In this document: piece after piece, positions 1 through 64,000 of the stretch
Layout of the letters: each line of letters begins with the position of its first letter
How positions within the stretch are numbered: the stretch's first letter is position 1
NCBI RefSeq assembly: GCF_002304005.1
Contig: NZ_MRCQ01000013.1
Span: 1-64,000 of the forward strand
Source of the DNA: Flavobacterium sp. ACN6
Lineage (GTDB): Bacteria; Bacteroidota; Bacteroidia; Flavobacteriales; Flavobacteriaceae
DNA: 64,000 nt
Direction: 5' to 3'
Made by a program: the position numbers and the translations under genes
Notes under the pieces: model-generated
Databases searched by the model: none
The model's input: only the letters and a program-made list of their open reading frames with translations
What the model was told of the DNA's origin: nothing

Positions 1-2195
1 TTATAAACAGCAATGAAATTTCGGTAACAGGATCGAGCTTGACTTCTACCGTAAACGGAGTGGCAAGTACTGCTTTGGATTTAGCACCTATAATTTCTGC
101 AGCTACCACCAATACACTAAGCCTCTCGGGCAATACTTTAACTTCAGATGTAAATGGGGTAGCTTCAACTACAGATGCTGTTGAAAGTGTTTCTAACGCA
201 TCAGCAGTAAATACAGCAACGGTTACTGTAAATGGAATTGCCAGTACGGGAGCTCCAATAATAAACAGCAATGAAATTTCGGTAACAGGATCAAGCTTAA
301 CTTCAACCGTAAACGGAGTGGCAAGTACGGCCTTGGATTTAACGTCTGTCATTTCTGCAGCTACTACAAATACATTAAGCCTCTCAGGCAATACTTTAAC
401 TTCAGATGTAAATGGGGTAGCTTCAACTACAGATGCTGTAGGAAGTGTTTCTAACGCATCAGCAGTAAATACGGCGACGGTTACTGTAAATGGAATTGCC
501 AGTACGGGAGCTCCAATTATAAACAGCAATGAAATTTCGGTAACAGGATCAAGCTTGACTTCTACCGTAAACGGAGTGGCAAGTACGGCCTTGGATTTAA
601 CGTCTGTCATTTCTGCAGCTACTACAAATACATTAAGCCTTTCTGGTAATACTTTAACTTCAGATGTAAATGGGGTAGCTTCAACTACAGATGCTGTAGG
701 AAGTGTTTCTAACGCATCAGCAGTAAATACGGCGACGGTTACTGTAAATGGAATTGCCAGTACGGGAGCTCCAATTATAAACAGCAATGAAATTTCGGTA
801 ACAGGATCAAGCTTGACTTCTACCGTAAACGGAGTGGCAAGTACGGCCTTGGATTTAACGTCTGTCATTTCTGCTGCTACAACAAATGATTTAACAGCAC
901 TAAATGGAAATCTAATATCAACGGTAAACGGTGTCGCGTCGACTCCTGCTGTTCCAATTTTAGTAACGGCAGATAATGGATTAACAACTACAAACGGAAA
1001 TGTGCAATTAGGAGGAACACTAACAAGCCCGACAACAATTATAACAGACCCAACAAATACTTTATCTATTCAAGGATTGACGTTTGGAAATCCGTTTGAT
1101 GATGTGATTGTCATTGATCAATTTGGACTACTAAGATCACTTCCTTCAAAAGAATTGAACATGAATGATTGGAGCATTAATGGGAATATGAACATTCAGT
1201 CGTCATTTCAATTTTTAGGAACACTAGACGATGCCGATTTAGTTTTTAGAAGAAATAATATTTTATCAGGAAGACTACAAACTAACAATACTTCCTTCGG
1301 AGTGAATGCTTTGGTTGATTCTTCAGGCGGAGCTGATAATGTTGCTGTAGGAACATCAGCGCTTGAAAATAATAATTCAGGTCAACGTAATAGCGCATTA
1401 GGTTTCTCTGCAATGGCAGAAAATACCACAGGAACAGAAAATACTGGAGTTGGTTATTATGCACTTAATTCCAATACTATTGGAGGTCAAAATACTGCTT
1501 TTGGTAATTATGCATTTCAAGGGAATACAACAGGAAATCGTAATACATCCATAGGTTATTATTCTGGTTATATGGGAGTTGGGGAAGATATTACTCTGCT
1601 AGGGGCTTTTACGACATTTACAGATGGAATAGTTAATGCTACAGCAATAGGATCTGGAGCTAGTGTGAACACAAGTAATAGTTTGGTTCTAGGGGCTCTT
1701 GAAACTAATATAGGTATAGGCACTTATTCGCCAACGAATCCATTGCATGTAATAACGTACGACAATTTGGATCCAATTCGTTTTGAAGGATTAAAACCAA
1801 GTACCTCAAGCAGCGATTTAGCGGTTGTCATAGATGCAACAGGAGTTTTAAAAACTAAGGCTGTAGTCACTGGAATTAGATCAATTTCGGGTAATTACGC
1901 ATTTACTCCAGATGATTACACAATTATAGCTAGAAATCTAACAAATGATATTACCATTACACTTCCTGATGCACCGCTGAATAGTGGCAGAATTTTAATA
2001 ATCAACCAATTTAATTTAGTAAAACCAGATACCTCACCTCTTGTAGTTAATTTTAATGTACCCGTAATTTATTCAGATACGGAAGCATTTCCATACATCT
2101 CGACAAGTATTTTTGGAGGCCCTAGGGGACAAAGTGTAAAAATTACATTGCAGTCTGATGGAGTTGATTGGTATGTAGTAAGTTATACTATATGA
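1..2195 (+). CDS. Repetitive surface protein, 5' end missing
   Basis: The frame is open from base 3 with no stop, and the repeat pattern is already running at the window edge, so the true start lies upstream; about 730 residues are visible. The first ~295 residues are three full and one partial copy of an 86-residue unit, itself built of three sub-repeats around a T-x-VNG(V/I)AST core. Next comes a non-repeated linker, then (about bases 1340-1580) short G/N/T-rich repeats of the type NTTGxxNTxxGYxA, like the head repeats of trimeric adhesins or fibre proteins. The C-terminus is a compact beta-rich domain. No T9SS C-terminal domain is visible. A role as exported adhesin or fibre is inferred from composition. 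The downstream T9SS type B gene starts 45 bases later and may be co-transcribed. Substrate and partner are unknown. Confidence 0.7.
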   Translation, partial: INSNEISVTGSSLTSTVNGVASTALDLAPIISAATTNTLSLSGNTLTSDVNGVASTTDAVESVSNASAVNTATVTVNGIASTGAPIINSNEISVTGSSLTSTVNGVASTALDLTSVISAATTNTLSLSGNTLTSDVNGVASTTDAVGSVSNASAVNTATVTVNGIASTGAPIINSNEISVTGSSLTSTVNGVASTALDLTSVISAATTNTLSLSGNTLTSDVNGVASTTDAVGSVSNASAVNTATVTVNGIASTGAPIINSNEISVTGSSLTSTVNGVASTALDLTSVISAATTNDLTALNGNLISTVNGVASTPAVPILVTADNGLTTTNGNVQLGGTLTSPTTIITDPTNTLSIQGLTFGNPFDDVIVIDQFGLLRSLPSKELNMNDWSINGNMNIQSSFQFLGTLDDADLVFRRNNILSGRLQTNNTSFGVNALVDSSGGADNVAVGTSALENNNSGQRNSALGFSAMAENTTGTENTGVGYYALNSNTIGGQNTAFGNYAFQGNTTGNRNTSIGYYSGYMGVGEDITLLGAFTTFTDGIVNATAIGSGASVNTSNSLVLGALETNIGIGTYSPTNPLHVITYDNLDPIRFEGLKPSTSSSDLAVVIDATGVLKTKAVVTGIRSISGNYAFTPDDYTIIARNLTNDITITLPDAPLNSGRILIINQFNLVKPDTSPLVVNFNVPVIYSDTEAFPYISTSIFGGPRGQSVKITLQSDGVDWYVVSYTI
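3..888 (+). repeat. 258-bp tandem repeats inside the surface protein gene
   Basis: Copies begin at 3, 261, 519 and 777, exactly 258 bases (86 codons) apart. The fourth copy runs out near 888. Copies differ by only a few bases, and several differences are shared between neighbouring copies, which suggests recent unequal exchange. Copy number before base 1 is not known. Confidence 0.9.
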
Positions 2196-2240
2196 TTGGG
2201 TAAATTGCAGGTAAATTTTTGAAAAATAAATTAAAAGATT

Positions 2241-3491
2241 ATGAAGAAGATCTATATAAAAATAAGTATTACATCACTGTTTTTTATCGGGAATCTCACG
2301 GCACAAACTGTCAATGTTGGAGATCTATCGATCTTAAATAATACTGATTTTTCAACGCTGTTCAATTTTGAGAATACAGCAGATGGAGATGTACTAAATG
2401 ACGGAAGATTATATGCTTATGCCAACTTTAAAAATGATGGTCTGGTTACTTTTACAAATACAGAAAATGGAACAACTTTTTTTACAGGAACACAAATTCA
2501 GTTAATAGAAGGTTCTCAAAATGCTCACTTTCAGAATATTGTTTTTGATAATACATCGGCAATTGCCCCGTTTCATTTAAAAACGATAATTAATGTGGGT
2601 AAAAATGCATCTTTTAAAAACGGAATTGTTGATGCTGAAAGTTTTAATGGTAAAATGGTTTTTGAAGAAAATGCATTTCATTCTGATGCAAGTAACCTTA
2701 GTTTTGTTGATGGAAAAGTAGAGAATCTGGGGAATTTAAAATTTGAATTTCCTATTGGAGACGATGTTTATTTCAGACCCTCAATACACGACAAAGCAGA
2801 CGATTCTCAAAATGTTTATACTACACAATATCAGTTTAAAAACGCTGGACCTGCTTATCCGTATACGAGTAAGGAAGAAGGAATTATTTCAATTGATGAA
2901 ATGGAATATTGGAACTTAACTCAGGATCAGGGAACCGAAAAAATTGTATTAAGCCTTACTTTAGATGCTAATACAACTCCAGCCTTGTTTTTTCAGGAAG
3001 ATGCAGATACAGAACTTGCTATAGTTCGCTGGGACAATACAACATCAAAATGGATTAACGAAAAAGGGGTAACGACAGATTTATTGACTGGTGCAGATTA
3101 CACCAAAATGGTCACAACCCAAGTAAGCGGTTATGGAATTTTTACCATTGCGATAGTAGAAAAAGCCAATCCAGAGCCACCCGGAGATTTGGAAATTTTC
3201 AATGCCCTTTCTCCAAATGGAGACGGTATAAATGATAGTTTTCATATAAAGGGAATAGTTAATTACCCAGATAATAGAGTGGAAATTTACAATCGCTGGG
3301 GCGTAAAAGTTTATGACGCGCAGTCTTATAATGAAAGCGATGTTATGTTTAAAGGATATTCTGATGGACGAGGAACAGTAAAAAGAAGCGAAGGTCTTCC
3401 AGCAGGAACTTATTTTTATATTTTAAAATATGTAAAAGATTCGAAAACAATAGAAAAAACGGGATATCTCTATATTGGTATTGATAATTAG
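2241..3491 (+). CDS. Exported protein with T9SS type B sorting domain
   Basis: The 416-residue product has a signal peptide (residues 1 to about 22, ending LTAQ) and a C-terminal domain of about 90 residues (from about 318) with the hallmarks of gliding-motility-associated/CHU_C domains: ALSPNGDGINDSF, then VEIYNRWGVKVYD, and the end LPAGTYFYILKY..KTGYLYI. In this phylum such domains send proteins through the type IX secretion system, usually to the cell surface. The middle part is beta-rich, with no family I recognise. The start is the only Met followed by a good signal peptide. It lies 45 bases behind the repetitive surface protein and is followed by a strong hairpin terminator. No PorP/SprF-like partner gene follows, although type B proteins often have one. 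Its function is probably surface attachment, but that is inference. Confidence 0.85.
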   Translation: MKKIYIKISITSLFFIGNLTAQTVNVGDLSILNNTDFSTLFNFENTADGDVLNDGRLYAYANFKNDGLVTFTNTENGTTFFTGTQIQLIEGSQNAHFQNIVFDNTSAIAPFHLKTIINVGKNASFKNGIVDAESFNGKMVFEENAFHSDASNLSFVDGKVENLGNLKFEFPIGDDVYFRPSIHDKADDSQNVYTTQYQFKNAGPAYPYTSKEEGIISIDEMEYWNLTQDQGTEKIVLSLTLDANTTPALFFQEDADTELAIVRWDNTTSKWINEKGVTTDLLTGADYTKMVTTQVSGYGIFTIAIVEKANPEPPGDLEIFNALSPNGDGINDSFHIKGIVNYPDNRVEIYNRWGVKVYDAQSYNESDVMFKGYSDGRGTVKRSEGLPAGTYFYILKYVKDSKTIEKTGYLYIGIDN

Positions 3492-3515
3492 AGAGAGCTT
3501 TTTAGCATTTTGCAT

Positions 3516-3548
3516 AAAAAAAAACGAGACTAAAATAGTCTCGTTTTT
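3516..3548. terminator. Bidirectional intrinsic terminator
   Basis: Perfect 10-bp stem AACGAGACTA / TAGTCTCGTT (3523-3532 and 3536-3545) with a 3-nt loop, an A-run before it and a T-run after it. It sits between the convergent T9SS gene and the YegP-like gene and can serve both. Confidence 0.9.
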
Positions 3549-3567
3549 TACTTTTTATATTTTGAAA

Positions 3568-3900
3568 TTATGTTGTCTGATCATCTGTTGCAGCGTCTGG
3601 AGCATTGGTTTTAACCGATTCAATACCTTTATCTCTTGCAGAAGTGCTTTCATACATTTCACTTGAACCAATGATCTGGCCGTTTCCAGCTTTTAAAGTA
3701 AAATAAGGTTTTCCGCTTTTAGATTCCTCTTTGCTATAACGACTTTCATCCTGCGAGTTTGTTTTTACAGAATCAATGCCGTTTTTACAACCATCTTTTG
3801 AGGCATAACCTTCACTTGTTAAAATTGTCTGACCGTTGCCGGCTTTTAAATTAAATTGAAATTCCCCATTGGTTCTTTTAGTAATTACAAATTTTCCCAT
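3568..3900 (-). CDS. YegP/DUF1508 family protein
   Basis: The 110-residue protein holds two tandem DUF1508 modules, at about residues 9-50 and 60-101. Each has the pattern F-x-L-K-A-G-N-G-Q-x-I followed by SE.Y.s...k.GI.SVKTN. Two modules in one chain is the usual YegP layout. The family is small, soluble and of unknown biochemical role, and is often seen near stress genes. The C-terminal tail is acidic and disordered. The start is clear and no competing Met lies upstream in frame. It is convergent with the T9SS gene and uses the shared terminator at 3516-3548. Confidence 0.88.
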   Translation of the reverse strand: MGKFVITKRTNGEFQFNLKAGNGQTILTSEGYASKDGCKNGIDSVKTNSQDESRYSKEESKSGKPYFTLKAGNGQIIGSSEMYESTSARDKGIESVKTNAPDAATDDQTT

Positions 3901-4057
3901 ATAGTTTTTTATTTTAGTTAGGTAATAATTTATTTTTGATAGTCATAAAAATACAAAACTTAGTCATATAAATCATACGTTAATTTGAAAAAATCATTAC
4001 CTAAACAATAAAAAAAATAGCATAAGTATTTATAAAAGAGTCTTTTCTGAAAACTAA

Positions 4058-4804
4058 TTATATTCCTAAACGAAAATCAGAAACACTTTTTTCTTCCAGA
4101 CTGATTTCTTCAAAAACACTTTGAGTTCCTTTATCGACGGGACATTGCGTACTGATTCCCGTCCAGATTTCTTTTGGATAATTGTTTTTATACAGACGCA
4201 CCATCTGCCAGTTTTTCTTATCAAGAGAATAATAACTAGCAACAGTTTTAGTATCAGATGAAATTTTCATGTAAACAGAAGGCTCTTTTACAACATCGTG
4301 ATTGTTATCATCAGAAGTTCCCATCGTGCGTACCGTTACCATTCTGTGATTACCTCTTTCGTCTTGTTCAAAACAAAACTTCTGGTATAAATTATCATTC
4401 GCATAAATATATAATACACCAGCATTATACAATCCCTTTGCTTTAAATTCAGGAGTTACTTTTGCTGTAAGCGTAAATGGTTTTGTGTTGTCTATTTTAG
4501 ATAAAAGCATTGGCGCGGTTGTATTTGATAATTTCCCGTCTGGGTCTGAGAAATAATCTGATTTTTCGCCTGCTTTAAAGACAATTTTTTCACCTGCCTC
4601 AGTTTTTATAAGTGTGTCAGCACCATTAACCGCTTTTGTAAAGTGAATCCCTGATAATTTAATATCGCAAGGAGAACCATTTACAAACGCTGAATCTTTA
4701 GAATTTGCTGCACTCGTCGTTTTTGCTGTTTCATTTTTAGAATTACAGCTGATCAATAAAGATAGGCTTAGGATAACAATTGATTTGTCAAAAAATGTTT
4801 TCAT
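4058..4804 (-). CDS. DUF1349 family lipoprotein
   Basis: The 248-residue protein has a lipoprotein signal (hydrophobic segment ending LLISC, so Cys20 would be lipidated) and then a low-complexity linker. From about residue 45 it shows a DUF1349-type concanavalin-like beta sandwich, with the typical blocks NAGVLYIYANDNLYQKFCFE and VYMKISSD..VASYYSLD and the end WTGISTQCP. The family has a lectin/glucanase fold, and carbohydrate binding is the usual guess. No activity can be read from the sequence. It is alone on its strand and divergent from the LuxR-type regulator, with about 100 bases between the starts. Confidence 0.8.
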   Translation of the reverse strand: MKTFFDKSIVILSLSLLISCNSKNETAKTTSAANSKDSAFVNGSPCDIKLSGIHFTKAVNGADTLIKTEAGEKIVFKAGEKSDYFSDPDGKLSNTTAPMLLSKIDNTKPFTLTAKVTPEFKAKGLYNAGVLYIYANDNLYQKFCFEQDERGNHRMVTVRTMGTSDDNNHDVVKEPSVYMKISSDTKTVASYYSLDKKNWQMVRLYKNNYPKEIWTGISTQCPVDKGTQSVFEEISLEEKSVSDFRLGI

Positions 4805-4906
4805 AAATTATTTTTTTGGGATAGAAAGTGATATTTTTAGTTTTCCAAAAATAGAATTGCTTTTAAAAATGGGCAATACGTAAAATTAACCAATTATACT
4901 TTCTAA

Positions 4907-5683
4907 ATGCCACAGAATCTCTCCATCGAAAATCAATTAATGACTACGTTTTTAGAACAAAAATTTGAAATAGGAGAATCGAATGATATAGAAATGTATA
5001 GGCAGTTTGTAAGCAATTATGTAAAGATTGAACAATGTGTGGCTGTTTTGTCTGATTTTCGATCGGACTGCAGTTATATTTATGCAGGAAGTTTTGGGTC
5101 TGTTTTTGGACTTCCAAATGAAAATTCAGAAATTGATTCTGCTTTTGAAGAATGCATTTTTACCAAAATCAATCCAGATGATTTGGTCGAACGTCATGCA
5201 TTAGAACTTCATTTTTATCAATTCTTAAAAGAAATTCCTACAGAAGAATATAGCAATTACAGTACTTCCAGTCGTCTTAGAATGCGAGATTCACCTGAAA
5301 AAAGTACGTATATAAATCATCGTACAATTTATCTCAAAACCTTTAGCAACGGAAGTATTTCTCTGGCGTTATGTCTGTATCTGCCATCTACAGATTTACA
5401 GCCTCGAACTGGTATCGATGGCAAAATTATCAATATCCAAACAGGTGAAGTAATTGAATCCGATAAATATAAAAAGCATGCAGAAAATATACTTTCAAAA
5501 AGAGAACTAGAAGTACTAAATAGCGTAGCAAAAGGAAATAAAAGCGAACAAATTGCCGGCGAAATGAATATTTCAGTTTATACCGTTAGACGCCACAGAC
5601 AGAATATTATAGAAAAACTAAAAGTTACCAATACAGCAGAAGCAGTTCAAACTGCTTTTGTCATGGGAATTATATCCATTTAA
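4907..5683 (+). CDS. LuxR-type transcriptional regulator
   Basis: The 258-residue protein ends in a LuxR/NarL helix-turn-helix (about residues 195-255): LSKRELEVLNSVAKG, then IAGEMNISVYTVRRHRQNI and an EKL segment. The N-terminal ~180 residues have no phospho-acceptor receiver pattern. They may form a PAS-like sensor, but I cannot assign it. The ATG at 4907 is used here; a second Met 11 codons later is possible. It lies 86 bases upstream of the xdhC-like gene on the same strand, so it may control the molybdenum-enzyme block, or the divergent DUF1349 gene. That link is inference from position only. Confidence 0.8.
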   Translation: MPQNLSIENQLMTTFLEQKFEIGESNDIEMYRQFVSNYVKIEQCVAVLSDFRSDCSYIYAGSFGSVFGLPNENSEIDSAFEECIFTKINPDDLVERHALELHFYQFLKEIPTEEYSNYSTSSRLRMRDSPEKSTYINHRTIYLKTFSNGSISLALCLYLPSTDLQPRTGIDGKIINIQTGEVIESDKYKKHAENILSKRELEVLNSVAKGNKSEQIAGEMNISVYTVRRHRQNIIEKLKVTNTAEAVQTAFVMGIISI

Positions 5684-5736
5684 ATACGTGATCTCTTTTT
5701 ATTAATTTGTATTTTTATAATAGATTACACAAAATA

Positions 5737-5759
5737 CATCAACGCCAATTTTGTTGATG
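5737..5759. promoter_or_regulatory. Inverted repeat just before the xdhC-like gene
   Basis: CATCAAC (5737-5743) and GTTGATG (5753-5759) form a 7-bp perfect inverted repeat with a 9-base spacer, ending 10 bases before the start codon. It could be an operator or a small hairpin in the leader. No known motif was recognised. Confidence 0.35.
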
Positions 5760-5769
5760 CAAATTATTT

Positions 5770-6894
5770 ATGAAAGAAATCAACCAAATACTTAAAGCAT
5801 ATTCAAAGGCAAAATTATCAGGAAAAAAAACAGCTTTGGCCACAGTCGTTAAAGTTGAAGGATCATCTTATCGGCAGCCTGGCGCACGCATGCTTGTAAC
5901 TGAAGATGGTGAACTTACAGGCGCTATCAGCGGAGGCTGTCTGGAAGGAGATGCACTTCGAAAAGCACTTCTTTCTATCCATCAAAAGCAAAATAAACTA
6001 ATTACTTACAATACCAGTAATGAAGATGATGCCGAAGTCGGTTTACAGCTTGGATGCAACGGAATTGTACATATTCTGTTTGAATTTATTGAAGATGCCG
6101 TTGAGCATAATCCAATTCAGCTTTTACAGCAATTAGAATTAGAAAGAAAAGAAGCCGTAATAGTTACCGTTTTTTCCCTAAAAAGAAATGCTTTTCAGAT
6201 AGGAACAACATTGTTTTTTAGAAAAGATAGTCCGATTTTAAATCATAACAACGAAGTTTTGAGTTTAGTTTCGGAGTTAAAAGAAGTTCTTGAAACCAAA
6301 ATATCTGTCGTAAAAAAACTGCAGCAGGAAAATGATAATGAAGCTTTAATCGAATATATAAAACCGCCAATTTCGCTCGTTATTGCAGGTGCAGGAAATG
6401 ATGTACAGCCTTTAGTACAAATGGCATCCATTTTAGGGTGGAAAATTACTGTTGGTGAAGGCCGAATTGCCCATTCATCAATAAAGCGCTTTCCTAAAGC
6501 AGATCAGGTGTTTACTGCAAAATCCGAACAATTTTTAGAAAATATTACAGTAGATAATCAAACCTATTTTGTTTTGATGACGCACAATTACAAATACGAT
6601 TTGGGAGTTCTAAAATTACTCTTAGAAACAAATTGTCAATATATTGGAATTTTAGGCCCAAAATCAAAACTAAATCGAATGATCGGTGATCTGGAAAAGG
6701 AAGGGGTTTATGTAAATGAAGAACAGCTGAAAAGAATTTACAGCCCAGTAGGATTAGATGTTGGTGCCGAAACAGCAGAAGAAATTGCACTTTCAATTGT
6801 GTCTGAAATTAAAGCATTTTCTACCGAAAGATTTGGTACTTCTTTAAAATATAAAGCGGGAAAAATTCACGACGAAATCGAGTATGAAAAATAA
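5770..6894 (+). CDS. XdhC/CoxI family molybdoenzyme maturation factor
   Basis: The 374-residue protein has the two expected parts: an N-terminal XdhC_CoxI domain (about 15-80; GSSYRQPGARMLV, then GAISGGCLEGD) and a C-terminal Rossmann-type XdhC_C domain (about 200-350; LVIAGAGNDVQPL, then YIGILGPKSK). Members bind molybdenum cofactor, take part in its sulfuration and insert it into xanthine-dehydrogenase-type enzymes. The conserved Cys of the GGCLEG motif is present. The gene overlaps the next by 11 bases, so the two are translationally coupled. The likely client is the three-subunit oxidoreductase at 9.3-13.2 kb. Regulation is not visible beyond the small inverted repeat ahead of the start. 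Confidence 0.9.
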   Translation: MKEINQILKAYSKAKLSGKKTALATVVKVEGSSYRQPGARMLVTEDGELTGAISGGCLEGDALRKALLSIHQKQNKLITYNTSNEDDAEVGLQLGCNGIVHILFEFIEDAVEHNPIQLLQQLELERKEAVIVTVFSLKRNAFQIGTTLFFRKDSPILNHNNEVLSLVSELKEVLETKISVVKKLQQENDNEALIEYIKPPISLVIAGAGNDVQPLVQMASILGWKITVGEGRIAHSSIKRFPKADQVFTAKSEQFLENITVDNQTYFVLMTHNYKYDLGVLKLLLETNCQYIGILGPKSKLNRMIGDLEKEGVYVNEEQLKRIYSPVGLDVGAETAEEIALSIVSEIKAFSTERFGTSLKYKAGKIHDEIEYEK

Positions 6895-7486
6895 ATTTCA
6901 TGATAAAACAGGAATTGTCATTTTAGCTGCAGGAAATTCATCACGACTTGGCAGACCAAAACAGTTGTTAGAATATAAAGAATCTACACTTTTAAAAAAC
7001 ACGATTTCAGAAGCTCTAAATGTTCCAAATTCATTTGTAATAGTCGTAACAGGTGCAAACAATCAAAACATCGAAAAGGACCTTGATTCTGCTGCAATTA
7101 CATTATGTTTTAATGAAGATTGGGAAACTGGAATGTCATCTTCAATCGTAAAAGGATTAAAAGAAATATTGCATTTAAACTCAGATTCTGAAAATTGTAT
7201 TCTAGCAGTTTGTGACCAGCCTTTTGTTACGAGTTCAATATTTGAAAATCTTATAAGCGAATATCATAAAACCCAAAAAGGAATTGTCACTTCAGCTTAT
7301 TCTGAAACCTTAGGAACTCCGGTTTTATTTCATAAAAAATATTTCAATGAATTGTTGGATTTGAAAGGGCAGGAAGGAGCGAAAAAAATCATTAAAAAAT
7401 ATTTAGAAGATACAGTTTCAGTTCCTTTTGCAAAAGGCAATATTGATATTGATACGGAAGAAGATTATACTACGTTGATTTCTTGA
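6884..7486 (+). CDS. MocA-like molybdopterin nucleotidyltransferase
   Basis: The 200-residue protein starts with the nucleotidyltransferase signature VILAAGNSSRLGRPKQLL (about residues 11-29), with the later acidic CDQPF motif of NTP_transf_3 enzymes. The family includes MocA (CTP to molybdopterin cytosine dinucleotide) and relatives for GTP. PaoABC-type enzymes use the cytosine form, so CTP is the likely substrate here by inference. It overlaps xdhC by 11 bases. The last codons (LIS and stop) lie in a tandem repeat of TTGATTTC, so the 3' end seems to have been reshaped by repeat DNA. Confidence 0.85.
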   Translation: MKNKFHDKTGIVILAAGNSSRLGRPKQLLEYKESTLLKNTISEALNVPNSFVIVVTGANNQNIEKDLDSAAITLCFNEDWETGMSSSIVKGLKEILHLNSDSENCILAVCDQPFVTSSIFENLISEYHKTQKGIVTSAYSETLGTPVLFHKKYFNELLDLKGQEGAKKIIKKYLEDTVSVPFAKGNIDIDTEEDYTTLIS

Positions 7487-7556
7487 TTTCTTGATTTTAA
7501 GGTTTAAGGTTTAGAGGGACAAAGGGACAGAGGAGCAAAGGTGTGCAGAGGTTCAA
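7475..7556 (+). repeat. Octamer array at the 3' end of the MocA-like gene
   Basis: Three TTGATTTC-type octamers (7475-7498) run across the stop codon. They are followed by units of consensus AGGnnCAA at 7500, 7515, 7523, 7531 and 7549, mostly in 8-bp phase with small slips. It belongs to the family described for 18528-18694. Confidence 0.8.
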
Positions 7557-7561
7557 ATATT

Positions 7562-7868
7562 TTTATATTTCGCTCCGCTGGAGCTATTTAACTTTGGCTA
7601 TTTTTGTTTCTATAAATATAACGCCCTCCTAGGGCTTGGTAAACTCTTTTTTAAATTATTAAATAAAGCTTTTTCAAGCTTTGGTAGCAAACTCCTTTAG
7701 GAGTGTAATATTTATAGAATAGATTAAGATTTTTATTTCTAAGCCCCATTGGGGCGATATCTTACTACGGATTAAAGTTTTATACCATAATTGCAAAAAA
7801 TAAAAAAATTGCTCCCGAAGCATCGGGACGGTGTCTTTGCGAGATTATTCGTAAAAACAAAATAAAAA
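7562..7868. repeat. Non-coding spacer with four short hairpins
   Basis: No gene is seen here. Short palindromes with tiny loops follow one another: GCTCC-GCT-GGAGC (7572-7584), GCCCT-CCT-AGGGC (7623-7635), ACTCC-TTTA-GGAGT (7691-7704) and GCCCC-ATT-GGGGC (7743-7755). The sequence around the first resembles the larger array at 59.8-60.6 kb. The part from 7800 to 7868 is TTTGCG-type octamer debris. Confidence 0.65.
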
Positions 7869-7896
7869 CTTAGTGCCCTAGCGCCTTTGTGGCAAA
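7869..7896. repeat. TGGCAAA-type octamer repeat overlapping a gene end
   Basis: Three octamers in phase (7869-7876, 7877-7884, 7885-7892) plus CAAA. They match the copies at 13351-13378 and 31067-31094 at most positions. It supplies the stop codon of the cysteine desulfurase. Confidence 0.75.
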
Positions 7897-9021
7897 TTCA
7901 CCAGCCAAAGCCAAAACCCGGTCTACAGCGATCTCAATTTCCTCCAAAGTTGTAAAACGCCCCAGACTAAAACGAATTGAACTCAAAGCCTCTTCATTCG
8001 ATAATCCCATCGCTTTTAAAACATGAGATGGTTCAGAAGTTACCGCCGAGCACGAAGCCCCATTTGAAACCGAAATATTCCCCAAAGCCATAATTAGATG
8101 CTCTGAATTTACATTTGGAAAACAGATATTTGTAGTATTATAAATTCGGTTTTCTGTATTTCCGTTTACAAAAGAACCTTCAAATTGAAGTAAACCAACT
8201 TCTAATGTATTGCGTAACAGTTCGATTCTTTTTTTATCTTCTTCTAATTGATTTAAAGCAACTTCAGATGCTTTACCTAAACCAATTATTCCAGGAACAT
8301 TGAGAGTGCCGCTACGTAATTTACGTTGCTGTCCGCCGCCTGTAATTTGAGGAAGCAGTTTTAATTTGGCTTTCGCCGAAATATACAAAGCCCCAATTCC
8401 TTTTGGACCGTAAAATTTATGTGCAGAAAGGGCTAAAAGGTCAATTCCTAAAGTTTTAACGTCAATTGGAATTTTTCCAGCAGCCTGCGTAGCATCACAT
8501 AGAAAAAGTACATTTTGGGCTTTAAGTATTTTAGAAATCTCACTGATATTTTGTAAGACGCCAGTTTCATTATTAGAAAACATTCCGATGAAAACCAGTG
8601 TTTTATCTGTTATTGCTTCATTTAAAAGATTAAGGTCTAAAAGTCCGTCTTTAGCGACTTGTAAATACGTTATTTCAAAACCAATGCGCTCCATAAACTG
8701 GCAGGTTTCGAGTACAGCTTTGTGTTCAGTAGCAACAGTCACGATATGTTTTCGATCCTGATCAGCCAGACCTTTAATTGCTAAATTAATTGCTTCTGTC
8801 GCACCCGATGTAAAGGTTATTTCTTCTGCATCAGCATTAATTAAATTAGCGGTTTGCCAGTATGCATTTTCCACAGCTTCATTTACGGTTAATCCCGCAA
8901 TGTGCTGACTTGTAGAATTGGCATAAAGATCAGAAAAATAAGGAAGCATAGCTTCAAGAACCCTTTCATCAACGCGAGTTGTTGCATTATTATCCAGATA
9001 AATATTTTGATTTTGAAACAT
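7870..9021 (-). CDS. Cysteine desulfurase, NifS/IscS type
   Basis: The 383-residue PLP enzyme releases sulfur from cysteine as an enzyme-bound persulfide. Visible are the N-terminal YLDNNATT motif, the PLP-binding lysine K202 in SAHKFYGPKG, the GGGQQRKLRSGT loop and the active cysteine C324 in NGASCSAVTSEPS. Length fits the family. It sits between the xdhC/mocA-like pair and the PaoABC-like genes but on the opposite strand. A role in sulfurating the molybdenum cofactor via XdhC is a reasonable inference; a housekeeping Fe-S role is the alternative. The last nine codons (FATKALGH and stop) coincide with a dispersed repeat of CTTTGTGGCAAA type, so the C-terminus is repeat-derived. Confidence 0.9.
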   Translation of the reverse strand: MFQNQNIYLDNNATTRVDERVLEAMLPYFSDLYANSTSQHIAGLTVNEAVENAYWQTANLINADAEEITFTSGATEAINLAIKGLADQDRKHIVTVATEHKAVLETCQFMERIGFEITYLQVAKDGLLDLNLLNEAITDKTLVFIGMFSNNETGVLQNISEISKILKAQNVLFLCDATQAAGKIPIDVKTLGIDLLALSAHKFYGPKGIGALYISAKAKLKLLPQITGGGQQRKLRSGTLNVPGIIGLGKASEVALNQLEEDKKRIELLRNTLEVGLLQFEGSFVNGNTENRIYNTTNICFPNVNSEHLIMALGNISVSNGASCSAVTSEPSHVLKAMGLSNEEALSSIRFSLGRFTTLEEIEIAVDRVLALAGEFATKALGH

Positions 9022-9346
9022 AATTTTGACTTGATTTAGTAAAAATACAAATAAAAAAATAAGAACTCAATCCGATTTACTTAACCGCAAAGCACGCAAG
9101 TTTTTTTTATTTTGAAATTTAAATAAACTCAAGTTCACAAAGCTGTAATTGACAAAGCTTTGCGAATTTTGTGTTTTTAATCACTACTAAAGATTAAAAA
9201 CTTTAGCACTCTTTTCGGTAAAATTCAACGAAATCATAATAATTCTAAATAACGATCATGTTTGAATTTTATAACTTTTTGTGAATTAAGATGGTTAAAT
9301 TTGTTAGAATCCCCAAGTGATTTTGCTAATTTAAAAGATAGACTGA
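9022..9346. promoter_or_regulatory. Divergent intergenic region; candidate -7 box
   Basis: No gene is seen in these 325 bases. The first half holds decayed GCAAAG/CTTTGCG repeat debris. A TAAATTTG box at 9296-9303 fits the phylum's -7 consensus TAnnTTTG and lies 44 bases before the paoA-like start. The nearest TTG (9279-9281) is only 14 bases upstream of it, shorter than the usual 17-19, so the promoter call is weak. Confidence 0.35.
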
Positions 9347-9985
9347 ATGGCTTCTAAGAAAACAAATCCGAATAAAGTATCTCCGGAAGACTCAAATTCC
9401 CGCCGTGACTTTATAAAAAAATCAGGACTTTTTACCGCTCTCGCTTTGACACCGCCGTCATTGGTAATGGCATCCGAGAATAAATGGGACGAAAAAATAG
9501 CGGAATATTTAGAGACAGTACCGCTTTCTATTGAAGTAAATGGTAAAAAGCACAATCTTAACATCGAACCCAGAACCACTTTATTGGATTTGTTAAGAGA
9601 GCAATTGCAACTTACTGGAACTAAAAAAGGCTGTGACCACGGTCAGTGTGGTGCTTGTACAGTTCACGTAAACGGAACTAGAATTTTGTCATGCTTATCT
9701 TTGGCATCCATGCAACAAAATGCGCAGGTTACCACAATTGAAGGACTTTCAAATGGAAAAAAACTTCACCCAATGCAGGAGGCTTTTATCAAACATGATG
9801 GTTTCCAGTGCGGCTATTGTACTCCAGGACAAATCATGTCTGGAATAGCCTGCATAAAAGAAGGACATGCTAACAGCAGAGAAGAAATAAGTGAATATAT
9901 GAGCGGTAACATTTGCAGATGCGGTGCGTATCACAATATTGTTGATGCTATAACAGAAGTTAAGGAAGGAGGAAAGGAATTATGA
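9347..9985 (+). CDS. 2Fe-2S subunit of PaoABC-like aldehyde oxidoreductase
   Basis: The 212-residue protein carries a Tat signal (SRRDFIKKSG, about residues 18-27, followed by a hydrophobic stretch), so the assembled enzyme should be exported folded to the periplasm. A plant-type 2Fe-2S domain follows (GCDHGQCGACTVHV, then SCLSL) and then the helical second 2Fe-2S domain (CGYCTPGQ, then CRCGAY). This is the order in the PaoA/YagT, CoxS and XdhA-type small subunits. Its stop overlaps the next start by 4 bases, so the three genes form one operon. Confidence 0.92.
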   Translation: MASKKTNPNKVSPEDSNSRRDFIKKSGLFTALALTPPSLVMASENKWDEKIAEYLETVPLSIEVNGKKHNLNIEPRTTLLDLLREQLQLTGTKKGCDHGQCGACTVHVNGTRILSCLSLASMQQNAQVTTIEGLSNGKKLHPMQEAFIKHDGFQCGYCTPGQIMSGIACIKEGHANSREEISEYMSGNICRCGAYHNIVDAITEVKEGGKEL

Positions 9986-10962
9986 AAAACTTTCAGATAA
10001 TTAGAGCTTTATCAGCATCTTCTGCTGTTTCAAATATAAAAAAAGAAAGTGATGCCATGTTTATTGCCGGTGGCACAAACTTGGTGGATTTAATGAAAAA
10101 GAATGTGGTCGCTCCAGATAAATTGGTCGATATTACGGCTTTGGATTTAAAACAAATTGAATTTTTAAAAGGAAAAGTTTCGATAGGTGCATTGGCAAAA
10201 AATAGTCAGGTTGCCGAAGATGCATCCATCAAAGAAAAACATCCTTTGCTGGCTTTGGCTTTAGCGGCCGGAGCATCGCAGCAAATACGACATATGGCAA
10301 CGGTTGGAGGTAATATGCTCCAGCGAACACGTTGTTCTTATTTCTACAACACCGATATGCCCTGCAATAAACGCGTTCCGAAAAGTGGCTGCGGAGCTAT
10401 TGGAGGAGCAAATAGAATGCACGCTGTTTTTGGAGCTTCAGAAAGCTGCATTGCAGTTCACCCAAGTGATATGTGTGTGGCGCTTGCCGCATTAGATGCC
10501 ACTGTTTTGGTGGAAGGACCAAAAGGAAAACGACAAATTAAATTTACCGATTTTCATCGTCTTCCAGGGAATACACCAGAAAAAGACAATACTCTAGAAA
10601 ATAAAGAATTAATTACTTCAGTTGAAATTCCGGATAATAATTTTACTAAAAATGTACATTATCTAAAAGTCCGAGATAGAAGCAGTTATGCATTTGCATT
10701 GGTTTCTATTGCTGTGGCTTTAGATTTGAAAAATAATAAGATCAATGATGTCAGACTTGCTATGGGCGGTGTGGCACATAAACCATGGCGATTAACTGAG
10801 GCTGAAGAATTTCTGAAAGGAAAAACAATTTCAGAAGAATTATTCAAACAAGCAGCACATTTATCGATGAGAGACGCAAGAGGATACGGTGACAATGATT
10901 TTAAATTGACACTTGGAGCCAATGCCATAACAGAAGCACTTACAATAGCAGCATCAAAATAA
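9982..10962 (+). CDS. FAD-binding subunit of PaoABC-like oxidoreductase
   Basis: The 326-residue protein is the medium, FAD-containing subunit. FAD loop motifs are FIAGGTNLVDLMK (about 27-40) and HMATVGGNMLQRTRC (about 106-120). A cysteine-rich insert follows (Cys in TRCSYF, MPCNKR, SGCGAI and ESCIAV), matching the insert that binds a 4Fe-4S cluster in PaoB and 4-hydroxybenzoyl-CoA reductase. That argues for an aldehyde/aromatic oxidoreductase rather than xanthine dehydrogenase. The gene overlaps the Fe-S subunit gene by 4 bases and precedes the large subunit by 8 bases. Confidence 0.9.
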   Translation: MKNFQIIRALSASSAVSNIKKESDAMFIAGGTNLVDLMKKNVVAPDKLVDITALDLKQIEFLKGKVSIGALAKNSQVAEDASIKEKHPLLALALAAGASQQIRHMATVGGNMLQRTRCSYFYNTDMPCNKRVPKSGCGAIGGANRMHAVFGASESCIAVHPSDMCVALAALDATVLVEGPKGKRQIKFTDFHRLPGNTPEKDNTLENKELITSVEIPDNNFTKNVHYLKVRDRSSYAFALVSIAVALDLKNNKINDVRLAMGGVAHKPWRLTEAEEFLKGKTISEELFKQAAHLSMRDARGYGDNDFKLTLGANAITEALTIAASK

Positions 10963-10970
10963 TTAGAATT

Positions 10971-13175
10971 ATGAGCAAGACAAGTAATATTAATAGAGTT
11001 GACGGATTTGCTAAAGTAACAGGTTCTGCAACATATTCTGCCGAATACAAAATGCCTGGAGTTGTATATGCCTGTTTGGTTGGAAGTACAATTGCCAAAG
11101 GAAGAATCAAAACCATTGATACTAAAAAAGCAGAATGGGCGCCGGGAGTTTTGGCTGTCATTACGCATTTAAATGTAGATAAACCTGCTGGGTATCAAAA
11201 AGCAAAAGACAAAAATAATTTTGGTCAGCCGCTGCAGATTTTTAAAGATGATTCGGTATTGTATTATGATCAGCCAATTGCATTGGTTATTGCTGATACT
11301 TTCGAGAGAATGCAATATGCGGCAAGTTTAATTAAAGCCGATTATTTAAAAGAAGAACATTCGACTGAACTTAAAAAAGCAGCAGATAAAGAGAAAAAAG
11401 TTGAGACTGATAAAGGAAATGATTACCATCGCGGGGAACATGACGGTTATAAAAATGCAGAAGTAGTTTTAGAAGCCGAATATACTATTCCGACTGAAGT
11501 TCATAACCCAATGGAACTTGCAAATATTATAGCAAAATGGGACGGAAATAAACCGACTTTATATACCAAAAGTCAAGGTGTCGAAGGAACGCGTAAAAGT
11601 GTTGCCGGAGTTTTTGGAGTGCCAATTGAAGATGTTGAGGTTCACTCCGAATATCTTGGTGGTGCATTTGGAATGGGATTGCACACTTGGCCGTATGAAA
11701 TTGCAGCTTTAATTGGTGCAAAGAAATTGAATAAACCTGTAAAATTAGTTTTGCATCGCGAGCAGATGTTTACAAACGTTGGCTTTAGACCTTACACGAT
11801 TCAGAAAATGGGTCTAGGCGCTACAAAAGCTGGAAAATTAACGGGTTTAACGCATGAAGCCGTTGCAATGACTTCCAGCTATGAAGATTTCATGGAAGGA
11901 ACCGTAAACATGTCACGATTTATTTATGATTGTGCCAATGTTTCAACACGTTACAGAATTGTTCCTCTAGATACTTGTACACCAATTTGGATGCGTGGTC
12001 CAGGTGAAGCGACAGGTTCTTTTGCCTTAGAATCGGCTATGGATGAATTGGCGCATAAATTAAATATGGATCCGATTGAGTTTCGAAAATTAAATTATGC
12101 CGAAAAAGATCTGGAACAAAATAAACCGTGGAGCAGTAAATATCTTTTAGAATGTTACGAAGGCGGCATGGAACGCATTGGCTGGAAAAACCGTAAAAAT
12201 AAACCAGGATCAGTTAAAGAAGGCGAGTGGCTTGTGGGCTACGGAATGGGAACGGGAACTTTTGGTTCTTATAGAAATCCAACTTCTGTAAAAGCTAAAT
12301 TTTTGTCCGATGGGAATTTAGTACTGCAATGCAGTGTAAATGACATGGGTCCCGGAACAGCAACTATGATGACAGCAATTGGTGCCGAAATAACTGGAAT
12401 CCCATCAGAAAATGTTATTATCGAAATGGGAAAAAGCGGCTTACCAAAAGGGCCAACACAGGGAGGATCGGCAACAACTTCATCTGTAGGTTCTGCGGTT
12501 CATGATTCTTGTAATTTGCTAATAAGTAAACTATTAGGTTTAGCTGTAGAAAATCCTGCATTTAAAGGAACTGCGATTACAGATTTATCTTTTTCGAATG
12601 GATTGATATCTTCTAAAAAAGACAAATCCAAAACCCTCACTTTGACTTCTTTATTTAGCACAAATAAATTAGACGGATTAGAAGTAGAAAATTTATCAAA
12701 AGGAACCGAAGAAGCTAAGAAATATTCGATTTATTCGTTTTCAGTTCACTTTGTAAAAGTATTAGTGAATCCGAATTTGGGAAAAATAAGACTGGCGCAT
12801 GTGGTTTCCTGTGCAGATATTGGAACGGTTATCAACCAAAAAACATCTGCTGGACAAATGTACGGCGGTGCTGTAGGCGGAATGGGAATGGGATTAATGG
12901 AAGCTTTAGAAATCGATCATCGTTTCGGCCGTCCGATAAACAACAATTTTGCTGATTATCATGTTCCCGTAAATGCGGATATTGAAAAACAAGAAGTTTT
13001 CTTCGTTAATAAAAAAGATCCAATCAGCAACCCGATGGGAACAAAAGGATTAGGAGAAACAGCTTTGGTTGGAATGGCACCCGCAATTGCAAATGCGGTT
13101 TTCAATGCAACCGGAAAACGTGTACGAGATTTACCAATTACGCTGGATAAAATTATAGAAACCGTTAAGGTTTAG
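10971..13175 (+). CDS. Molybdopterin-binding subunit of PaoABC-like oxidoreductase
   Basis: The 734-residue large subunit of the xanthine oxidase family has an N-terminal hammerhead domain (about 10-120) and molybdenum-binding domains (about 140-720). Motifs include GGAFGMGLHTWPYE, RGPGEATGSFALES, QGGSATTSS and GTKGLGETA. In the last, E696 is in the position of the catalytic base. The length matches PaoC (about 730). The family oxidises aldehydes or heterocycles with electron transfer through the Fe-S and FAD subunits. The actual substrate cannot be told. The signal for export is on the small subunit. A strong terminator follows. Confidence 0.92.
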   Translation: MSKTSNINRVDGFAKVTGSATYSAEYKMPGVVYACLVGSTIAKGRIKTIDTKKAEWAPGVLAVITHLNVDKPAGYQKAKDKNNFGQPLQIFKDDSVLYYDQPIALVIADTFERMQYAASLIKADYLKEEHSTELKKAADKEKKVETDKGNDYHRGEHDGYKNAEVVLEAEYTIPTEVHNPMELANIIAKWDGNKPTLYTKSQGVEGTRKSVAGVFGVPIEDVEVHSEYLGGAFGMGLHTWPYEIAALIGAKKLNKPVKLVLHREQMFTNVGFRPYTIQKMGLGATKAGKLTGLTHEAVAMTSSYEDFMEGTVNMSRFIYDCANVSTRYRIVPLDTCTPIWMRGPGEATGSFALESAMDELAHKLNMDPIEFRKLNYAEKDLEQNKPWSSKYLLECYEGGMERIGWKNRKNKPGSVKEGEWLVGYGMGTGTFGSYRNPTSVKAKFLSDGNLVLQCSVNDMGPGTATMMTAIGAEITGIPSENVIIEMGKSGLPKGPTQGGSATTSSVGSAVHDSCNLLISKLLGLAVENPAFKGTAITDLSFSNGLISSKKDKSKTLTLTSLFSTNKLDGLEVENLSKGTEEAKKYSIYSFSVHFVKVLVNPNLGKIRLAHVVSCADIGTVINQKTSAGQMYGGAVGGMGMGLMEALEIDHRFGRPINNNFADYHVPVNADIEKQEVFFVNKKDPISNPMGTKGLGETALVGMAPAIANAVFNATGKRVRDLPITLDKIIETVKV

Positions 13176-13190
13176 GAATAAAACAATTAC

Positions 13191-13230
13191 AAAAATCCCT
13201 TTAAAAATAAGATTTTAAAGGGATTTTTTT
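13191..13230. terminator. Terminator after the PaoABC-like operon
   Basis: A 16-bp stem (13191-13206 with 13213-13228; core ATCCCTTTAAAA) with a 6-nt loop and a T-run to 13230. Confidence 0.9.
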
Positions 13231-13350
13231 GTTATGAAGATATCTTGCAAAATAGACGAGAGATAAAGTTTTTTTGCGTGATAAAGCTTTGAGATCTTGC
13301 GTAAATCTGCTCTTTGCTGTTAAATAAAAAAAATCGCAAAGCTTAAAAAA

Positions 13351-13378
13351 CTTTGCGACTTTGTGCCTTCGTGGCATA
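13351..13378. repeat. TGGCAAA-type octamer repeat
   Basis: CTTTGCGA, CTTTGTGC and CTTCGTGG follow each other in 8-bp phase. It is a copy of the element at 7869-7896 and 31067-31094, lying just behind the DUF2911 gene. The bases from 13240 to 13350 hold more decayed TTTGCG-type sequence. Confidence 0.7.
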
Positions 13379-13390
13379 TATCATTAAAAC

Positions 13391-13954
13391 TTATTTAATC
13401 GTAATTGGCAATTCAACTGTCGTTTTATCCCATCCAATAACAAGATTTGTTACAGAACCTTGAGTTGTAAAAGCGATTGATAAAGCTTCTATAGGAGTAG
13501 AAACTGCTTTAACAGGAACAGAAACTCTTACAATATCTTTACTTTCATCGTAAGCATAGCCACCCCATAAATCCAATTCTTTATTGATAATAATCGTCCA
13601 TTTATCTTTTTCAGGAATAGCAAATAAACTATAGTATCCAGCTGGAATATTTTTACCGCCAATTGTTACCGCTTTGTAGAATTTGATTTCTGTATTTTCG
13701 TTAGCACCAACTCTCCAAACTTCTCCAAACTTCACGATGTCACCAAAAATCGTACGTCCTTTTGCAGAAGGTCTTGCGTAAGTAACCTTTACAACTGGAT
13801 TTGGATTATCTGTTTTTTTGAATTTAACAGCTTTGTTTGGGAAATAAGAAATATCAACCGGACTTGCATCAAGCGGAGCAAATTTTACTACGTCCTGGGC
13901 TTGAACGGTAAAAGCAGCGAACAAAGTAACTGCCAATAAACTAAATTTTTTCAT
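13391..13954 (-). CDS. DUF2911 family exported protein
   Basis: The 187-residue protein has a signal peptide (residues 1 to about 19, ending VQAQ). The DUF2911 domain is seen in VTYARPSAKGRTIFGD (about 58-73), GEVWRVGANENTEIKF and YSLFAIPEKDKWTIIIN. This family is common in Bacteroidota, exported, and without known activity. It is a single gene, transcribed toward the end of the PaoABC operon. A palindromic element separates it from the GH2 gene that ends 220 bases upstream of its start. Confidence 0.85.
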   Translation of the reverse strand: MKKFSLLAVTLFAAFTVQAQDVVKFAPLDASPVDISYFPNKAVKFKKTDNPNPVVKVTYARPSAKGRTIFGDIVKFGEVWRVGANENTEIKFYKAVTIGGKNIPAGYYSLFAIPEKDKWTIIINKELDLWGGYAYDESKDIVRVSVPVKAVSTPIEALSIAFTTQGSVTNLVIGWDKTTVELPITIK

Positions 13955-14084
13955 AGGATTACAATTTTTAGAATTACTACAAAGTAAGTTAATAATGAAG
14001 AAAAATCATATAATTACAGTTTGTTTTTTGTTAATGAATTGATAACAGATTTGACAATATAATTTTATTTTCGTTCAATTTTCT

Positions 14085-14157
14085 GTAGAGACGCACTGCA
14101 GTGCGTCTAACACATTGCGGATAATAGTTGCGTAGACGCACTGCAGTGCGTCTCTAC
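14085..14157. repeat. Paired GTAG-footed palindromes (BIME-like)
   Basis: Two inverted copies of a 24-base element lie at 14085-14108 and 14134-14157. Each contains the 20-bp perfect palindrome AGACGCACTGCAGTGCGTCT, and the outer ends are GTAG and CTAC. GTAG next to a hairpin is the foot that REP elements show in enterobacteria. It lies between the GH2 gene end and the DUF2911 start and may also end transcription. Confidence 0.85.
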
Positions 14158-14172
14158 AAATAAACTTTGTGT

Positions 14173-15972
14173 TTAATATTCATTTTTCTTTTTTTCGTAC
14201 CAATTCTGCATAATATAAAAAGCTTTCTTCTTTTCACCATCATTTGAAATTAGACCTTTACGGTTGTAACCATCCTGAATGCCTGGAAGAAGTCGTTTAG
14301 GAGATCTAAAATCGACTAAAATCCACGGGCTTAATCCGCTTAAATGCGGAATTTTTTCTATCATTTTCAAATTCTGAATGTATAAATATTCCTGATATTC
14401 TTCTGTCCAGCGCTCGTCTTTCTCTCCATGAAAGCCTGCTTTTGCATCTCCGCCAAATTCAGAAACAACAACAGGTTTATTATATGGCGTATTCCAAAAC
14501 GTTTTTTCAGCATTTTCCAAATTGCCGCCGTACCAGCCTAAATATTGGTTGAAAGCAATAATATCAAGTGATTTACCAATTTCATCATCAATCATTCCAT
14601 TATGCGTTAACAGAGCCGCACTGATTAATCTTGTATTATCCAATGATTTTGTATGAGTTACTAAATTCGTGATAAAAGTATTTCTAGCGTCAGAAATTGG
14701 AGTTTCATTTGCCATCGACCAAATCACAATACTTGCCCTGTTTTTATCTCTTGTAATTGCCGCTGTTAATTGATCTTCTGCATTTTTATATGTTTCTTTA
14801 TTGGTAAATTCAACCGTCCAGTAAACCGGAATTTCTTCCCAAACCATTAAGCCCATTTTATCAGCCATGCGAACCATGTTTTCGTTATGCGGATAATGCG
14901 CCAGGCGAACATAATTACAACCCAATTCTTTTGCCCAATTCAATAAGCGTAAAGCATCTTCTTCAGAATTAGCTCGTCCGCCTTTTGAATTTTCTTCATG
15001 AATGGAAATGCCTCGTAAAAATATTGGTTTTCCGTTTAATAGAATTTTATCTTCTTTTGTTTCAATGGTTCTAAAACCAATTTTATCATTTAATTTCTTT
15101 CCGTTAAAATCAATTGTAACCTCATATAATTTCGGATTTTCAGGCGACCAGTATGATATTTTTTTTGCTGGAATTTCAAAATTTAAAATACCTTCAGCGC
15201 CAATTTTTCCTTTGTAATTAATTTTTAATTCTGGAATGGAAACTGAAACCTGATTTTGTGCCAGATTGAAATTGTTGATTTTGATAAACCCAGAAATAAC
15301 AGAATAATTGTTCTTTTTAAGCTGTATATTGTAATCTTCAACAAATGAATTTTCTTCTTCAATTAAAGTCACATCACGTGTTATACCTCCATAATTCCAC
15401 CAATCGGTATTGATTGTAGGAACATCTTCTTTATGGCGCGTATTATCTACTTTAATGACCAAATAATTATCTTTTGTTTTTACAATAGAAGTAATTTCGT
15501 AATTAAAAGGTGTAAAACCTCCAATATGAGTTCCTAGTTTTTTGCCGTTCAAATAGACATCGGCTTTGTAATTTACGGCTCCCAAATAAACGAAAAGGCG
15601 TTTATTCGCTCCCAAATTATAATCAAAAGACTTTTTGAACCAGACATTTCCTTCGTAATATTTCAGTTCAGGAACCTGAGAATTCCAATCGCCTGGAATA
15701 TTAATTTGAGGTGATTTATCAAAATCATATTCTACCAATTCCTGTTTGTTTTCCGCATGATAATTATTGAAAAATGCGCCTTTTGCTGGTTTTTCCTGTT
15801 TGTCGTATTGATCAAGGTGAAAGCTGTAAAAACCCGTTTGATACGGATCGATAATGTAATTCCAAACACCGTTTAACGAAGTTGTATTTCGGTTTGGAAC
15901 GTTTGATAGTAAACTTTGCGCTTGTCCAATTACGAAGGATGTTAGGAATAAGAATGTTAGGACTTTTTTCAT
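14173..15972 (-). CDS. GH2 glycosidase, probable beta-glucuronidase
   Basis: The 599-residue exported enzyme (signal to about residue 19, ending GQAQ) is close to E. coli GUS in length (about 600). Order: sugar-binding jelly roll (about 25-205), Ig-like domain (about 210-300), TIM barrel (about 305-590). The acid/base is E423 in SMANETP and the nucleophile E505 in VVSEFGGD. An N-x-K motif (N570, K572 in GYNRKGL), which in glucuronidases contacts the carboxylate, follows a GUS-like DFRSPKRLL segment. N-x-K also occurs in some GH2 galactosidases, so activity is inferred from the motif together with the locus. It is last in the minus-strand locus, 121 bases behind the other GH2. Confidence 0.85.
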   Translation of the reverse strand: MKKVLTFLFLTSFVIGQAQSLLSNVPNRNTTSLNGVWNYIIDPYQTGFYSFHLDQYDKQEKPAKGAFFNNYHAENKQELVEYDFDKSPQINIPGDWNSQVPELKYYEGNVWFKKSFDYNLGANKRLFVYLGAVNYKADVYLNGKKLGTHIGGFTPFNYEITSIVKTKDNYLVIKVDNTRHKEDVPTINTDWWNYGGITRDVTLIEEENSFVEDYNIQLKKNNYSVISGFIKINNFNLAQNQVSVSIPELKINYKGKIGAEGILNFEIPAKKISYWSPENPKLYEVTIDFNGKKLNDKIGFRTIETKEDKILLNGKPIFLRGISIHEENSKGGRANSEEDALRLLNWAKELGCNYVRLAHYPHNENMVRMADKMGLMVWEEIPVYWTVEFTNKETYKNAEDQLTAAITRDKNRASIVIWSMANETPISDARNTFITNLVTHTKSLDNTRLISAALLTHNGMIDDEIGKSLDIIAFNQYLGWYGGNLENAEKTFWNTPYNKPVVVSEFGGDAKAGFHGEKDERWTEEYQEYLYIQNLKMIEKIPHLSGLSPWILVDFRSPKRLLPGIQDGYNRKGLISNDGEKKKAFYIMQNWYEKKKNEY

Positions 15973-16093
15973 TTTAATTTTTCATTTTAATTTTTGTGCT
16001 GTATTTTAAAGTTTTTTATTTCTCATGCAGATTTGGCAGATTTTTTCTCCTGAATGTAATCTAAAAACAATATGCGTAATTTGCGAGAAACAA

Positions 16094-18514
16094 CTAATTC
16101 ACTGGAATCTTTAAATATTCCCCTTTAAAACTCTGGTTCAACGCGGTCATTTCGATCGGCAGACCAGAACCATCCGGAATAACTTCAATCGAAGCTTTTC
16201 CGTTTGCCATTTTGATGGATTCACTTCCAGTTGGTGTACCTTGATTTTTTAAGGTTTTACCACCTTTCAGACATTGAAAATAAACACTTTCTTCATAATC
16301 CAGACAACGTAAGTTATTATTATCGATTGCAATTGCCGTAACCAGATAATTGCCGTTTTTTAATTTTTCTGAAGATAATTGCAAAGACGAAGCCGCATCA
16401 TTTTTAGTAAAGCGATAATTCACTTTTATCGTATCAGAAACTGTTTTTCCATCTTTGTTTTTACCAATGGCAAGTAATACATTATCTCCTTTTAAAAAAT
16501 TGACATCCCAATTTAAACCATTTGCTGGATAAAGCGAAAGATTTCTTTGTTTTTCGCCAAGAGATTTCCCTTCGTGATACAGCGTTACTTTCTCACAGTT
16601 ACTAAAAACACTGATCTTTCTTGGTGTATTTTCAGGTCCTTGACGCTCTGTCCAAGTATGCGATTCAATGTAGGCGAAAGGCTCTTTTGCCCAATAACTT
16701 TTAAAAACATAATACGCATCTTTTGGATTTCCATTTCGGTCAACCAATCCTTTTTGATTCATGTACGGAATATCATCTTCTGGACGCAAAGGCGTGGCAA
16801 AATCCTTAAAAGCCCATTGTACATTTCCCACAAACTGCGGATCATTTTCGGAGATATGCAAATGCCAGTCAAATAAGTCAACGATATAATTTTCGCTCCA
16901 GTCGCCAATTTGGGCGATGTTGGCCACTTTTGTCTGTACAATTGCCTCTTCCCAGCCTTCAGCTTTTATGACATTTTCGCCCGTTACTGGATTTTCGCTG
17001 TGACGGCCTACGTGACTGTCGCCTCCATATTCGGCGTGAATGAAATGTTTGTATTCTTTTTTATAAACATCGATTGCTTTTTGATAACTTTTATAACTTC
17101 CAGAATACCAGCCAGACCAGATAGAAGGGGAGAAGACGTCAACAATTTGTGAGCCTTCGTAATATTTTCTGATCGCCGTTTTTCTGGTTGGATCCAGTTT
17201 ATGCGCAATGTCGTTTAATTCGGTTAAAAAAACATTTGTTTTCTCTGTATTATCGCCGTCAGGAAAATCGGGAAGCCAATTCATTTCGTTTCCAAGCGAC
17301 CAGATTATAATACTTGGGTGATTGTAATTTTGATTGATAATTTCTTCGAGCATATTTTTTGTATTCGTCTGCCAAACTTCATTTCCAATGCCGCCGCGAC
17401 ACCAAGGAAGTTCATCCCAAACCAATAAACCAAGTTCATCACAAGCTTTGTAAATCTCAGGATCTTGCGGATAATGCGCCAGACGAACAAAATTGGCACC
17501 CATATTTTTAATGGATTTCATATCTGACCAATGCTGCTCGTTGCTCATCGCCGCGCCAACGCCTGCCTGCTCTTCATGGCGATGTGTACCGCGAATCAAT
17601 AAACGTTTTCCATTTAAATAAAACGGACCGTGATCTTTAAATTCAAACCATCTGAAACCTACTTTTTCAGAAAGACTATCTCTAATTTGATTTTTTTCTG
17701 ATAAAACAGCAGTTAGCGTATATAAGTTCGGATTTTCAGTATCCCAAAGTTCTGGATTTTTGATGTTGTCGAAAGTAATTTTAGAAGTTTTGTCTGAAAT
17801 AGAAATGGTTTTGCTGGTAACTTTTTTTCCTTTCGGATTTTTAAGTGTTAGGGTTAAGGATAAATGTTTTGAATTATCCGGATTGATAAAGGAAGAAATG
17901 ATTTGTAAAGAAGCTTTTTTAGCCGAAACTTCTGGAGTTGTAATCTTAAGGTTTCCAATGTGATTTTTGTATTTTGAAACCAGCCAGACGTCGCGCGTAA
18001 TTCCTCCGTAAATAAAGAAATCACTTTTTTGCGACGGAATGATTTCGATGTCATAGCTATTATCAACACGAATAAAAATATCGTTGTTTCCTTCTTTTAT
18101 AAAGTTGGTAATATCGATCGAAAAACCAATATAACCGCCAATGTGATTTCCTGCTTCTCTGCCATTTACATAGACTTTTGTGGTAACATTTGAGCCTTCA
18201 AAATACAAGGAGTAAACTTGATTTTTATCTATCTGCGGGATATTTAATTTCTTTTGATACCAGCTTGCGTCGCGTCTGTAACCCGGATTTAAATCGGTTG
18301 CATCTTCTGCGTTCCAAGTGTGTGGTAAATTCAGAGAAGTCCAGTTTGAGGCTTTCTTTGCTTCGGTGAGGTTTGGTGTGTGATTTTCTAAATAGAGCCA
18401 ATTGTCATTAATATTCATTTTTGTCTGAGCAAAACTGCTGCTCAGACAAATTTGAAACAAAACAAAAAGCGCAAAAATTGAAAATGTATTATTTTGATAT
18501 AATGATTTCTTCAT
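16094..18514 (-). CDS. GH2 family glycosidase with C-terminal extension
   Basis: The 806-residue exported enzyme (signal to about residue 30, ending SSFAQ) has a GH2 sugar-binding domain (about 35-180), an Ig-like domain (about 185-290) and a TIM barrel (about 290-590) with acid/base E410 (IIIWSLGNEMNW) and nucleophile E495 (HAEYGGDSH). A C-terminal part of about 200 residues forms one or two further beta-sandwich domains, as in DUF4982-type beta-galactosidases. An N-Q-K motif in PYMNQKGL may favour uronic acid or galactose. I cannot choose between galactosidase and glucuronidase from sequence alone. It is transcribed between GH88 and the second GH2. The spacer ahead of it is filled by an octamer hairpin. 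Confidence 0.85.
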   Translation of the reverse strand: MKKSLYQNNTFSIFALFVLFQICLSSSFAQTKMNINDNWLYLENHTPNLTEAKKASNWTSLNLPHTWNAEDATDLNPGYRRDASWYQKKLNIPQIDKNQVYSLYFEGSNVTTKVYVNGREAGNHIGGYIGFSIDITNFIKEGNNDIFIRVDNSYDIEIIPSQKSDFFIYGGITRDVWLVSKYKNHIGNLKITTPEVSAKKASLQIISSFINPDNSKHLSLTLTLKNPKGKKVTSKTISISDKTSKITFDNIKNPELWDTENPNLYTLTAVLSEKNQIRDSLSEKVGFRWFEFKDHGPFYLNGKRLLIRGTHRHEEQAGVGAAMSNEQHWSDMKSIKNMGANFVRLAHYPQDPEIYKACDELGLLVWDELPWCRGGIGNEVWQTNTKNMLEEIINQNYNHPSIIIWSLGNEMNWLPDFPDGDNTEKTNVFLTELNDIAHKLDPTRKTAIRKYYEGSQIVDVFSPSIWSGWYSGSYKSYQKAIDVYKKEYKHFIHAEYGGDSHVGRHSENPVTGENVIKAEGWEEAIVQTKVANIAQIGDWSENYIVDLFDWHLHISENDPQFVGNVQWAFKDFATPLRPEDDIPYMNQKGLVDRNGNPKDAYYVFKSYWAKEPFAYIESHTWTERQGPENTPRKISVFSNCEKVTLYHEGKSLGEKQRNLSLYPANGLNWDVNFLKGDNVLLAIGKNKDGKTVSDTIKVNYRFTKNDAASSLQLSSEKLKNGNYLVTAIAIDNNNLRCLDYEESVYFQCLKGGKTLKNQGTPTGSESIKMANGKASIEVIPDGSGLPIEMTALNQSFKGEYLKIPVN

Positions 18515-18527
18515 AAGTTATTTTTTT

Positions 18528-18694
18528 AGGCTCAAAGGTGCAGGGGAGCAGAGGTTCAAAGATTCAAACGTGCAGAGGTTCAAAGGCTAAAAAACTTTGT
18601 CGCTTTTAACCTTTGTTACTTTGTTACTTTTTTCTTAAAGGTTCAAAGGCTGAAAAACTTTGCCACTTTGTACCTCAGAACCTTTGCTCCTTCT
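18528..18694. repeat. 21-unit octamer inverted array
   Basis: From 18528 to 18591 eight consecutive units of consensus (A/G)GGnnCA(A/G) run in exact 8-bp register. From 18592 units of the complementary type (AACCTTTG, TTACTTTG) follow in the same register, then two AGGnnnAA units (18639-18654), then complementary units to 18694. The arms can pair into long imperfect hairpins. The last units encode the final residues and the stop of the GH88 gene. Confidence 0.9.
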
Positions 18695-19862
18695 TTCTTA
18701 ATAATGCTTCCAGAAAATAATAATCAGCATAAATTATAGGTTCGTCTATTTCGTCGTGTTTTGGCCAGTTTCCTGTGCTGTGATCGAGTAAAAAAGGAGC
18801 TTTTATTTTTGGATCTAAAATGTATTGATCCGTTTGAACGGAAGCCATTACTTTATCGGCGAAAGCCAAATAATTGTCCTTTTTTGTGTAAGTGTATAAT
18901 TCATATAATGCAGACGCCATAACCATTGCAGCTGAAACATCTCGAGGAGAATTTGGAATATCAGGATCTTTAAAATCCCAATACGGAATTCCGTCTTCGG
19001 GCAGTTTTTTATTCGTTATAAAAAAGTCTGCTGTTGCTTCAGCTTGTTTGAGATAGGCGGGATCTTTAGTATATCGGTACGACATTGTGAATCCATAAAC
19101 GGCCCAAGCCTGACCACGCGCCCAAACCGAATCATCATTATATCCCTGCAAAGTAGTTTTCTTTCTAACTTCACCCGTATTCGGATTATAATCAATAACA
19201 TGATAGCACGAGTTGTCTGCTCTAAATTGATTTTTTAAAGTGGTATTAGCGTGTTGAACTGCAACATCACGATATTTTGGATTTCCAGATAATTTTGAAG
19301 CTTCAAAAAGCAATTCCAGATTCATCATATTATCGATGATTACCGGATAATCCCAAATTGCGGCGTTGAAATCCCAGGAACGGATAGAACCCACTTTGGG
19401 ATTAAACCTTTTGCATAAAGTTTCGGCACCTCTAATAACTACGGCTTCGTATTCTTTCTTGTTTTCCACTTTTAGGGCCTCTCCAAAACTGCAAAACACT
19501 TTAAAACCTACGTCATGCGAATTACTATTAACACTTTCTTTCTTGCTGAAAGGAGTCCATTTTTGAGCTTGTTCTTTGTACTTAGAATCGCCTGTTAATC
19601 GGTATAACTGCCAAAGATTTCCGGCAAAAAAACCGCTTGTCCAATCTCTCGAAGGGACTTTGCGAATCTCATTGGTTTTGCTATTCATACTTCTTGGCAT
19701 CGACATAGAATCAACCGGATAGTCCAATAGCATTTTATATCGGGTTTCCAGAAGATTTCCTGCCGCTGCAGAAGTTTTGGTCTGAGAATTAATTCCGGAT
19801 TTGCACGCTGTCCCAAGCAGTGCAAACCCAAGAATTAAAGAAATGAAACTGACATTCTTCAT
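18675..19862 (-). CDS. GH88 unsaturated glucuronyl hydrolase
   Basis: The 395-residue lipoprotein (signal ending LLGTAC, Cys20) has the alpha/alpha-barrel of GH88. The two aspartates essential in the Bacillus enzyme are present: D117 in SHDVGF and D177 in VIIDNMMN. DDSVWARGQAWAVYG follows. These enzymes hydrolyse the 4,5-unsaturated uronic acid left at the non-reducing end by polysaccharide lyases, so the locus should include a lyase step. The lipoprotein signal suggests a periplasmic or outer-membrane place. The last residues (KKEQRF) and the stop are encoded by the octamer array behind it. It follows SusD with a 229-base spacer. Confidence 0.92.
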   Translation of the reverse strand: MKNVSFISLILGFALLGTACKSGINSQTKTSAAAGNLLETRYKMLLDYPVDSMSMPRSMNSKTNEIRKVPSRDWTSGFFAGNLWQLYRLTGDSKYKEQAQKWTPFSKKESVNSNSHDVGFKVFCSFGEALKVENKKEYEAVVIRGAETLCKRFNPKVGSIRSWDFNAAIWDYPVIIDNMMNLELLFEASKLSGNPKYRDVAVQHANTTLKNQFRADNSCYHVIDYNPNTGEVRKKTTLQGYNDDSVWARGQAWAVYGFTMSYRYTKDPAYLKQAEATADFFITNKKLPEDGIPYWDFKDPDIPNSPRDVSAAMVMASALYELYTYTKKDNYLAFADKVMASVQTDQYILDPKIKAPFLLDHSTGNWPKHDEIDEPIIYADYYFLEALLRKKEQRF

Positions 19863-19954
19863 ACTTACGTATTATTTTTTATTTTAAATTAAAAATTAAA
19901 AATCGACTATACTTTTTTATTCCGATTTCTATAATAAAATCGATTTTTTTTTGA

Positions 19955-20035
19955 AGCTATTCCCGCTATCCGTTCCAATCTTTTGTGGCGAACCCCGCCA
20001 CAAAAGGATTTCCACTTCTATCGGGGCTAGGAACT
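19955..20035. repeat. GC-richer palindromic element
   Basis: The centre is a perfect 10-bp inverted repeat, TTTTGTGGCG (19981-19990) and CGCCACAAAA (19996-20005). The flanks CCCGCTATCCG and CTATCGGGG can pair weakly outside it. It stands out from the AT-rich spacer between susD and GH88. It looks like a dispersed Bacteroidota intergenic element, but copy number elsewhere cannot be checked here. Confidence 0.65.
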
Positions 20036-20091
20036 CTTTTTCATAAAACAGTGCTATTTTTAATTTTAATTCTAAATTTTTAATTTATTGT

Positions 20092-21612
20092 TTAGTAACC
20101 AGGATTATTTGGTTTTAAATTCGGATTAATAGCCAATTCGGTTCCTGGTAAAGGCCATAAATAATCTTTGTTTGGATCAAAGTTAGCGTGCGGTTCTAAG
20201 CCGGCTGGGCCAAATACTTCTGATCCAATTTTTAATCTTTTAATGTCATACCATCTGATGTATTCAAATGCTAGTTCCAATCTTCTTTCATCAATAACCA
20301 TTTTTCTGAAATCGGTTTGAGACAATCCCGGCGTTACGTTTGCAGGAAATGAAACCAATTTTCCAGCTTTGTTTCTCGCTCTTGCACGAACTCGGTTTAC
20401 ATAGCCATCAGCCTCAGTGGTTCCCGGATTAATTTCGTTTAAAGCTTCTGCTGCCGTAAGCAATACTTCTGCAAAACGCATCGTAATATAATTGTGCTGC
20501 GAAGTTCTTCCGTTGGCACCAGCTTTTCCCGGAAAACGGTAATATTTTGCAATATGCGGACGCGGCGCTTTTTCATTATCACTTGAAGGATAAATTTGTA
20601 ATGCTCCGCCTGGACCAGTTTTCTTTCTGATGATAGTATCAAAACTTACCGCTCTTCTGTAATCTCTTTGATCCCAAGTATTGAATACTTTTAAGGAAGG
20701 AACAGCAACAGAAAATCCTTGGCCGTAGCTGTAACTGTCATCTTTTAAGGAACCTGTAAAAAATGCAGTATAATCCTGACCGTAATTTCCAGAAGTTAAG
20801 TTGTTAAAATCGATTGTAAATAATGGTTCTTTTAAAGAAGCTGTTTTTGCAGCGTTAAATAAATCTTGAAAATCTGCATCCAGACCTAAACCAAATTTGG
20901 CTTCGTTTGTAATTACAAATTTGGCTTCATCATAGGCTTTTTGATAATTCCCTAAAGTCAAATAAACAGAAGCTAAATAACCTGCAGCAGTACCTTTTCC
21001 GGGAACGGCTTTTACTTTTGGTTTATCTTCCAGCCACTGTTTTGCAAATTCTAAATCGGCGATAATTTTTGGATAAACATCTGCTTCTTTTGTCCTGCTT
21101 AGAGAATTTACCTGAGCAACATCATTTACAACAAAATCAACATACGGAATATCTCCAAAAAGACGTACCAAATGATAATATGTAAAAGCTCTTGCAAAAT
21201 AAGCCTGAGCCACAATTGCATTTACTTTTGCAGGATCTCCCGGTGTTTTTTTAGCGCCTTCAATCGCCTGATTTGCCGCCGTTATAATCACATACGACTG
21301 CGGCCAAAAGTTGGCCACAAGTGCGTTAGTGTCATTCATGCTCATATCGTTAACATCGATACGCGCAGCCTGCGTGGTTCTGTCTCCAATATCAGACATA
21401 TCATCTCGAAGCATTAAGGCAATTGTAAATTCTCTTCCCCAGTAATTATTGTGGGCTATATTGGCAAAAGCTCCGTTTACAGCGGCCTGTAAATCATCTG
21501 TGTTATTAAAAAAGTTATCTGGACGAATTATTCCTACTGGTTTTTCTTCCAGATCAGAACATCCAAAAAAAGCGAGTGTTCCGAAGAATAGAAAAGCGAT
21601 ATATTTTTTCAT
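20092..21612 (-). CDS. SusD/RagB family outer-membrane glycan-binding lipoprotein
   Basis: The product is 506 residues from the ATG at 21612. A Met 13 codons upstream is possible, but the lipoprotein signal (MKKYIAFLFFGTLAFFGC) starts at 21612. It has N-terminal SusD repeats with TPR-like helices (WPQSYVIITAANQAIEGAK, AIVAQAYFARAFTYYHLVRL) and the C-terminal block MRFAEVLLTAAEALNEI, then ELAFEYIRWYDIKRL. SusD caps the SusC pore and captures oligosaccharide at the cell surface. It follows susC with a 184-base spacer in the same direction, so the pair works as one unit. Ligand specificity cannot be read from the sequence; the neighbouring enzymes suggest a uronate glycan. Confidence 0.95.
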   Translation of the reverse strand: MKKYIAFLFFGTLAFFGCSDLEEKPVGIIRPDNFFNNTDDLQAAVNGAFANIAHNNYWGREFTIALMLRDDMSDIGDRTTQAARIDVNDMSMNDTNALVANFWPQSYVIITAANQAIEGAKKTPGDPAKVNAIVAQAYFARAFTYYHLVRLFGDIPYVDFVVNDVAQVNSLSRTKEADVYPKIIADLEFAKQWLEDKPKVKAVPGKGTAAGYLASVYLTLGNYQKAYDEAKFVITNEAKFGLGLDADFQDLFNAAKTASLKEPLFTIDFNNLTSGNYGQDYTAFFTGSLKDDSYSYGQGFSVAVPSLKVFNTWDQRDYRRAVSFDTIIRKKTGPGGALQIYPSSDNEKAPRPHIAKYYRFPGKAGANGRTSQHNYITMRFAEVLLTAAEALNEINPGTTEADGYVNRVRARARNKAGKLVSFPANVTPGLSQTDFRKMVIDERRLELAFEYIRWYDIKRLKIGSEVFGPAGLEPHANFDPNKDYLWPLPGTELAINPNLKPNNPGY

Positions 21613-21796
21613 AGTATTATTTTTAGGTATTAGGTGTATAATTGAACACATAGAAACATGGCTTTTAGGAACGATAATTAAGGCGTTTCATTTGCATTAC
21701 TAATCATAGCATTTTGCGTTTAGCTATTTGTAAAACTGGTTTTTTAATTTTCCTCTTTGACAAAAAAATCTATATTTCTATGTGTTTACTATTAGA

Positions 21797-24700
21797 CTAA
21801 AATTTCACATTAAATCCAGCAGTGAACGTTCTTACGTTTGGATATCCTCCATAGTCCAATCCTAAATTGGTATTACTACGTGAATTAGTGTCGTTTAAGT
21901 AATTGGTTTCAGGATCTGAACCAGGATAATCTGTAATTGTCCAAAGGTTTTGTACACTGATGTAAAAACGAACTTTGCTTAGTCCCATCTTAGTAACAAT
22001 TTTCTCGTCTAAGCTATATCCTAAAGAGATGTTTTTTAAACGAATATAACTTCCATCATAAACAAATCTTGAAGTAATTCTTTTGGTTCTTGCGGCATTT
22101 GCAGGAACGTTCGTATCTGTATTTGTTGGAGTCCACGCATCTAAAACTTCAGTTGTAGCATTGTTGTTTCCAGAAGCCAGTTCCATCAAAGTATAATTTA
22201 AGATTTGATTGCCTTGTGAACCTTGAAAGAAAATATTTAGGTCCAGATTTTTATACGTAAAATCATTATTGAATCCGAAGATGAAATCAGGATTTGGATT
22301 ACCAATGATCGTTTTATCTTGTGAATCTAATTTTCCGTCACCATTTACATCTCTAAATTTTTCACCGCCCGCTGCAGTTTCAAAATTCCCTGGTAAAACC
22401 GTTTCTCCCTGCTGAATTACGCCATCATAAATAAATCCGAAGAATGAACCAACTGGCTGACCGACTCTGAGAATCTGAGATTCAGTTGCTAAAAAGTGCC
22501 CTGGAGCAGAATTGATTAAAAGGTCTTTATTATCAGCGAGTTTCAATACTTTGTTTTTGTTTGAAGAAATATTAAAATTAGTTGACCAAGTAAAATCGGC
22601 GCCAACAAAGTTTTTCGTAGTAATTCCTAATTCCCATCCTTTATTTTCTAATTCTCCAACGTTTTGAAGTTGTGAAGCAATTCCTGAAATTCCTGGAAGA
22701 GGTCTGTTAAATAATAAATCTTTGGTAATTGTTTTATAATAATCTGCCGTAATACTAATTCGGTTATCAAACAAACCTAAATCGATTCCGTAATCCTGCT
22801 GATAAGAGGTCTCCCATTTCAAATTCGGATTATCCAAAGAAGTTAACTGAACTGCATTTACAATTACATCACCGCTTACATCATAAATTTCAGAAAATCT
22901 TGACAACGTAGAGTACGCGCCAATTGACGGATTTCCTGTTGCACCATAACTGGCTCTTAATTTTAAGTTTGAAACTGTTTTACTGTCTTTTAAGAAGTTT
23001 TCTTTTCCTAAATTCCAACCAATTGCTCCAGAAGGGAAAGTTCCGTATTTGTAGTTTTTGCTAAAGCTCGAAGAACCATCTCGTCTGGCAGTAAACGTTA
23101 GCAAATATTTATCATCATAATCAAAATTCAACCTTCCGAAAGCAGAGATTAATTCGGTTTCAGATAAATTAGAATCTGGTTTTAAGAATACTGTTCCTGC
23201 TCCAAGATTACGATACGAATTGGTATTAGTCAAAAATCCTCTTGAAGCTGCATACGAACTTTCGTTTTTGTTCTTTTGATAAGAATATCCTCCAAGAACG
23301 GTTAACATCCCTTTTTCAATAATTTCACGTTTAAAAGTCAAATAATTCTCTGTCAGGAAAGAAGAAAATCTAGTGTTGTTTACAGAAGCTTCTCCTTTAA
23401 TATTTTTTCCTGCAATTAAAGTAGAAGGAATAAATCTTCCAGTTTGCGAATTATTGTCGGTTAAACCTAATGTCGTTTTAAAATCAAGATCTTTTGTAAT
23501 TTGATATTGAGCAAAGAAATTGTTTCGGTTTACGATCGAAACCGTTTCCAGAATGTTCTCCATTGCCGTTGCGTACGGATTATCAATATCATCTCCAATT
23601 GGTGCCGTTGTAGTGTAAGTTCCATCGGTATTATAAATTCCTTTGTCAGGCATAAATCTATAAGCTGCCGCAATAACACCTGCTGCACCCGTTCCGCCTG
23701 CACCAGTCTGACTGATGATTCCTTCTTTGTTTTGTTTGCTTGTAAAAGTGTTTAAGCCTACTTTTAATTTCGGAGACAAATCGGCTTCAAGATTACTTAC
23801 AATAGTGTATTTATCAATTCCTGAATTAATTACGACTCCATCTTGATTAAAATACGTTCCAGAAACATAATATTTTACAGTATCAGAACCGCCTGAAAAT
23901 GACAATTGCGTATTCGAAATCATTCCGTCACGATAAATGATGTCCTGCCAGTCAGAATTTGCCGGCCCTTGCGTATGGGTTGTAAAACTTTGTCTGTAAG
24001 CAGCAAACTGATCTGCATTTAATAAATGCAATTTGTTGTTTACCGATTGTACAGAAGTCGAATTACTGAATTCAATTACAGGTTTTCCAGGTTTTCCTTT
24101 TTTGGTCGTTACCATAATAACCCCGTTTGAACCTCTGGATCCGTAAATTGCCGTCGCCGAAGCATCTTTTAAAACTTCAATAGAAGCAATGTCCTGAGGA
24201 GCGGGCATAGAAACTCCTGCAAAACCATCAACGACAATAAGCGCATCACCGCTGGCATTGATTGAAGTACCGCCACGAACCCTGATTTTTACAGGCGCAC
24301 CTGGTTCACCGCCATTATTGGACATTACAGAAACTCCCGCAGCACGGCCTTGTAAGGCTTGTTCTGCATTTAAAACAGGATAAGCTGTTAATTCTTTTGC
24401 CGTTACCGAAGATACAGAACCTGTAATATCACTCTTCTTACGCGTTCCGTAACCTACAACAATTACTTCTTCAAGAGCTTTAGTATCTGGCTTTAAACTT
24501 ACATTGATTACGGTTTTGTTTCCAACTGGAATTTCAACAGTTTGAAAGCCCACAAAATTGAAAACTAATACAGCATTTTTTTCTGAAACAATAACAGTAT
24601 AATTTCCATCCATATCTGCAGACGCTCCAACAGAGGAATTTTTAATATAGACATTCGCACCAGGAAGTCCGAGTAAATCTTCGCTCGAAGTAACTTTTCC

Positions 24701-24799
24701 GGTTACTTTTCGTTCCTGCGCATTCATAATGAAATTTACTAGTAAGAAAGATACCAGTAAACACCATTTAAACGGTTTGTTTTTTTGGTTTGTAAACAT
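21797..24799 (-). CDS. SusC/RagA family TonB-dependent transporter
   Basis: The 1000-residue protein has a signal peptide (to about residue 28), a carboxypeptidase-like domain (about 30-115, GKVTSSEDLLGLPGANVYIK), then the plug with EEVIVVGYGTRKKSDITGSV and SIEVLKDASATAIYGSRGSNGVI (about 120-235), and a C-terminal beta barrel ending in F (GFNVKF). This is the normal SusC plan: energised import of oligosaccharides through the outer membrane with SusD as lid. It is the first gene after the sensor and a terminator. A -7-like box lies 125 bases upstream, so susC and susD probably have their own promoter under the hybrid sensor. Confidence 0.96.
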   Translation of the reverse strand: MFTNQKNKPFKWCLLVSFLLVNFIMNAQERKVTGKVTSSEDLLGLPGANVYIKNSSVGASADMDGNYTVIVSEKNAVLVFNFVGFQTVEIPVGNKTVINVSLKPDTKALEEVIVVGYGTRKKSDITGSVSSVTAKELTAYPVLNAEQALQGRAAGVSVMSNNGGEPGAPVKIRVRGGTSINASGDALIVVDGFAGVSMPAPQDIASIEVLKDASATAIYGSRGSNGVIMVTTKKGKPGKPVIEFSNSTSVQSVNNKLHLLNADQFAAYRQSFTTHTQGPANSDWQDIIYRDGMISNTQLSFSGGSDTVKYYVSGTYFNQDGVVINSGIDKYTIVSNLEADLSPKLKVGLNTFTSKQNKEGIISQTGAGGTGAAGVIAAAYRFMPDKGIYNTDGTYTTTAPIGDDIDNPYATAMENILETVSIVNRNNFFAQYQITKDLDFKTTLGLTDNNSQTGRFIPSTLIAGKNIKGEASVNNTRFSSFLTENYLTFKREIIEKGMLTVLGGYSYQKNKNESSYAASRGFLTNTNSYRNLGAGTVFLKPDSNLSETELISAFGRLNFDYDDKYLLTFTARRDGSSSFSKNYKYGTFPSGAIGWNLGKENFLKDSKTVSNLKLRASYGATGNPSIGAYSTLSRFSEIYDVSGDVIVNAVQLTSLDNPNLKWETSYQQDYGIDLGLFDNRISITADYYKTITKDLLFNRPLPGISGIASQLQNVGELENKGWELGITTKNFVGADFTWSTNFNISSNKNKVLKLADNKDLLINSAPGHFLATESQILRVGQPVGSFFGFIYDGVIQQGETVLPGNFETAAGGEKFRDVNGDGKLDSQDKTIIGNPNPDFIFGFNNDFTYKNLDLNIFFQGSQGNQILNYTLMELASGNNNATTEVLDAWTPTNTDTNVPANAARTKRITSRFVYDGSYIRLKNISLGYSLDEKIVTKMGLSKVRFYISVQNLWTITDYPGSDPETNYLNDTNSRSNTNLGLDYGGYPNVRTFTAGFNVKF

Positions 24800-24923
24800 T
24801 CATTTTTTGGTTTTAAGGTTAATAAGTTAGATAAAGTAGAAAAGCAATAAACTCATTCCGATTATCACAATGACAAATAGGATTTGCAGCAATAAGAAGT
24901 TTGTTTTTTTGATTTTCATATCG

Positions 24924-24931
24924 CAAATGTA
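24924..24931 (-). promoter_or_regulatory. Candidate -7 box for susCD
   Basis: On the minus strand the bases read TACATTTG, an exact TAnnTTTG. The nearest suitable TTG is 24 bases upstream, longer than the usual 17-19, which fits a promoter that needs an activator such as the hybrid sensor. This is inference. Confidence 0.4.
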
Positions 24932-24956
24932 GAAGCCAAAAAAGAAATAGAAATAC

Positions 24957-24992
24957 AAAAAAGGGTATCTAAAAATACAGATACCCTTTTTT
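24957..24992 (-). terminator. Terminator of the hybrid sensor gene
   Basis: A 14-bp stem (24957-24970 with 24979-24992; core GGGTATCT / AGATACCC) with an 8-nt loop and T-runs on both strands. It separates the sensor gene from susC. Confidence 0.85.
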
Positions 24993-25015
24993 AAGCCTTT
25001 AAAAATGAGGAATTT

Positions 25016-28000
25016 TTAAGATACAGTCGAAGATTTATAAAATTTGTCTGCATATTGAGACGGCGTTTCTCCGTATTTTTTTTGAAAGCATTTGCTAAAG
25101 TATTTCGGATTGTTGAAACCAACTTTATAACTGATTTCTGAAACGTTTAACTTATTTTGTTCCAATAATTGAGCAGCACGTTTTAATCGGATTTCATGAA
25201 TGAATTCATTTGGTGTAAAATTCGTCCAGGCTTTAACTTTTAAAAATAGCATGGTACGGCTTACACCTAATTCTGAACAGAAAAACGGAATATCAAATTG
25301 TTCGTTCGAAATATTTTCTTCTACAATTTTAAATGCTTTTTTCAAAAGTTCTTCATCCAAAGACGAAACCGTAATTTCTGATGGAATAAAACTGTCTTCA
25401 CTTGAAAATTTCAATTTTAAACGTTCGGTTGAGTTTAAAAGATTTTTAACGCGAAGTTTAAATTCCATTAAATTGAATGGTTTACTTATGTAATCATCGG
25501 CGCCGCTTTCTAATCCTTCAAATTTATAAACTAATGAAGATCGGGAAGTCAATAAAATAACCGGAATATGACTGGTTTTGATGTTTTCTTTGATTTTAGA
25601 ACAAAGTTCCGTTCCCACCATTTCGGGCATAATAACATCGCTGATAATCAAATTCGGAACAAATTTTAAAGCTTTGTCCAATGCGATTTTTCCGTTTTCC
25701 GCTTCAATAATGTTATAGTCTTTTTTGAGCAGGTTTTTCATGAACTTTCTCAAAATCTTATGATCTTCAACAATCAGAATAGTTTGCTTTTCATCGTTGA
25801 CAAGTAAGTCTTCGATGTCTTCGTTTTCAATTGTTTCCGAAGACTCTAACTGCGCCGTATATTGCGAAATATCGTCACTGATTTTAAAATCAGTAATAAT
25901 TTCATTGTCTGAAAGATGATTTCGCCCAAGCGGAAGTGCGACTTTAAAAATAACACCGCCCGAAGTTTTATTAGTAACATTGATAGTTCCTTTATGCAGT
26001 TTTACAATGTTTTTTACAATTGAAAGTCCAATTCCAGTTCCTTTATTGTAGTTTTTCTGAACTTGATTGTGCATCGGAATTTCAAAAAACAAATTAAAAA
26101 TCTTATCAATATGTTCTTCTGAAATGCCAACTCCCGAATCTTCAACCGCAATAAATAGATTTTCGTGATCGTGATTGATTTTAATATGAATTGAACCGCC
26201 TTTTGGCGTATAGCGAAACGCATTGGAAATCAAATTATAAAATACACGTTCAAGTTTGTATCGGTCAAAATAAACCAGAATTTCTTCCTCTGAAGTTTCA
26301 AATGAATAATCATAACCGCCGTCTTTCGCATATTCTATAAACGATAGAAATATTTCTTTTGTGAATTTTACGACATTTCCATTTGCCGTTTCCAGCGTTG
26401 CCTGATCGTTTTCGAGTTTTCTAAAATCCATTAAACGATTAATCAAGCCCAATAAATGATTGGCACTTCCTTCAATCACCAGCAGTTTTTTGTACATTTC
26501 GTTTGTTCCGTTATAATCGGCTAGAATTTGCTGTAACGGACCTAAAATCAAAGTTAAAGGCGTTCTAAATTCATGTGAAATATTGGTAAAGAAATCCAGC
26601 TTTGCACGGTTATTTTCTTCAATACGTTTACTTTCCAGATATTCCAGTTCTAATTTTTGCTTCAGTCTGGCTTTCGATTTCATAATCCAGATTAAACCGT
26701 ATAAACCAAGACCAATTATAATTCCGTACAGTAAAAAAGCCCAGATACTGCGCCAAGGTGCCGGATTTACAATAACCGTAAGCGTGGTTGGGGTTTTGTT
26801 CCAAACGCCGTCGTTATTTGCACCGCGAACTTCAAAAGTATAAGTTCCCGGATTTTGAATGGCAAAATTGGCTTCGGAATTTTTGGTCGTTGTCCAGTTA
26901 TTTTCCAAACCTGTTAAACGATAACTGTATTGATTGTTTTTGGATCGAATGTAATTTGGAATCGCAAAGTTTATAGAGAAATTGGCCTTATCATAATCCA
27001 GTGTAATTGTTTGGGTAAAGCCAATGCTTTTTTCTAAAATCCCGTTTTTATCACTAGCATTTATCATTTCATTTTTGATTTTCAAATCAGTAATTAGAAC
27101 CTGCGGAGCATATTGATTTAGGGAAATTTTTGAAGCATCAAAATATGTGGCACCAGACGGACTTCCGAAATAAAACTGATTCGAATCTAATTTTAAAGCC
27201 GAATTATCGTTGAATTCATTACTTGCCAATCCGTCTTTTTGATCGTAAATGACAGTATTTTTTTGAGTAGTATTGTATTTGATGATTCCCTGATTGGTGC
27301 TGATCCATAAGTTTTTATCGTCATCTTCTAAAATAGAATGTATAGAAGTGATTACGGTATTCCCAATTTTGAGATTGATTTGGCTGAATTTTTTTCCGTC
27401 GAAATAATGCAGTCCTTTTGCTTTTGTTCCCACCCAGATTCGATTTTTAGAATCCTGAAACAAAGTCAAAATATCATCGCCCGATAAAGCCGAATGATCG
27501 TAAAAGAAATGCTGAATTGTATATTTATGCAGATTGAAGTTTTGGAGCGGAATCCGGTTCAAACCATTTTGAGTTCCTACCCAAAGTGCATTTTGTTTGT
27601 CAACTAAAATTGTTCGGATAATATTATTGGTCAGAAAAACCGATTTTGTATTATCACTTCCCATAATATGAAAAGTTTTATTTCCTGTGTTATACCGAAT
27701 TAAACCTTTTCCGAAAGTTCCAATCCATAAAATTTGGTTTTCGGTTTTAAGAGAATAAACGCCGGTTTCTTTTAATAAATCAATTAACTCAGGATTAATT
27801 CGGTTATCTTCAATTCTTTTTGAAATCGTATTGTAGGCAGATAATCCTTTAGAAAAAGTTCCAATCCATAAAATATGATCATCAGAAAGACACATTGCTT
27901 TGATATCATTTTTATTGCTTTGCCCAGTTTTACTGTTGATGTAGCTTACAGCCTCAGTCTTTTTATTGTAAATCGTGATACCGCCGCCTTCTGTTCCAAA

Positions 28001-29107
28001 GTAAATATTTTGATTTTTATCGGCAATTATTGAACTGACAACATCAAAACTCATCGGAATCTTTTTTGAATTCTGATTGTAATTTGAGAAATTGACATTA
28101 GAAACGTCCCAAAGATTCACACCTTTGTAATAACAGCCAATCCAGATCGAACCTTTTTTATCCATAAAAACCGACTTTACTTTGTCGATTCCGTTGCTGT
28201 TATTGCTGTTATTTATTTTTTGCAGACTTTTGTCTTTCCCTAAAATGTAAATTCCGTCATAAGCGCCAATCCACAAAGATCCTTGATTATCAATTACTAA
28301 AGACCTGATATCTGGATTTATTTCTTTGTATTTTTCATTCGATAAAAAAGAATCAAAAGTTTTCTGTTTTTGATCAAATTTTAAAAGTCCTTTGTTTTTG
28401 GTTCCAATCCATAAATTACCGTTTTTATCCTCAATAACCGATTGTACATTTAATAAATCTGCAGCATTAAGCGGATAATTTTTAAATGAAAATCTGCCGT
28501 TTTTTCGACTTGTTAACTGACATAAACCTTTTGTAGTTCCAATCCAGATTTCGCCTTTTGTAGTTTTTAAAATGCTGAGAATATTATTGCTCGGAAGAGT
28601 AGAAGTATCTGTATCTGAATGAAAAACCGAAGTAAAGTTTCCAGTTTTTTTATTGAGAATCGTTAATCCTTTTGAAGTTCCAAACCACATTTCACCTCCA
28701 ATTTCTTTAATACTCCAAACAGCATTATTGCTTATAGTATGATTGGCCTTTGTATGAAGATATCTTGTAAATTTATTCGAAACAGGATCGTAGCAATTGA
28801 GCCCGTTATAAGTTCCCACCCACATTTTTCCTGAACTGTCTTCTTCAATTGCCAAAATATCATTGTTGCTGATAGAAGATTTATCATTGGCATCATTTCT
28901 AAAAATAGTAAATCGGCTGCCGTCGTATTTATTGAGCCCGTCGCGCGTACCAAACCACATCTGCCCAAATTTATCCTGATGAATTGCAATAACAGAACTC
29001 TGCGATAGTCCGTCAGTTGTGGAGATGTTTTTAAGACGATATTTATTTTGGGAAAATAGATTTCCTGAAATAAAAAGCAAAACCAGAAAGACTATTTTGT
29101 ATTTCAT
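25016..29107 (-). CDS. Hybrid two-component system sensor/regulator (HTCS)
   Basis: The 1363-residue one-protein two-component system has a signal peptide (to about 20), then two seven-bladed propellers made of Reg_prop repeats (DKFGQMWFGTRDGLNKYD and many similar). A Y_Y_Y domain (about 700-780), one membrane segment (about 785-810), HisKA with H845 in NISHEFRTPL and HATPase with DSGVG and GTGIGLSIVK follow. The chain ends with a receiver with phospho-acceptor D1157 (LIISDVIMPE) and an AraC-type DNA-binding domain (about 1260-1355). Such proteins sense a glycan fragment in the periplasm and activate the neighbouring susCD genes. All catalytic residues are present. It lies between the beta-helix gene and susC, all on one strand. 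Confidence 0.95.
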   Translation of the reverse strand: MKYKIVFLVLLFISGNLFSQNKYRLKNISTTDGLSQSSVIAIHQDKFGQMWFGTRDGLNKYDGSRFTIFRNDANDKSSISNNDILAIEEDSSGKMWVGTYNGLNCYDPVSNKFTRYLHTKANHTISNNAVWSIKEIGGEMWFGTSKGLTILNKKTGNFTSVFHSDTDTSTLPSNNILSILKTTKGEIWIGTTKGLCQLTSRKNGRFSFKNYPLNAADLLNVQSVIEDKNGNLWIGTKNKGLLKFDQKQKTFDSFLSNEKYKEINPDIRSLVIDNQGSLWIGAYDGIYILGKDKSLQKINNSNNSNGIDKVKSVFMDKKGSIWIGCYYKGVNLWDVSNVNFSNYNQNSKKIPMSFDVVSSIIADKNQNIYFGTEGGGITIYNKKTEAVSYINSKTGQSNKNDIKAMCLSDDHILWIGTFSKGLSAYNTISKRIEDNRINPELIDLLKETGVYSLKTENQILWIGTFGKGLIRYNTGNKTFHIMGSDNTKSVFLTNNIIRTILVDKQNALWVGTQNGLNRIPLQNFNLHKYTIQHFFYDHSALSGDDILTLFQDSKNRIWVGTKAKGLHYFDGKKFSQINLKIGNTVITSIHSILEDDDKNLWISTNQGIIKYNTTQKNTVIYDQKDGLASNEFNDNSALKLDSNQFYFGSPSGATYFDASKISLNQYAPQVLITDLKIKNEMINASDKNGILEKSIGFTQTITLDYDKANFSINFAIPNYIRSKNNQYSYRLTGLENNWTTTKNSEANFAIQNPGTYTFEVRGANNDGVWNKTPTTLTVIVNPAPWRSIWAFLLYGIIIGLGLYGLIWIMKSKARLKQKLELEYLESKRIEENNRAKLDFFTNISHEFRTPLTLILGPLQQILADYNGTNEMYKKLLVIEGSANHLLGLINRLMDFRKLENDQATLETANGNVVKFTKEIFLSFIEYAKDGGYDYSFETSEEEILVYFDRYKLERVFYNLISNAFRYTPKGGSIHIKINHDHENLFIAVEDSGVGISEEHIDKIFNLFFEIPMHNQVQKNYNKGTGIGLSIVKNIVKLHKGTINVTNKTSGGVIFKVALPLGRNHLSDNEIITDFKISDDISQYTAQLESSETIENEDIEDLLVNDEKQTILIVEDHKILRKFMKNLLKKDYNIIEAENGKIALDKALKFVPNLIISDVIMPEMVGTELCSKIKENIKTSHIPVILLTSRSSLVYKFEGLESGADDYISKPFNLMEFKLRVKNLLNSTERLKLKFSSEDSFIPSEITVSSLDEELLKKAFKIVEENISNEQFDIPFFCSELGVSRTMLFLKVKAWTNFTPNEFIHEIRLKRAAQLLEQNKLNVSEISYKVGFNNPKYFSKCFQKKYGETPSQYADKFYKSSTVS

Positions 29108-29119
29108 AGTGTTTTTTTA

Positions 29120-29199
29120 AGGTTCGAAGAGGCAAAGGCTCTGAGGTTCATGGGCTGTCAAAAAAACCTTTGCACCTTTGTACCTCTGAGCCTTTGAAA
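29120..29199. repeat. 10-unit octamer inverted array
   Basis: Five AGGnnCnn-type units (29120-29159), an A-rich unit, then four CTTTGnAC-type units to 29199, all in 8-bp register. The two halves are complementary and can form a hairpin. The array ends exactly where the stop codon of the beta-helix gene starts (29200). Confidence 0.88.
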
Positions 29200-30828
29200 C
29201 TATTTTAAACGTTTACTTAATTGATAATCATACAACGACGGAATTTTTTCTATTCCCGTATTCAAAAATTCAATATAAGGATCGACGTCGTATTTGATTT
29301 CAAATTTAGTGTTTCCGTGTACGCCAATGATTCTAGCAAAAGCTCCGTCTTTCATTCCGTATAATAAAACCGGTTTCGTTTGATTTGGATTTTCGACTTG
29401 AACATTTAAATTCCAAAATGTACTGAAAGGCGCGTGTGAAGGTTTCCAATATGCAGCACCGCCGCCTCCAAATAAATAGTAACTATTGTTTTTATCAGCC
29501 GTAATATGAACCGTAATATTATCAAATAAATTTTGATGATTTGCTCCCGAATGCTGATCTAAAAGCGGATCAGCAAATAATTCACAATTCTGATAAACGT
29601 TTTTGGTCGCAAAAGTGTTGAAACTTAATGGATGAACCGTTTTATTGTAAATTTTTAAATTTTTCACCAAAATATTATGAACACCGCCTAAAGTTACGGT
29701 ATAATGTGATAAATGCGGGCCATCGGTAGTAATATCCTGAACGGTTACATTTGAAACTTCTTCGGCTAGAATACCGCTGTCAGCATTGGTGATTTTAATA
29801 TCTTTTACCCAGCTGTTAAAAAGGCGCGTTAAGAAAATTGCATTATTTCCTGGTTCTACATGATGTGCCACTCTCGGAATATCAGGAAAAGTAAAGCGAA
29901 GATGTTCAATTCCAACTTCATTTAAATGTTTCCATTCCACCAATTGCGCTTGATAACTCGGTTTTACCGAAATAGTTAAGGGCGTTTTTAAAGTGATTTT
30001 TGAACCCGAAATTTTAAGAATTTCAACCTGCTGTCTCACAATTGGAAGTTTTGGAAATTGCCAATGATGCGAACCTGGTTTTACTTTAGCACCTTGATAT
30101 AAGTCTTTAATAATTTCACCGTTTTCGCCGTCTTTATTAAACAATTGTAATTCGACAATATCGCCGACTTTTAAGTTTTTAACTTCAGAAACCGTAATAA
30201 TATGTTCGCCCATTTTTCCAGAACTGACCTTCGCCAAAACATTAGGTTCGGGTTCGTATTTATCCAAATACGATTTTACACGTTCACCCGGAATCTGTGT
30301 CCAGATAAAACCGCCAGACCAAGCATATTGTGAGAAAGGCAAATCGATATTGTTTTCTGTTTCGCGTTGTCTTTTATCAAAAGTGGTTAAATACTCACGA
30401 AGTTCTGCCAGAGATTTTGGATCTTTTAAATACATCATCGGTCGTGGGCAGTAGATTTCAGTTCCGTTTTCGTCAGAACCTGCGCCGCGAAGTACAAAAT
30501 TACTTCTTTCGATGTAAAGAATATCACTCAGAATAATTCTGCCTGCAGGCAATTGCAGGACTACATTTCCACTAATAGAATTTGCTGTTTCAAAGGCTTT
30601 TAACAATGCTTTTGAATCATCTAAATTGTCATTTGCTTTAACGCCAAAATCTACGGCATTAATAATTTGTCCGTTTGATACTGGAATCTGGCTTTCGCCG
30701 AAGTGATATCCAGCATAACTAAAATCAGGTAAATAGTTTGTTTTTGATTGAAGAATATTGGGTAGTTCCTGCGCCATTGTAGTATTTACAACAAGGCTGC
30801 AAAAGGTGATAATGGCTTGGCGAATCAT
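29200..30828 (-). CDS. Exported right-handed beta-helix protein, candidate polysaccharide lyase
   Basis: The 542-residue protein has a signal peptide (to about residue 19, ending TTMAQ). The start of the helix (AVDFGVKANDNLDDSKALLKA, about 59-79, then LPAGRIILSDIL) is typical of the pectate-lyase-3/GH28-related superfamily. Beta-helix coils continue (VSNVTVQDITTDGP, VHNILVKNLKIYN). An insertion of about 100 residues lies after the first coils. I cannot assign a CAZy family or catalytic residues. The locus codes for GH88, which needs unsaturated products, and shows no other lyase candidate, so this is the best one. A glycoside hydrolase or epimerase is the alternative. It sits between uxuA and the sensor gene on the same strand. 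Confidence 0.75.
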   Translation of the reverse strand: MIRQAIITFCSLVVNTTMAQELPNILQSKTNYLPDFSYAGYHFGESQIPVSNGQIINAVDFGVKANDNLDDSKALLKAFETANSISGNVVLQLPAGRIILSDILYIERSNFVLRGAGSDENGTEIYCPRPMMYLKDPKSLAELREYLTTFDKRQRETENNIDLPFSQYAWSGGFIWTQIPGERVKSYLDKYEPEPNVLAKVSSGKMGEHIITVSEVKNLKVGDIVELQLFNKDGENGEIIKDLYQGAKVKPGSHHWQFPKLPIVRQQVEILKISGSKITLKTPLTISVKPSYQAQLVEWKHLNEVGIEHLRFTFPDIPRVAHHVEPGNNAIFLTRLFNSWVKDIKITNADSGILAEEVSNVTVQDITTDGPHLSHYTVTLGGVHNILVKNLKIYNKTVHPLSFNTFATKNVYQNCELFADPLLDQHSGANHQNLFDNITVHITADKNNSYYLFGGGGAAYWKPSHAPFSTFWNLNVQVENPNQTKPVLLYGMKDGAFARIIGVHGNTKFEIKYDVDPYIEFLNTGIEKIPSLYDYQLSKRLK

Positions 30829-30867
30829 GGTTTTGTGATTGTTTGTGGTTAGTTAGTTTTTTTGATT

Positions 30868-31094
30868 TTGCCACGAAGGCAGTAAGGCGCAAAGTTTTTT
30901 TTAAGCTCATTTTTGTCACCCTGACGAAGGAAGGATCACACTCGAAACTCCGCAATCAAAATCGCCAATCTTTGTAGAATTACGCGTGTGATCATTCGTT
31001 CCTCATGATGACAAAGTAAACTTCACATTATTTTAAGTAAATCTGCTCAATCTGAGAGAAAAAAAACTTTCCGCCTTAGCGTCTTCGTGGCAAA
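30868..31094. repeat. Nested inverted repeats between two operon genes
   Basis: An outer pair is TTGCCACGAAG..GCGCAAAG (30868-30894) against CTTTCCGC..CTTCGTGGCAA (31067-31094). The arms are written in 8-bp units (30871, 30879, 30887; 31067, 31075, 31083). Inside is a second imperfect inverted pair, about 30 bases each, at 30911-30941 (TTTTGTCACCCTGACGAAGG at its start) and 30985-31016. The whole spacer between the beta-helix gene and uxuA is made of it. Confidence 0.8.
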
Positions 31095-31099
31095 ACAAC

Positions 31100-32284
31100 T
31101 TATAAAGATCGCTTAATCCCTAATTCAAGCCCGCGCAGTTCTGCTAAACCTCTTAAACGGCCAATGGCAGAATACCCTGGATTTGTTTTTTTCTTTAAAT
31201 CGTCTAACATTTGGTGTCCGTGATCTGGGCGCATTGGCAGTTTGGTATTGTTTCTTTTCTCCACTTCCAAAATCGCTTTTACGACTTCATACATATCAAC
31301 ATCGCCTTCCAAATGATTGGCTTCGTAGAAACTTCCTTCTTCGTCTCTTTGCGTACTTCTTAAATGAATAAAATTCATTTTATCCCCGTGACGTCTTACA
31401 ATGCCGGGTAAATCGTTATCAGCACGAACGCCGTAAGAACCTGTACACATTGTAAATCCGTTTGATTTTGAAGGCGCAGCATTCATTAATTCGATTAAAT
31501 CTTCTTCGGTGCTTACAACTCTTGGTAAACCTAAAATAGGGTAGGGTGGATCGTCAGGATGAATCGCCATCAAAACGCCTTTACTTTCGGCAACTGGAAT
31601 AATTTCCTTTAAAAAGAAGAAAAGATTATCTTTTAAAGTTTGTCTGTCAATATGATTGTAAGCACTTAATGTAACTAAGAAATCTTCAACTGTGTATGCT
31701 TCTTCTGCACCCGGAAGTCCTGCCAGAATATTTCGCTGCAATTTTATTTTATCTTCATCATTCAAAGCTTCAAAATAGCTTTTTGCTTTTTGAGTCTGTT
31801 CAGCAGAATATTCTTTGTCAGCGCCAGGTCTTTTTAAAATAAACAATTCAAACGCTGCAAATGCATTGATGTCAAAACGAAGTGCTTTTGAACCGTCTTC
31901 AACCGTGTACGACAAATCGGTTCTTGACCAGTCTAAAACCGGCATAAAATTGTAACACACACATTTGATACCGCATAAAGCCAGATTACGAATGCTTTCT
32001 TTATAATTTTCAATGTATTGAAGATAATTTCCAGTTTGCTTTTTAATGTCTTCATGAACTGGAATACTTTCTACAACCGACCAAGTTAAACCTGAAGCAC
32101 CTTTTTTAGGATCGCCGTCTTCGTGTTCAATTTCTACTTTTCGTTTAATAATTTCGTCAATGCTCCAAACTTCTCCATTTGGAATATGATGTAATGCTGT
32201 TACAATTCCGGTTGCGCCGGTTTGCTTAATATCTTGTAAAGAAACGGGGTCATTTGGTCCGAACCATCTTAATGTTTGTTCCAT
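31100..32284 (-). CDS. uxuA: D-mannonate dehydratase
   Basis: The product is 394 residues when started at the ATG at 32284 ([16 protein letters not shown]), the same length and start as E. coli UxuA. An in-frame ATG 13 codons upstream lies inside a hairpin repeat and is rejected. It converts D-mannonate to 2-keto-3-deoxygluconate. Typical blocks are [68 protein letters not shown] and [12 protein letters not shown], with metal-binding His, Cys and Asp. It is the third step from glucuronate after isomerase and reductase, and works with the SDR gene directly upstream in the operon. Confidence 0.95.
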
Positions 32285-32307
32285 TTTATTTGTTTTTGTT
32301 TTGATTT

Positions 32308-32394
32308 CCTGCAAGGTTTCCAAAACCTTGTAGGTTTAAATTACACATCTAGATAAATAAAAATAATACCTGCAAGGTTTGAAAATCTTGCAGG
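32308..32394. repeat. Two CCTGCAAGG hairpins
   Basis: Imperfect palindromes with the arms CCTGCAAGGTTT and AACCTTGTAGG lie at 32308-32334, with a second copy at 32369-32394. They fill the spacer between uxuA and the SDR gene. The first also creates the false upstream Met of uxuA. Confidence 0.75.
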
Positions 32395-32413
32395 AGAGAT
32401 CGTAACTAAAAAA

Positions 32414-33226
32414 TTAAATGCTAGTTGCAGCAAATCCGCCGTCAACTTTTAAGATTGTTCCCGTAACGAATTTCGACATGTCGCTGCATAAAAATAAAAG
32501 AGCGCCGTCGATATCTTCTGGTGTTCCAAATCTTCCCATTGGCGTGTGGTCGATAATTTTTTCACCTCTTGGAGTCAGTTTTCCTTCTGGAGTTAATAAT
32601 AAAGCTCTGTTTTGTTCTCCAATAAAGAAACCTGGGGAAATAGCATTTACACGAATTCCTTCGCCATATTTTTGTGCTAATTCAACTGCCATCCATTGTG
32701 TAAAGTTGTCAATAGCCGCTTTTGAAGCAGAATAACCTACAACTCTCGTTAAAGGTCTTTGCGCCGATGCAGATGAAATATTAATGATGTTTCCTGATTT
32801 TTGTTTTGCAAAAAGTGCTGCAAAAACCTGTGTAGGAAGCATGGTTCCAATGATATTCAAATCGACAACTTTTTGCAAATCATCTGTTTTCATATCATAA
32901 ACTGCTTGATCCGGCTGAATTGTCGCCCCCGGCATATTTCCGCCTGCAGCATTAATTAAGATATCCAGTCGGCCATATTTTTCAGCGATAAAATCTTTTG
33001 CTTTTTCTAATTCTTCTTTGTTTAAAACATTGGCTTGAATAGCAAAGGCCTGTCCGCCGTTAGCTTCTATGTTTTTTACTGTTTTCTCTGCTTTCTCAAG
33101 TGATTGCGAAACGATTCCGACAATAACGCCTTGTTTTGCCAAAACGTTTGCAAAGTTGCTCCCTAATACTCCTGCACCACCTGTAATAAGTGCAATCTTT
33201 CCTTTTAAATTGAATATTGAATCCAT
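32414..33226 (-). CDS. SDR oxidoreductase, probable D-fructuronate (mannonate) reductase
   Basis: The 270-residue classical short-chain dehydrogenase has a cofactor glycine motif TGGAGVLGS (about 15-23), NAAGG (about 92-96), the Ser in INISSASA and the catalytic Y165 and K169 in GYSASKAA. In Bacteroidota an SDR next to uxuA often replaces the unrelated UxuB and reduces D-fructuronate to D-mannonate. The assignment to this step rests on the operon (mannonate dehydratase and KDPG aldolase on either side). It precedes uxuA in transcription order. Confidence 0.85.
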   Translation of the reverse strand: MDSIFNLKGKIALITGGAGVLGSNFANVLAKQGVIVGIVSQSLEKAEKTVKNIEANGGQAFAIQANVLNKEELEKAKDFIAEKYGRLDILINAAGGNMPGATIQPDQAVYDMKTDDLQKVVDLNIIGTMLPTQVFAALFAKQKSGNIINISSASAQRPLTRVVGYSASKAAIDNFTQWMAVELAQKYGEGIRVNAISPGFFIGEQNRALLLTPEGKLTPRGEKIIDHTPMGRFGTPEDIDGALLFLCSDMSKFVTGTILKVDGGFAATSI

Positions 33227-33254
33227 TTATTAATTTATTTTTAAATTCAATACT

Positions 33255-33389
33255 TTAAATTCCAAATTCCAATTTGAAAAATAAGGTATTTATACTATTT
33301 GTTTTTTGAAATTCCAATATAGAAATGAAAATCCATATGTGTTTGATTCCTCGCTTTCGGAATTTGGAATTTCAAAATTTGGAATTTCA
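33255..33389. repeat. AAATTCC-type inverted array
   Basis: The left arm at 33255-33275 repeats AAATTCC. The right arm at 33359-33388 repeats GGAATTT with small slips. Together they can fold back. The right arm runs into the stop codon of the aldolase gene (33387-33389). It is the AT-rich relative of the octamer arrays. Confidence 0.65.
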
Positions 33390-34049
33390 CTTTCTGATGT
33401 TATCAATTAGTTCCAAAACTCTTATCGTTTCTTTTTCGATTGTGTCGTAAGCTTCATAATCCATTACTTTTTTGCTGATTAATTTGCTTCCCATTCCAAC
33501 TGCAGAAACCCCAGCATTAAACCAAGTTTCAATACTTTGACGAGTAGTGTCTACACCTCCGGTTGGCATAAAAATTAGGTTTGGAAAAATATCTTTGATA
33601 CCGCTCATAAAATCAGGTCCTAAAATATTTCCAGGGAAAAGCTTAATAAATTTTACTCCGGCGTTTTCAGCAGTAATAATTTCTGTTGGAGTCATACATC
33701 CTGGTGCGTACAAAACTTCTTTACCAATTAGGAATGAAGCAACTTCAGGAACGAAACCCGGACTTATAAAAAAATCAGCTCCAGCTAAAAAATAAGTTTC
33801 TGCCTGAGCTAAGTTTTTGATGGTGCCAATTCCTAATAACATTCCCGGCATTTCAGCATTTCTAATTTCAATTAATTTCTTAAAGTTGGAAAGCGCTTCT
33901 GGACCTCTGCTGGTATATTCTACAGCTCTTATGCCGCTATTATAGAGTGTTTTTAAAACAGCAATACTTTTCGATTCGTCCGCATTAAAATATAAAGGAA
34001 GCATTCCTTGTTTTAGAATCACTTCTATCGAATTTTGAATAGTACTCAT
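33387..34049 (-). CDS. eda: 2-keto-3-deoxy-6-phosphogluconate aldolase
   Basis: The 220-residue TIM-barrel aldolase splits KDPG to pyruvate and glyceraldehyde 3-phosphate. Visible are the general-acid Glu in AVEYTSRG (E44), PGCMTPTE, the Schiff-base lysine K136 in VKFIKLFPG, and the phosphate-binding MPTGGVDTT block. Length fits the family. It starts 3 bases behind the YhcH-like gene, so the two are co-transcribed. It needs a KDG kinase to supply its substrate, and none is in the window. The stop codon lies in an AAATTCC-type repeat. Confidence 0.93.
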   Translation of the reverse strand: MSTIQNSIEVILKQGMLPLYFNADESKSIAVLKTLYNSGIRAVEYTSRGPEALSNFKKLIEIRNAEMPGMLLGIGTIKNLAQAETYFLAGADFFISPGFVPEVASFLIGKEVLYAPGCMTPTEIITAENAGVKFIKLFPGNILGPDFMSGIKDIFPNLIFMPTGGVDTTRQSIETWFNAGVSAVGMGSKLISKKVMDYEAYDTIEKETIRVLELIDNIRK

Positions 34050-34052
34050 GAC

Positions 34053-34502
34053 TTATATTTTTACTTTAATTACAATCTTTTTCAATTCTCCTTCACCAAT
34101 CATTGCTGTGTGTACATCCTCTGGAAATAATATGGCAAATTGTTTTTCCTGCATTTGAAAAAACGTATCTGGTGCATCATGAAAAAAGCGAACATCTCGT
34201 TCGTCGCTGTAATCGCCATTTGGATTTACACATTTTTCCCTTGGTTTCCAGGCAAAAGTTTCTGGTCCTTTGATTGAAATCTGAATGTCAATATTTTTAT
34301 CATGGCATTCAAATCCTTTAACGGCTTCTTCTTTTGTATTTCCCTGTCCGACAATTACAATTAGTTTTAAACCTTCACCAATTTCAAATGTGCCTTCTTC
34401 AAGGTTTGCAATATCAGTTTGATTTACATAGTCGAATGCCTTTTTAAAGTTCGGATGCAGGCCGTAGTATTTTGCTGCATTATGGAGTGAATCTAGTATC
34501 AT
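34053..34502 (-). CDS. YhcH/YjgK/YiaL (DUF386) family protein
   Basis: The 149-residue cupin-type beta-barrel protein has the family blocks GTFEIGEGLKLIV, CHDKNIDIQISIKGPE and FAILFPEDVHTAMIGEGE, with the metal-binding His and Glu pattern near the end. Family members occur in sialic acid, alginate and uronate operons and are thought to act on sugar anomers or uptake. The exact reaction is not settled. It is the first gene of the minus-strand uronate operon, right behind the promoter at 34613-34642. Confidence 0.88.
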   Translation of the reverse strand: MILDSLHNAAKYYGLHPNFKKAFDYVNQTDIANLEEGTFEIGEGLKLIVIVGQGNTKEEAVKGFECHDKNIDIQISIKGPETFAWKPREKCVNPNGDYSDERDVRFFHDAPDTFFQMQEKQFAILFPEDVHTAMIGEGELKKIVIKVKI

Positions 34503-34561
34503 CTCGTTAGATAGTATTTTGGTTTTTAATAGTGTTTTTAGTTGATTAACAGAAAAAAGAA

Positions 34562-34590
34562 TTGTTTTCTTACTGTTATGTGTATATTTG
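34562..34590 (+). promoter_or_regulatory. Promoter of the LacI-type regulator
   Basis: TTG at 34562-34564, then 18 bases, then TATATTTG at 34583-34590. Both boxes and the spacing fit the Bacteroidota consensus exactly. The expected transcript start falls near 34597, inside the palindrome. Confidence 0.75.
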
Positions 34591-34604
34591 CGTGTGCGTA
34601 CACG
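34591..34604. promoter_or_regulatory. Palindrome between two facing promoters, candidate operator
   Basis: CGTGTGCGTACACG has 5-bp arms CGTGT/ACACG around GCGT. It covers the expected start sites of both promoters. LacI-family operators are palindromes of this size, so binding by the adjacent regulator is a fair inference. Confidence 0.6.
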
Positions 34605-34612
34605 GTACTTTA

Positions 34613-34642
34613 CAAATGTATGTAAAATGAAGTGTAAAACAA
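34613..34642 (-). promoter_or_regulatory. Promoter of the uronate operon
   Basis: On the minus strand TTG (34642-34640), then 19 bases, then TACATTTG (34620-34613). Both match the consensus. Transcription would start near 34606 and run into the YhcH-like gene. Confidence 0.72.
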
Positions 34643-34710
34643 CTTATTTTTGATAAAATAAATTAATTTTACCGCACTGCTTTTATTTTTTTAACTTAAA
34701 AAGAATCAAT

Positions 34711-35736
34711 ATCATAACAATTAAAAAAATTGCTGAATTAGCGAATGTTTCGCCGGGAACAGTTGATAGAATTATACACAAGCGCGGGCAGGTGGCGCAG
34801 GAAACTGTGGATAAGGTCAATGCAATAATTGAAGAGTTTGGTTATAAACGAAATATACTGGCAAGTAATCTGGCTTTAAATAAGAAATTTCATTTTGCTG
34901 TTTTTCTTCCAAAATCAGAAACTTTGGAATATTGGAAAAGTCAGGTTGATGGAATCGAAAAAGCAGCTGTTGAGTTTAGTAAATTCGGAATAGTCTTAGA
35001 TTATTTTTTCTACGATTATAATCTTACATCTTTTAAAGAATCTTCGCAAAAAGTATTAGAATTTGATTGCGACGGACTTTTATTTGCACCCATTTTTTAT
35101 GAAGATTCTGTTCGTTTTTTGAATGAATATCAAAAGAAAAATATTCCAGTTGTCATGATTGACTCCAATATTTCCGAAGGGAATGATCACGCGTATGTGG
35201 GACAGGATGCTTTTCAAAGCGGTTATTTGGCTGGAAGGTTAATTAGTTTTGCAGTAAAAAATGAAAGACAGGTTTTGATTTTTAAAATTACAAGAGAAAT
35301 TGAAAGTACATCGGTTTATTTACAGCGTATCGACGGATTTTATTCTTATTTTAAAGATCATAACGAACTGACTAATTTTAAATTTTCTGAAGTGACTTTA
35401 AAAGATTCTAGAATCGATCAGTTGAGTTTGGAAATGTTTTCTGGCGTAAGCAGCATTTTTGTTCCAAATTCAAGAGCTTATATAGTTGCTGAATTTTTAG
35501 AAAAAAATAATATAAAAGGTGTTAGAATCATTGGTTTTGATTTGCTGAAAGAAAATATTGAATATTTAAACAAAGGCATAATCGATTTTTTAATTAACCA
35601 AAGACCCGAAGACCAAGGTTATATGGGGATTAATTATTTATACAAAAAACTGGTTTTACAAGAAGATGTTGAAAGCACCAATTATATTCCGCTTGAAATT
35701 ATTTTAAAGGAGAATTATTTTCCTGTTAGGAACTAA
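34711..35736 (+). CDS. LacI-family regulator with no canonical start codon
   Basis: The sugar-binding (periplasmic-binding-type) domain is complete, and the frame upstream encodes a full LacI helix-turn-helix, ITIKKIAELANVSPGTVDRI, then HKRGQVAQETVDKV. The frame is open back to a stop at 34654, but it holds no ATG, GTG or TTG before the GTG at 34792, and a start there would remove the recognition helices. A start at ATC 34711, ATA 34714 or ATT 34720 would give about 340 residues, the family's usual length; 34711 is chosen for annotation. A sequencing error or inactivation is the alternative. It is divergent from the uronate operon and probably controls it. Confidence 0.7.
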   Translation: MITIKKIAELANVSPGTVDRIIHKRGQVAQETVDKVNAIIEEFGYKRNILASNLALNKKFHFAVFLPKSETLEYWKSQVDGIEKAAVEFSKFGIVLDYFFYDYNLTSFKESSQKVLEFDCDGLLFAPIFYEDSVRFLNEYQKKNIPVVMIDSNISEGNDHAYVGQDAFQSGYLAGRLISFAVKNERQVLIFKITREIESTSVYLQRIDGFYSYFKDHNELTNFKFSEVTLKDSRIDQLSLEMFSGVSSIFVPNSRAYIVAEFLEKNNIKGVRIIGFDLLKENIEYLNKGIIDFLINQRPEDQGYMGINYLYKKLVLQEDVESTNYIPLEIILKENYFPVRN

Positions 35737-35794
35737 AATTTTTCACGAAGTTTTTTCGATTATAAATTACGATCTCAATATTTTCACATAGCCC

Positions 35795-35913
35795 AGGGTT
35801 GAAACCGCGGGAGACGAAAGAGCAATGATGCATTGCGTTCTAACGATTGAAACAGCGAGAGACGAATCTGCGATGATGCATTGCGTTCCCACGGTTGAAA
35901 CCGCGGGCTATAT
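35795..35913. repeat. 48-bp tandem repeat with GCAATG hairpins
   Basis: The core TTGAAAC recurs at 35799, 35847 and 35895, exactly 48 bases apart. Each of the two full units holds the hairpin G(C)AATG-ATG-CATTGC. The end, GGTTGAAACCGCGGGCTAT, matches the AGCCCGCGGTTTCAACC palindromes of the array at 59.9-60.6 kb. It lies between the convergent regulator and DUF4861 genes. Confidence 0.8.
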
Positions 35914-35920
35914 TTTATAA

Positions 35921-37090
35921 TCAATTCTTAATTTTTACAATCAATGGATTATTAATTTTCTCAGCAAAAGAGGTTAAATAATTTTCCCATTCTTGTTTGG
36001 TTTGGAACGGACTTCCTTTTTTCCATCCAAAACCAACATAATAAACAGCCTTATTGTTTTTAACAGGGATGCTTCCATAGAGATTACTTAAATCTTTTTC
36101 ATCGGTTACATGATTGTCAAAACTAATTAATGAACCTTTTGGAGCCACCAAACCTAAACCAATTTCAGAATCGTCAATTGGTTCCCAATAACTCAGCCAT
36201 CCTTTTTTAAGATTTGTACCAATTGTGCCTTTTTTGTCGTGAAGTGTCAATCCCGCGGCAATAGTTTTAGTTCCTGTAATATTGATTTCGAAACGTGAAA
36301 GCTGACTTCCATAATCCAAACTAATTAATTTCGATTCGTTTATTTTATTGCCTTTAGCATCCCAGTCGGCGTAGGTTAAAATAAAACTGGTTCTAATTGG
36401 TCCATTTGTGATGGTTTTCCAACTGATAAAATTTTTAGAAAAATAATATTTTCCATCAACATTTACAGCAATTCCGCCCACACCGCGACTGTCGCCTACG
36501 TGAAAATTATCCAAACCTTCTCCCGTATCTTTATGGTATGTTCCAGTTCCGTTTGTGGCTTTTTCGTACCATTTATTAATAATTGGATAATCGACTCTTT
36601 TTAGCCATGCATCAATGCCACTGGTTAAAGTGCCGCCTGGAATATTCTCTTCTACCATTTTTTGTGCGACAGGGCCATAAGTCCTAAAAGCGACTTTATT
36701 ATTTTCCCACGCATAATCATCCGTTCTTTCAGGAACAAATCTCGAATAGCAATTGATTGTTTTTGATGCCGAAGTATTTGTTCCACCTATAACTTGAAAA
36801 TCCTGTTTAGAAGAAGCTTTTATTTTTGGCTGAAACAAAAGAACATCCATAATTCCGTCACCATCATTGTCTACTGTTTGTGTTTCTAAAAAGGAGTATG
36901 AACTTAAATCTTTTACAGCATAATCTTCCAGTTTTGCATTAGAATTTAAGCCGAGCATTTTTTTAGTTAATTCAATAGTTTCAAATTCTCTGTCAATCGA
37001 CAAATTATTAGAAATCGTAATGATTTTATTTTGCGAAATCGCAGCTAAATTACCTGCAAGAATGGCGAGGAATAAAATATGTTTTTTCAA
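35921..37090 (-). CDS. DUF4861 family exported protein
   Basis: The 389-residue protein has a signal peptide (to about residue 20). Features of DUF4861 are an N-terminal statement of imbalance-type repeats (ITISNNLSIDREFETIEL), VDNDGDGIMDVLLFQP, then YGPVAQKMVEENIPGG, DNFHVGDSRGVGGIAV and the C-terminal WEPIDDSEIGLGL and YYVGFGWKKGSPF. Members are common in uronate and pectin loci of Bacteroidota, but the activity is not known to me. It is convergent with the LacI-type gene. Being next to the locus suggests glycan processing. Confidence 0.75.
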   Translation of the reverse strand: MKKHILFLAILAGNLAAISQNKIITISNNLSIDREFETIELTKKMLGLNSNAKLEDYAVKDLSSYSFLETQTVDNDGDGIMDVLLFQPKIKASSKQDFQVIGGTNTSASKTINCYSRFVPERTDDYAWENNKVAFRTYGPVAQKMVEENIPGGTLTSGIDAWLKRVDYPIINKWYEKATNGTGTYHKDTGEGLDNFHVGDSRGVGGIAVNVDGKYYFSKNFISWKTITNGPIRTSFILTYADWDAKGNKINESKLISLDYGSQLSRFEINITGTKTIAAGLTLHDKKGTIGTNLKKGWLSYWEPIDDSEIGLGLVAPKGSLISFDNHVTDEKDLSNLYGSIPVKNNKAVYYVGFGWKKGSPFQTKQEWENYLTSFAEKINNPLIVKIKN

Positions 37091-37304
37091 AATGTAGTGT
37101 TTTAATATTTTATATGCGGGTTTGATAGTATTCCATAAAAGTACAAATCGAAAATTAAATGAAAATACAAATAAGGTGTAATTCTGTACAGAAGCTTGTA
37201 AATCAGAAAGAAAACTTTAGAAAAAGAATAGATTATTTTTTCGTAAATTTCAATACTTGGCTTTTGTGCAAGTAAGAATTGTAATTAAATGAAAATCAAC
37301 AAAA

Positions 37305-37940
37305 ATGGTTAAATGTATTATTTTCGATTGTGATGGAGTTTTAGTCGATACAGAAAAAATAGGCAACGGAATATTGCTTGAAATGGCATCGGAGCACGGA
37401 TTCAAAATGGAAATTGAAGATGCTTATCGCAGTTTTAACGGCCGTAATTTAAAAGATTGTTTTAGACATATTGAAGAAGCAATTGATCAAAAACTTCCTG
37501 AAAATTTTGAAACAGAATACCGTCAAAAAAGTTTTGAAGCTTTCAAAACGCAGGTTAAACCTATGGAAGGCGTGGTTGAATTTATAGAAAAATTAAAAAT
37601 CCCCTATTGCGTAGCTTCCAGTGGCCCCGAAGATAAAATTAGATTAAATCTCGAAGTTGCCGGATTATTAGATAAATTCGAAAATAAAATATTTAGTTCC
37701 TATCAAATCAAGAGCTGGAAACCAGATCCAGGAATATTTCTGCATGCCGCAAAAGAAATGAGTTTTGATGTAAAAGATTGTGTCGTTTTAGAAGACAGTA
37801 AAGCTGGAGTAAAAGCAGGCGTTAGCGGTGGCTTTAAGGTGTATGGTTTTGCAAATGGTTTCAATAACGAAGATTTAGAAGAAGAAGGCGCGGTACTTTT
37901 TCATACCTATGAGGAATTATACGCTTTACTTAATTTTTAG
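37305..37940 (+). CDS. HAD phosphatase, beta-phosphoglucomutase-like
   Basis: The 211-residue HAD hydrolase has the nucleophile motif DCDGVLVDT (D8, D10), the second motif in CVASSGPED, the lysine in SWKPDPGIF and the last acidic motif LEDSKAGVKAG. A helical cap lies between residues 15 and 80. The family holds sugar phosphatases and beta-phosphoglucomutase. Substrate cannot be told. It is a single gene, starting 214 bases after the divergent DUF4861 start, and is followed by the phosphoesterase gene on the same strand. Confidence 0.88.
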   Translation: MVKCIIFDCDGVLVDTEKIGNGILLEMASEHGFKMEIEDAYRSFNGRNLKDCFRHIEEAIDQKLPENFETEYRQKSFEAFKTQVKPMEGVVEFIEKLKIPYCVASSGPEDKIRLNLEVAGLLDKFENKIFSSYQIKSWKPDPGIFLHAAKEMSFDVKDCVVLEDSKAGVKAGVSGGFKVYGFANGFNNEDLEEEGAVLFHTYEELYALLNF

Positions 37941-38066
37941 CGTACACAAATATTATCTTTCGATAACAATAGGATAAACACAAGTTGTATTAGAATCGAT
38001 AAAATTGCATTTCTATTTTTAGAATATAAAATTATAAATCGCCCATTTCTATACCTTAAACTATTT

Positions 38067-39989
38067 ATGCGAATTAGAGTTATTTTATTATTGAATATAT
38101 GTATCGTTTTTCTTTTTTCTATTTCTTCGATTAGCGCGCAGAAAAAACAAAATTTAAACGGAACACAAGTTGCTTTTTTATCCGATGTTCATCTGCAGGA
38201 TTTGTTTGGAGAATTCTCAGATTCAGATTATCGAGGCATTCTAAACCCTAAGACAGGACAATATACATTGGTGCGAACAATGTCGTCGCAGCTTCATTCT
38301 ACCCGAATTTTTAACGAAAATTATTTTGCTTTTTTAGCTGCATTAGAAGATATCGCCAAGCGAAAGATCAAATACGTGGCACTTCCGGGTGATTATACCG
38401 ATGATGGTCAGCCCATTCACGTTCGCGGATTAGCCAGAATTTTAGAACAATACAGTAAAAAGTACGGAATAGAATTTTTTATTACGACAGGAAATCACGA
38501 TCCAGTCGGCCCTTTTGCACAGGAATCGGGGAAAGAAGATTTTTTAGGAAAAGAAGGTAAAAGTCAGCCCATTTATAGCAAAGAAGGCATGTATAAGCCA
38601 AATTTAAACATAGAACAGCCTGTTGTTGTAACGGCCGATATTGCTAAAATGGGTTATTTGGGAATAACGGACAATCTTAAAGATTTTGGTTTTTATCCGA
38701 ATAAGAAATATAAATTCTGGGCAACTCCTTTTTCAAAATATACCAGTGAAAATTACAGTTTTGATAAAGCTTCAGAAAGCGCATTGTTAACTAATCGTAT
38801 TTACGAAGTGGAGCCAGGTTATCAAGTTCCAGATGTAAGCTATGTCGTAGAACCAATTGAAGGACTTTGGTTAATGGCTATTGACGGAAACGTTTACATC
38901 CCGAAGAAAAATGATGGAGATCCAAAAGATTCCAAAAGTTATTCTGAAGCAAGTACGGGCTATAATAATGTGCTTTCAAACAAAAAACATTTAATTAAAT
39001 GGGTCGAAGAGATTTCGGCTCAAGCCAAAAAACAAGGAAAAACTTTAGTTGCCTTCAGCCATTTTCCTATGATTGATTTTAATGATGACGCTTCCGCAGA
39101 AATAAAAGAACTATTAGGCCCTAATAAATGGCAGTTAAACAGAGTTCCAGTTGAAGAAGTAGCGCAGCTTTTTGCAGATGCTGGATTGCAGATTCATTTT
39201 GGCGGACACATGCATATTAACGATACAGGAGTGCGTACAACTAAAAAAGGAAATACTTTGGTAAACATCCAGACGCCGTCGCTTGCCGCTTACATTCCAG
39301 CCTATAAATTACTTACGCTAAAAAAAGATAATGTAGTAGATATTCAAACTATTACAATCGACGAAGTTCCAAGATACGATGAACTTTTCGATTTGTATAA
39401 AATGGAATATCAATTTTTAGAAAGTCAGAAGTTCAAAGACATTTGGAATATCGACATTTTGAAAACCAAAAATTACCACGATTTTACCGATTTTCATTTG
39501 AAAGAATTAGTCCGTCTTAGATTTTTAAAAGACGATTGGCCTTCTGCTTTCAAGGATTTTATTTTAAACGTTTCTGCTCAGGATTTATTGGTTTTAGCAA
39601 ACATACAATCTACCAAAGATTTTGATTTTATCTTAAAAAACAAAAGTCAATTTGAAAAAGAATGGAAAACAGCAGAAGAAAAAGCGACAGCGATTTTAAA
39701 GAAAAACAACCTCAAAAAAGAAGATTTTAATTGGACAGGAAATGATCTTTTAATTGACTTTTATCGTTTTAGAAGTGCCGATGAACTGGCTCTTGCCGAT
39801 GTTTCAGAAAAGAGAGTGAAGACTTATCAAGTTTTATCAAAATTGATTTTAGATTCAAAAGACGAGACTTCTAAACCTTTGCAAAAACAAATGAAATTGT
39901 CCTTTATTATCTTCAATAAATTCATGCATGAAGTTCCTGCAGATCACTTTACTGTTGATTTGAAGACTGGAAAGATCAACCGAAAATAA
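38067..39989 (+). CDS. Exported calcineurin-like metallophosphoesterase
   Basis: The 640-residue protein has a signal peptide (to about residue 25, ending SISAQ). The five metallophosphoesterase blocks are complete: LSDVHLQDLF, GDYTDDGQ, TTGNHDPVG, AFSHFPM and FGGHMH. All metal-binding Asp, Asn and His residues are there. The C-terminal ~210 residues are helical, charged and without a recognised domain. It probably acts in the periplasm as a phosphatase or nucleotidase. It stands alone, 126 bases behind the HAD gene. Confidence 0.88.
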   Translation: MRIRVILLLNICIVFLFSISSISAQKKQNLNGTQVAFLSDVHLQDLFGEFSDSDYRGILNPKTGQYTLVRTMSSQLHSTRIFNENYFAFLAALEDIAKRKIKYVALPGDYTDDGQPIHVRGLARILEQYSKKYGIEFFITTGNHDPVGPFAQESGKEDFLGKEGKSQPIYSKEGMYKPNLNIEQPVVVTADIAKMGYLGITDNLKDFGFYPNKKYKFWATPFSKYTSENYSFDKASESALLTNRIYEVEPGYQVPDVSYVVEPIEGLWLMAIDGNVYIPKKNDGDPKDSKSYSEASTGYNNVLSNKKHLIKWVEEISAQAKKQGKTLVAFSHFPMIDFNDDASAEIKELLGPNKWQLNRVPVEEVAQLFADAGLQIHFGGHMHINDTGVRTTKKGNTLVNIQTPSLAAYIPAYKLLTLKKDNVVDIQTITIDEVPRYDELFDLYKMEYQFLESQKFKDIWNIDILKTKNYHDFTDFHLKELVRLRFLKDDWPSAFKDFILNVSAQDLLVLANIQSTKDFDFILKNKSQFEKEWKTAEEKATAILKKNNLKKEDFNWTGNDLLIDFYRFRSADELALADVSEKRVKTYQVLSKLILDSKDETSKPLQKQMKLSFIIFNKFMHEVPADHFTVDLKTGKINRK

Positions 39990-40375
39990 GGCTGATCAAT
40001 TGGGCGTGCCACCATCCCGATAAGAGGGCAAAAATACTTTGCGCTTATACGCCCTCTTATCGTGATGCTGTCGGGCTATTCGCACCGCGGCGGCGGTTTG
40101 CTGCTATCCCTCACGCAGCAAAAATCACAAGAAAATTTCGAAATTTATTTTTCAAAAAAACAAAGAAGTCAAATTGAATGATAATCAATGAATTATATAA
40201 AAAAGAATTTTATAGGCATTAAAAAACTATAAGAAACAAATGATAAAATATAATATCTAACTGCTGTATAATCAGTATATTTGAGTTGAATTTTTAAGTT
40301 TTACGTTAAGATTTTTCTTAAATAAAAATAAAATCGAAACAAATATTAAAATAACTCAAATAAGTATTACGCATT
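39990..40375. other. Gene-free stretch with structured GC-rich element
   Basis: There is no gene in these 386 bases. The first part holds the structured element at 40001-40124. The rest is AT-rich and contains a TATATTTG box at 40276-40283 that fits a -7 element for the next gene, though no TTG stands at the right distance upstream. Confidence 0.6.
40001..40124. repeat. GC-rich structured intergenic element
   Basis: A perfect 12-bp stem CGATAAGAGGGC (40018-40029) with GCCCTCTTATCG (40051-40062) and a 21-nt loop. It is followed by a GC-rich part with GCTGC (40099-40104) and GCAGC (40115-40119) around CTATCCCTCAC. It is far richer in G and C than its surroundings. A structured RNA or a mobile repeat are both possible. 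Confidence 0.6.
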
Positions 40376-40744
40376 ATGATACATCAAATAGATACCACAG
40401 ATAATATTGTTGCCTTTAGAGCATTGGCAGAAGTAACAAAAGAAGATTTCTTAACAGCAGTTGTTCCCGCTGTTGAGCATTTGGTTAAGCAGATAAACGA
40501 AATTAATTTTTTATTGGTCTTGGATACAGATATTAAAAACTTTACGGCAGGAGCTTGGCTTGAAGATGCACTTCTCGGATTAAAACATTTGGGAAAATGG
40601 AATCGAGCAGCAATAGTTACAGATACAGAAGAAATTATATCTTTTACAAACGGATTTAGTTATATCGTTCCAGGAGAATTTCGCGGTTACAAAAAAATAG
40701 AATTTAATAAAGCTTTAAATTGGGTAGAAGGTAATATTTCTTAA
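40376..40744 (+). CDS. SpoIIAA-like (STAS/SEC14) small protein
   Basis: The 122-residue soluble protein has the SpoIIAA-like (DUF3478) pattern: an N-terminal strand with IVAFRALAEVTKEDF, LLVLDTDIKNFTAGAWLEDALLGL in the middle, RAAIVTDTE, and an end with EFRGYKKIEFNKALNWVE. The family has an alpha/beta STAS-like fold and may bind lipid or protein partners. No function is established. It is a single gene with a -7-like box about 93 bases upstream and a strong bidirectional terminator behind it. Confidence 0.82.
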   Translation: MIHQIDTTDNIVAFRALAEVTKEDFLTAVVPAVEHLVKQINEINFLLVLDTDIKNFTAGAWLEDALLGLKHLGKWNRAAIVTDTEEIISFTNGFSYIVPGEFRGYKKIEFNKALNWVEGNIS

Positions 40745-40766
40745 TTTGAGCAAATTCAGGAACATA

Positions 40767-40795
40767 AAAAAAGAGCACTAATAGTGCTCTTTTTT
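40767..40795. terminator. Bidirectional intrinsic terminator
   Basis: A 13-bp stem (core AAGAGCACT / AGTGCTCTT, 40767-40779 and 40783-40795) with a 3-nt loop and A/T runs on both sides. It is shared by the convergent genes ending at 40744 and 40814. Confidence 0.9.
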
Positions 40796-40813
40796 ATGAT
40801 ATGAGATTGATTT

Positions 40814-41086
40814 TTAGTGATTGTATTCAATCCCACTGCTAGATTTAGCATCAATTTTATCTTTACTAACCTGATTGAATTTTTTATAGCAAGCTGATAC
40901 TATTATAGGCAGTGCAATACTTCCTACAACAGCACTAGCTTTTGTATGACCTGTTTTTTTTAGAACTGCAGAAGCTAAAAGTGCACCAACTCCTGCGCAT
41001 AGCATTTGTTTAACCGAAATATTAGGAGATTGACTCTCTGGTGTAATTCCGTGCAATAATGGATCTATGAAATTTAAATTCTCCAT
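40814..41086 (-). CDS. Small membrane protein of unknown function
   Basis: This 90-residue protein is not recognised. It has a polar N-terminus and then two hydrophobic segments (about 27-42, QMLCAGVGALLASAVL, and about 50-66, ASAVVGSIALPIIVSAC) separated by KKTGHTK, so probably a two-span membrane hairpin. The tail is charged. It is first in position of three minus-strand genes of unknown role (40814-42076). Codon use looks like that of its neighbours. Confidence 0.6.
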   Translation of the reverse strand: MENLNFIDPLLHGITPESQSPNISVKQMLCAGVGALLASAVLKKTGHTKASAVVGSIALPIIVSACYKKFNQVSKDKIDAKSSSGIEYNH

Positions 41087-41118
41087 GATAATAATTTGTT
41101 TAGTTATACTTTTTAATT

Positions 41119-41511
41119 TTATTCTTTTTCGATTTCAGTTTCACTTTCGATTTTCTCGATTTCAACTTTTTCTTTTTTAATTGCCTGACGCAACAAAGCA
41201 AAAAGACTCATATAGACGTTTGCCATAAAAACCAGAGAAAACCCTGCCAAAATATAGCCCCGCCAATCATTTAACAAAAGTTTATAATCACAAAGAATCA
41301 AAAATGCGATTGTGACATAATGGCTAAAACAATACTCACAGGTAAAGAGGTAGAAGAACTTTCTAGTTACTAAAAATCTATCATTTTTAGAACGTCTGAC
41401 ACACCATTCGTGCGGTTCTCTAAAAATCTCTTCGTGTGTTACAGTCCAGCTGATGCAGGCAATTGGAATTGCTAAAACAAAAAGCCAGACAATTTGAGTT
41501 GCTATAGTCAT
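41119..41511 (-). CDS. Membrane protein with cysteine pairs, unknown function
   Basis: The 130-residue protein has hydrophobic segments at about 5-22, 58-78 and 86-108, and a charged tail rich in Glu and Lys. Between the first two lie Cys residues in EWCVRRSK and TCEYCFSHY, a CxxC pair just before a membrane span, which could bind metal or form a disulfide. The topology resembles DUF1360-type small membrane proteins, but the match is weak. It lies 32 bases upstream (in transcription) of the 90-residue membrane protein gene and is probably co-transcribed with it. Confidence 0.6.
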   Translation of the reverse strand: MTIATQIVWLFVLAIPIACISWTVTHEEIFREPHEWCVRRSKNDRFLVTRKFFYLFTCEYCFSHYVTIAFLILCDYKLLLNDWRGYILAGFSLVFMANVYMSLFALLRQAIKKEKVEIEKIESETEIEKE

Positions 41512-41551
41512 AAATGATTCTTTTTATAAACCTCTATAAGCCAATTATCTT

Positions 41552-42076
41552 TTATTCTCTAGGATGATTTTCTGGATAATGCTCTGCATCAAAATCATCA
41601 AGTTCTTCTTCGTTGTCTAGGTCACCGTCCTTTTCGACATCATTTTCTAAATCTAATTCAGGATCGTATTCATCGTTCAAATCACTTTCCGTGTCATCAT
41701 TAGTAATGGCATCATCTTCATTGATAATTCTTTCCTCATTCGGAATATTTTCTGCCTTTACAATTTCTTTATCAGAAGCGTCTTCTATGAAGTCGTTGTT
41801 ACCAATATATTCTTCTTGATATTTATACGGATCTTCTGCAAGCGCATAGTTATCATTGTCAACTGGTGTATTTTGTTCGTAAACGTCGGGATCACTTTGT
41901 CCAAACTCTACATTATCTCTTTTAAGCTCTTGTTTGTATTCATCTTCAACTGAATAAGTTCCGTCTACAAGAGTATTTTGATCTATATAATCAGGGTCAA
42001 ATTGACCATAATCATGGTTTTTTTGCTTTTCCATAATACTATTTTTTAGATTATTATTTTTTGCCTCGGAGTTCAT
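41552..42076 (-). CDS. Highly acidic protein with internal repeat
   Basis: This 174-residue protein is not recognised. There are no Cys and no membrane span, and Asp and Glu are very frequent, most of all in the last 50 residues. Two copies of the motif (Y/F)GQxDPDxxxQNTxVD stand at about residues 24-38 and 57-71, each followed by a Tyr-rich stretch. It is likely disordered and may bind cations or basic partners, which is inference. The ATG at 42076 is used; a second Met at residue 15 (MEKQKNHD) is as good. It is first in transcription order of the three unknown genes. A CAAATTTA box at 42146-42153 is a possible -7 element on this strand. Confidence 0.6.
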   Translation of the reverse strand: MNSEAKNNNLKNSIMEKQKNHDYGQFDPDYIDQNTLVDGTYSVEDEYKQELKRDNVEFGQSDPDVYEQNTPVDNDNYALAEDPYKYQEEYIGNNDFIEDASDKEIVKAENIPNEERIINEDDAITNDDTESDLNDEYDPELDLENDVEKDGDLDNEEELDDFDAEHYPENHPRE

Positions 42077-42307
42077 AATATCATTATCTGCCCTTAATTT
42101 AATTATTGTTTACCATTAAAGGCTTTGACATTTTTACATGTTTTACAAATTTAACGAGGACATACAAAAAACTCCTTACAAGAAAATTAATTATAGCTGC
42201 ATAATTAACAGTTACTTATAATATAATAATTGTAAGAAATCATGTAAGATCAGCATTCGACAAACATTTTATTTTTGATATAAAGGTTTAACCAAAATCT
42301 AAATCAT

Positions 42308-42781
42308 ATGGCATCTGAGAAAGTTACCGCCTGCTGTCAAGCTTTAATAACAAATAATTTGACGATTTCATTTGCAGAAAGTGCTTCTGCTGGAAAAATG
42401 TGTTATGAGTTTTCGACCGTTTTTAATTCTGGACGAATATTAATAGGAGGGATGGTATGCTATCATTCTTCTATGAAAGAAGACTTACTGCATATTCCTT
42501 GGGGAACTATAGAAAAGTATAGCGCAGAATCTGCAGAAGTTACACAACTAATGGCACAGAATTTTTATCGATATATAAATTCAGATATTTGTGTCGGTTT
42601 AACGGGACTTACCACGCCCGGCGGAAGCGAGACTGAAGAAAAACCCGTAGGAACTATTTTTATCCATATTATATTTTCAGATAAAGAAATAGCAAGACGT
42701 TTCGAATTTGATGGAAATCAAGAAAGTATAATAAATCAGGCTATTGATGCCGTCGCTGAATTGATTTTAGAAGAGATTTAA
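42308..42781 (+). CDS. CinA family protein (nicotinamide-nucleotide amidase domain)
   Basis: The 157-residue protein consists of the C-terminal CinA domain alone. The family motif is seen in SFAESASAGKMCYEF (usually AESCTGG), then GLTGLTTPGGSETEEKPVGTIFIHI. Stand-alone members (PncC/YgaD) hydrolyse nicotinamide mononucleotide in pyridine nucleotide recycling. The catalytic Ser is present in the AES motif, but the usual Cys and Thr after it are replaced by Ala and Ser, so activity is uncertain. It is a single gene with a terminator after it and a TATTTTTG box at 42270-42277. Confidence 0.82.
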   Translation: MASEKVTACCQALITNNLTISFAESASAGKMCYEFSTVFNSGRILIGGMVCYHSSMKEDLLHIPWGTIEKYSAESAEVTQLMAQNFYRYINSDICVGLTGLTTPGGSETEEKPVGTIFIHIIFSDKEIARRFEFDGNQESIINQAIDAVAELILEEI

Positions 42782-42801
42782 AATTTCATAATTATACACG
42801 C

Positions 42802-42836
42802 AAAGCCACAATGTTTATTCGTTGTGGCTTTTTTTT
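42802..42836 (+). terminator. Terminator after the CinA-like gene
   Basis: The stem AAAGCCACAA (42802-42811) pairs with TTGTGGCTTT (42822-42831), with a 10-nt loop and a T-run. Confidence 0.88.
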
Positions 42837-42996
42837 GGATAAAACGATTTGACTTAAAATGATATTTTAATGGCTTTTATGAGATATGTGAATTATTCAG
42901 TTAATAGAAATTTGCTGTAATTCAATTATGTTCTATCGGAAAATTTTATTAATGGAAATTATTTTTTATCGTTCTATAAAAAGCGTTTGATATATT

Positions 42997-43458
42997 ATGG
43001 CCAACACCTATACACAAATACACGTACAATTTGTTTTTGCAGTAAAGTACAGAAAAGCATTAATTGCAAATGAATGGAAAGATAGATTGCATAAATACAT
43101 AACTGGTATTGTTCAATCAAATCATCATAAAATGATTTGTATTAATAGTATGCCGGATCACATTCATATTTTTATAGGTATGCGTCCAACGCAATCTATT
43201 TCGTCTCTAATTCAAAATATTAAAACAGAGACTAGTAAATGGATTAAAGAAGAGAAACTGTCCAAAGGATTTGCTTGGCAAGAAGGTTACGGCGCTTTTT
43301 CGTATTCCAGAAGCCATGTTCCGAATGTAATTCGATATATCCAAAATCAAGAAGAACATCATAAAAAAGAAACATTTTTGGAAGAATATCAAAAACAGTT
43401 AAAAGCATTTGAAATAGAATATGATCTTCAATATATTTTTAAAGAGCCAATTTTATAA
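42997..43458 (+). mobile_element. Solo Y1 (HUH) transposase, IS200/REP-associated type
   Basis: The 153-residue protein of the Y1_Tnp family has the metal-binding H-x-H (H55, H57 in MPDHIHIFIG) and the nucleophile Y114 in VIRYIQNQEEHHKK. Length fits IS200-type TnpA. These enzymes nick and join single-stranded DNA at hairpins. No tnpB is present. Directly behind it, from 43461, lies an 870-bp array of short hairpins, which fits a transposase tied to REP-like elements more than a free insertion sequence. I cannot see clear IS200 ends. All key residues are intact, so it may be active. The DsbA-like gene ends at the other side of the array. Confidence 0.85.
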
Positions 43459-43460
43459 TC

Positions 43461-44330
43461 CCAAACGTCCCTACGGGACGAAACGAAAAAAAACATATTT
43501 TTTTCTACCAATGAGATGTTCCTATGGAACATGTTTTTGGTTTAATTTTTTTTTAGAAGAAGAGGAAATTAATACGATGATTCTATTTTAAGCAATATTA
43601 ATAATTGTTCCGTAGGAACATTTCATTGGTATAAAATTGAATATTTATCCGTTTTTTCGTTCCGTAGGAACGTTTGAATTATTAATTATTTAAATGTCAA
43701 TAAATTAAAAACAATCAATTTTGTAAACCAAACGTCCCTACGGAACGACACAAAAAAAAATGTTTTTTTTCTACCGACGAAATGTTCCTATGGAACATTT
43801 TTTTATTTTTTAATTGTTGTTAAATAAATAGAATAACAAGAAATTAATACAAGGATTCTATTTTGAGCAATATTAATAATTGTTCCGTAGGAATATTTCA
43901 TTGGTAGAAAATTGAATATTTATCCGTTTTTTCGTTCCTTAGGAACGTTTGAATTATTAATTATTTAAATGTCAATAAATTAAAAACAAACAATTTTGTA
44001 AACCAAACGCCCTGCGGGGCGACACAAAAAAAAATGTCTACCGACGAAATGTTCCTATGAAACATATTTTTATTTTTTAATTGTTGTTAAATAAATAGAA
44101 TAACAGGAAATTAATACGAGGATTCTATTTTAAGCAATATTAATAATTGTTCCGTAGGAACATTTCATTGGTAGAAAATTGAATATTTGTCCGTTTTTTT
44201 CGTTCCGTAGGAACGTTTGAATTATTAATTATTTAAATGTCAATAAATTAAAAACAATAAATTTTGTTAACCAAACGACCTTATGAGACGAAACAAAACC
44301 TATGAAATGTTCCTATCGAACAGAAATTAC
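43461..44330. repeat. About 270-bp tandem units with four hairpins each
   Basis: Units start at 43464, 43731, 44006 and 44274 (the last is partial). Each full unit holds four hairpins with 3-nt loops: a CGTCCC-TAC-GGGACG type, ATGTTCC-TAT-GGAACAT, TGTTCC-GTA-GGAACA and CGTTCC-GTA-GGAACG, set in well-conserved AT-rich spacers. Some arm changes keep pairing: in unit 3 the first hairpin is CGCCC/GGGCG in place of CGTCCC/GGGACG. There is no coding potential. It fills the whole space between the transposase gene and the convergent DsbA-like gene. Confidence 0.9.
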
Positions 44331-44339
44331 TATCTAAAA

Positions 44340-45326
44340 TCACTTTTTAATATAAAGCGTCCCATTTTTTATAGACGTTTTATTTAATTTCCCCTTTTCG
44401 TATAATTCTTCTAGAATAATTTTTGCATCATTAACAGAAATATCGTGGATTACAGCACACTCTTTTGGCGCCAGCGTAGGATATATTTCAAACAAGGCTA
44501 AGGTATTTGTATTTGAAATGTTTTTCTTTTTAGCTTCTGGAAATAAAGCTGACAAAGCATTTTCATAAGAAGCATAAGGCTTAGAACCGTAAACGGTTAA
44601 TTTATTATTGTTTGCATCAGCGAAAAACAAAGTTGGAAAACCTCTTACTGCAAGAGTTTTTCCATAATTTAAATCTTCTTGAAAAAGTTTTTTGGCATCA
44701 CCATCATAGTCAGCTTTTAACTTTTCTATATCAAGGTCAGCAATTTTCGCAGCTTCGACTATGTTTTCCCATTTTGCTATGTTTTTCTTTTCGAGATATA
44801 ATTTTTCACGAAGGATTCTCATAAACTTTACCGCCTTTTCTTCACTCTGGATTTGTGCTGCCTTGAAAGCTATACATGACGGATAAGAAGAATCTAACGG
44901 ATCTTCAAGCCAGACATCTCCATCAATCGGCATTTCATAATGTAAACTAGCTTCATCCCAATGATGTGCAACGTCGGAAGGTTTACTAATGCGGCCACTG
45001 TTGTAACTCCAATCTGGAAGCAGACCGCCCATTCTGTACTCAATGTCAAAATAATCGCCATATTCTAGTTTTAGTTTTCTAAGCTGCGGTTCAATTCCCC
45101 AACAAGAGGAACAAATAGGATCTGTGTAATAAATGATTTTTATTGGTTTATTTTTGGTTAAAATATTGGCCGTTTCAATAGATTTTTCACTTATAGGCAT
45201 TTCACACGTCCCAGTTACAGGATCGCACAATAATGGATTTGTTTGACTTTTACTCATTTTTGAATTCATTTGCGATTGACAGCTTGTGCTGTAAATCAAG
45301 ATTAACAACAGCGACAGTATTTTCAT
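44340..45326 (-). CDS. DsbA/FrnE-type thioredoxin-fold lipoprotein
   Basis: The 328-residue protein has a lipoprotein signal (ending LIYSTSC, Cys16). The thioredoxin-like DsbA domain starts at about 57 (IKIIYYTDPICSSCWG), with the CxxC motif C-S-S-C, a helical insert, and the cis-proline region VRGFPTLFF near 235. The C-terminal ~60 residues (from about 268) form a small extra alpha/beta domain of winged-helix type. The family covers periplasmic disulfide exchange and Spx-adaptor-like proteins. With a lipoprotein signal, a periplasmic redox role is likelier. It is a single gene, convergent with the transposase across the hairpin array. Confidence 0.82.
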   Translation of the reverse strand: MKILSLLLILIYSTSCQSQMNSKMSKSQTNPLLCDPVTGTCEMPISEKSIETANILTKNKPIKIIYYTDPICSSCWGIEPQLRKLKLEYGDYFDIEYRMGGLLPDWSYNSGRISKPSDVAHHWDEASLHYEMPIDGDVWLEDPLDSSYPSCIAFKAAQIQSEEKAVKFMRILREKLYLEKKNIAKWENIVEAAKIADLDIEKLKADYDGDAKKLFQEDLNYGKTLAVRGFPTLFFADANNNKLTVYGSKPYASYENALSALFPEAKKKNISNTNTLALFEIYPTLAPKECAVIHDISVNDAKIILEELYEKGKLNKTSIKNGTLYIKK

Positions 45327-45539
45327 AGACGTTTTTATACACTATCGAAATTTAAATTTCTTACAAATTTCCTTTGAATTTTGTAACGAGTCAATTAGTC
45401 AAGAAAACATGACTAGAAAATAATTCAAACTTTAATGAATTATTATTTTTATAAAAAGTTAGAAATCGATTTATAAAGTAATTGCAATCTTACAATTAAT
45501 TATGTATTTTCACATTTGATAAAAATTTAAAAGCCTCAA

Positions 45540-46238
45540 ATGAATTATATCCAAAAGATTAAACGCCTTTACGATCTTTCTGAAAACAAAAACTACGGAT
45601 TTTCAGAAAATCAAATTCTTACTCTTGAGAAAAAACTCGACATAGAACTTCCCATAAAATTTAAAGAATATTATTTAGAATTAGGTATAGAAGAAAATCT
45701 TAATTATAGCTTTAATAGACTTTTAAAGCCTGAAAATGAAATAGGATTTTCAGATGATAGCTTTCTTGTTTTTTATGAAGAACATCAAAACGTGGCTTTC
45801 TGGGGAATTAAAAAAGAAGACTTACTACAGGGTAATCCGCCAATCTACGGCAATTATGATACTGTTGAAAAATTGCATTGGGAAATTGAAACTTCATCAA
45901 TTGAAAACTTCTTTTTATTAATGGCTGTTTTTAATGGGACTTTGGGCGGACTTCCATATAATGGAAACTATTTTGGAGAAGTCGATCCAGAAATTGTAAA
46001 TTTTATTGCAGCAAATTATACTCTAATTTCTGAAATCAGTAAAGAAAATCAAAAAGTTTATACCGATCAATTTTACGATGTAATTATTCTTTCTTTCGAT
46101 AAAGATACTAATTGCAGTGGTGCTTTTATCGGAACCAGTAATCAAGAACGTTTTGATTCTATTCTGGAGCAGTTGGATATCGATTGGTCCTATCTTTCCT
46201 ATGATGATGAAGAAGATCATAATGAAGAGCAGCTCTAA
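45540..46238 (+). CDS. SMI1/KNR4 (SUKH) family protein, immunity-like
   Basis: The 232-residue soluble protein has the SUKH N-terminal pattern: SENQILTLEKKLDIELPIKF (about 22-41), then KEYYLELGIEENLNY, and GVxxE-type acidic strands. The rest is acidic, with a very acidic tail. The SUKH family is one of the widest groups of immunity proteins against polymorphic toxins, and also has other regulatory roles. The next two genes belong to other families found as immunity proteins, but no toxin is visible within the window. It is the first gene of three on the plus strand. Confidence 0.78.
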   Translation: MNYIQKIKRLYDLSENKNYGFSENQILTLEKKLDIELPIKFKEYYLELGIEENLNYSFNRLLKPENEIGFSDDSFLVFYEEHQNVAFWGIKKEDLLQGNPPIYGNYDTVEKLHWEIETSSIENFFLLMAVFNGTLGGLPYNGNYFGEVDPEIVNFIAANYTLISEISKENQKVYTDQFYDVIILSFDKDTNCSGAFIGTSNQERFDSILEQLDIDWSYLSYDDEEDHNEEQL

Positions 46239-46295
46239 TAAACTTTTTTTGAGTTGAAGAAAAAATAAATAAAGTTGACTATAAAATTAAACCAA

Positions 46296-47018
46296 ATGAT
46301 ACAACAGACATTTGATATTATTGAACTTCGTCCTGGAACAAAACATTACTATGGAGACAGTTTAGAAATGCCGGATATATTATTAGAAGATGGTTTGCTG
46401 GTGAAAGCGGGCACGATTGATATTCCTATAGGACATTCCCGTTACGGCGGACCAATTGCAGATCTTCCAAAAGATTTTGAATATCCAAAAGATCTACGTT
46501 TTGCAGCTCAGCTGGATTTGAAGAAAATTGCACCGCATGATCCATCTGGACTTTTACCTAAAACGGGACATCTATTCTTTTTTGCCGATATAATAAAAGA
46601 TAAAGGTATGGTTGTATATGCCGATGTTGAAAACGATGAATTGGTAAGAGTAGTAAAAGATCATGAAGATCATTTTTTTGAGGGAGTTTTGATAAAAGAA
46701 GTTTTTGCTGCAACAGAAAAACTTTCTAGTCGTTACCGACAGCCTGAAGATGATTACGAGGAAGATGATGCCAATGAAGATGGAGTATTATGGGACTATT
46801 TTCAGGGAAGTGAAACTTCTAAAATTTTCGGAATTTTTACACATTGCCAGTTGCACGAAGAAGAAATATTAGAAATTGTTAATTCTAATAAAGTAGTATT
46901 ACTGCAAATTGGAGAAAACGGATTTAATGAAGAAGGTGTATTTAGTGTATTAATTGAAGAGGAGGATCTTAAGGAACTAAATTTTAATAATTGTAGTTTT
47001 TACTGGGGACAATCTTAA
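46296..47018 (+). CDS. YwqG/DUF1963 family protein
   Basis: The 240-residue soluble protein is started at the ATG at 46296 (MIQQTFDIIELRPG). A TTG seven codons earlier is less likely. The DUF1963 blocks are RYGGPIADLPKDFEYP, LRFAAQLDLKKI and LLPKTGHLFFFADI, later FGIFTHCQLHEEEI and VLLQIGENG. The family occurs widely as a single protein and in immunity clusters of toxin systems. No catalytic residues are known. It lies 58 bases after the SUKH gene and 18 bases before the DKNYY gene, so the three probably form one transcript. Confidence 0.8.
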   Translation: MIQQTFDIIELRPGTKHYYGDSLEMPDILLEDGLLVKAGTIDIPIGHSRYGGPIADLPKDFEYPKDLRFAAQLDLKKIAPHDPSGLLPKTGHLFFFADIIKDKGMVVYADVENDELVRVVKDHEDHFFEGVLIKEVFAATEKLSSRYRQPEDDYEEDDANEDGVLWDYFQGSETSKIFGIFTHCQLHEEEILEIVNSNKVVLLQIGENGFNEEGVFSVLIEEEDLKELNFNNCSFYWGQS

Positions 47019-47036
47019 ATACGAAAAGCTAATATT

Positions 47037-47786
47037 ATGATTAAAGATTTAGGTTACGGTTATAAAATCATTGACAATAGTTTTATACTTTTTTATGAGA
47101 GTGAAGTCTTTAAGAAATTTTATAAAATTATCGACTTCGAGAACTTTAAGATTATTGCAAATAATGCTGAAACAGTTGATGATTATGCTTCTACGATTTA
47201 TTTCGCAGATAAAAATCATATTTATTTACAGAGTGCATTTTGTAGTTTTTGTATTTTAGAAAATGCAGATCCAAAAGATTTTAAGGTGATTGATATTGAT
47301 AAGGGATATGTTTTTTCAAATGGAAATTATTACCGCCATAATGATCAAATGCCTTTTGATTGGAGCAAAGCCAACTATATAAATGATTACTATGCTGAGG
47401 CTGATAACAAATTATATTTTGCAGATATAAATTTGGTTGAGAATGTTAATATCGAATCATTTACTGTTCCCTATCCAGAACGTATTGGAAATCTAGGAAT
47501 GGATAAAAATTATGTATTCTTTAAAGGGAAAATAATTCCCGACGCAAATCCAAAAACCTTTAAGATTTTGGAAGGTTGTTTGGATGGAACATATTATCTG
47601 GAATGTGATAATGCTTTTTATGCTAAAGATGATAAACTTGCTTATTTTGTGAGAACCATTAGCAATGAGGTAAAGGTTATCAAAAGCAAAAGTCTGAATG
47701 ATTTTCATTTTAAAGTGATAGACGAAAGAGGTTATGCCTTCGATAAAGAATACAGCTATTATATGGGGAAAAGAACCAAACTTTAA
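47037..47786 (+). CDS. DKNYY repeat protein
   Basis: The 249-residue protein consists of repeats of the DKNYY type: strands with D-K-x-x-(V/I)-Y/F-(F/Y) followed by G and ADPKxFKVI turns. Examples are ADKNHIYLQ, ENADPKDFKVIDID, MDKNYVFFKGKIIPDANPKT and FDKEYSYYMGKRTK. It has no signal peptide or membrane span. The family is common in Bacteroidota and is seen beside toxins as possible immunity proteins, with no known activity. It is last of the SUKH-YwqG-DKNYY trio, 18 bases after the second gene. Confidence 0.75.
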   Translation: MIKDLGYGYKIIDNSFILFYESEVFKKFYKIIDFENFKIIANNAETVDDYASTIYFADKNHIYLQSAFCSFCILENADPKDFKVIDIDKGYVFSNGNYYRHNDQMPFDWSKANYINDYYAEADNKLYFADINLVENVNIESFTVPYPERIGNLGMDKNYVFFKGKIIPDANPKTFKILEGCLDGTYYLECDNAFYAKDDKLAYFVRTISNEVKVIKSKSLNDFHFKVIDERGYAFDKEYSYYMGKRTKL

Positions 47787-47870
47787 ATTAAATATCAACT
47801 ATTTTAATACCATCTATCTTTATTTGATGCCATTAAACTTTTATTAACAAAAAGTAAGATTTCATTATTT

Positions 47871-47878
47871 TATATTTG
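47871..47878 (+). promoter_or_regulatory. Candidate -7 box for the TlpA-like gene
   Basis: TATATTTG, an exact TAnnTTTG, 34 bases before the start codon at 47913. No TTG stands 17-19 bases upstream. Confidence 0.45.
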
Positions 47879-47912
47879 TAAGGCACAACATAACACTAAA
47901 GCTTTCAAGCTC

Positions 47913-48389
47913 ATGAAAATCAAGTCTTTTCTTTATATATTTCTATTTAGTATTTTTTCCGTTTCAGGGTTTAGCCAGAATGTAAAGCTTTTAACTATCG
48001 ATCAGTTAAATGAGAGAATTCAAAACGGAAAAGACAGTACTTATGTGGTCAATTTTTGGGCAACTTGGTGCGCTCCGTGTATAAAAGAGTTACCTTATTT
48101 TGAAAAACTAAGTGCAGAAAATAAATCAGATAAACTGGCTGTTTTATTGGTAAGCCTTGATTTTAAATCAAAACTGACTTCAAATGTTATTCCATTTGTG
48201 AAAAAGAAAAATTTAAAAAGCCAAGTTTTTCTATTAAACGAAAGCAGTCCGCAAGAATTTATTGACCGAATAGATCCAAGCTGGTCAGGAAGTATTCCAG
48301 CCACGCTTTTCATTAAGGGCGACAAGCGAAAATTTGTTGAAAGTGAATTTACATACGAACAATTAATAACTGAATATAAAAAACTATAA
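47913..48389 (+). CDS. TlpA-like thioredoxin-fold protein
   Basis: The 158-residue exported protein has a signal to about residue 21 (ending SGFSQ). The thioredoxin fold carries the redox motif in NFWATWCAPCIKELPYF (WCAPC at about 53-57), later GSIPATLFI with the cis-proline. This is the TlpA/ResA pattern, so it should act as a periplasmic thiol reductant. It lies 11 bases before the next thioredoxin-fold gene, with which it forms an operon. Confidence 0.87.
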   Translation: MKIKSFLYIFLFSIFSVSGFSQNVKLLTIDQLNERIQNGKDSTYVVNFWATWCAPCIKELPYFEKLSAENKSDKLAVLLVSLDFKSKLTSNVIPFVKKKNLKSQVFLLNESSPQEFIDRIDPSWSGSIPATLFIKGDKRKFVESEFTYEQLITEYKKL

Positions 48390-48400
48390 ATCCGAAAACC

Positions 48401-49015
48401 ATGAAAAAAATAATCTTATTAGTAGCATTGGCATTTTCTGCCTTTCTTTCTCAGGCACAAAATGCAGTAACCCTAAAAGCGGGTGATAAAGCACCAGATT
48501 TTAAACTAAAAAATGTAGACAACAAAGAAGTTTCTTTTGGAACTTTCAAAGACGCAAAAGGTTTTATCGTTGTTTTTACCTGTAATACATGTCCGTATGC
48601 AATTGGTTACGAACAAAGAATTATCGACTTAGATAAAAAATTCAGACCGCAGGGATATCCAGTAATTGCAATTAATCCAAACGATCCTGAGGCTTCTACA
48701 GCAGATACTTTTGCAAAAATGCAGGATTTGGCAAAAGATAAAAAATATCCTTTTCCATATTTATTTGACCCAGGGCAAAAAATTACAGACGAGTATGGAG
48801 CAAAACGCACACCGCATGTATTTATCGTTTCTAAAACGGCAAAAGGAAATGTTGTAGAGTACGTTGGAGCAATCGACAATGATCCAGAAGGAAATAAAGC
48901 AGACAAAGTAAAATATGCTGAAGAGGTTATTGCGTCTTTAAAAAGCGGCCAAAAACCAGCAGTTACACAAACTAAAGAAATTGGCTGTACTGTAAAAAGA
49001 AAAGCAAAAGCTTAA
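48401..49015 (+). CDS. AhpC/TSA-type thioredoxin-fold protein
   Basis: The 204-residue exported protein has a signal to about residue 19 (ending LSQAQ). It is a redoxin domain with GDKAPDFKLKNVDNKEV, then the CxxC motif in VFTCNTCPYAIGYEQRI, INPNDPEAS and the cis-proline region KRTPHVFIV. The family is close to peroxiredoxins, with a CNTCP motif typical of the Bacteroidota thioredoxin-family proteins. A role in thiol or peroxide handling in the periplasm is inferred. It is second gene of the pair. Confidence 0.86.
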   Translation: MKKIILLVALAFSAFLSQAQNAVTLKAGDKAPDFKLKNVDNKEVSFGTFKDAKGFIVVFTCNTCPYAIGYEQRIIDLDKKFRPQGYPVIAINPNDPEASTADTFAKMQDLAKDKKYPFPYLFDPGQKITDEYGAKRTPHVFIVSKTAKGNVVEYVGAIDNDPEGNKADKVKYAEEVIASLKSGQKPAVTQTKEIGCTVKRKAKA

Positions 49016-49031
49016 AAAATATGTTTTGTAA

Positions 49032-49090
49032 AGTTTCAGGTTTTAAGTTTCAAGTTGCTCACTTAACGTCTAAACTGAAACTTGAAACAA
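49032..49090. repeat. GTTTCAAG-type inverted array
   Basis: The left arm (49032-49055) repeats GTTTCAGG/GTTTTAAG, and the right arm (49072-49088) reads AAACTGAAACTTGAAAC. The arms pair into an imperfect hairpin. It is related in design to the octamer arrays elsewhere in the window. Confidence 0.6.
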
Positions 49091-49108
49091 AATAATTCAT
49101 AAAATACG

Positions 49109-49133
49109 AAACGCCCCAATTGGGGCGTTTTTT
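49109..49133. terminator. Bidirectional intrinsic terminator
   Basis: A perfect palindrome of 22 bases with core ACGCCCC / GGGGCGT and AATT in the centre, flanked by A and T runs. It is shared by the thioredoxin operon and the convergent sugar dehydrogenase gene. Confidence 0.9.
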
Positions 49134-49157
49134 GGCATGTATAATGAACAAGTTTAC

Positions 49158-50390
49158 TTAATTCTGTTTTTTATCAATCTTGTAAAGTCTTCCTTGATCA
49201 GTTACGGCGTATAATGCTTCATCTTTTCCTTGTGTAATATCTCTAAATCTTTGTCCTTCTCCGGCCAATAATCTTTCTTCTCCAGCCACTTTATTGTCTT
49301 TAATTGCTAAACGAACAATATGTGAACCGCTTAAAGAACCTATAAAAAGATTATTCTGCCATTCAGGAACACGGTTTCCTGCATAAAATGTCATACCACT
49401 TGGCGAAACAACTGGGTCCCAATAATAAACTGGTTGTTCCATTCCGGTCTGCTGTGTAATACCATCACCAATTTTGGCTCCTCCATATTCAATTCCGTAC
49501 GTAATAGTTGGCCATCCGTAGTTTGCTCCAGCAGTAATTCTGTTAAGTTCGTCACCACCTCTTGGTCCATGTTCACTCTGCCATAATTCTCCAGTTGTTG
49601 GATGAATAGCCAATCCCTGCGGATTTCTATGTCCAATAGTGTATAATTCTGGTAAAGCTCCCGTTTGTGTAAATGCTGGATTTCCAGAAGTAGCTTGACC
49701 TCCGGTTGTAATACGTACAATTTTACCCAAACTGCTGGTTACAGCCTGTGCAAGCGGACGCGTTTGTAAAACAGATCTTTCGCCAATACTTACAAATAAA
49801 TTTCCACTTTTGTCAAATAAAACACGGCTTCCGTAGTGAAGTGTACTGCTGTTTGGCGTGTTAGAACGATAAATTACGGTTACATTTTCAATTGCGGCAT
49901 CGTTATTTGCCAGTCTTCCTTTAGCGACAGCGGTAATATTACCACCAGCAACAGCTTCAGAAAATGTCCAATAAATCATTCGGTTAGTTTCAAAAGCAGG
50001 ATCGAGGCAAATGCCAAGTAAACCACCTTGATCTGCTGGATTTACTGCTGGTACTCCTGTTAAGGCAGTACTAATTACTCCAGCTTGTGTTACAATTTTT
50101 ATGTTACCTGCTTTTTCTGTTACTAGAAGGCGACCGTCAGGAAGATAGGCAACTCCCCAAGGAGCGCTTAAACCGTTGGTGATAACTTTAGATTCAATTT
50201 CTGTTGTAGTTTGAATGCTTCCTGCGCGTGTTTGTCCAGAAAATGCGGGAGTGTAAGTTGTATTTGCTGTACCAGTTTCTACAGGCGGACCAGTTGGTCC
50301 AACGTTGGTATCATCATTATTATCATTGTTGGAACAGCTGCTTAAAGCTAAAATTCCAGCAAGAAGAAAAATACTTTTTTTGATTATCAT
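49158..50390 (-). CDS. PQQ-type sugar dehydrogenase lipoprotein
   Basis: The 410-residue protein has a lipoprotein signal (ending LALSSC, Cys19) and a Thr/Gly-rich linker, then the soluble aldose dehydrogenase/GSDH beta propeller. Blocks are LSAPWGVAYLPDGRLLVTEKAG, GGLLGICLDPAFETNRMIYW, IGHRNPQGLAIHPTTGELWQSEHGPRGGDE and WDPVVSPSGMTFY. The His of the first propeller block is replaced in part, but the NPQG and HGPRGGDE motifs are complete. It should oxidise aldose sugars in the periplasm with PQQ, which Flavobacteria commonly take up rather than make. It is a single gene. Confidence 0.88.
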   Translation of the reverse strand: MIIKKSIFLLAGILALSSCSNNDNNDDTNVGPTGPPVETGTANTTYTPAFSGQTRAGSIQTTTEIESKVITNGLSAPWGVAYLPDGRLLVTEKAGNIKIVTQAGVISTALTGVPAVNPADQGGLLGICLDPAFETNRMIYWTFSEAVAGGNITAVAKGRLANNDAAIENVTVIYRSNTPNSSTLHYGSRVLFDKSGNLFVSIGERSVLQTRPLAQAVTSSLGKIVRITTGGQATSGNPAFTQTGALPELYTIGHRNPQGLAIHPTTGELWQSEHGPRGGDELNRITAGANYGWPTITYGIEYGGAKIGDGITQQTGMEQPVYYWDPVVSPSGMTFYAGNRVPEWQNNLFIGSLSGSHIVRLAIKDNKVAGEERLLAGEGQRFRDITQGKDEALYAVTDQGRLYKIDKKQN

Positions 50391-50743
50391 AATGCTTCAT
50401 TTTAATGGTTAGAAAATAATTTTTGCATTATCCCAAACACATCAAAAGAGAATATTTTTTGAAGAGAATTACTAAATAAAGAGGTTTGCTTTAAGAGTAA
50501 TTCTCCAGTTTTATTTTCAATTAATATTGCCTAAATGCTAACGCCATTTTTATGAAGCAAAATAATTTCAGAATGGAAATTAAACTTCTTTTGGAAAAGC
50601 ATCTAGTGGGACATGCACTATTTTTAACGGAAAAACGCTGCAAAATATTGCTGGTAAGAATTAGATTGTTTTTTATTTGTAGAAAATTTAACAATCTAAT
50701 TGTAAAATTTAGTAAGTGGGAAGCCCCGCTTTTAAAGGAGTTT
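50391..50743. other. Spacer without a supported gene
   Basis: 353 bases between the two divergent or separate minus-strand units. A 68-codon frame on the plus strand (50552-50758) overlaps the end of the DUF3861 gene, and its product resembles no protein family. No repeat, hairpin or promoter of note was seen. Confidence 0.5.
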
Positions 50744-51037
50744 TTACAGACTTTTTAGTTTCTTCATGAAAATTGGAAAAACTTCATTTAATTCGTCAAA
50801 AAGAGGATTTTTTCGATTTTTTAATTTGATTTCGCTGAATAATTTTAATCCCAAAGCAAATTGAACAGCCTCTGATTGATCGGCAAAAATGTTCTTTTCT
50901 TTGATTTTTTCAATGATATTAAAAATTTCATCGTGATTGTCAAATTCGATTCCTAGTTCTTTTGCAGGCTCAGTTTCGCCGTTTGCATATTGCTTAAGAC
51001 TTAATGTCAAGTAATATTTGTTTGATCTTTTTTCCAT
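50744..51037 (-). CDS. DUF3861 family protein
   Basis: The product is 97 residues from the ATG at 51037 (MEKRSNKYYLTLSLKQY). A Met 14 codons upstream would overlap the response regulator gene and is not needed. The family pattern is clear: ELGIEFDNHDEIFNIIEKIK, then QFALGLKLFSEIKLKNRKNP and FPIFMKKLK at the end. It is a small soluble protein of unknown role, widespread in proteobacteria and Bacteroidota. It lies 19 bases behind the LytTR regulator gene, so it is probably the third gene of that operon. Confidence 0.85.
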   Translation of the reverse strand: MEKRSNKYYLTLSLKQYANGETEPAKELGIEFDNHDEIFNIIEKIKEKNIFADQSEAVQFALGLKLFSEIKLKNRKNPLFDELNEVFPIFMKKLKSL

Positions 51038-51056
51038 TTTTTTTATAATTATAATT

Positions 51057-51788
51057 TTATTTAAGCCATTTATCGACAACTATTTTAAAGGCTTCTTTGT
51101 ATTGCTCGCCAACGGTAATTTCTATTTTATCTATAAAAATTGAATTTTTACTAATAGCGCTGATCTTATCGAGAGAAACGATAAAAGAACGGTGAACGCG
51201 CATGAATTTTGAAGACGGTAGTTTTTCCTCCAAAGCTTTAAGTGAAATAAGGGATAAGAGAGCTTTTTGAGAATCTTCAAGATGTACTTTTACATAATCT
51301 TTCAAACTTTCGATGTAGCAAATATCTTTCAGTGAAATTCTTACCCATTGATATTCGACTTTTAAGAAGATAAATTCATCATCGGCCGCGATGTTTTGAA
51401 ACTGATTATTAGCTTCTTCAGATAATTGTAGAACCTTGCTGGATGCACGCAGAAATTCTTCGTAGCTAAAAGGTTTTAAAAGATAATCAACGGCATTTAC
51501 TTTGTAACCTTCAATTGCGTAATGATTGTAAGCAGTTGTAAAAATGATTTTTGGTAATGGCCCAGCTTGATCTTGTATAAGTCTGGCGAGTTCCATTCCC
51601 GTTAAATTGGGCATATTAATATCTAAAAAGACGATATCTGGTTTCGTTTCCCGAATGACGCCCATAGCCTCTACAGCATTGTCACAGGAAGCAATTAATT
51701 CTAAAAAAGGAGTCTGTTGTATAAACGTTTCTACGAGTTTTAAAGCCAGCGGTTCATCATCTACTGCTATACATTTTAATATGGTCAT
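51057..51788 (-). CDS. LytTR-type response regulator
   Basis: The 243-residue protein has an N-terminal receiver (about 5-120) with phospho-acceptor D56 in DIVFLDINMP, the acidic pair D10-D11 and the switch lysine in DYLLKPFSYEEF. The C-terminal LytTR DNA-binding domain (about 140-240) shows ICYIESLKDYVKVHLED and LPSSKFMRVHRSFIVSLDKI. It overlaps the histidine kinase gene by 4 bases, so the two form a LytS/LytR-type pair. It is divergent from the RND efflux operon and is the natural candidate to control it. Confidence 0.93.
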   Translation of the reverse strand: MTILKCIAVDDEPLALKLVETFIQQTPFLELIASCDNAVEAMGVIRETKPDIVFLDINMPNLTGMELARLIQDQAGPLPKIIFTTAYNHYAIEGYKVNAVDYLLKPFSYEEFLRASSKVLQLSEEANNQFQNIAADDEFIFLKVEYQWVRISLKDICYIESLKDYVKVHLEDSQKALLSLISLKALEEKLPSSKFMRVHRSFIVSLDKISAISKNSIFIDKIEITVGEQYKEAFKIVVDKWLK

Positions 51789-52858
51789 TGCTCTAAAGTT
51801 ATTTTCAATTTAATTTTATATGTTCCGTGATCGGTAACTCCAAAAGTAATAACATGATGATTTGGGTAAATCAAATGTAATCTTCGTTTGGTATTTGTTA
51901 AACCAATGCCGCCTTCATCAGAAACTTTTGTTTTTTCGAAGAAAGTATTTTCTACTTCAAATTCAAGCTCAGTATCTTTTTGTGAAAGTTTAATGTGTAT
52001 TTCGCTTTTATCAGTGGCATGAACCCCGTGTTTAAAAGCATTTTCTACTAAAGGTAATAATAACATTGGAACAATTGGGTAGTCGTGCAGTTTTTCAGGG
52101 ATTTCTGTAGTAATAGTCAATTTCCTGTTGGCACGAAGTTTCATTAAAGCAATAAAATCTTTTAGAAATTCTACTTCCTTTAATAAAGTTGTTCTTTCTC
52201 CTTCGGTACTGTACAGTAAATATCGCATCATACGGCTTAAAGTATGCAGTGCATTTCTAGAATCTTCTATATCGGTATAAGTAAGCGAATAAATACTATT
52301 AAGTGAATTAAAGAAAAAATGCGGATTTATCTGTGCTTTCAACATCGCTAATTCTGCCACTGTTTTATCTTGTTCTAATTTTTGTTTGTGCTGTGCGGCT
52401 TTCTGCCAATATTGCAGCATTGCCCAGCTGGTACTTATTCCTAAAACTAAAAGCGTAAGGGTAAAAACGTAATTATCGAAATAAGGATTTCTGTATTTTG
52501 TAAAACCAATTGCCTTACTAATTTGATTGTGAAGATCTGTTTGAGAAGTATAAAAATAGGCAATTATCTGCATGCTGAAAATCGCTGAAAATGCCCAAAA
52601 TAAGAATAGTGATGTGTTGTCTTTAATGATGGTTTTAGGGACAATAATTTTTGCTGTGGAATAAAAAACAACAATCAGTAAAAATAGAATAATACTCTGC
52701 CAAAGCCAAAATGCTGACGGAAGCACTACATTCCAAGTTAGGGGAATATAAAACAGCATAAGATACCCTAGTAAAAACCATCCCAGTATGTGTAATCCGG
52801 TAAATAAATAGGGTCTAAAGAAGGTTGGTGTCATTGCAATTTGTGATTTTAATGGCAA
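51785..52858 (-). CDS. LytS-type sensor histidine kinase
   Basis: The 357-residue protein has four membrane segments in the first ~150 residues (about 15-35, 45-65, 80-100, 120-140) and almost no periplasmic domain. Then comes a coiled region, the His_kinase domain with the phospho-acceptor His in AQINPHFFFNSLNSIYSL (about residue 182), and a HATPase with LLPLVENAFKHGV and GIGLTNTKRRL. A Met 8 codons in (MTPTFFRP) is an alternative start. It is paired with the LytTR regulator (4-base overlap). The short sensor part suggests a membrane or lipid signal. It is divergent from the efflux operon, with 240 bases between. Confidence 0.92.
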   Translation of the reverse strand: MPLKSQIAMTPTFFRPYLFTGLHILGWFLLGYLMLFYIPLTWNVVLPSAFWLWQSIILFLLIVVFYSTAKIIVPKTIIKDNTSLFLFWAFSAIFSMQIIAYFYTSQTDLHNQISKAIGFTKYRNPYFDNYVFTLTLLVLGISTSWAMLQYWQKAAQHKQKLEQDKTVAELAMLKAQINPHFFFNSLNSIYSLTYTDIEDSRNALHTLSRMMRYLLYSTEGERTTLLKEVEFLKDFIALMKLRANRKLTITTEIPEKLHDYPIVPMLLLPLVENAFKHGVHATDKSEIHIKLSQKDTELEFEVENTFFEKTKVSDEGGIGLTNTKRRLHLIYPNHHVITFGVTDHGTYKIKLKITLEQ

Positions 52859-53098
52859 TATTACAGTTTATTTGAACGTAAATTTTGAGCAATCGCCCAA
52901 TGCGGATTCAGAGTCTCTAAAAAGCATTTTAGAGCCGATAAGTCAAAAATTAAACACTTGTTTAATATTTTAAAAAAACCATCGGTTGTGAAGCTACCTT
53001 TATCGATTATTTTTTACTCTTCGTCTATTTGAAAATTTTTGCTTGTTATATTTTACTTATTTTGTATTCATATAATCGATAATTACACATTTTTCACA

Positions 53099-54259
53099 AT
53101 GAATAAGCAATCATTTTTAAGTATTCTCGCAGCATCAATTATTATCGCTTCTTGCGGTAAAAATGATAAATCGGCTCAGGCCGGCGGCGCACCACAGATA
53201 AAAGAGTATAAGACTGTGACATTACAGCCGGAATCAGCTACATTAAACAGCGATTTTCCAGCTAGTATTCAAGGACAGCAAAATATAGAAATCCGTCCAA
53301 GAGTTGAAGGATACATTGATAAAATTTTTGTAGATGAAGGAGCAGTTGTAAAAGCTGGACAGCCTTTATTTAAAATCAGTGCTCCAGAATATGAGCAGCA
53401 AGTAAGAACGGCTACAGCTAGTATTAAAAGTGCTCAAGCAGATTTAAGCGCTGCTAAATTGGCTGTAAATAAAGTAAAACCTTTGGTTGAAAAAGGAATC
53501 ATCAGTAAATACGATTTAGAATCGGCACAATATACTTATGAGTCGGCTCAGGCAAATTTAGCACAAGCAAATGCTGCTTTAGTAAATGCTAAAACCAATT
53601 TAGGATATACAACCGTTACAAGTCCTGTAAATGGAGTTGTAGGTTCAATTCCATTTCGTTTAGGAAGTTTGGTAAGTTCTAATACAGCAGATCCTTTAAC
53701 AACAGTTTCAAGTATTGGAAATGTTTATGCTTACTTCGCAATGAACGAAAAAATGCTTTTGAACTTTACTCAAAACAATACTACAGGAGCATCTCTAGCA
53801 CAAAAAATCAAAAGTATGCCGGCAGTTTCTTTATTGCTTTCTGATGGATCAACTTATGATGAAAAAGGGCATATTGAAACTGTAAACGGATTGATTAATA
53901 CAGAGACAGGTTCTGTTAACATTAGAGCGCGTTTTCCAAATTCAAAAGGAATTATCAGAAGCGGAAGCAGCACAACAGTTCGTATCCCAACTGATGTGAA
54001 AGATGCTATAATTGTACCGCAAAGTGCGACTTTTGAACTTCAGGATAAAATTTTCGCTGTAGTTTTAGGAAAAGACGGAAAAACAAGAAATGCTAATATT
54101 ACGATCCTTGACAATTCAGCAGGAAATTATTACGTAGTAACAGAAGGCTTAAAAGCAGGAGACGAAATTGTATTAGAAGGAGTAGCTTCTTTAAAAGAAG
54201 GAAGTGAGATTAAAGCTCAAAATCAAAAACCAGAAACGGTTTATGCTGACTTAAAATAA
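53099..54259 (+). CDS. RND efflux periplasmic adaptor (MFP) lipoprotein
   Basis: The product is 386 residues when started at the ATG at 53099. A TTG 20 codons earlier gives an unlikely leader. The lipoprotein signal ends IIIASC. The adaptor plan is visible: VEGYIDKIFVDEGAVVKAGQPLFKI (lipoyl part), a helical hairpin (about 95-160) with EKGIISKYDLESAQYTYESAQ, then IGNVYAYFAMNEKMLLNF and the barrel with ITILDNSAGNYYVVTEGLKAGDEIVLEG. It links the inner membrane pump to the outer membrane channel. It is the first of three genes, 5 bases before the pump gene. Confidence 0.95.
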   Translation: MNKQSFLSILAASIIIASCGKNDKSAQAGGAPQIKEYKTVTLQPESATLNSDFPASIQGQQNIEIRPRVEGYIDKIFVDEGAVVKAGQPLFKISAPEYEQQVRTATASIKSAQADLSAAKLAVNKVKPLVEKGIISKYDLESAQYTYESAQANLAQANAALVNAKTNLGYTTVTSPVNGVVGSIPFRLGSLVSSNTADPLTTVSSIGNVYAYFAMNEKMLLNFTQNNTTGASLAQKIKSMPAVSLLLSDGSTYDEKGHIETVNGLINTETGSVNIRARFPNSKGIIRSGSSTTVRIPTDVKDAIIVPQSATFELQDKIFAVVLGKDGKTRNANITILDNSAGNYYVVTEGLKAGDEIVLEGVASLKEGSEIKAQNQKPETVYADLK

Positions 54260-54264
54260 AAAAA

Positions 54265-57200
54265 ATGTTTAAAAAATTTATACAAAGACCTGTACTCTCG
54301 ACGGTAATATCTGTTATTATTGTCATTTTAGGTGTTTTAGGCCTAATTGAGTTACCTATTTCTCAATATCCAGATATTGCACCGCCAACCGTAAACGTGG
54401 CAGCAAGTTATACAGGAGCCAATGCAGATGTGGTACTAAAAAGTATTGTAATTCCGTTGGAAGAGCAGATTAATGGTGTAGAAAACATGACTTACATGAC
54501 TTCTACAGCAACTAATGATGGTAACGCTTCGATCAAAATTTTCTTTAAAGTAGGAACAAATCCTGATTTAGCAGCGGTAAACGTTCAAAACAGGGTTTCT
54601 AGAGCAACAAGTTTATTGCCGGTTGAGGTAACTCAGGCGGGGGTTACAGTAACAAAGAGTCAGAGTAGTAACTTATTGATTTTCTCTTTATACAGTGATG
54701 ATAAAGCTTACGATCAGACGTTTCTTCAAAATTATGCTAAAATCAACCTTGTACCGCAGATTCAGCGTGTAGTTGGGGTGGGAGACGTAACCGTATTTGG
54801 TGCAAAAGATTACTCTATGAGAATCTGGCTGAAACCAGATATAATGCAGCAATACAAATTGATTCCAAGTGATATTTCGGCTGCTTTGGCAGAGCAGAAT
54901 ATCGAAGCGGCACCAGGTAAATTTGGTGAAAATGGAGATCAAGCTTTTCAATATGTAATTAAATACAAAGGTCGTTTAACAAGTGCTCAGGAATTTGAGG
55001 ATATTGTTATCAAATCTGTTGGAAACGGACAAATGCTTCGTCTTAAAGATGTTGCTAAAGTTGAGTTAGGATCTTTGAGTTATTCATCAACAATTAAAAC
55101 AAACGGTGTTGAATCGGCAGCGATGGCAATCAGCCAGACTCCTGGATCTAATGCACGTGACGTAATTATCAATTCTAAAAAGTTGATTGAAGAAGCAGCA
55201 AAGAGTTTTCCAAAAGGAATGAAATATACCATTATGGTGGATGTCAACGAAAATTTGGATGCCTCTATTGAAAAAGTAATTCACACCTTGATCGAAGCCT
55301 TTATATTAGTTTTCATCGTGGTATTTATTTTCCTTCAGGATTTTAGATCAACATTAATTCCAGCTATTGCGGTTCCAGTTGCGATTGTAGGAACATTTTT
55401 CTTCCTGAATTTATTCGGATTTACCATTAACTTATTGACGCTTTTTGCGATGGTTCTAGCCATTGGTATTGTGGTCGATGATGCAATTGTCGTCGTCGAG
55501 GCCGTTCACGCGAAACTCGATACCGGTTATAAATCGGCTAAAAAAGCGACTATTCATGCAATGGACGAAATTTCAGGAGCGATTATTTCGATTACATTAG
55601 TAATGGCTGCGGTATTTATTCCAGTAACTTTTATTACTGGTTCGACAGGGGTTTTCTATAAACAGTTTGGTATTACACTGGCGGTTGCGATTATTCTTTC
55701 TGCAGTAAATGCCTTGACGCTGAGCCCTGCTTTGTGTGCCCTTTTACTAAAACCGCATGCAGACGATCATAAACATAAAAGTTATTTACAGCGTTTTTAT
55801 ACCTCATTTAACGTTGCATTTGATAATGTAACCGAAAGATACAAACGTTCAGTAAGTTTCCTTTCTGTAAAAAAATGGATTGTATTAGCTTCTATTTTGA
55901 TTGCTGGTTTGGCCTTATTTTATATGATGAAAACTACGCCGTCTGCTTTCGTTCCTTCGGAAGATCAGGGAACTGTTTTTGCTAACATTAGTTTACCGCC
56001 ATCAGCTTCTATGGAACGTTCTGATATAATGGCTAAAAAAGTAGACAGTATTGCGAAGACTATTCCAGGAGTTAGAAATACACTTCGCATTGTGGGGCAG
56101 AACTTTACAGCAGGTGCGGGTAGTGCCTACAGTATGGTTATTGTGAAGTTATACCCTTGGGATCAGCGTGATTTAAGTGTTGATGACGTAATTGGACAGC
56201 TTTTCGCTAAAACAAGCGGTATTCGTGAAGCTAGTATCTTCTTTATTTCGCCTCCAACCATTCAAGGTTTTGGTCAAAGTGGTGGATTCGAATTTCAATT
56301 ACAGGATAAAGGAGGACATAGTACAGCTGAGTTCTTTAAAGTAAATAACGAATTCCTTGCAAAACTAGCAGAACGTCCAGAAATACAATACGCGACAACG
56401 CCATTTAATCCTGGATTCCCTCAGTATATGATGGATATTAATTTAGCGAAAGCGAAAGATGCAGGAGTTTCTGTAAACACGATTTTGTCAACCATGCAGG
56501 GTTATTATGGTGGATTGTATGCTTCGAATTTCAACAAATTCGGAAAACAATACCGTGTAATGATTCAGGCAGCACCAGAGTTTAGAACAAATACACAAGG
56601 ATTAAATAAAATATTTGTTCGTAATAGTGCAGGAAATATGGCGCCAATTACCGAGTTTGTAAAAATGACGAGAGTTTTTGGACCAGAATCTATTTCGAGA
56701 TTTAACTTATTTACGTCTATTGCAATTACAGGAGCACCAAAACCAGGTTACAGTTCTGGAGATGCTATTAAAGCTATTCAGGAAGTTGCTGCAGAAAATC
56801 TGCCGGCAGGTTATGGTTATGAATTCTCTGGATTAACACGTGAGGAATTAGCTTCTGGAAGTGAAACGATTTTCATCTTTATTTTGTGTTTGGTTTTCGT
56901 TTACTTCTTATTAAGTGCTCAATACGAAAGTTATATTCTTCCGTTTGCGGTATTATTCTCCATTCCGTTTGGATTGGCTGGAGCTTATTTATTCTCGATT
57001 ATTTTCAAATTGAATAGTAATATTTATTTACAGATTTCCTTGATCATGTTGATTGGACTTCTTGCCAAGAACGGTATTTTGATTGTCGAATTTGCTTTGG
57101 ACAGAAGACGTAAAGGTCTGCCAGTTGTACAAGCAGCAATCGAAGGAGCCGTAGCACGTTTACGTCCAATTTTGATGACCTCTTTCGCCTTTATTTTAGG

Positions 57201-57435
57201 ACTTGTTCCGTTGATGTTTGCTTCTGGAGCAGGTGCAGTTGGTAACAAATCCATTGGTACTGGAGCCGTAGGAGGTATGTTAATCGGAACCATTTTAGGA
57301 GTATTCGTTATTCCGGTTCTATTTATCATATTCCAAAATTTACAGGAAAAAATAAGCGGTCCCGCAAAGGATGGTTATGACGACGACGATGATGATGAAG
57401 AGGAAATTCATTTATTAGAAGCTCATAAAGAGTAA
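54265..57435 (+). CDS. RND multidrug efflux pump, HAE1 family
   Basis: The 1056-residue pump has 12 membrane segments and two large periplasmic loops. Visible marks are the start MFKKFIQRPVLSTVISVIIV, PISQYPDIAPP in the first loop, the paired aspartates of TM4 in AIGIVVDDAIVVVEAVHA that carry protons, and the Pro/Gly-rich loops. An acidic tail (DDDDDDEEE near residue 1045) is notable. It uses the proton gradient to export drugs, detergents or dyes. Substrates cannot be told. It is the second gene of the efflux operon, 19 bases before the outer membrane component. Confidence 0.96.
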   Translation: MFKKFIQRPVLSTVISVIIVILGVLGLIELPISQYPDIAPPTVNVAASYTGANADVVLKSIVIPLEEQINGVENMTYMTSTATNDGNASIKIFFKVGTNPDLAAVNVQNRVSRATSLLPVEVTQAGVTVTKSQSSNLLIFSLYSDDKAYDQTFLQNYAKINLVPQIQRVVGVGDVTVFGAKDYSMRIWLKPDIMQQYKLIPSDISAALAEQNIEAAPGKFGENGDQAFQYVIKYKGRLTSAQEFEDIVIKSVGNGQMLRLKDVAKVELGSLSYSSTIKTNGVESAAMAISQTPGSNARDVIINSKKLIEEAAKSFPKGMKYTIMVDVNENLDASIEKVIHTLIEAFILVFIVVFIFLQDFRSTLIPAIAVPVAIVGTFFFLNLFGFTINLLTLFAMVLAIGIVVDDAIVVVEAVHAKLDTGYKSAKKATIHAMDEISGAIISITLVMAAVFIPVTFITGSTGVFYKQFGITLAVAIILSAVNALTLSPALCALLLKPHADDHKHKSYLQRFYTSFNVAFDNVTERYKRSVSFLSVKKWIVLASILIAGLALFYMMKTTPSAFVPSEDQGTVFANISLPPSASMERSDIMAKKVDSIAKTIPGVRNTLRIVGQNFTAGAGSAYSMVIVKLYPWDQRDLSVDDVIGQLFAKTSGIREASIFFISPPTIQGFGQSGGFEFQLQDKGGHSTAEFFKVNNEFLAKLAERPEIQYATTPFNPGFPQYMMDINLAKAKDAGVSVNTILSTMQGYYGGLYASNFNKFGKQYRVMIQAAPEFRTNTQGLNKIFVRNSAGNMAPITEFVKMTRVFGPESISRFNLFTSIAITGAPKPGYSSGDAIKAIQEVAAENLPAGYGYEFSGLTREELASGSETIFIFILCLVFVYFLLSAQYESYILPFAVLFSIPFGLAGAYLFSIIFKLNSNIYLQISLIMLIGLLAKNGILIVEFALDRRRKGLPVVQAAIEGAVARLRPILMTSFAFILGLVPLMFASGAGAVGNKSIGTGAVGGMLIGTILGVFVIPVLFIIFQNLQEKISGPAKDGYDDDDDDEEEIHLLEAHKE

Positions 57436-57454
57436 AATTTAATTAAAAACAGAG

Positions 57455-58861
57455 ATGACGAATAGTTCAAATAAATATATTCTTATGGTAATTACAGCCG
57501 CACTTTTAAGTGCGTGCTCGATTACCAAAAAGTACGAACGCCCAACTACACTCTCGACAGATAAGCTTTATCGTGATGAGGTTTCTACCGATTCAACTAC
57601 GATTGCTAATATGCCGTGGCAGAGCGTTTTTAAAGATCAAAAACTAAATGCATTAATTCAGAAAGGTTTAGATCAAAATCTTAACCTGAAAAATGCCATT
57701 GAGAATATTGTGCAGGCACGAGCTTCTTTACGTCAAAGTAAGTTAGCTTATTATCCAACATTACAATTGGATGCAAATGCAACACATACGAAGCAATCTG
57801 AAGCTGGACTTAACTTTCCTCCGGGAATTAATATCAATACTTTAACGACAACGTATAAGTTAGGTTTAAGTACTTCTTGGGAAGCTGATATTTGGGGAAA
57901 ACTAAGCAGTTCTAAAAGAGCGGCTTTGGCATCTTATTTAGCAACAGATGCAGCAAAACAGGCAGTTCAAACACAATTAATTTCAGATATTGCTAACAAT
58001 TATTTTTTATTGTTGTCATACGATGAATCATTAAAAATCACGAAAGAAACATTAGAAAGCCGTATCAAAAACGTGGAAACAATTAAAGCTTTAAAAGAAG
58101 GTGCAATTGTTACAGGTGCTGCGGTTGTTCAAAGTGAAGCAAACCAACATGCAGCTGAAGTTTTAATTCCAGATTTGAAGCAAAGCATTCGTGAAACGGA
58201 AAATGCCCTAAATATTTTATTAGGACAAGCTCCAGGACCAATTGACAGAGGTGAAATTGGAACACAGGTTATTCCAGAAACTCTTGCTGTTGGAGTACCT
58301 TCTCAACTGTTGGAAAATCGTCCAGATGTCCGTCAAGCGGAATTTAATTTCAGAGTGGCTTTTGAATCAACAAATTTGGCTAAAACTTATTTTTACCCAA
58401 GTTTAACTCTTACTGCAAGCAGCGGATTCTCGAATTTAGAGTTGAAAGACTTTTTTACCAATTCGATTTTTTACTCTATAATTGGAGGTTTAACGCAGCC
58501 CATTTTTAATCAGGGATTGAATAAAATGAGATTGACAACGGCACAGTCACAACAATTACAGGCTTACAATAATTTTCAGCAAAGTCTTTTAATCGCTGGT
58601 CAGGAAGTTTCAAACGCCTTGTATTCGTATCAAATGGCAGTTGAAAAAGAAGATTCAAGACAAAAACAAATTGATGCTTTAGAAAAAGCGGTTGATTTTA
58701 CACAACAGCTTTTGGAATATAGCTCGGCTACGAATTATACAGATGTATTGACTTCAGAGCAAAATCTTTTGACAGCACAATTAAATGGAATCAATGATAA
58801 TCTTCAAAAACTGCAAGCTTTAGTTAATTTATACAGAGCTTTAGGTGGAGGATGGAAATAA
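57455..58861 (+). CDS. Outer membrane efflux lipoprotein, NodT/OprM type
   Basis: The 468-residue protein has a lipoprotein signal (ending ALLSAC) and two OEP domains with long helices. The NodT pattern is clear: MPWQSVFKDQKLNALIQKGLDQNLNLKNA (about 53-81), WEADIWGKLSSSKRAA, LLGQAPGPIDRG and VPSQLLENRPDVRQAEFNFR. It makes the outer membrane channel for the adaptor and pump coded just upstream. It is the last gene of the operon, followed by 355 bases with no gene. Confidence 0.94.
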   Translation: MTNSSNKYILMVITAALLSACSITKKYERPTTLSTDKLYRDEVSTDSTTIANMPWQSVFKDQKLNALIQKGLDQNLNLKNAIENIVQARASLRQSKLAYYPTLQLDANATHTKQSEAGLNFPPGININTLTTTYKLGLSTSWEADIWGKLSSSKRAALASYLATDAAKQAVQTQLISDIANNYFLLLSYDESLKITKETLESRIKNVETIKALKEGAIVTGAAVVQSEANQHAAEVLIPDLKQSIRETENALNILLGQAPGPIDRGEIGTQVIPETLAVGVPSQLLENRPDVRQAEFNFRVAFESTNLAKTYFYPSLTLTASSGFSNLELKDFFTNSIFYSIIGGLTQPIFNQGLNKMRLTTAQSQQLQAYNNFQQSLLIAGQEVSNALYSYQMAVEKEDSRQKQIDALEKAVDFTQQLLEYSSATNYTDVLTSEQNLLTAQLNGINDNLQKLQALVNLYRALGGGWK

Positions 58862-59216
58862 AATGATCTGATTTTTTGAAAAAAATGGCCGTTTGTCGTT
58901 ATAATTCTGTCTTTGGTCTAAATAATATTTAGTATCCATAAATTATATATAATTTTGGACAATAAGATAAATAATTGAATTCACATTTATAGGCGATAAA
59001 GTTCCACAACATCATAATTAGATGATCGCTTGATTTTTAATAAAAACATGACTAAAAAAGCCTCAGAAATGAGGCTTTTTTTTATAGAATGTATATCGGT
59101 TGAAAAGTACTATTCGTCGATTAGTTTTACCGTTCTGTATAATGAATGCGCTAACCTTAAATATTGGCATTACTTTAGATTCATATCTACTAAATTAATA
59201 TTTAAAATCTAAAAAC
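58862..59216. other. Gene-free spacer with one terminator
   Basis: There is no supported gene in these 355 bases; a 60-codon frame (59030-59212) spans the hairpin and is not credible. The only clear feature is the hairpin at 59054-59083. The stretch from 59084 to 59216 should hold the promoter of the next gene, but no TAnnTTTG box was found. Confidence 0.6.
59054..59083. terminator. Intrinsic terminator
   Basis: Stem AAAAAGCCTCA (59055-59065) with TGAGGCTTTTT (59070-59080), a 4-nt loop and a T-run. It is about 190 bases behind the efflux operon. It is preceded by AAACATGACTAAAAA, a 15-mer found again before the next terminator. Confidence 0.85.
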
Positions 59217-59717
59217 ATGAAAAAGTTAGTATTTGCCTCAGTGCTCTTTATGAGTGTATTTTTCGCCCATGCGCAAGTGTCCGTTAATGTAAATATTGGA
59301 ACTCCGCCAAATTGGGGACCACAAGGTTACGATGACAGCAGATATTATTACCTGCCAGATATCGATGTTTATTATGACGTAAATCAAAGTTCCTTTATCT
59401 ACGATAATGGAGGAAAATGGATCAGAGAAAAAAGACTTCCTTCAAAATACAGACAATATGATTTGTATTCAGGTTACAAAGTTGTTTTGACTGATTATAG
59501 AGGAGATTCTCCGTACTCATATCATACCAAACACAGAGCAAGTTATCCAAAAGGTTATCATGGAAAACCTCAAAAAAACAGAGGAGAAAAACCAGTAAAA
59601 TATGCTAAACCAAAAGGACAGCAAAAGCAGGATAATAAAAATAATAACAAAGGAAATAAAAACTCCAAACAACAGTCAGACAAAAACCACGATCATTCTA
59701 ATGGCAAACACCGTTAG
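59217..59717 (+). CDS. Small exported protein with basic tail
   Basis: The 166-residue protein is not assigned to a named family. It has a signal peptide (to about residue 20, ending FFAHAQ). The middle is Tyr-rich (GYDDSRYYYLPDIDVYYDV, then SSFIYDNGGKWI and LPSKYRQYDLYSGYKVVL), a pattern seen in small Bacteroidota proteins of unknown role. The last ~55 residues are Lys, Asn, Gln and His only, highly basic and disordered. A periplasmic or surface role is likely. It is a single gene with a clear terminator behind it. Confidence 0.75.
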   Translation: MKKLVFASVLFMSVFFAHAQVSVNVNIGTPPNWGPQGYDDSRYYYLPDIDVYYDVNQSSFIYDNGGKWIREKRLPSKYRQYDLYSGYKVVLTDYRGDSPYSYHTKHRASYPKGYHGKPQKNRGEKPVKYAKPKGQQKQDNKNNNKGNKNSKQQSDKNHDHSNGKHR

Positions 59718-59738
59718 TCCTTAAACATGACTAAAAAG

Positions 59739-59766
59739 AAACGCCTCCAATTTTTGGAGGCGTTTT
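59739..59766. terminator. Intrinsic terminator
   Basis: Stem AAACGCCTCCAA (59739-59750) with TTGGAGGCGTTT (59754-59765), a 3-nt loop and a T-run, preceded by AAACATGACTAAAAA (59723). Confidence 0.9.
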
Positions 59767-59778
59767 TGATTTTATAAA

Positions 59779-60640
59779 GAAGTCCCAGAGGGACGTTATA
59801 TTTATAGAAGCGCATTTTCTCACAACATAAAAGCCTGTGGAAGGCGAAATATATTAAGTGTATACAAATAATATATTCAAATATAGCCTGCGGTTTCAAC
59901 CGCGGGAATCGTGTGGGGATAATGATTCATCTTATAAGAGTATTATATCGCTCCTCTGAAGCTTTATTTCGTAGTGTGTATATTGTTGGCTTTAAATATC
60001 ACGCTCCTATGGAGCTTTATTTCATTGTGTCCTATTTTTAGCTATAAACATTACGCTCTGCTGGAGCTTTAAAATAAAGTCCCAGCGGGACGTTATATTT
60101 ATAGAAGCGCATTTCTCGCAACATAAAAGCCTCAGAGAGGCGAAATATATTATGTGTATTTTGTTGGCTGCAAATATCACGCTCCTCTGGAGCTTTATTT
60201 CATTGTGTTCTATTTTTTTGGCTACAAACATTACGCTCTGCTGGAGCTTTAAAATAAAGTCCCAGCAGGACGTTATATTTATAGAAGCGCATTTTCTCAC
60301 AACATAAAAGCCTCAGAGAGGCGAAATATATCAAGTGTATACAAAATAATATATTCAAATATAGCCCACGGTTTTAACCGTGGGAACGTAGCGAAATATT
60401 GATACAAACGCATTTTCTCCAACATAAAAGCCTGTGAAAGGCAAAATATATTAAGTGTATACAAAATAATATATTCAAATATAGCCCGTGGTTTCAACCG
60501 TAGGAAACGTAGCGAAATATTGACACAATCGCATTTTCTCCAAGATAAAAGCCTCAGCGAGGCGAAATATATCAAGTGTATACAAAATAATATATTCAAA
60601 TATAGCCCGCGTTTTCAACCGTGGAAAACGTTTAGCGATA
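59779..60640. repeat. REP-like array, 180-bp and 120-bp tandem units
   Basis: A mosaic of short hairpins: GTCCC-AGA-GGGAC (59782, 60079, 60259), GCCTC-AGA-GAGGC (60130, 60310), GCTCC-TCT-GGAGC (60180) and longer CCCGCGGTTTCAACCGCGGG-type palindromes following ATAG (59883, 60361, 60481, 60602). GTCCC at 60079 and 60259 marks a 180-base period, and ATAGCCC at 60361, 60481 and 60602 a 120-base period. The spacers are well conserved between copies. Open frames in it are by-products. It separates the small exported protein from the permease gene. Confidence 0.88.
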
Positions 60641-60669
60641 CTATTTTTATGACATCAAATCCCAATAAA

Positions 60670-60705
60670 AAAAGGAGGTAATCTCATTTTGAGAAACCTC
60701 CTTTT
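60670..60705 (-). terminator. Terminator of the permease operon
   Basis: Stem AAAAGGAGGT (60670-60679) with ACCTCCTTTT (60696-60705). Inside is a second small stem, CTC-ATTTT-GAG. T-runs stand on both strands. Confidence 0.85.
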
Positions 60706-60724
60706 AATTATAAAATTGAATTTC

Positions 60725-62029
60725 TTATTCAGACACTGCTTTTACTTTGTGACCAAAAGCCCCGAAAGAAAGAATAATCAAAAAGCAAACGAGCGGAATA
60801 ATATATCCTGATTGAATATCATCATGATTCATATCGATTAAAGTTCCCATTCCATAAGGAATAATTGCTCCTCCAACAATCGACATTACCAGCCAAGAAG
60901 ATCCTGTTTCCGTATTCGATTTTAAGCCTTTAATACCCAATGAAAAAATAGTTGGAAACATAATAGACATAAAAAATCCGATTCCTCCAAGCGCATAAAT
61001 AACAACGATTCCAGAGCCATAAATAGCAACTAAACAAAGTGTAGCACTCATTACGCAATAGATAGAAAGCAATACATAATCTTTTACAAAACGTAAAAAG
61101 AATGTACCAATAAAACGTCCTGCCATAAAAAGGAAACCATAGATTCCTAAGTAGTATCCAGCCGTTTTTTCGTCTAATCCGGCACCTTGCTGTGCTATAC
61201 GAATAAAGAAACTAGTAATACAAACCTGTGCACCAACATAGAAAAATTGAGCCACAACGCCCCAGCTTAAATGTCTGAATTTTAAAACAGAGAAAAAACC
61301 AGGTTTAATTTCGGCCTCAGTATGGGTTGTTTTCATGGAAGGCAATTGCACAAAGTAGAAAACAATAGCAACAAGAACCAATATACTACCTAATACGATG
61401 TAAGGCATTTTTACAGATGCTGCCTCACCTAATAAATAAGCTGCTTTTTCTGCCTCAGGCATTGCTGCCATTTGCTCTGGTGTATGATTTGTTCCAGAAA
61501 GAATAAAAAGCGAACCAACAATAGGAGCAACCATTGCAGCTAATCCGTTGAAAGATGCTGCTAAATTCAGTCGTTTTGAAGAAGATTCAGCTGGACCTAA
61601 TATCGCTGCGTACGGATTCGCACTGGTTTCTAAAATAGTCAAACCACATCCAATTACAAAAAGTGCAAATAGAAATAATTCGTAAGTTCTGGTATTAGCC
61701 GCAGGCACAAATAAAAAGGCTCCAACAGCAAATACTAAAAGTCCCGTAATAATACTGTTTTTATAGCCAAATCTTTTAATCAGCATCCCCGCAGGAATTG
61801 CCATTATAAAATAAGCAAAGAAAACAGAGGTATCAATTAAAGTAGATTGGCGATTGTTTAATTCGCAAGCTTTTTTTAAGTGCGGAATCAACACAGAATC
61901 TAAATTGTGGGCCATTCCCCAAAGAAAAAATAGGCAGGTAACGAGAATAAAAGGCAAAAGATATTGATTTCCCTTTCCGCCTTCTGTCGGCACTTCGTGT
62001 TGATCACCGGCTTGGTTTGTAATTTGCAT
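60725..62029 (-). CDS. FucP-type sugar/H+ symporter (MFS)
   Basis: The 434-residue protein has 12 membrane segments. The FHS/FucP family pattern is clear: LVTCLFFLWGMAHNLDSVLIPHLKKA (about 30-55), then DTSVFFAYFIMAIPAGMLIKRFGYK and ILETSANPYAAILGP, where ETSANPY is the family hallmark. The family carries L-fucose and other sugars (glucose, galactose, mannose) with protons. The substrate is not certain; the neighbours suggest uptake for an oxidative sugar route. It is last in a minus-strand set with the MaoC-like gene, with an octamer array in the 115-base spacer. Confidence 0.92.
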   Translation of the reverse strand: MQITNQAGDQHEVPTEGGKGNQYLLPFILVTCLFFLWGMAHNLDSVLIPHLKKACELNNRQSTLIDTSVFFAYFIMAIPAGMLIKRFGYKNSIITGLLVFAVGAFLFVPAANTRTYELFLFALFVIGCGLTILETSANPYAAILGPAESSSKRLNLAASFNGLAAMVAPIVGSLFILSGTNHTPEQMAAMPEAEKAAYLLGEAASVKMPYIVLGSILVLVAIVFYFVQLPSMKTTHTEAEIKPGFFSVLKFRHLSWGVVAQFFYVGAQVCITSFFIRIAQQGAGLDEKTAGYYLGIYGFLFMAGRFIGTFFLRFVKDYVLLSIYCVMSATLCLVAIYGSGIVVIYALGGIGFFMSIMFPTIFSLGIKGLKSNTETGSSWLVMSIVGGAIIPYGMGTLIDMNHDDIQSGYIIPLVCFLIILSFGAFGHKVKAVSE

Positions 62030-62057
62030 TGTTTAGATAGTTTTTTGTTAATTTTTT

Positions 62058-62137
62058 AGGTTCAGAGGTACAAAGGGACAAAGGCTCAAAGTGAAGAAAC
62101 CTCTGTCCCTCTGCACCTTTGAACCTTTGTCCCTTGA
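62058..62137. repeat. 10-unit octamer inverted array
   Basis: Four AGGnnCAA-type units (62058-62089), one divergent unit, then AACCTCTG-type units from 62098 to 62137, all in exact 8-bp register. The halves can pair. It fills the spacer between the permease and the MaoC-like gene. Confidence 0.88.
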
Positions 62138-62144
62138 AGAAAAA

Positions 62145-62585
62145 TCATTTTTTCTTTACCAAAAGTAAATGGTCACAAACCAAAACGACTTCACCGCGTT
62201 GGTTAATGATTTCTACATGTTCAGTTACGGTTCCCATTTCAGGGTTTTTAGCTTCTCCTTTTTCGGAGATAGTTACTTCAGAGTGAATAGTATCGCCAAT
62301 ATGAACTGGTTTTACAAAACGCATTTTGTCGTATCCTCTAGAAAAAGCTTCAGGATTTATTTCTGATGCTGTCAAGCCGATTCCGATACTGAAAACCATA
62401 GTTCCGTGTGCAATTCTTTGTCCAAATGGCTGTGTTTTACACCATTCTTCATCCATGTGGTGCGGGAAGAAATCGCCAGTATGTCCTGCATGAACCACAA
62501 AATCAGTTTCAGTTATGGTTCTGCCTAATGTTACTCGTTTGTCGTCGATTTTATAATCTTCGAAAAAAGTCGATTTAAAATACAT
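62145..62585 (-). CDS. MaoC-like hydratase
   Basis: The 146-residue single hot-dog domain has the hydratase motif with the catalytic Asp and His: [12 protein letters not shown] (about 38-49), then [18 protein letters not shown]. The Asn-Pro of the classical motif is replaced by FPHH. Such enzymes hydrate or dehydrate enoyl-CoA or similar thioesters. Next to a sugar permease and a Gfo/Idh oxidoreductase its role is unclear. A TAATTTTG box (minus strand, 62635-62628) stands 43 bases upstream and could be a -7 element. Confidence 0.87.
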
Positions 62586-62693
62586 ATTCTTGATATTTTT
62601 TTACCGGCCTTACTCTTAAATAAATGTCAAAATTACGTTTGTTTGAAGAAGGCTTAAATTTGTTTTTTTTGGTTTTGAAATATAGTGTTTTAA

Positions 62694-63767
62694 TTACACT
62701 TCATCAAAAGAAATACCGCCATTTTTACTGCTGATGTAGCAGGCCTCTACAACTTTCATTGTTCCTAGAACATCTTGGACGCTGGCAGATAATGTTGAGT
62801 CAGAACCTTCCTTGTAGCGCATCAGATTTGACATTGCCCCAATAAATGCTTCTGGAAACCAAGAACCTTCCAGTTTAACTTCGGTCCATTCGTATTCCTT
62901 TTCGTTATCTTTTTTCGCCAAAGCATATTCAAAAATGTCCGGAAGACCGTCAGGATAGTTCATTAATAAGCCCATTTTTGCTCGAATTGCGCCTTTTGTT
63001 CCTTCCCATTTAATATAACTTTCTTCATGTTTTGGTCCAAAATGATGATCGTGATTCGTATTGATGACAACATGCAGATCTTCGGCATAATCTAGTATAA
63101 TTGTCGATCTGCTTGAAGATAATTTTTTAAGCGGATGTTTAGCCGTCTTTGCCATTACACCTTTCGGATTCCCTAAGAAAGAACGAATACAATCGATATA
63201 ATGTACACTATGAAAAAGAATTTCCAATCTTGGATGTTCTTTAATTAAAGGAAATAATTCCCAAGGTGTATTTACGGTAACTTTGAATTCTAAATCATAT
63301 AGCTGACCAATAATTCCTTCGTTAATTAAATAACGGGCAGCACTTACAAATGAAGCAAATCGCAGTTGAAAGTTGATTGCAGCAACCAGATTTTTTCTTT
63401 CGCAAACTTCTACAATTTCTCGTGCCTGAGTCAAATCATTTCCCATTGGTTTCTGAATCAAAACCGCGGCACCGTCAGGCAATTGTTCTAAAATTTCAAT
63501 GTATTGATCAGGTAAAACGGTAATATCGTAAACTGCATTCGAAGGAGCATTTTTAACGGCATCTGCAACACTTTCAAAAACATGATCAATTTTGAATTGT
63601 TTCTGTAAATCGTATGCTTTTGAGATCGTTCTGTTGGTAATACCAAAAACTTTAAAACCAGCCATTTCATAAGCAGGAAGGTGCGCATCTTTTACAATAC
63701 CACTTGCTCCAATAATTACAATTGGCTGTTCTGTTTGGGGAAGTAAAGGTTTATATTGAATATTCAT
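62694..63767 (-). CDS. Gfo/Idh/MocA family oxidoreductase
   Basis: The 357-residue protein has an N-terminal Rossmann domain (about 15-130: IVIIGASGIVKDAHLPAYEMAG, then the lysine of IQKPMGNDLTQA at the place of the EKP motif) and the C-terminal alpha/beta domain with HSVHYIDCIRSFLGNP and the dinucleotide-side His. These enzymes oxidise or reduce sugars and inositols with NAD(P). The EKP motif is QKP here. It lies 33 bases behind the end of the solute-binding-like gene and 108 bases before the MaoC-like gene, all on one strand. Confidence 0.9.
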   Translation of the reverse strand: MNIQYKPLLPQTEQPIVIIGASGIVKDAHLPAYEMAGFKVFGITNRTISKAYDLQKQFKIDHVFESVADAVKNAPSNAVYDITVLPDQYIEILEQLPDGAAVLIQKPMGNDLTQAREIVEVCERKNLVAAINFQLRFASFVSAARYLINEGIIGQLYDLEFKVTVNTPWELFPLIKEHPRLEILFHSVHYIDCIRSFLGNPKGVMAKTAKHPLKKLSSSRSTIILDYAEDLHVVINTNHDHHFGPKHEESYIKWEGTKGAIRAKMGLLMNYPDGLPDIFEYALAKKDNEKEYEWTEVKLEGSWFPEAFIGAMSNLMRYKEGSDSTLSASVQDVLGTMKVVEACYISSKNGGISFDEV

Positions 63768-63800
63768 TTGTTCTATATTTATAAATTAAGCCTGCCAAGT

Positions 63801-64000
63801 TTAATTTTTGACAGAGCCATGTAATGTTGTTCCTTGACTTAATTTTCTTATTTTTTTCTGAGTTTCTTCTAAAAGTATTTCAGACGAAATATCAGTTTCA
63901 ATGGCTTTTAAAACTACGCCGTCAATAAGTTCAGCTACTTTTGGCCAGATTGGGGTTTGGGGTAATGTGAATGCATTTTCATGAAGCATTTCCAGTTTAT
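63801..64000 (-). CDS. C-terminal end of a probable extracellular solute-binding protein
   Basis: The frame is open to the window edge, so the start lies beyond base 64000; 66 residues are seen. The block TPIWPKVAELIDGVVLKAIETD followed by LEETQKKIRKL resembles the end of family 1 sugar-binding proteins of ABC transporters (PxWPExxxI, then LxEAxKKI). The match is short, so the call is tentative. It is first in transcription order of the genes ending with the permease. ABC permease genes are not seen here. Confidence 0.45.
   Translation of the reverse strand, partial: KLEMLHENAFTLPQTPIWPKVAELIDGVVLKAIETDISSEILLEETQKKIRKLSQGTTLHGSVKN

Follow-up and report, generated by a model that had tools for sequence, protein, structure and literature searches.

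Intergenic hairpins built of degenerate 8-nt words in Flavobacterium: probable solo relatives of stem-loop elements around PF05635 (IVP) genes

Several spacers in the window, which is the whole 64-kb stretch of contig C13 analysed here, contain short degenerate words that return every eight nucleotides, and the question is to what kind of element such arrays belong. The window is part of a 5.13-Mb genome (G000), and its arrays are composed of the following parts, those with three cores having been positioned by hand counting.

7507-7548 (+): single octamer arm, six AG chained at 8-nt spacing, about 20 bp past the stop of gene 6884-7486 (+)
18528-18591 (+): 5' arm of hairpin 1, AGGnnCAR units, some degraded
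18587-18628 (-): 3' arm of hairpin 1, six-AG chain, the innermost AG outside the code (past a T-run and overlapping the end of the 5' arm)
18639-18654 (+): short 5' arm of hairpin 2, in tandem with hairpin 1, from a 63-bp duplication
18650-18691 (-): 3' arm of hairpin 2, six-AG chain, the innermost AG past the T-run
29120-29151 (+): 5' arm, four AG cores
29168-29201 (-): 3' arm, five AG cores, 2-bp overlap with the stop codon of gene 29200-30828 (-)
62058-62091 (+): 5' arm, five AG cores
62101-62134 (-): 3' arm, five AG cores; the MaoC-like gene 62145-62585 (-) has its stop codon 10 bp away
7869-7893 (-): GCCAC-dialect arm, three cores, at the stop codon of gene 7870-9021 (-)
13351-13375 (-): GCCAC-dialect arm, three cores
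30870-30894 (+): GCCAC-dialect arm, three cores, partner of 31067-31091
31067-31091 (-): GCCAC-dialect arm, three cores, partner of 30870-30894

Of the four octamer spacers listed by the first-pass annotation, those at 18528-18691, 29120-29201 and 62058-62134 stand, and the remaining one is reduced to 7507-7548: positions 7475-7506 hold TTGATTTC in tandem (2.9 copies) together with a TTTAAGG heptamer, neither of which is in the octamer code. This site has only one octamer arm. At the other three the arms lie on opposite strands with a loop between them and are thus inverted to one another, as had been proposed, and folding gives inverted complementary stem-loops (raw energies for the four regions of -29 to -54 kcal/mol on the + strand and -13 to -48 kcal/mol on the - strand). 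The exact 8-bp register is strict inside one arm but is not kept across arms. Since 18528-18691 consists of two tandem hairpins related by the 63-bp duplication, the claim of 21 units in register is wrong for this site. Its last arm (18650-18691) enters the 3' end of gene 18675-19862 (-), the TGA stop of which lies inside an array word. The small CTTnGnGC arrays at 7869, 13351, 30871 and 31067, noted earlier for their common step, are three-core versions of the same 8-nt code, and the sense strand of all four opens GCCACnAAG. The last two face each other within a single spacer; between them, at about 30910-30950, starts an element of the GTCACCCTGACGAAGGAAGGATC type, which is a long hairpin family in relatives. 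The reversed window sequence, used as a control for the octamer arms, contains no chains.

The composition of the word was obtained from 438 units in 86 arms of G000. These units were found by consensus and kept when at least three of five core letters agreed, so that the following frequencies are conditional on that choice: A 99%, G 97%, G 80%, T 64%, a mixed position (C only 1%), C 87%, A 89% and A/G 95%. Positions 1, 2, 6 and 7 are tight and positions 4-5 are free; positions 3 and 8, previously counted among the conserved ones, are looser. Read from the outer end of an arm inwards, the octamer is CNRAGnnn. The strict motif AGGNNCARAGGNNCARAGG occurs 115 times (59 + 56) genome-wide and its backwards pattern 0 times. 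An array scorer applied to seven unselected 20-kb stretches plus the window returned 15 runs, of which the window accounts for 11, and none in reversed sequence. Independent of any motif, 5-mers in 84 spacers of the seven unselected stretches recur at distances of 8, 16 and 24 nt in 63, 57 and 36 cases, compared with 18, 17 and 20 in shuffles. A genome scan thus bears out the suspected period-8 signal, and the hairpins that carry it are genuine and frequent in G000.

In the same 84 spacers, recurrence at 7, 14, 21 and 28 nt is even stronger. Period 7 exceeds period 8 in the seven unselected stretches and falls below it in the window and the array loci. Arrays of heptamer words (AATTCCA, GTTTCAA, CTAAGnA) are seen at 33227-33386 of the window, L064:18705-18848 and L066:10423-11103, the first two being inverted. 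Among 150 genomes (G000 and 149 relatives) the strict octamer motif is present in 24, and the 13 with at least ten matches are all at least 4.6 Mb in size and belong to the same genus. Records carrying the name Flavobacterium also bear such hairpins. At gathering thresholds Rfam has no match at the arrays; its only match in the window is Flavo-1 RNA (RF01705, 80 bits) at 19955-20032 (-), between genes 18675-19862 and 20092-21651. Two other repeats in the window are a set of 258-bp tandem repeats (3.4 copies, 95% alike) at 1-887, within ORF 39-2195 for a repetitive protein, and tandem blocks at 59949-60627 with CGCTCC..GGAGC palindromes and other hairpins, which represent another intergenic repeat family.

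The first-pass annotation knew of no element class defined in this way. A candidate for such a class can now be named, as the arms in the window match those flanking PF05635 IVP genes. In G000 itself an AGGnnCAR hairpin (L041) encloses a small PF05635 '23S_rRNA_IVP' gene at C2:340039-340395. No IVP gene is found in the window, which hid this link from the first-pass annotation: G000 has 13 IVP matches, none of them on contig C13. All 20 Flavobacterium genomes searched have IVP matches (1-13 each, 133 in total), and the flanks were read for 90 of them, the other 43 scoring lower save G006:C5:232583. Inverted word arms around the IVP gene score above the 95% point of the null in 71 of these 90 loci and in 20 of 30 loci from other phyla (above the 99% point in 29 and 19, respectively); 19 of 90 and 10 of 30 fail at 95%. 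The null was made of mispaired IVP flanks, upstream aligned against downstream, and since these share words the test is strict. Among 266 control genes, which still include a weak IVP match (G000:C9:111213), 12 score above this 95% value.

The arms of IVP genes are made of degenerate 7-8-nt words. In well-armed non-octamer elements a word is shared between the two arms in 89 of 101 cases (89 distinct), against 112 of 303 mispaired flanks, and the step is 7 in 70, 8 in 17 and 6 in 2, where the set still includes two octamer loci missed by the regular expression (L279 and L419). The association of word arms with IVP genes is well supported. A single IVP query matches 190 of 296 Bacteroidota genomes, and a second query 144 of 297 genomes of another phylum. 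Of the 14 genomes that have an octamer IVP, 12 contain AGGnnCAR arrays, compared with 0 of 6 without one among the IVPs read; some unread IVP matches belong to genomes of the latter group, and with related genomes the p value of 7e-4 is only indicative. In other phyla 16 of 21 octamer-bearing genomes have an IVP and five do not, and one of these five (G166) has 233 matches to a looser pattern.

The word family follows the IVP subfamily. In a tree of 118 IVPs, 15 carry octamer arms according to a regular expression (L279 is an octamer locus by eye and is counted as such in the table of 20 genomes). This label needs four changes on the tree, compared with 14.4 when shuffled (0 of 500 as low), and a test for a single clade gives no rejection (p = 0.41). 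In Flavobacterium, the 13 octamer IVPs labelled by the regular expression are all located at one genomic site, so much of the link in this genus reflects common descent. For this reason a second set of 60 IVPs was examined, made up of the 30 best hits among 296 Bacteroidota genomes and the 30 best among 297 genomes belonging to the phylum of G162. Two or more octamer hits within one arm are found for 19 of 29 IVPs that are at least 53% identical to the octamer IVP query and for none of the 31 below this value (p = 1e-8), with wrong-strand hits in 0 of 60. The positives above this threshold comprise 18 of 24 in Bacteroidota and one of five in the other phylum. Five loci (L388, L391, L396, L398 and L418) are common to both sets, and without them the numbers are 15 of 24 and 0 of 31. 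Of the 13 Bacteroidota loci from outside the genus, 8 are positive. In the other phylum, G162 (L359, identical to L418) has octamers in both arms and L419 has one hit per arm. L373 is an exception, with octamer arms around an IVP that is just 45% identical.

A finer correspondence exists between IVP variants and word dialects. CA words accompany MKTF-like IVPs in 19 of 19 cases and CT words accompany MSHF-like IVPs in 8 of 10, the two remaining MSHF-like proteins (61/61 and 58/60% identity) being about equidistant from both references. The two arms of octamer IVP elements mostly share a dialect. The MKTF- and MSHF-like variants, 61% identical, occupy the same site in different Flavobacterium species, including the close relatives G006 and G063. 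At L291 (G006) and L269 (G063) the IVP variants are about 62% alike and each has its own word dialect at the same site, as if a whole cassette had been exchanged.

On this evidence the hairpins of the window are probably IVP-less 'solo' relatives of IVP stem-loop elements, of which a pentamer would read one word per subunit. The coding form of such an element would carry a PF05635/TIGR02436 four-helix-bundle (IVP, S23p) gene in its loop, each arm being a word array with a word family tied to the IVP subfamily. Arguments against this reading are G166, rich in arrays and with no IVP match, solo dialects that are independent of the resident IVP variant, the IVP loci that fail the arm test, and L373. 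The number of words is the feature that invites comparison with a pentamer. IVP octamer arms have five AG cores in 37 of 57 cases (three in 5, four in 7, six in 5, and seven, eight and 13 in one each), and five is also the mode for solo arms in G000, with 45 of 86 (none in 5, three in 7, four in 9, six in 7, seven in 5 and eight arms longer). The 74 arms of sister genomes have three cores in 29, four in 5, five in 29, six in 5, seven in 4 and eight in 2, and by eye the three-core class resembles the CGCAAAG and GCCAC dialects. Other word families have three words per arm in 36, four in 65, five in 47, six in 8 and fewer above, so that the peak is at four and then five; the mispaired null used for these families keeps the repeats of each flank, and the number five is not tested by it. 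In the wider survey five cores are found in 8 of 23 partner arms and three to nine in the others, the loci having been chosen with at least five cores and some hairpins counted twice, so that this count lends no support to the number five.

Solved relatives of IVP, 2gsc and 2rld, have five chains each. A Xanthomonas protein of the family is described as a homopentamer (PMC4990558), and the words 'five four-helix bundles' stand in the title of the 2gsc paper as given in the reference lists of PMC3936711 and PMC10053308. The same account of the Xanthomonas protein gives the IVP/S23p family no known function (PMC4990558). Genes of the family are mentioned in cas loci, frequently alongside nuclease genes (PMC3936711), as would suit a protein acting on nucleic acid. 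An IVP pentamer may bind a single-stranded arm, most likely as RNA, with one word per subunit. Such reading would fix the 8-nt step and the usual number of words and would leave the letters in between free. In its widest form the proposal is that each subfamily of pentameric, Avd-like IVPs recognises a 7- or 8-nt word peculiar to it, with five words per arm and one per subunit, that this defines a hairpin class present in several phyla, and that fixed-step arrays are its solo forms; we regard this as tentative, with chances slightly short of even. If true, the match of a five-word code to a five-part protein would provide a concrete hypothesis for what IVPs bind, would account for degenerate fixed-step spacer arrays in several phyla and would identify a source of fast spacer change between close strains. 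A published link between IVP genes and such word repeats was not found in the literature searched, which excludes most subscription journals.

The position of the arrays relative to genes agrees with the gene-end location that had been suspected. In a sample of G000 spacers, enriched in that most loci were picked for arrays and with 46 array-less spacers below 20 bp omitted, convergent spacers carry an array in 15 of 40 cases, codirectional ones in 28 of 181 and divergent ones in one of 44 (divergent versus the rest, p = 0.003). Among spacers with a stop-facing end, the array is no more than 15 bp from a stop codon in 34 of 43. In several sister genomes the TAA stop lies within an array word. 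At L201 (G088) the octamer array enters the coding end, encodes a C-terminal tail KRQSLKGSK and then supplies the TAA inside a word. The order of the arms is also strongly polar. The CNRAG-reading arm comes first in 40 pairs of neighbouring opposite arms in Flavobacterium and second in four, and it comes first in all 19 two-armed clusters among 80 loci from many phyla including Flavobacterium, where 75 more clusters are one-armed. For the other phyla arm order alone was retained, as gene context from crude ORFs was too noisy and was dropped.

A hairpin just past a stop codon, together with the near absence of arrays from divergent spacers, is what intrinsic (Rho-independent) terminators would also give, and the first-pass annotation had named transcript ends as a possible function. 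The sequence that follows the 3' arm speaks against this: TTTT is found within 12 nt in one of 36 sense ends and AAAA in 23 of 36, and the loops of several elements contain, by eye, a separate canonical terminator. The hairpins are therefore not intrinsic terminators as far as these features tell, and we consider this explanation very improbable. mRNA protection, another of the functions offered earlier, fits the position past stop codons. As a guess from position, the role of the solo hairpins would be protection or insulation of the mRNA 3' end in the first place and passive tolerance in the second; in the proposed mechanism, the hairpin or a protein ring just past the stop codon would act on the mRNA 3' end in this sense or would merely be tolerated.

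An explanation without any protein reader is that the arrays are products of replication slippage and template switching, as the suggestion of a slippage by-product had implied. In its favour are an internal 16-bp repeat in 10 of 86 arms, where 3.2 are expected, and unit indels between G006 and G063: CGCAAAGT. The units themselves argue against it. Dinucleotides at the free positions are identical in a fraction of 0.19 for neighbouring units and 0.19 for units of other arrays, which is below a within-arm permutation (z = -2.2). With the best of all registers taken, the match between opposite arms at the free positions is no higher than with arms from elsewhere (z = 0.2), and in fixed registers no complementarity above chance is seen there. 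The stem is thus not tuned for pairing at these positions, and mismatch of this kind is what would be expected if the words are read separately. Shifted-register pairing of the arms, hinted at by a single RNA fold, was discarded on the same test in all registers. Perfect complementary stretches between arms show a weak excess at 20 bp only (2 of 26 versus 0.3), and long identical stretches between loci are not in excess (seven pairs of shared 24-mers versus 5.0 for shuffled units). As neighbours are unlike, arms do not match and loci do not share stretches, most units look as if drawn independently from one code, and traces of slippage or duplication are confined to a minority of arms. Also against slippage are the polarity of 40 to 4 and 19 to 0, the five-core mode and the link to an IVP subfamily, and as a general explanation it is improbable.

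Turnover between relatives is fast. The alignment of spacers from sister genomes proposed earlier was carried out at three orthologous sites, where by eye the array of most genomes keeps its place but differs in units or dialect, and a few genomes are almost devoid of spacer. G006 and G063 are collinear over a 200-kb stretch with a median flank identity of 0.94. Of the 90 spacer pairs compared there, 17 fall below 60% identity, and in 15 of these 17 each genome has a strong hairpin (fold z of -3 or below), often of unrelated word families by eye. Spacers that have diverged in this way thus tend to retain a hairpin with exchanged letters. The 73 better conserved pairs have a hairpin in both genomes in 30, in neither in 33 and in one in 10, and all nine divergent spacers are at least 85% identical. 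Breaks in the 200-kb alignment (L248-L257 versus L258-L267) mostly correspond to replacement of the hairpin family or to a hairpin in one genome only. In mixed spacers, neighbouring inverted arms agree in dialect in 34 of 44 cases versus 30.3 expected, a result that is blurred by nested elements.

These changes bear on how solo hairpins arise, for which two variants of the solo reading can be formulated, each with a probability that overlaps with that of the reading itself. In the first, solo hairpins are selected sites at mRNA 3' ends bound by the resident IVP or another RNA-binding protein, and the arms flanking the IVP gene itself serve autoregulation. The location past stop codons, the fixed cores amid free letters and the 24-mer result, which gives no sign of copy-paste, agree with this. 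Against it, ten spaced words are hard to reach via point mutation, close relatives exchange hairpins for other word families, and the solo dialect is independent of the resident IVP variant: G004, G008, G063 and G083 have MSHF-type IVPs, with CT words, yet contain 26-78 AGGnnCAR matches. We hold this variant to be possible, at somewhat under even chances. The second takes the hairpins as non-autonomous, MITE-like mobile elements moved by IVP or a partner enzyme. Orthologous sites with and without a hairpin are consistent with it: G042 and G008 have a gap of 3-4 bp from stop to ATG at a site that holds a full hairpin in other genomes, and at a second locus the gap is about 20 bp in G066 and G005. 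The swapping of hairpin families in otherwise collinear DNA agrees with it as well. Against it, IVP is not known to have a catalytic role, loci do not share long stretches in excess, and across the 13 Flavobacterium loci compared the octamer IVP has stayed at a single site. The Coxiella 23S IVS has been termed a selfish element (PMC4990558), which favours movement, and overall this variant is unlikely without being negligible.

A different mobile origin would be that of REP/RAYT-type palindromes moved by a Y1 transposase. The location of the arrays resembles that of REPs, and Y1_Tnp genes are present in 24 of 30 genomes searched and once in the window. The distribution of the arrays does not follow that of the transposase: no Y1_Tnp match is found in G004 (78 array matches), G053 (9) and G054 (24), and G056, G025, G005 and G047 have four or five Y1_Tnp and 0 arrays. 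With 24-mer sharing between loci at the level of shuffles, a REP/RAYT identity was rejected and is extremely improbable. The window gene is at 42997-43458 (+) and is a Y1 transposase gene (PF01797, RAYT-like by size). It is followed, at 43448-44298, by a 267-bp tandem block with GTTCCGTAGGAAC-type palindromes, and the gene and block are likely to be a REP/RAYT pair.

The solo reading can finally be compared with known systems. ORF-less 23S rRNA IVSs exist beside coding ones. In the IVS of Leptospira, Coxiella and others, complementary sequences are described as bordering a stem-loop with an ORF of the PF05635 family in the loop, and the stem of the Coxiella IVS as having 28 bp with one mismatch and one bulge (PMC4990558). 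A stem-loop with complementary arms, and a coding form with a PF05635-family ORF in the loop, are common to both. Unlike the IVS, the present elements are intergenic, past stop codons, numerous per genome and outside any rRNA context (those of the window are placed within spacers between protein genes or extend across a spacer edge, and none is in a 23S rRNA gene), and their arms are degenerate arrays of 7-8-nt words, mostly five in the octamer family. The window members lack the PF05635 ORF in the loop, which the relative at C2:340039-340395 of G000 has.

Cyanobacterial STRRs are comparable short fixed-step repeats. TAACTGA heptamer repeats are reported from Beggiatoaceae, Cyanobacteria and some Bacteroidetes, as direct repeats of one heptamer which in the main species mostly precede start codons (PMC4679880). 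Short intergenic words at a fixed step, a patchy spread and long arrays in some species with repeat-free relatives are shared with both, whereas the present words are degenerate, 8 nt long, arranged in inverted arms, past stop codons and tied to IVP, with no exact 7-nt tandem units. REP/BIME elements with their RAYT transposase offer a precedent for intergenic palindromes with a dedicated protein family (PMC2817692). The present arrays differ from them in not following the Y1_Tnp distribution and in having no excess of near-identical copies. Kinship of IVP with Avd is stated in PMC10053308. IVP and the Avd of diversity-generating retroelements belong to the same superfamily, and two octamer IVPs scanned against NF033474 (Avd) score 35 and 32 bits, below the Avd cut-off of 80. 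The mode of reading itself has a counterpart in TRAP, a ring-shaped homo-oligomer of 11 subunits that binds spaced NAG triplets, each subunit taking a single NAG-containing word and the spacer letters being free. TRAP has an unrelated fold, more subunits than the five of IVP and a tighter spacing, but by analogy with it an IVP ring may likewise take one word per subunit.
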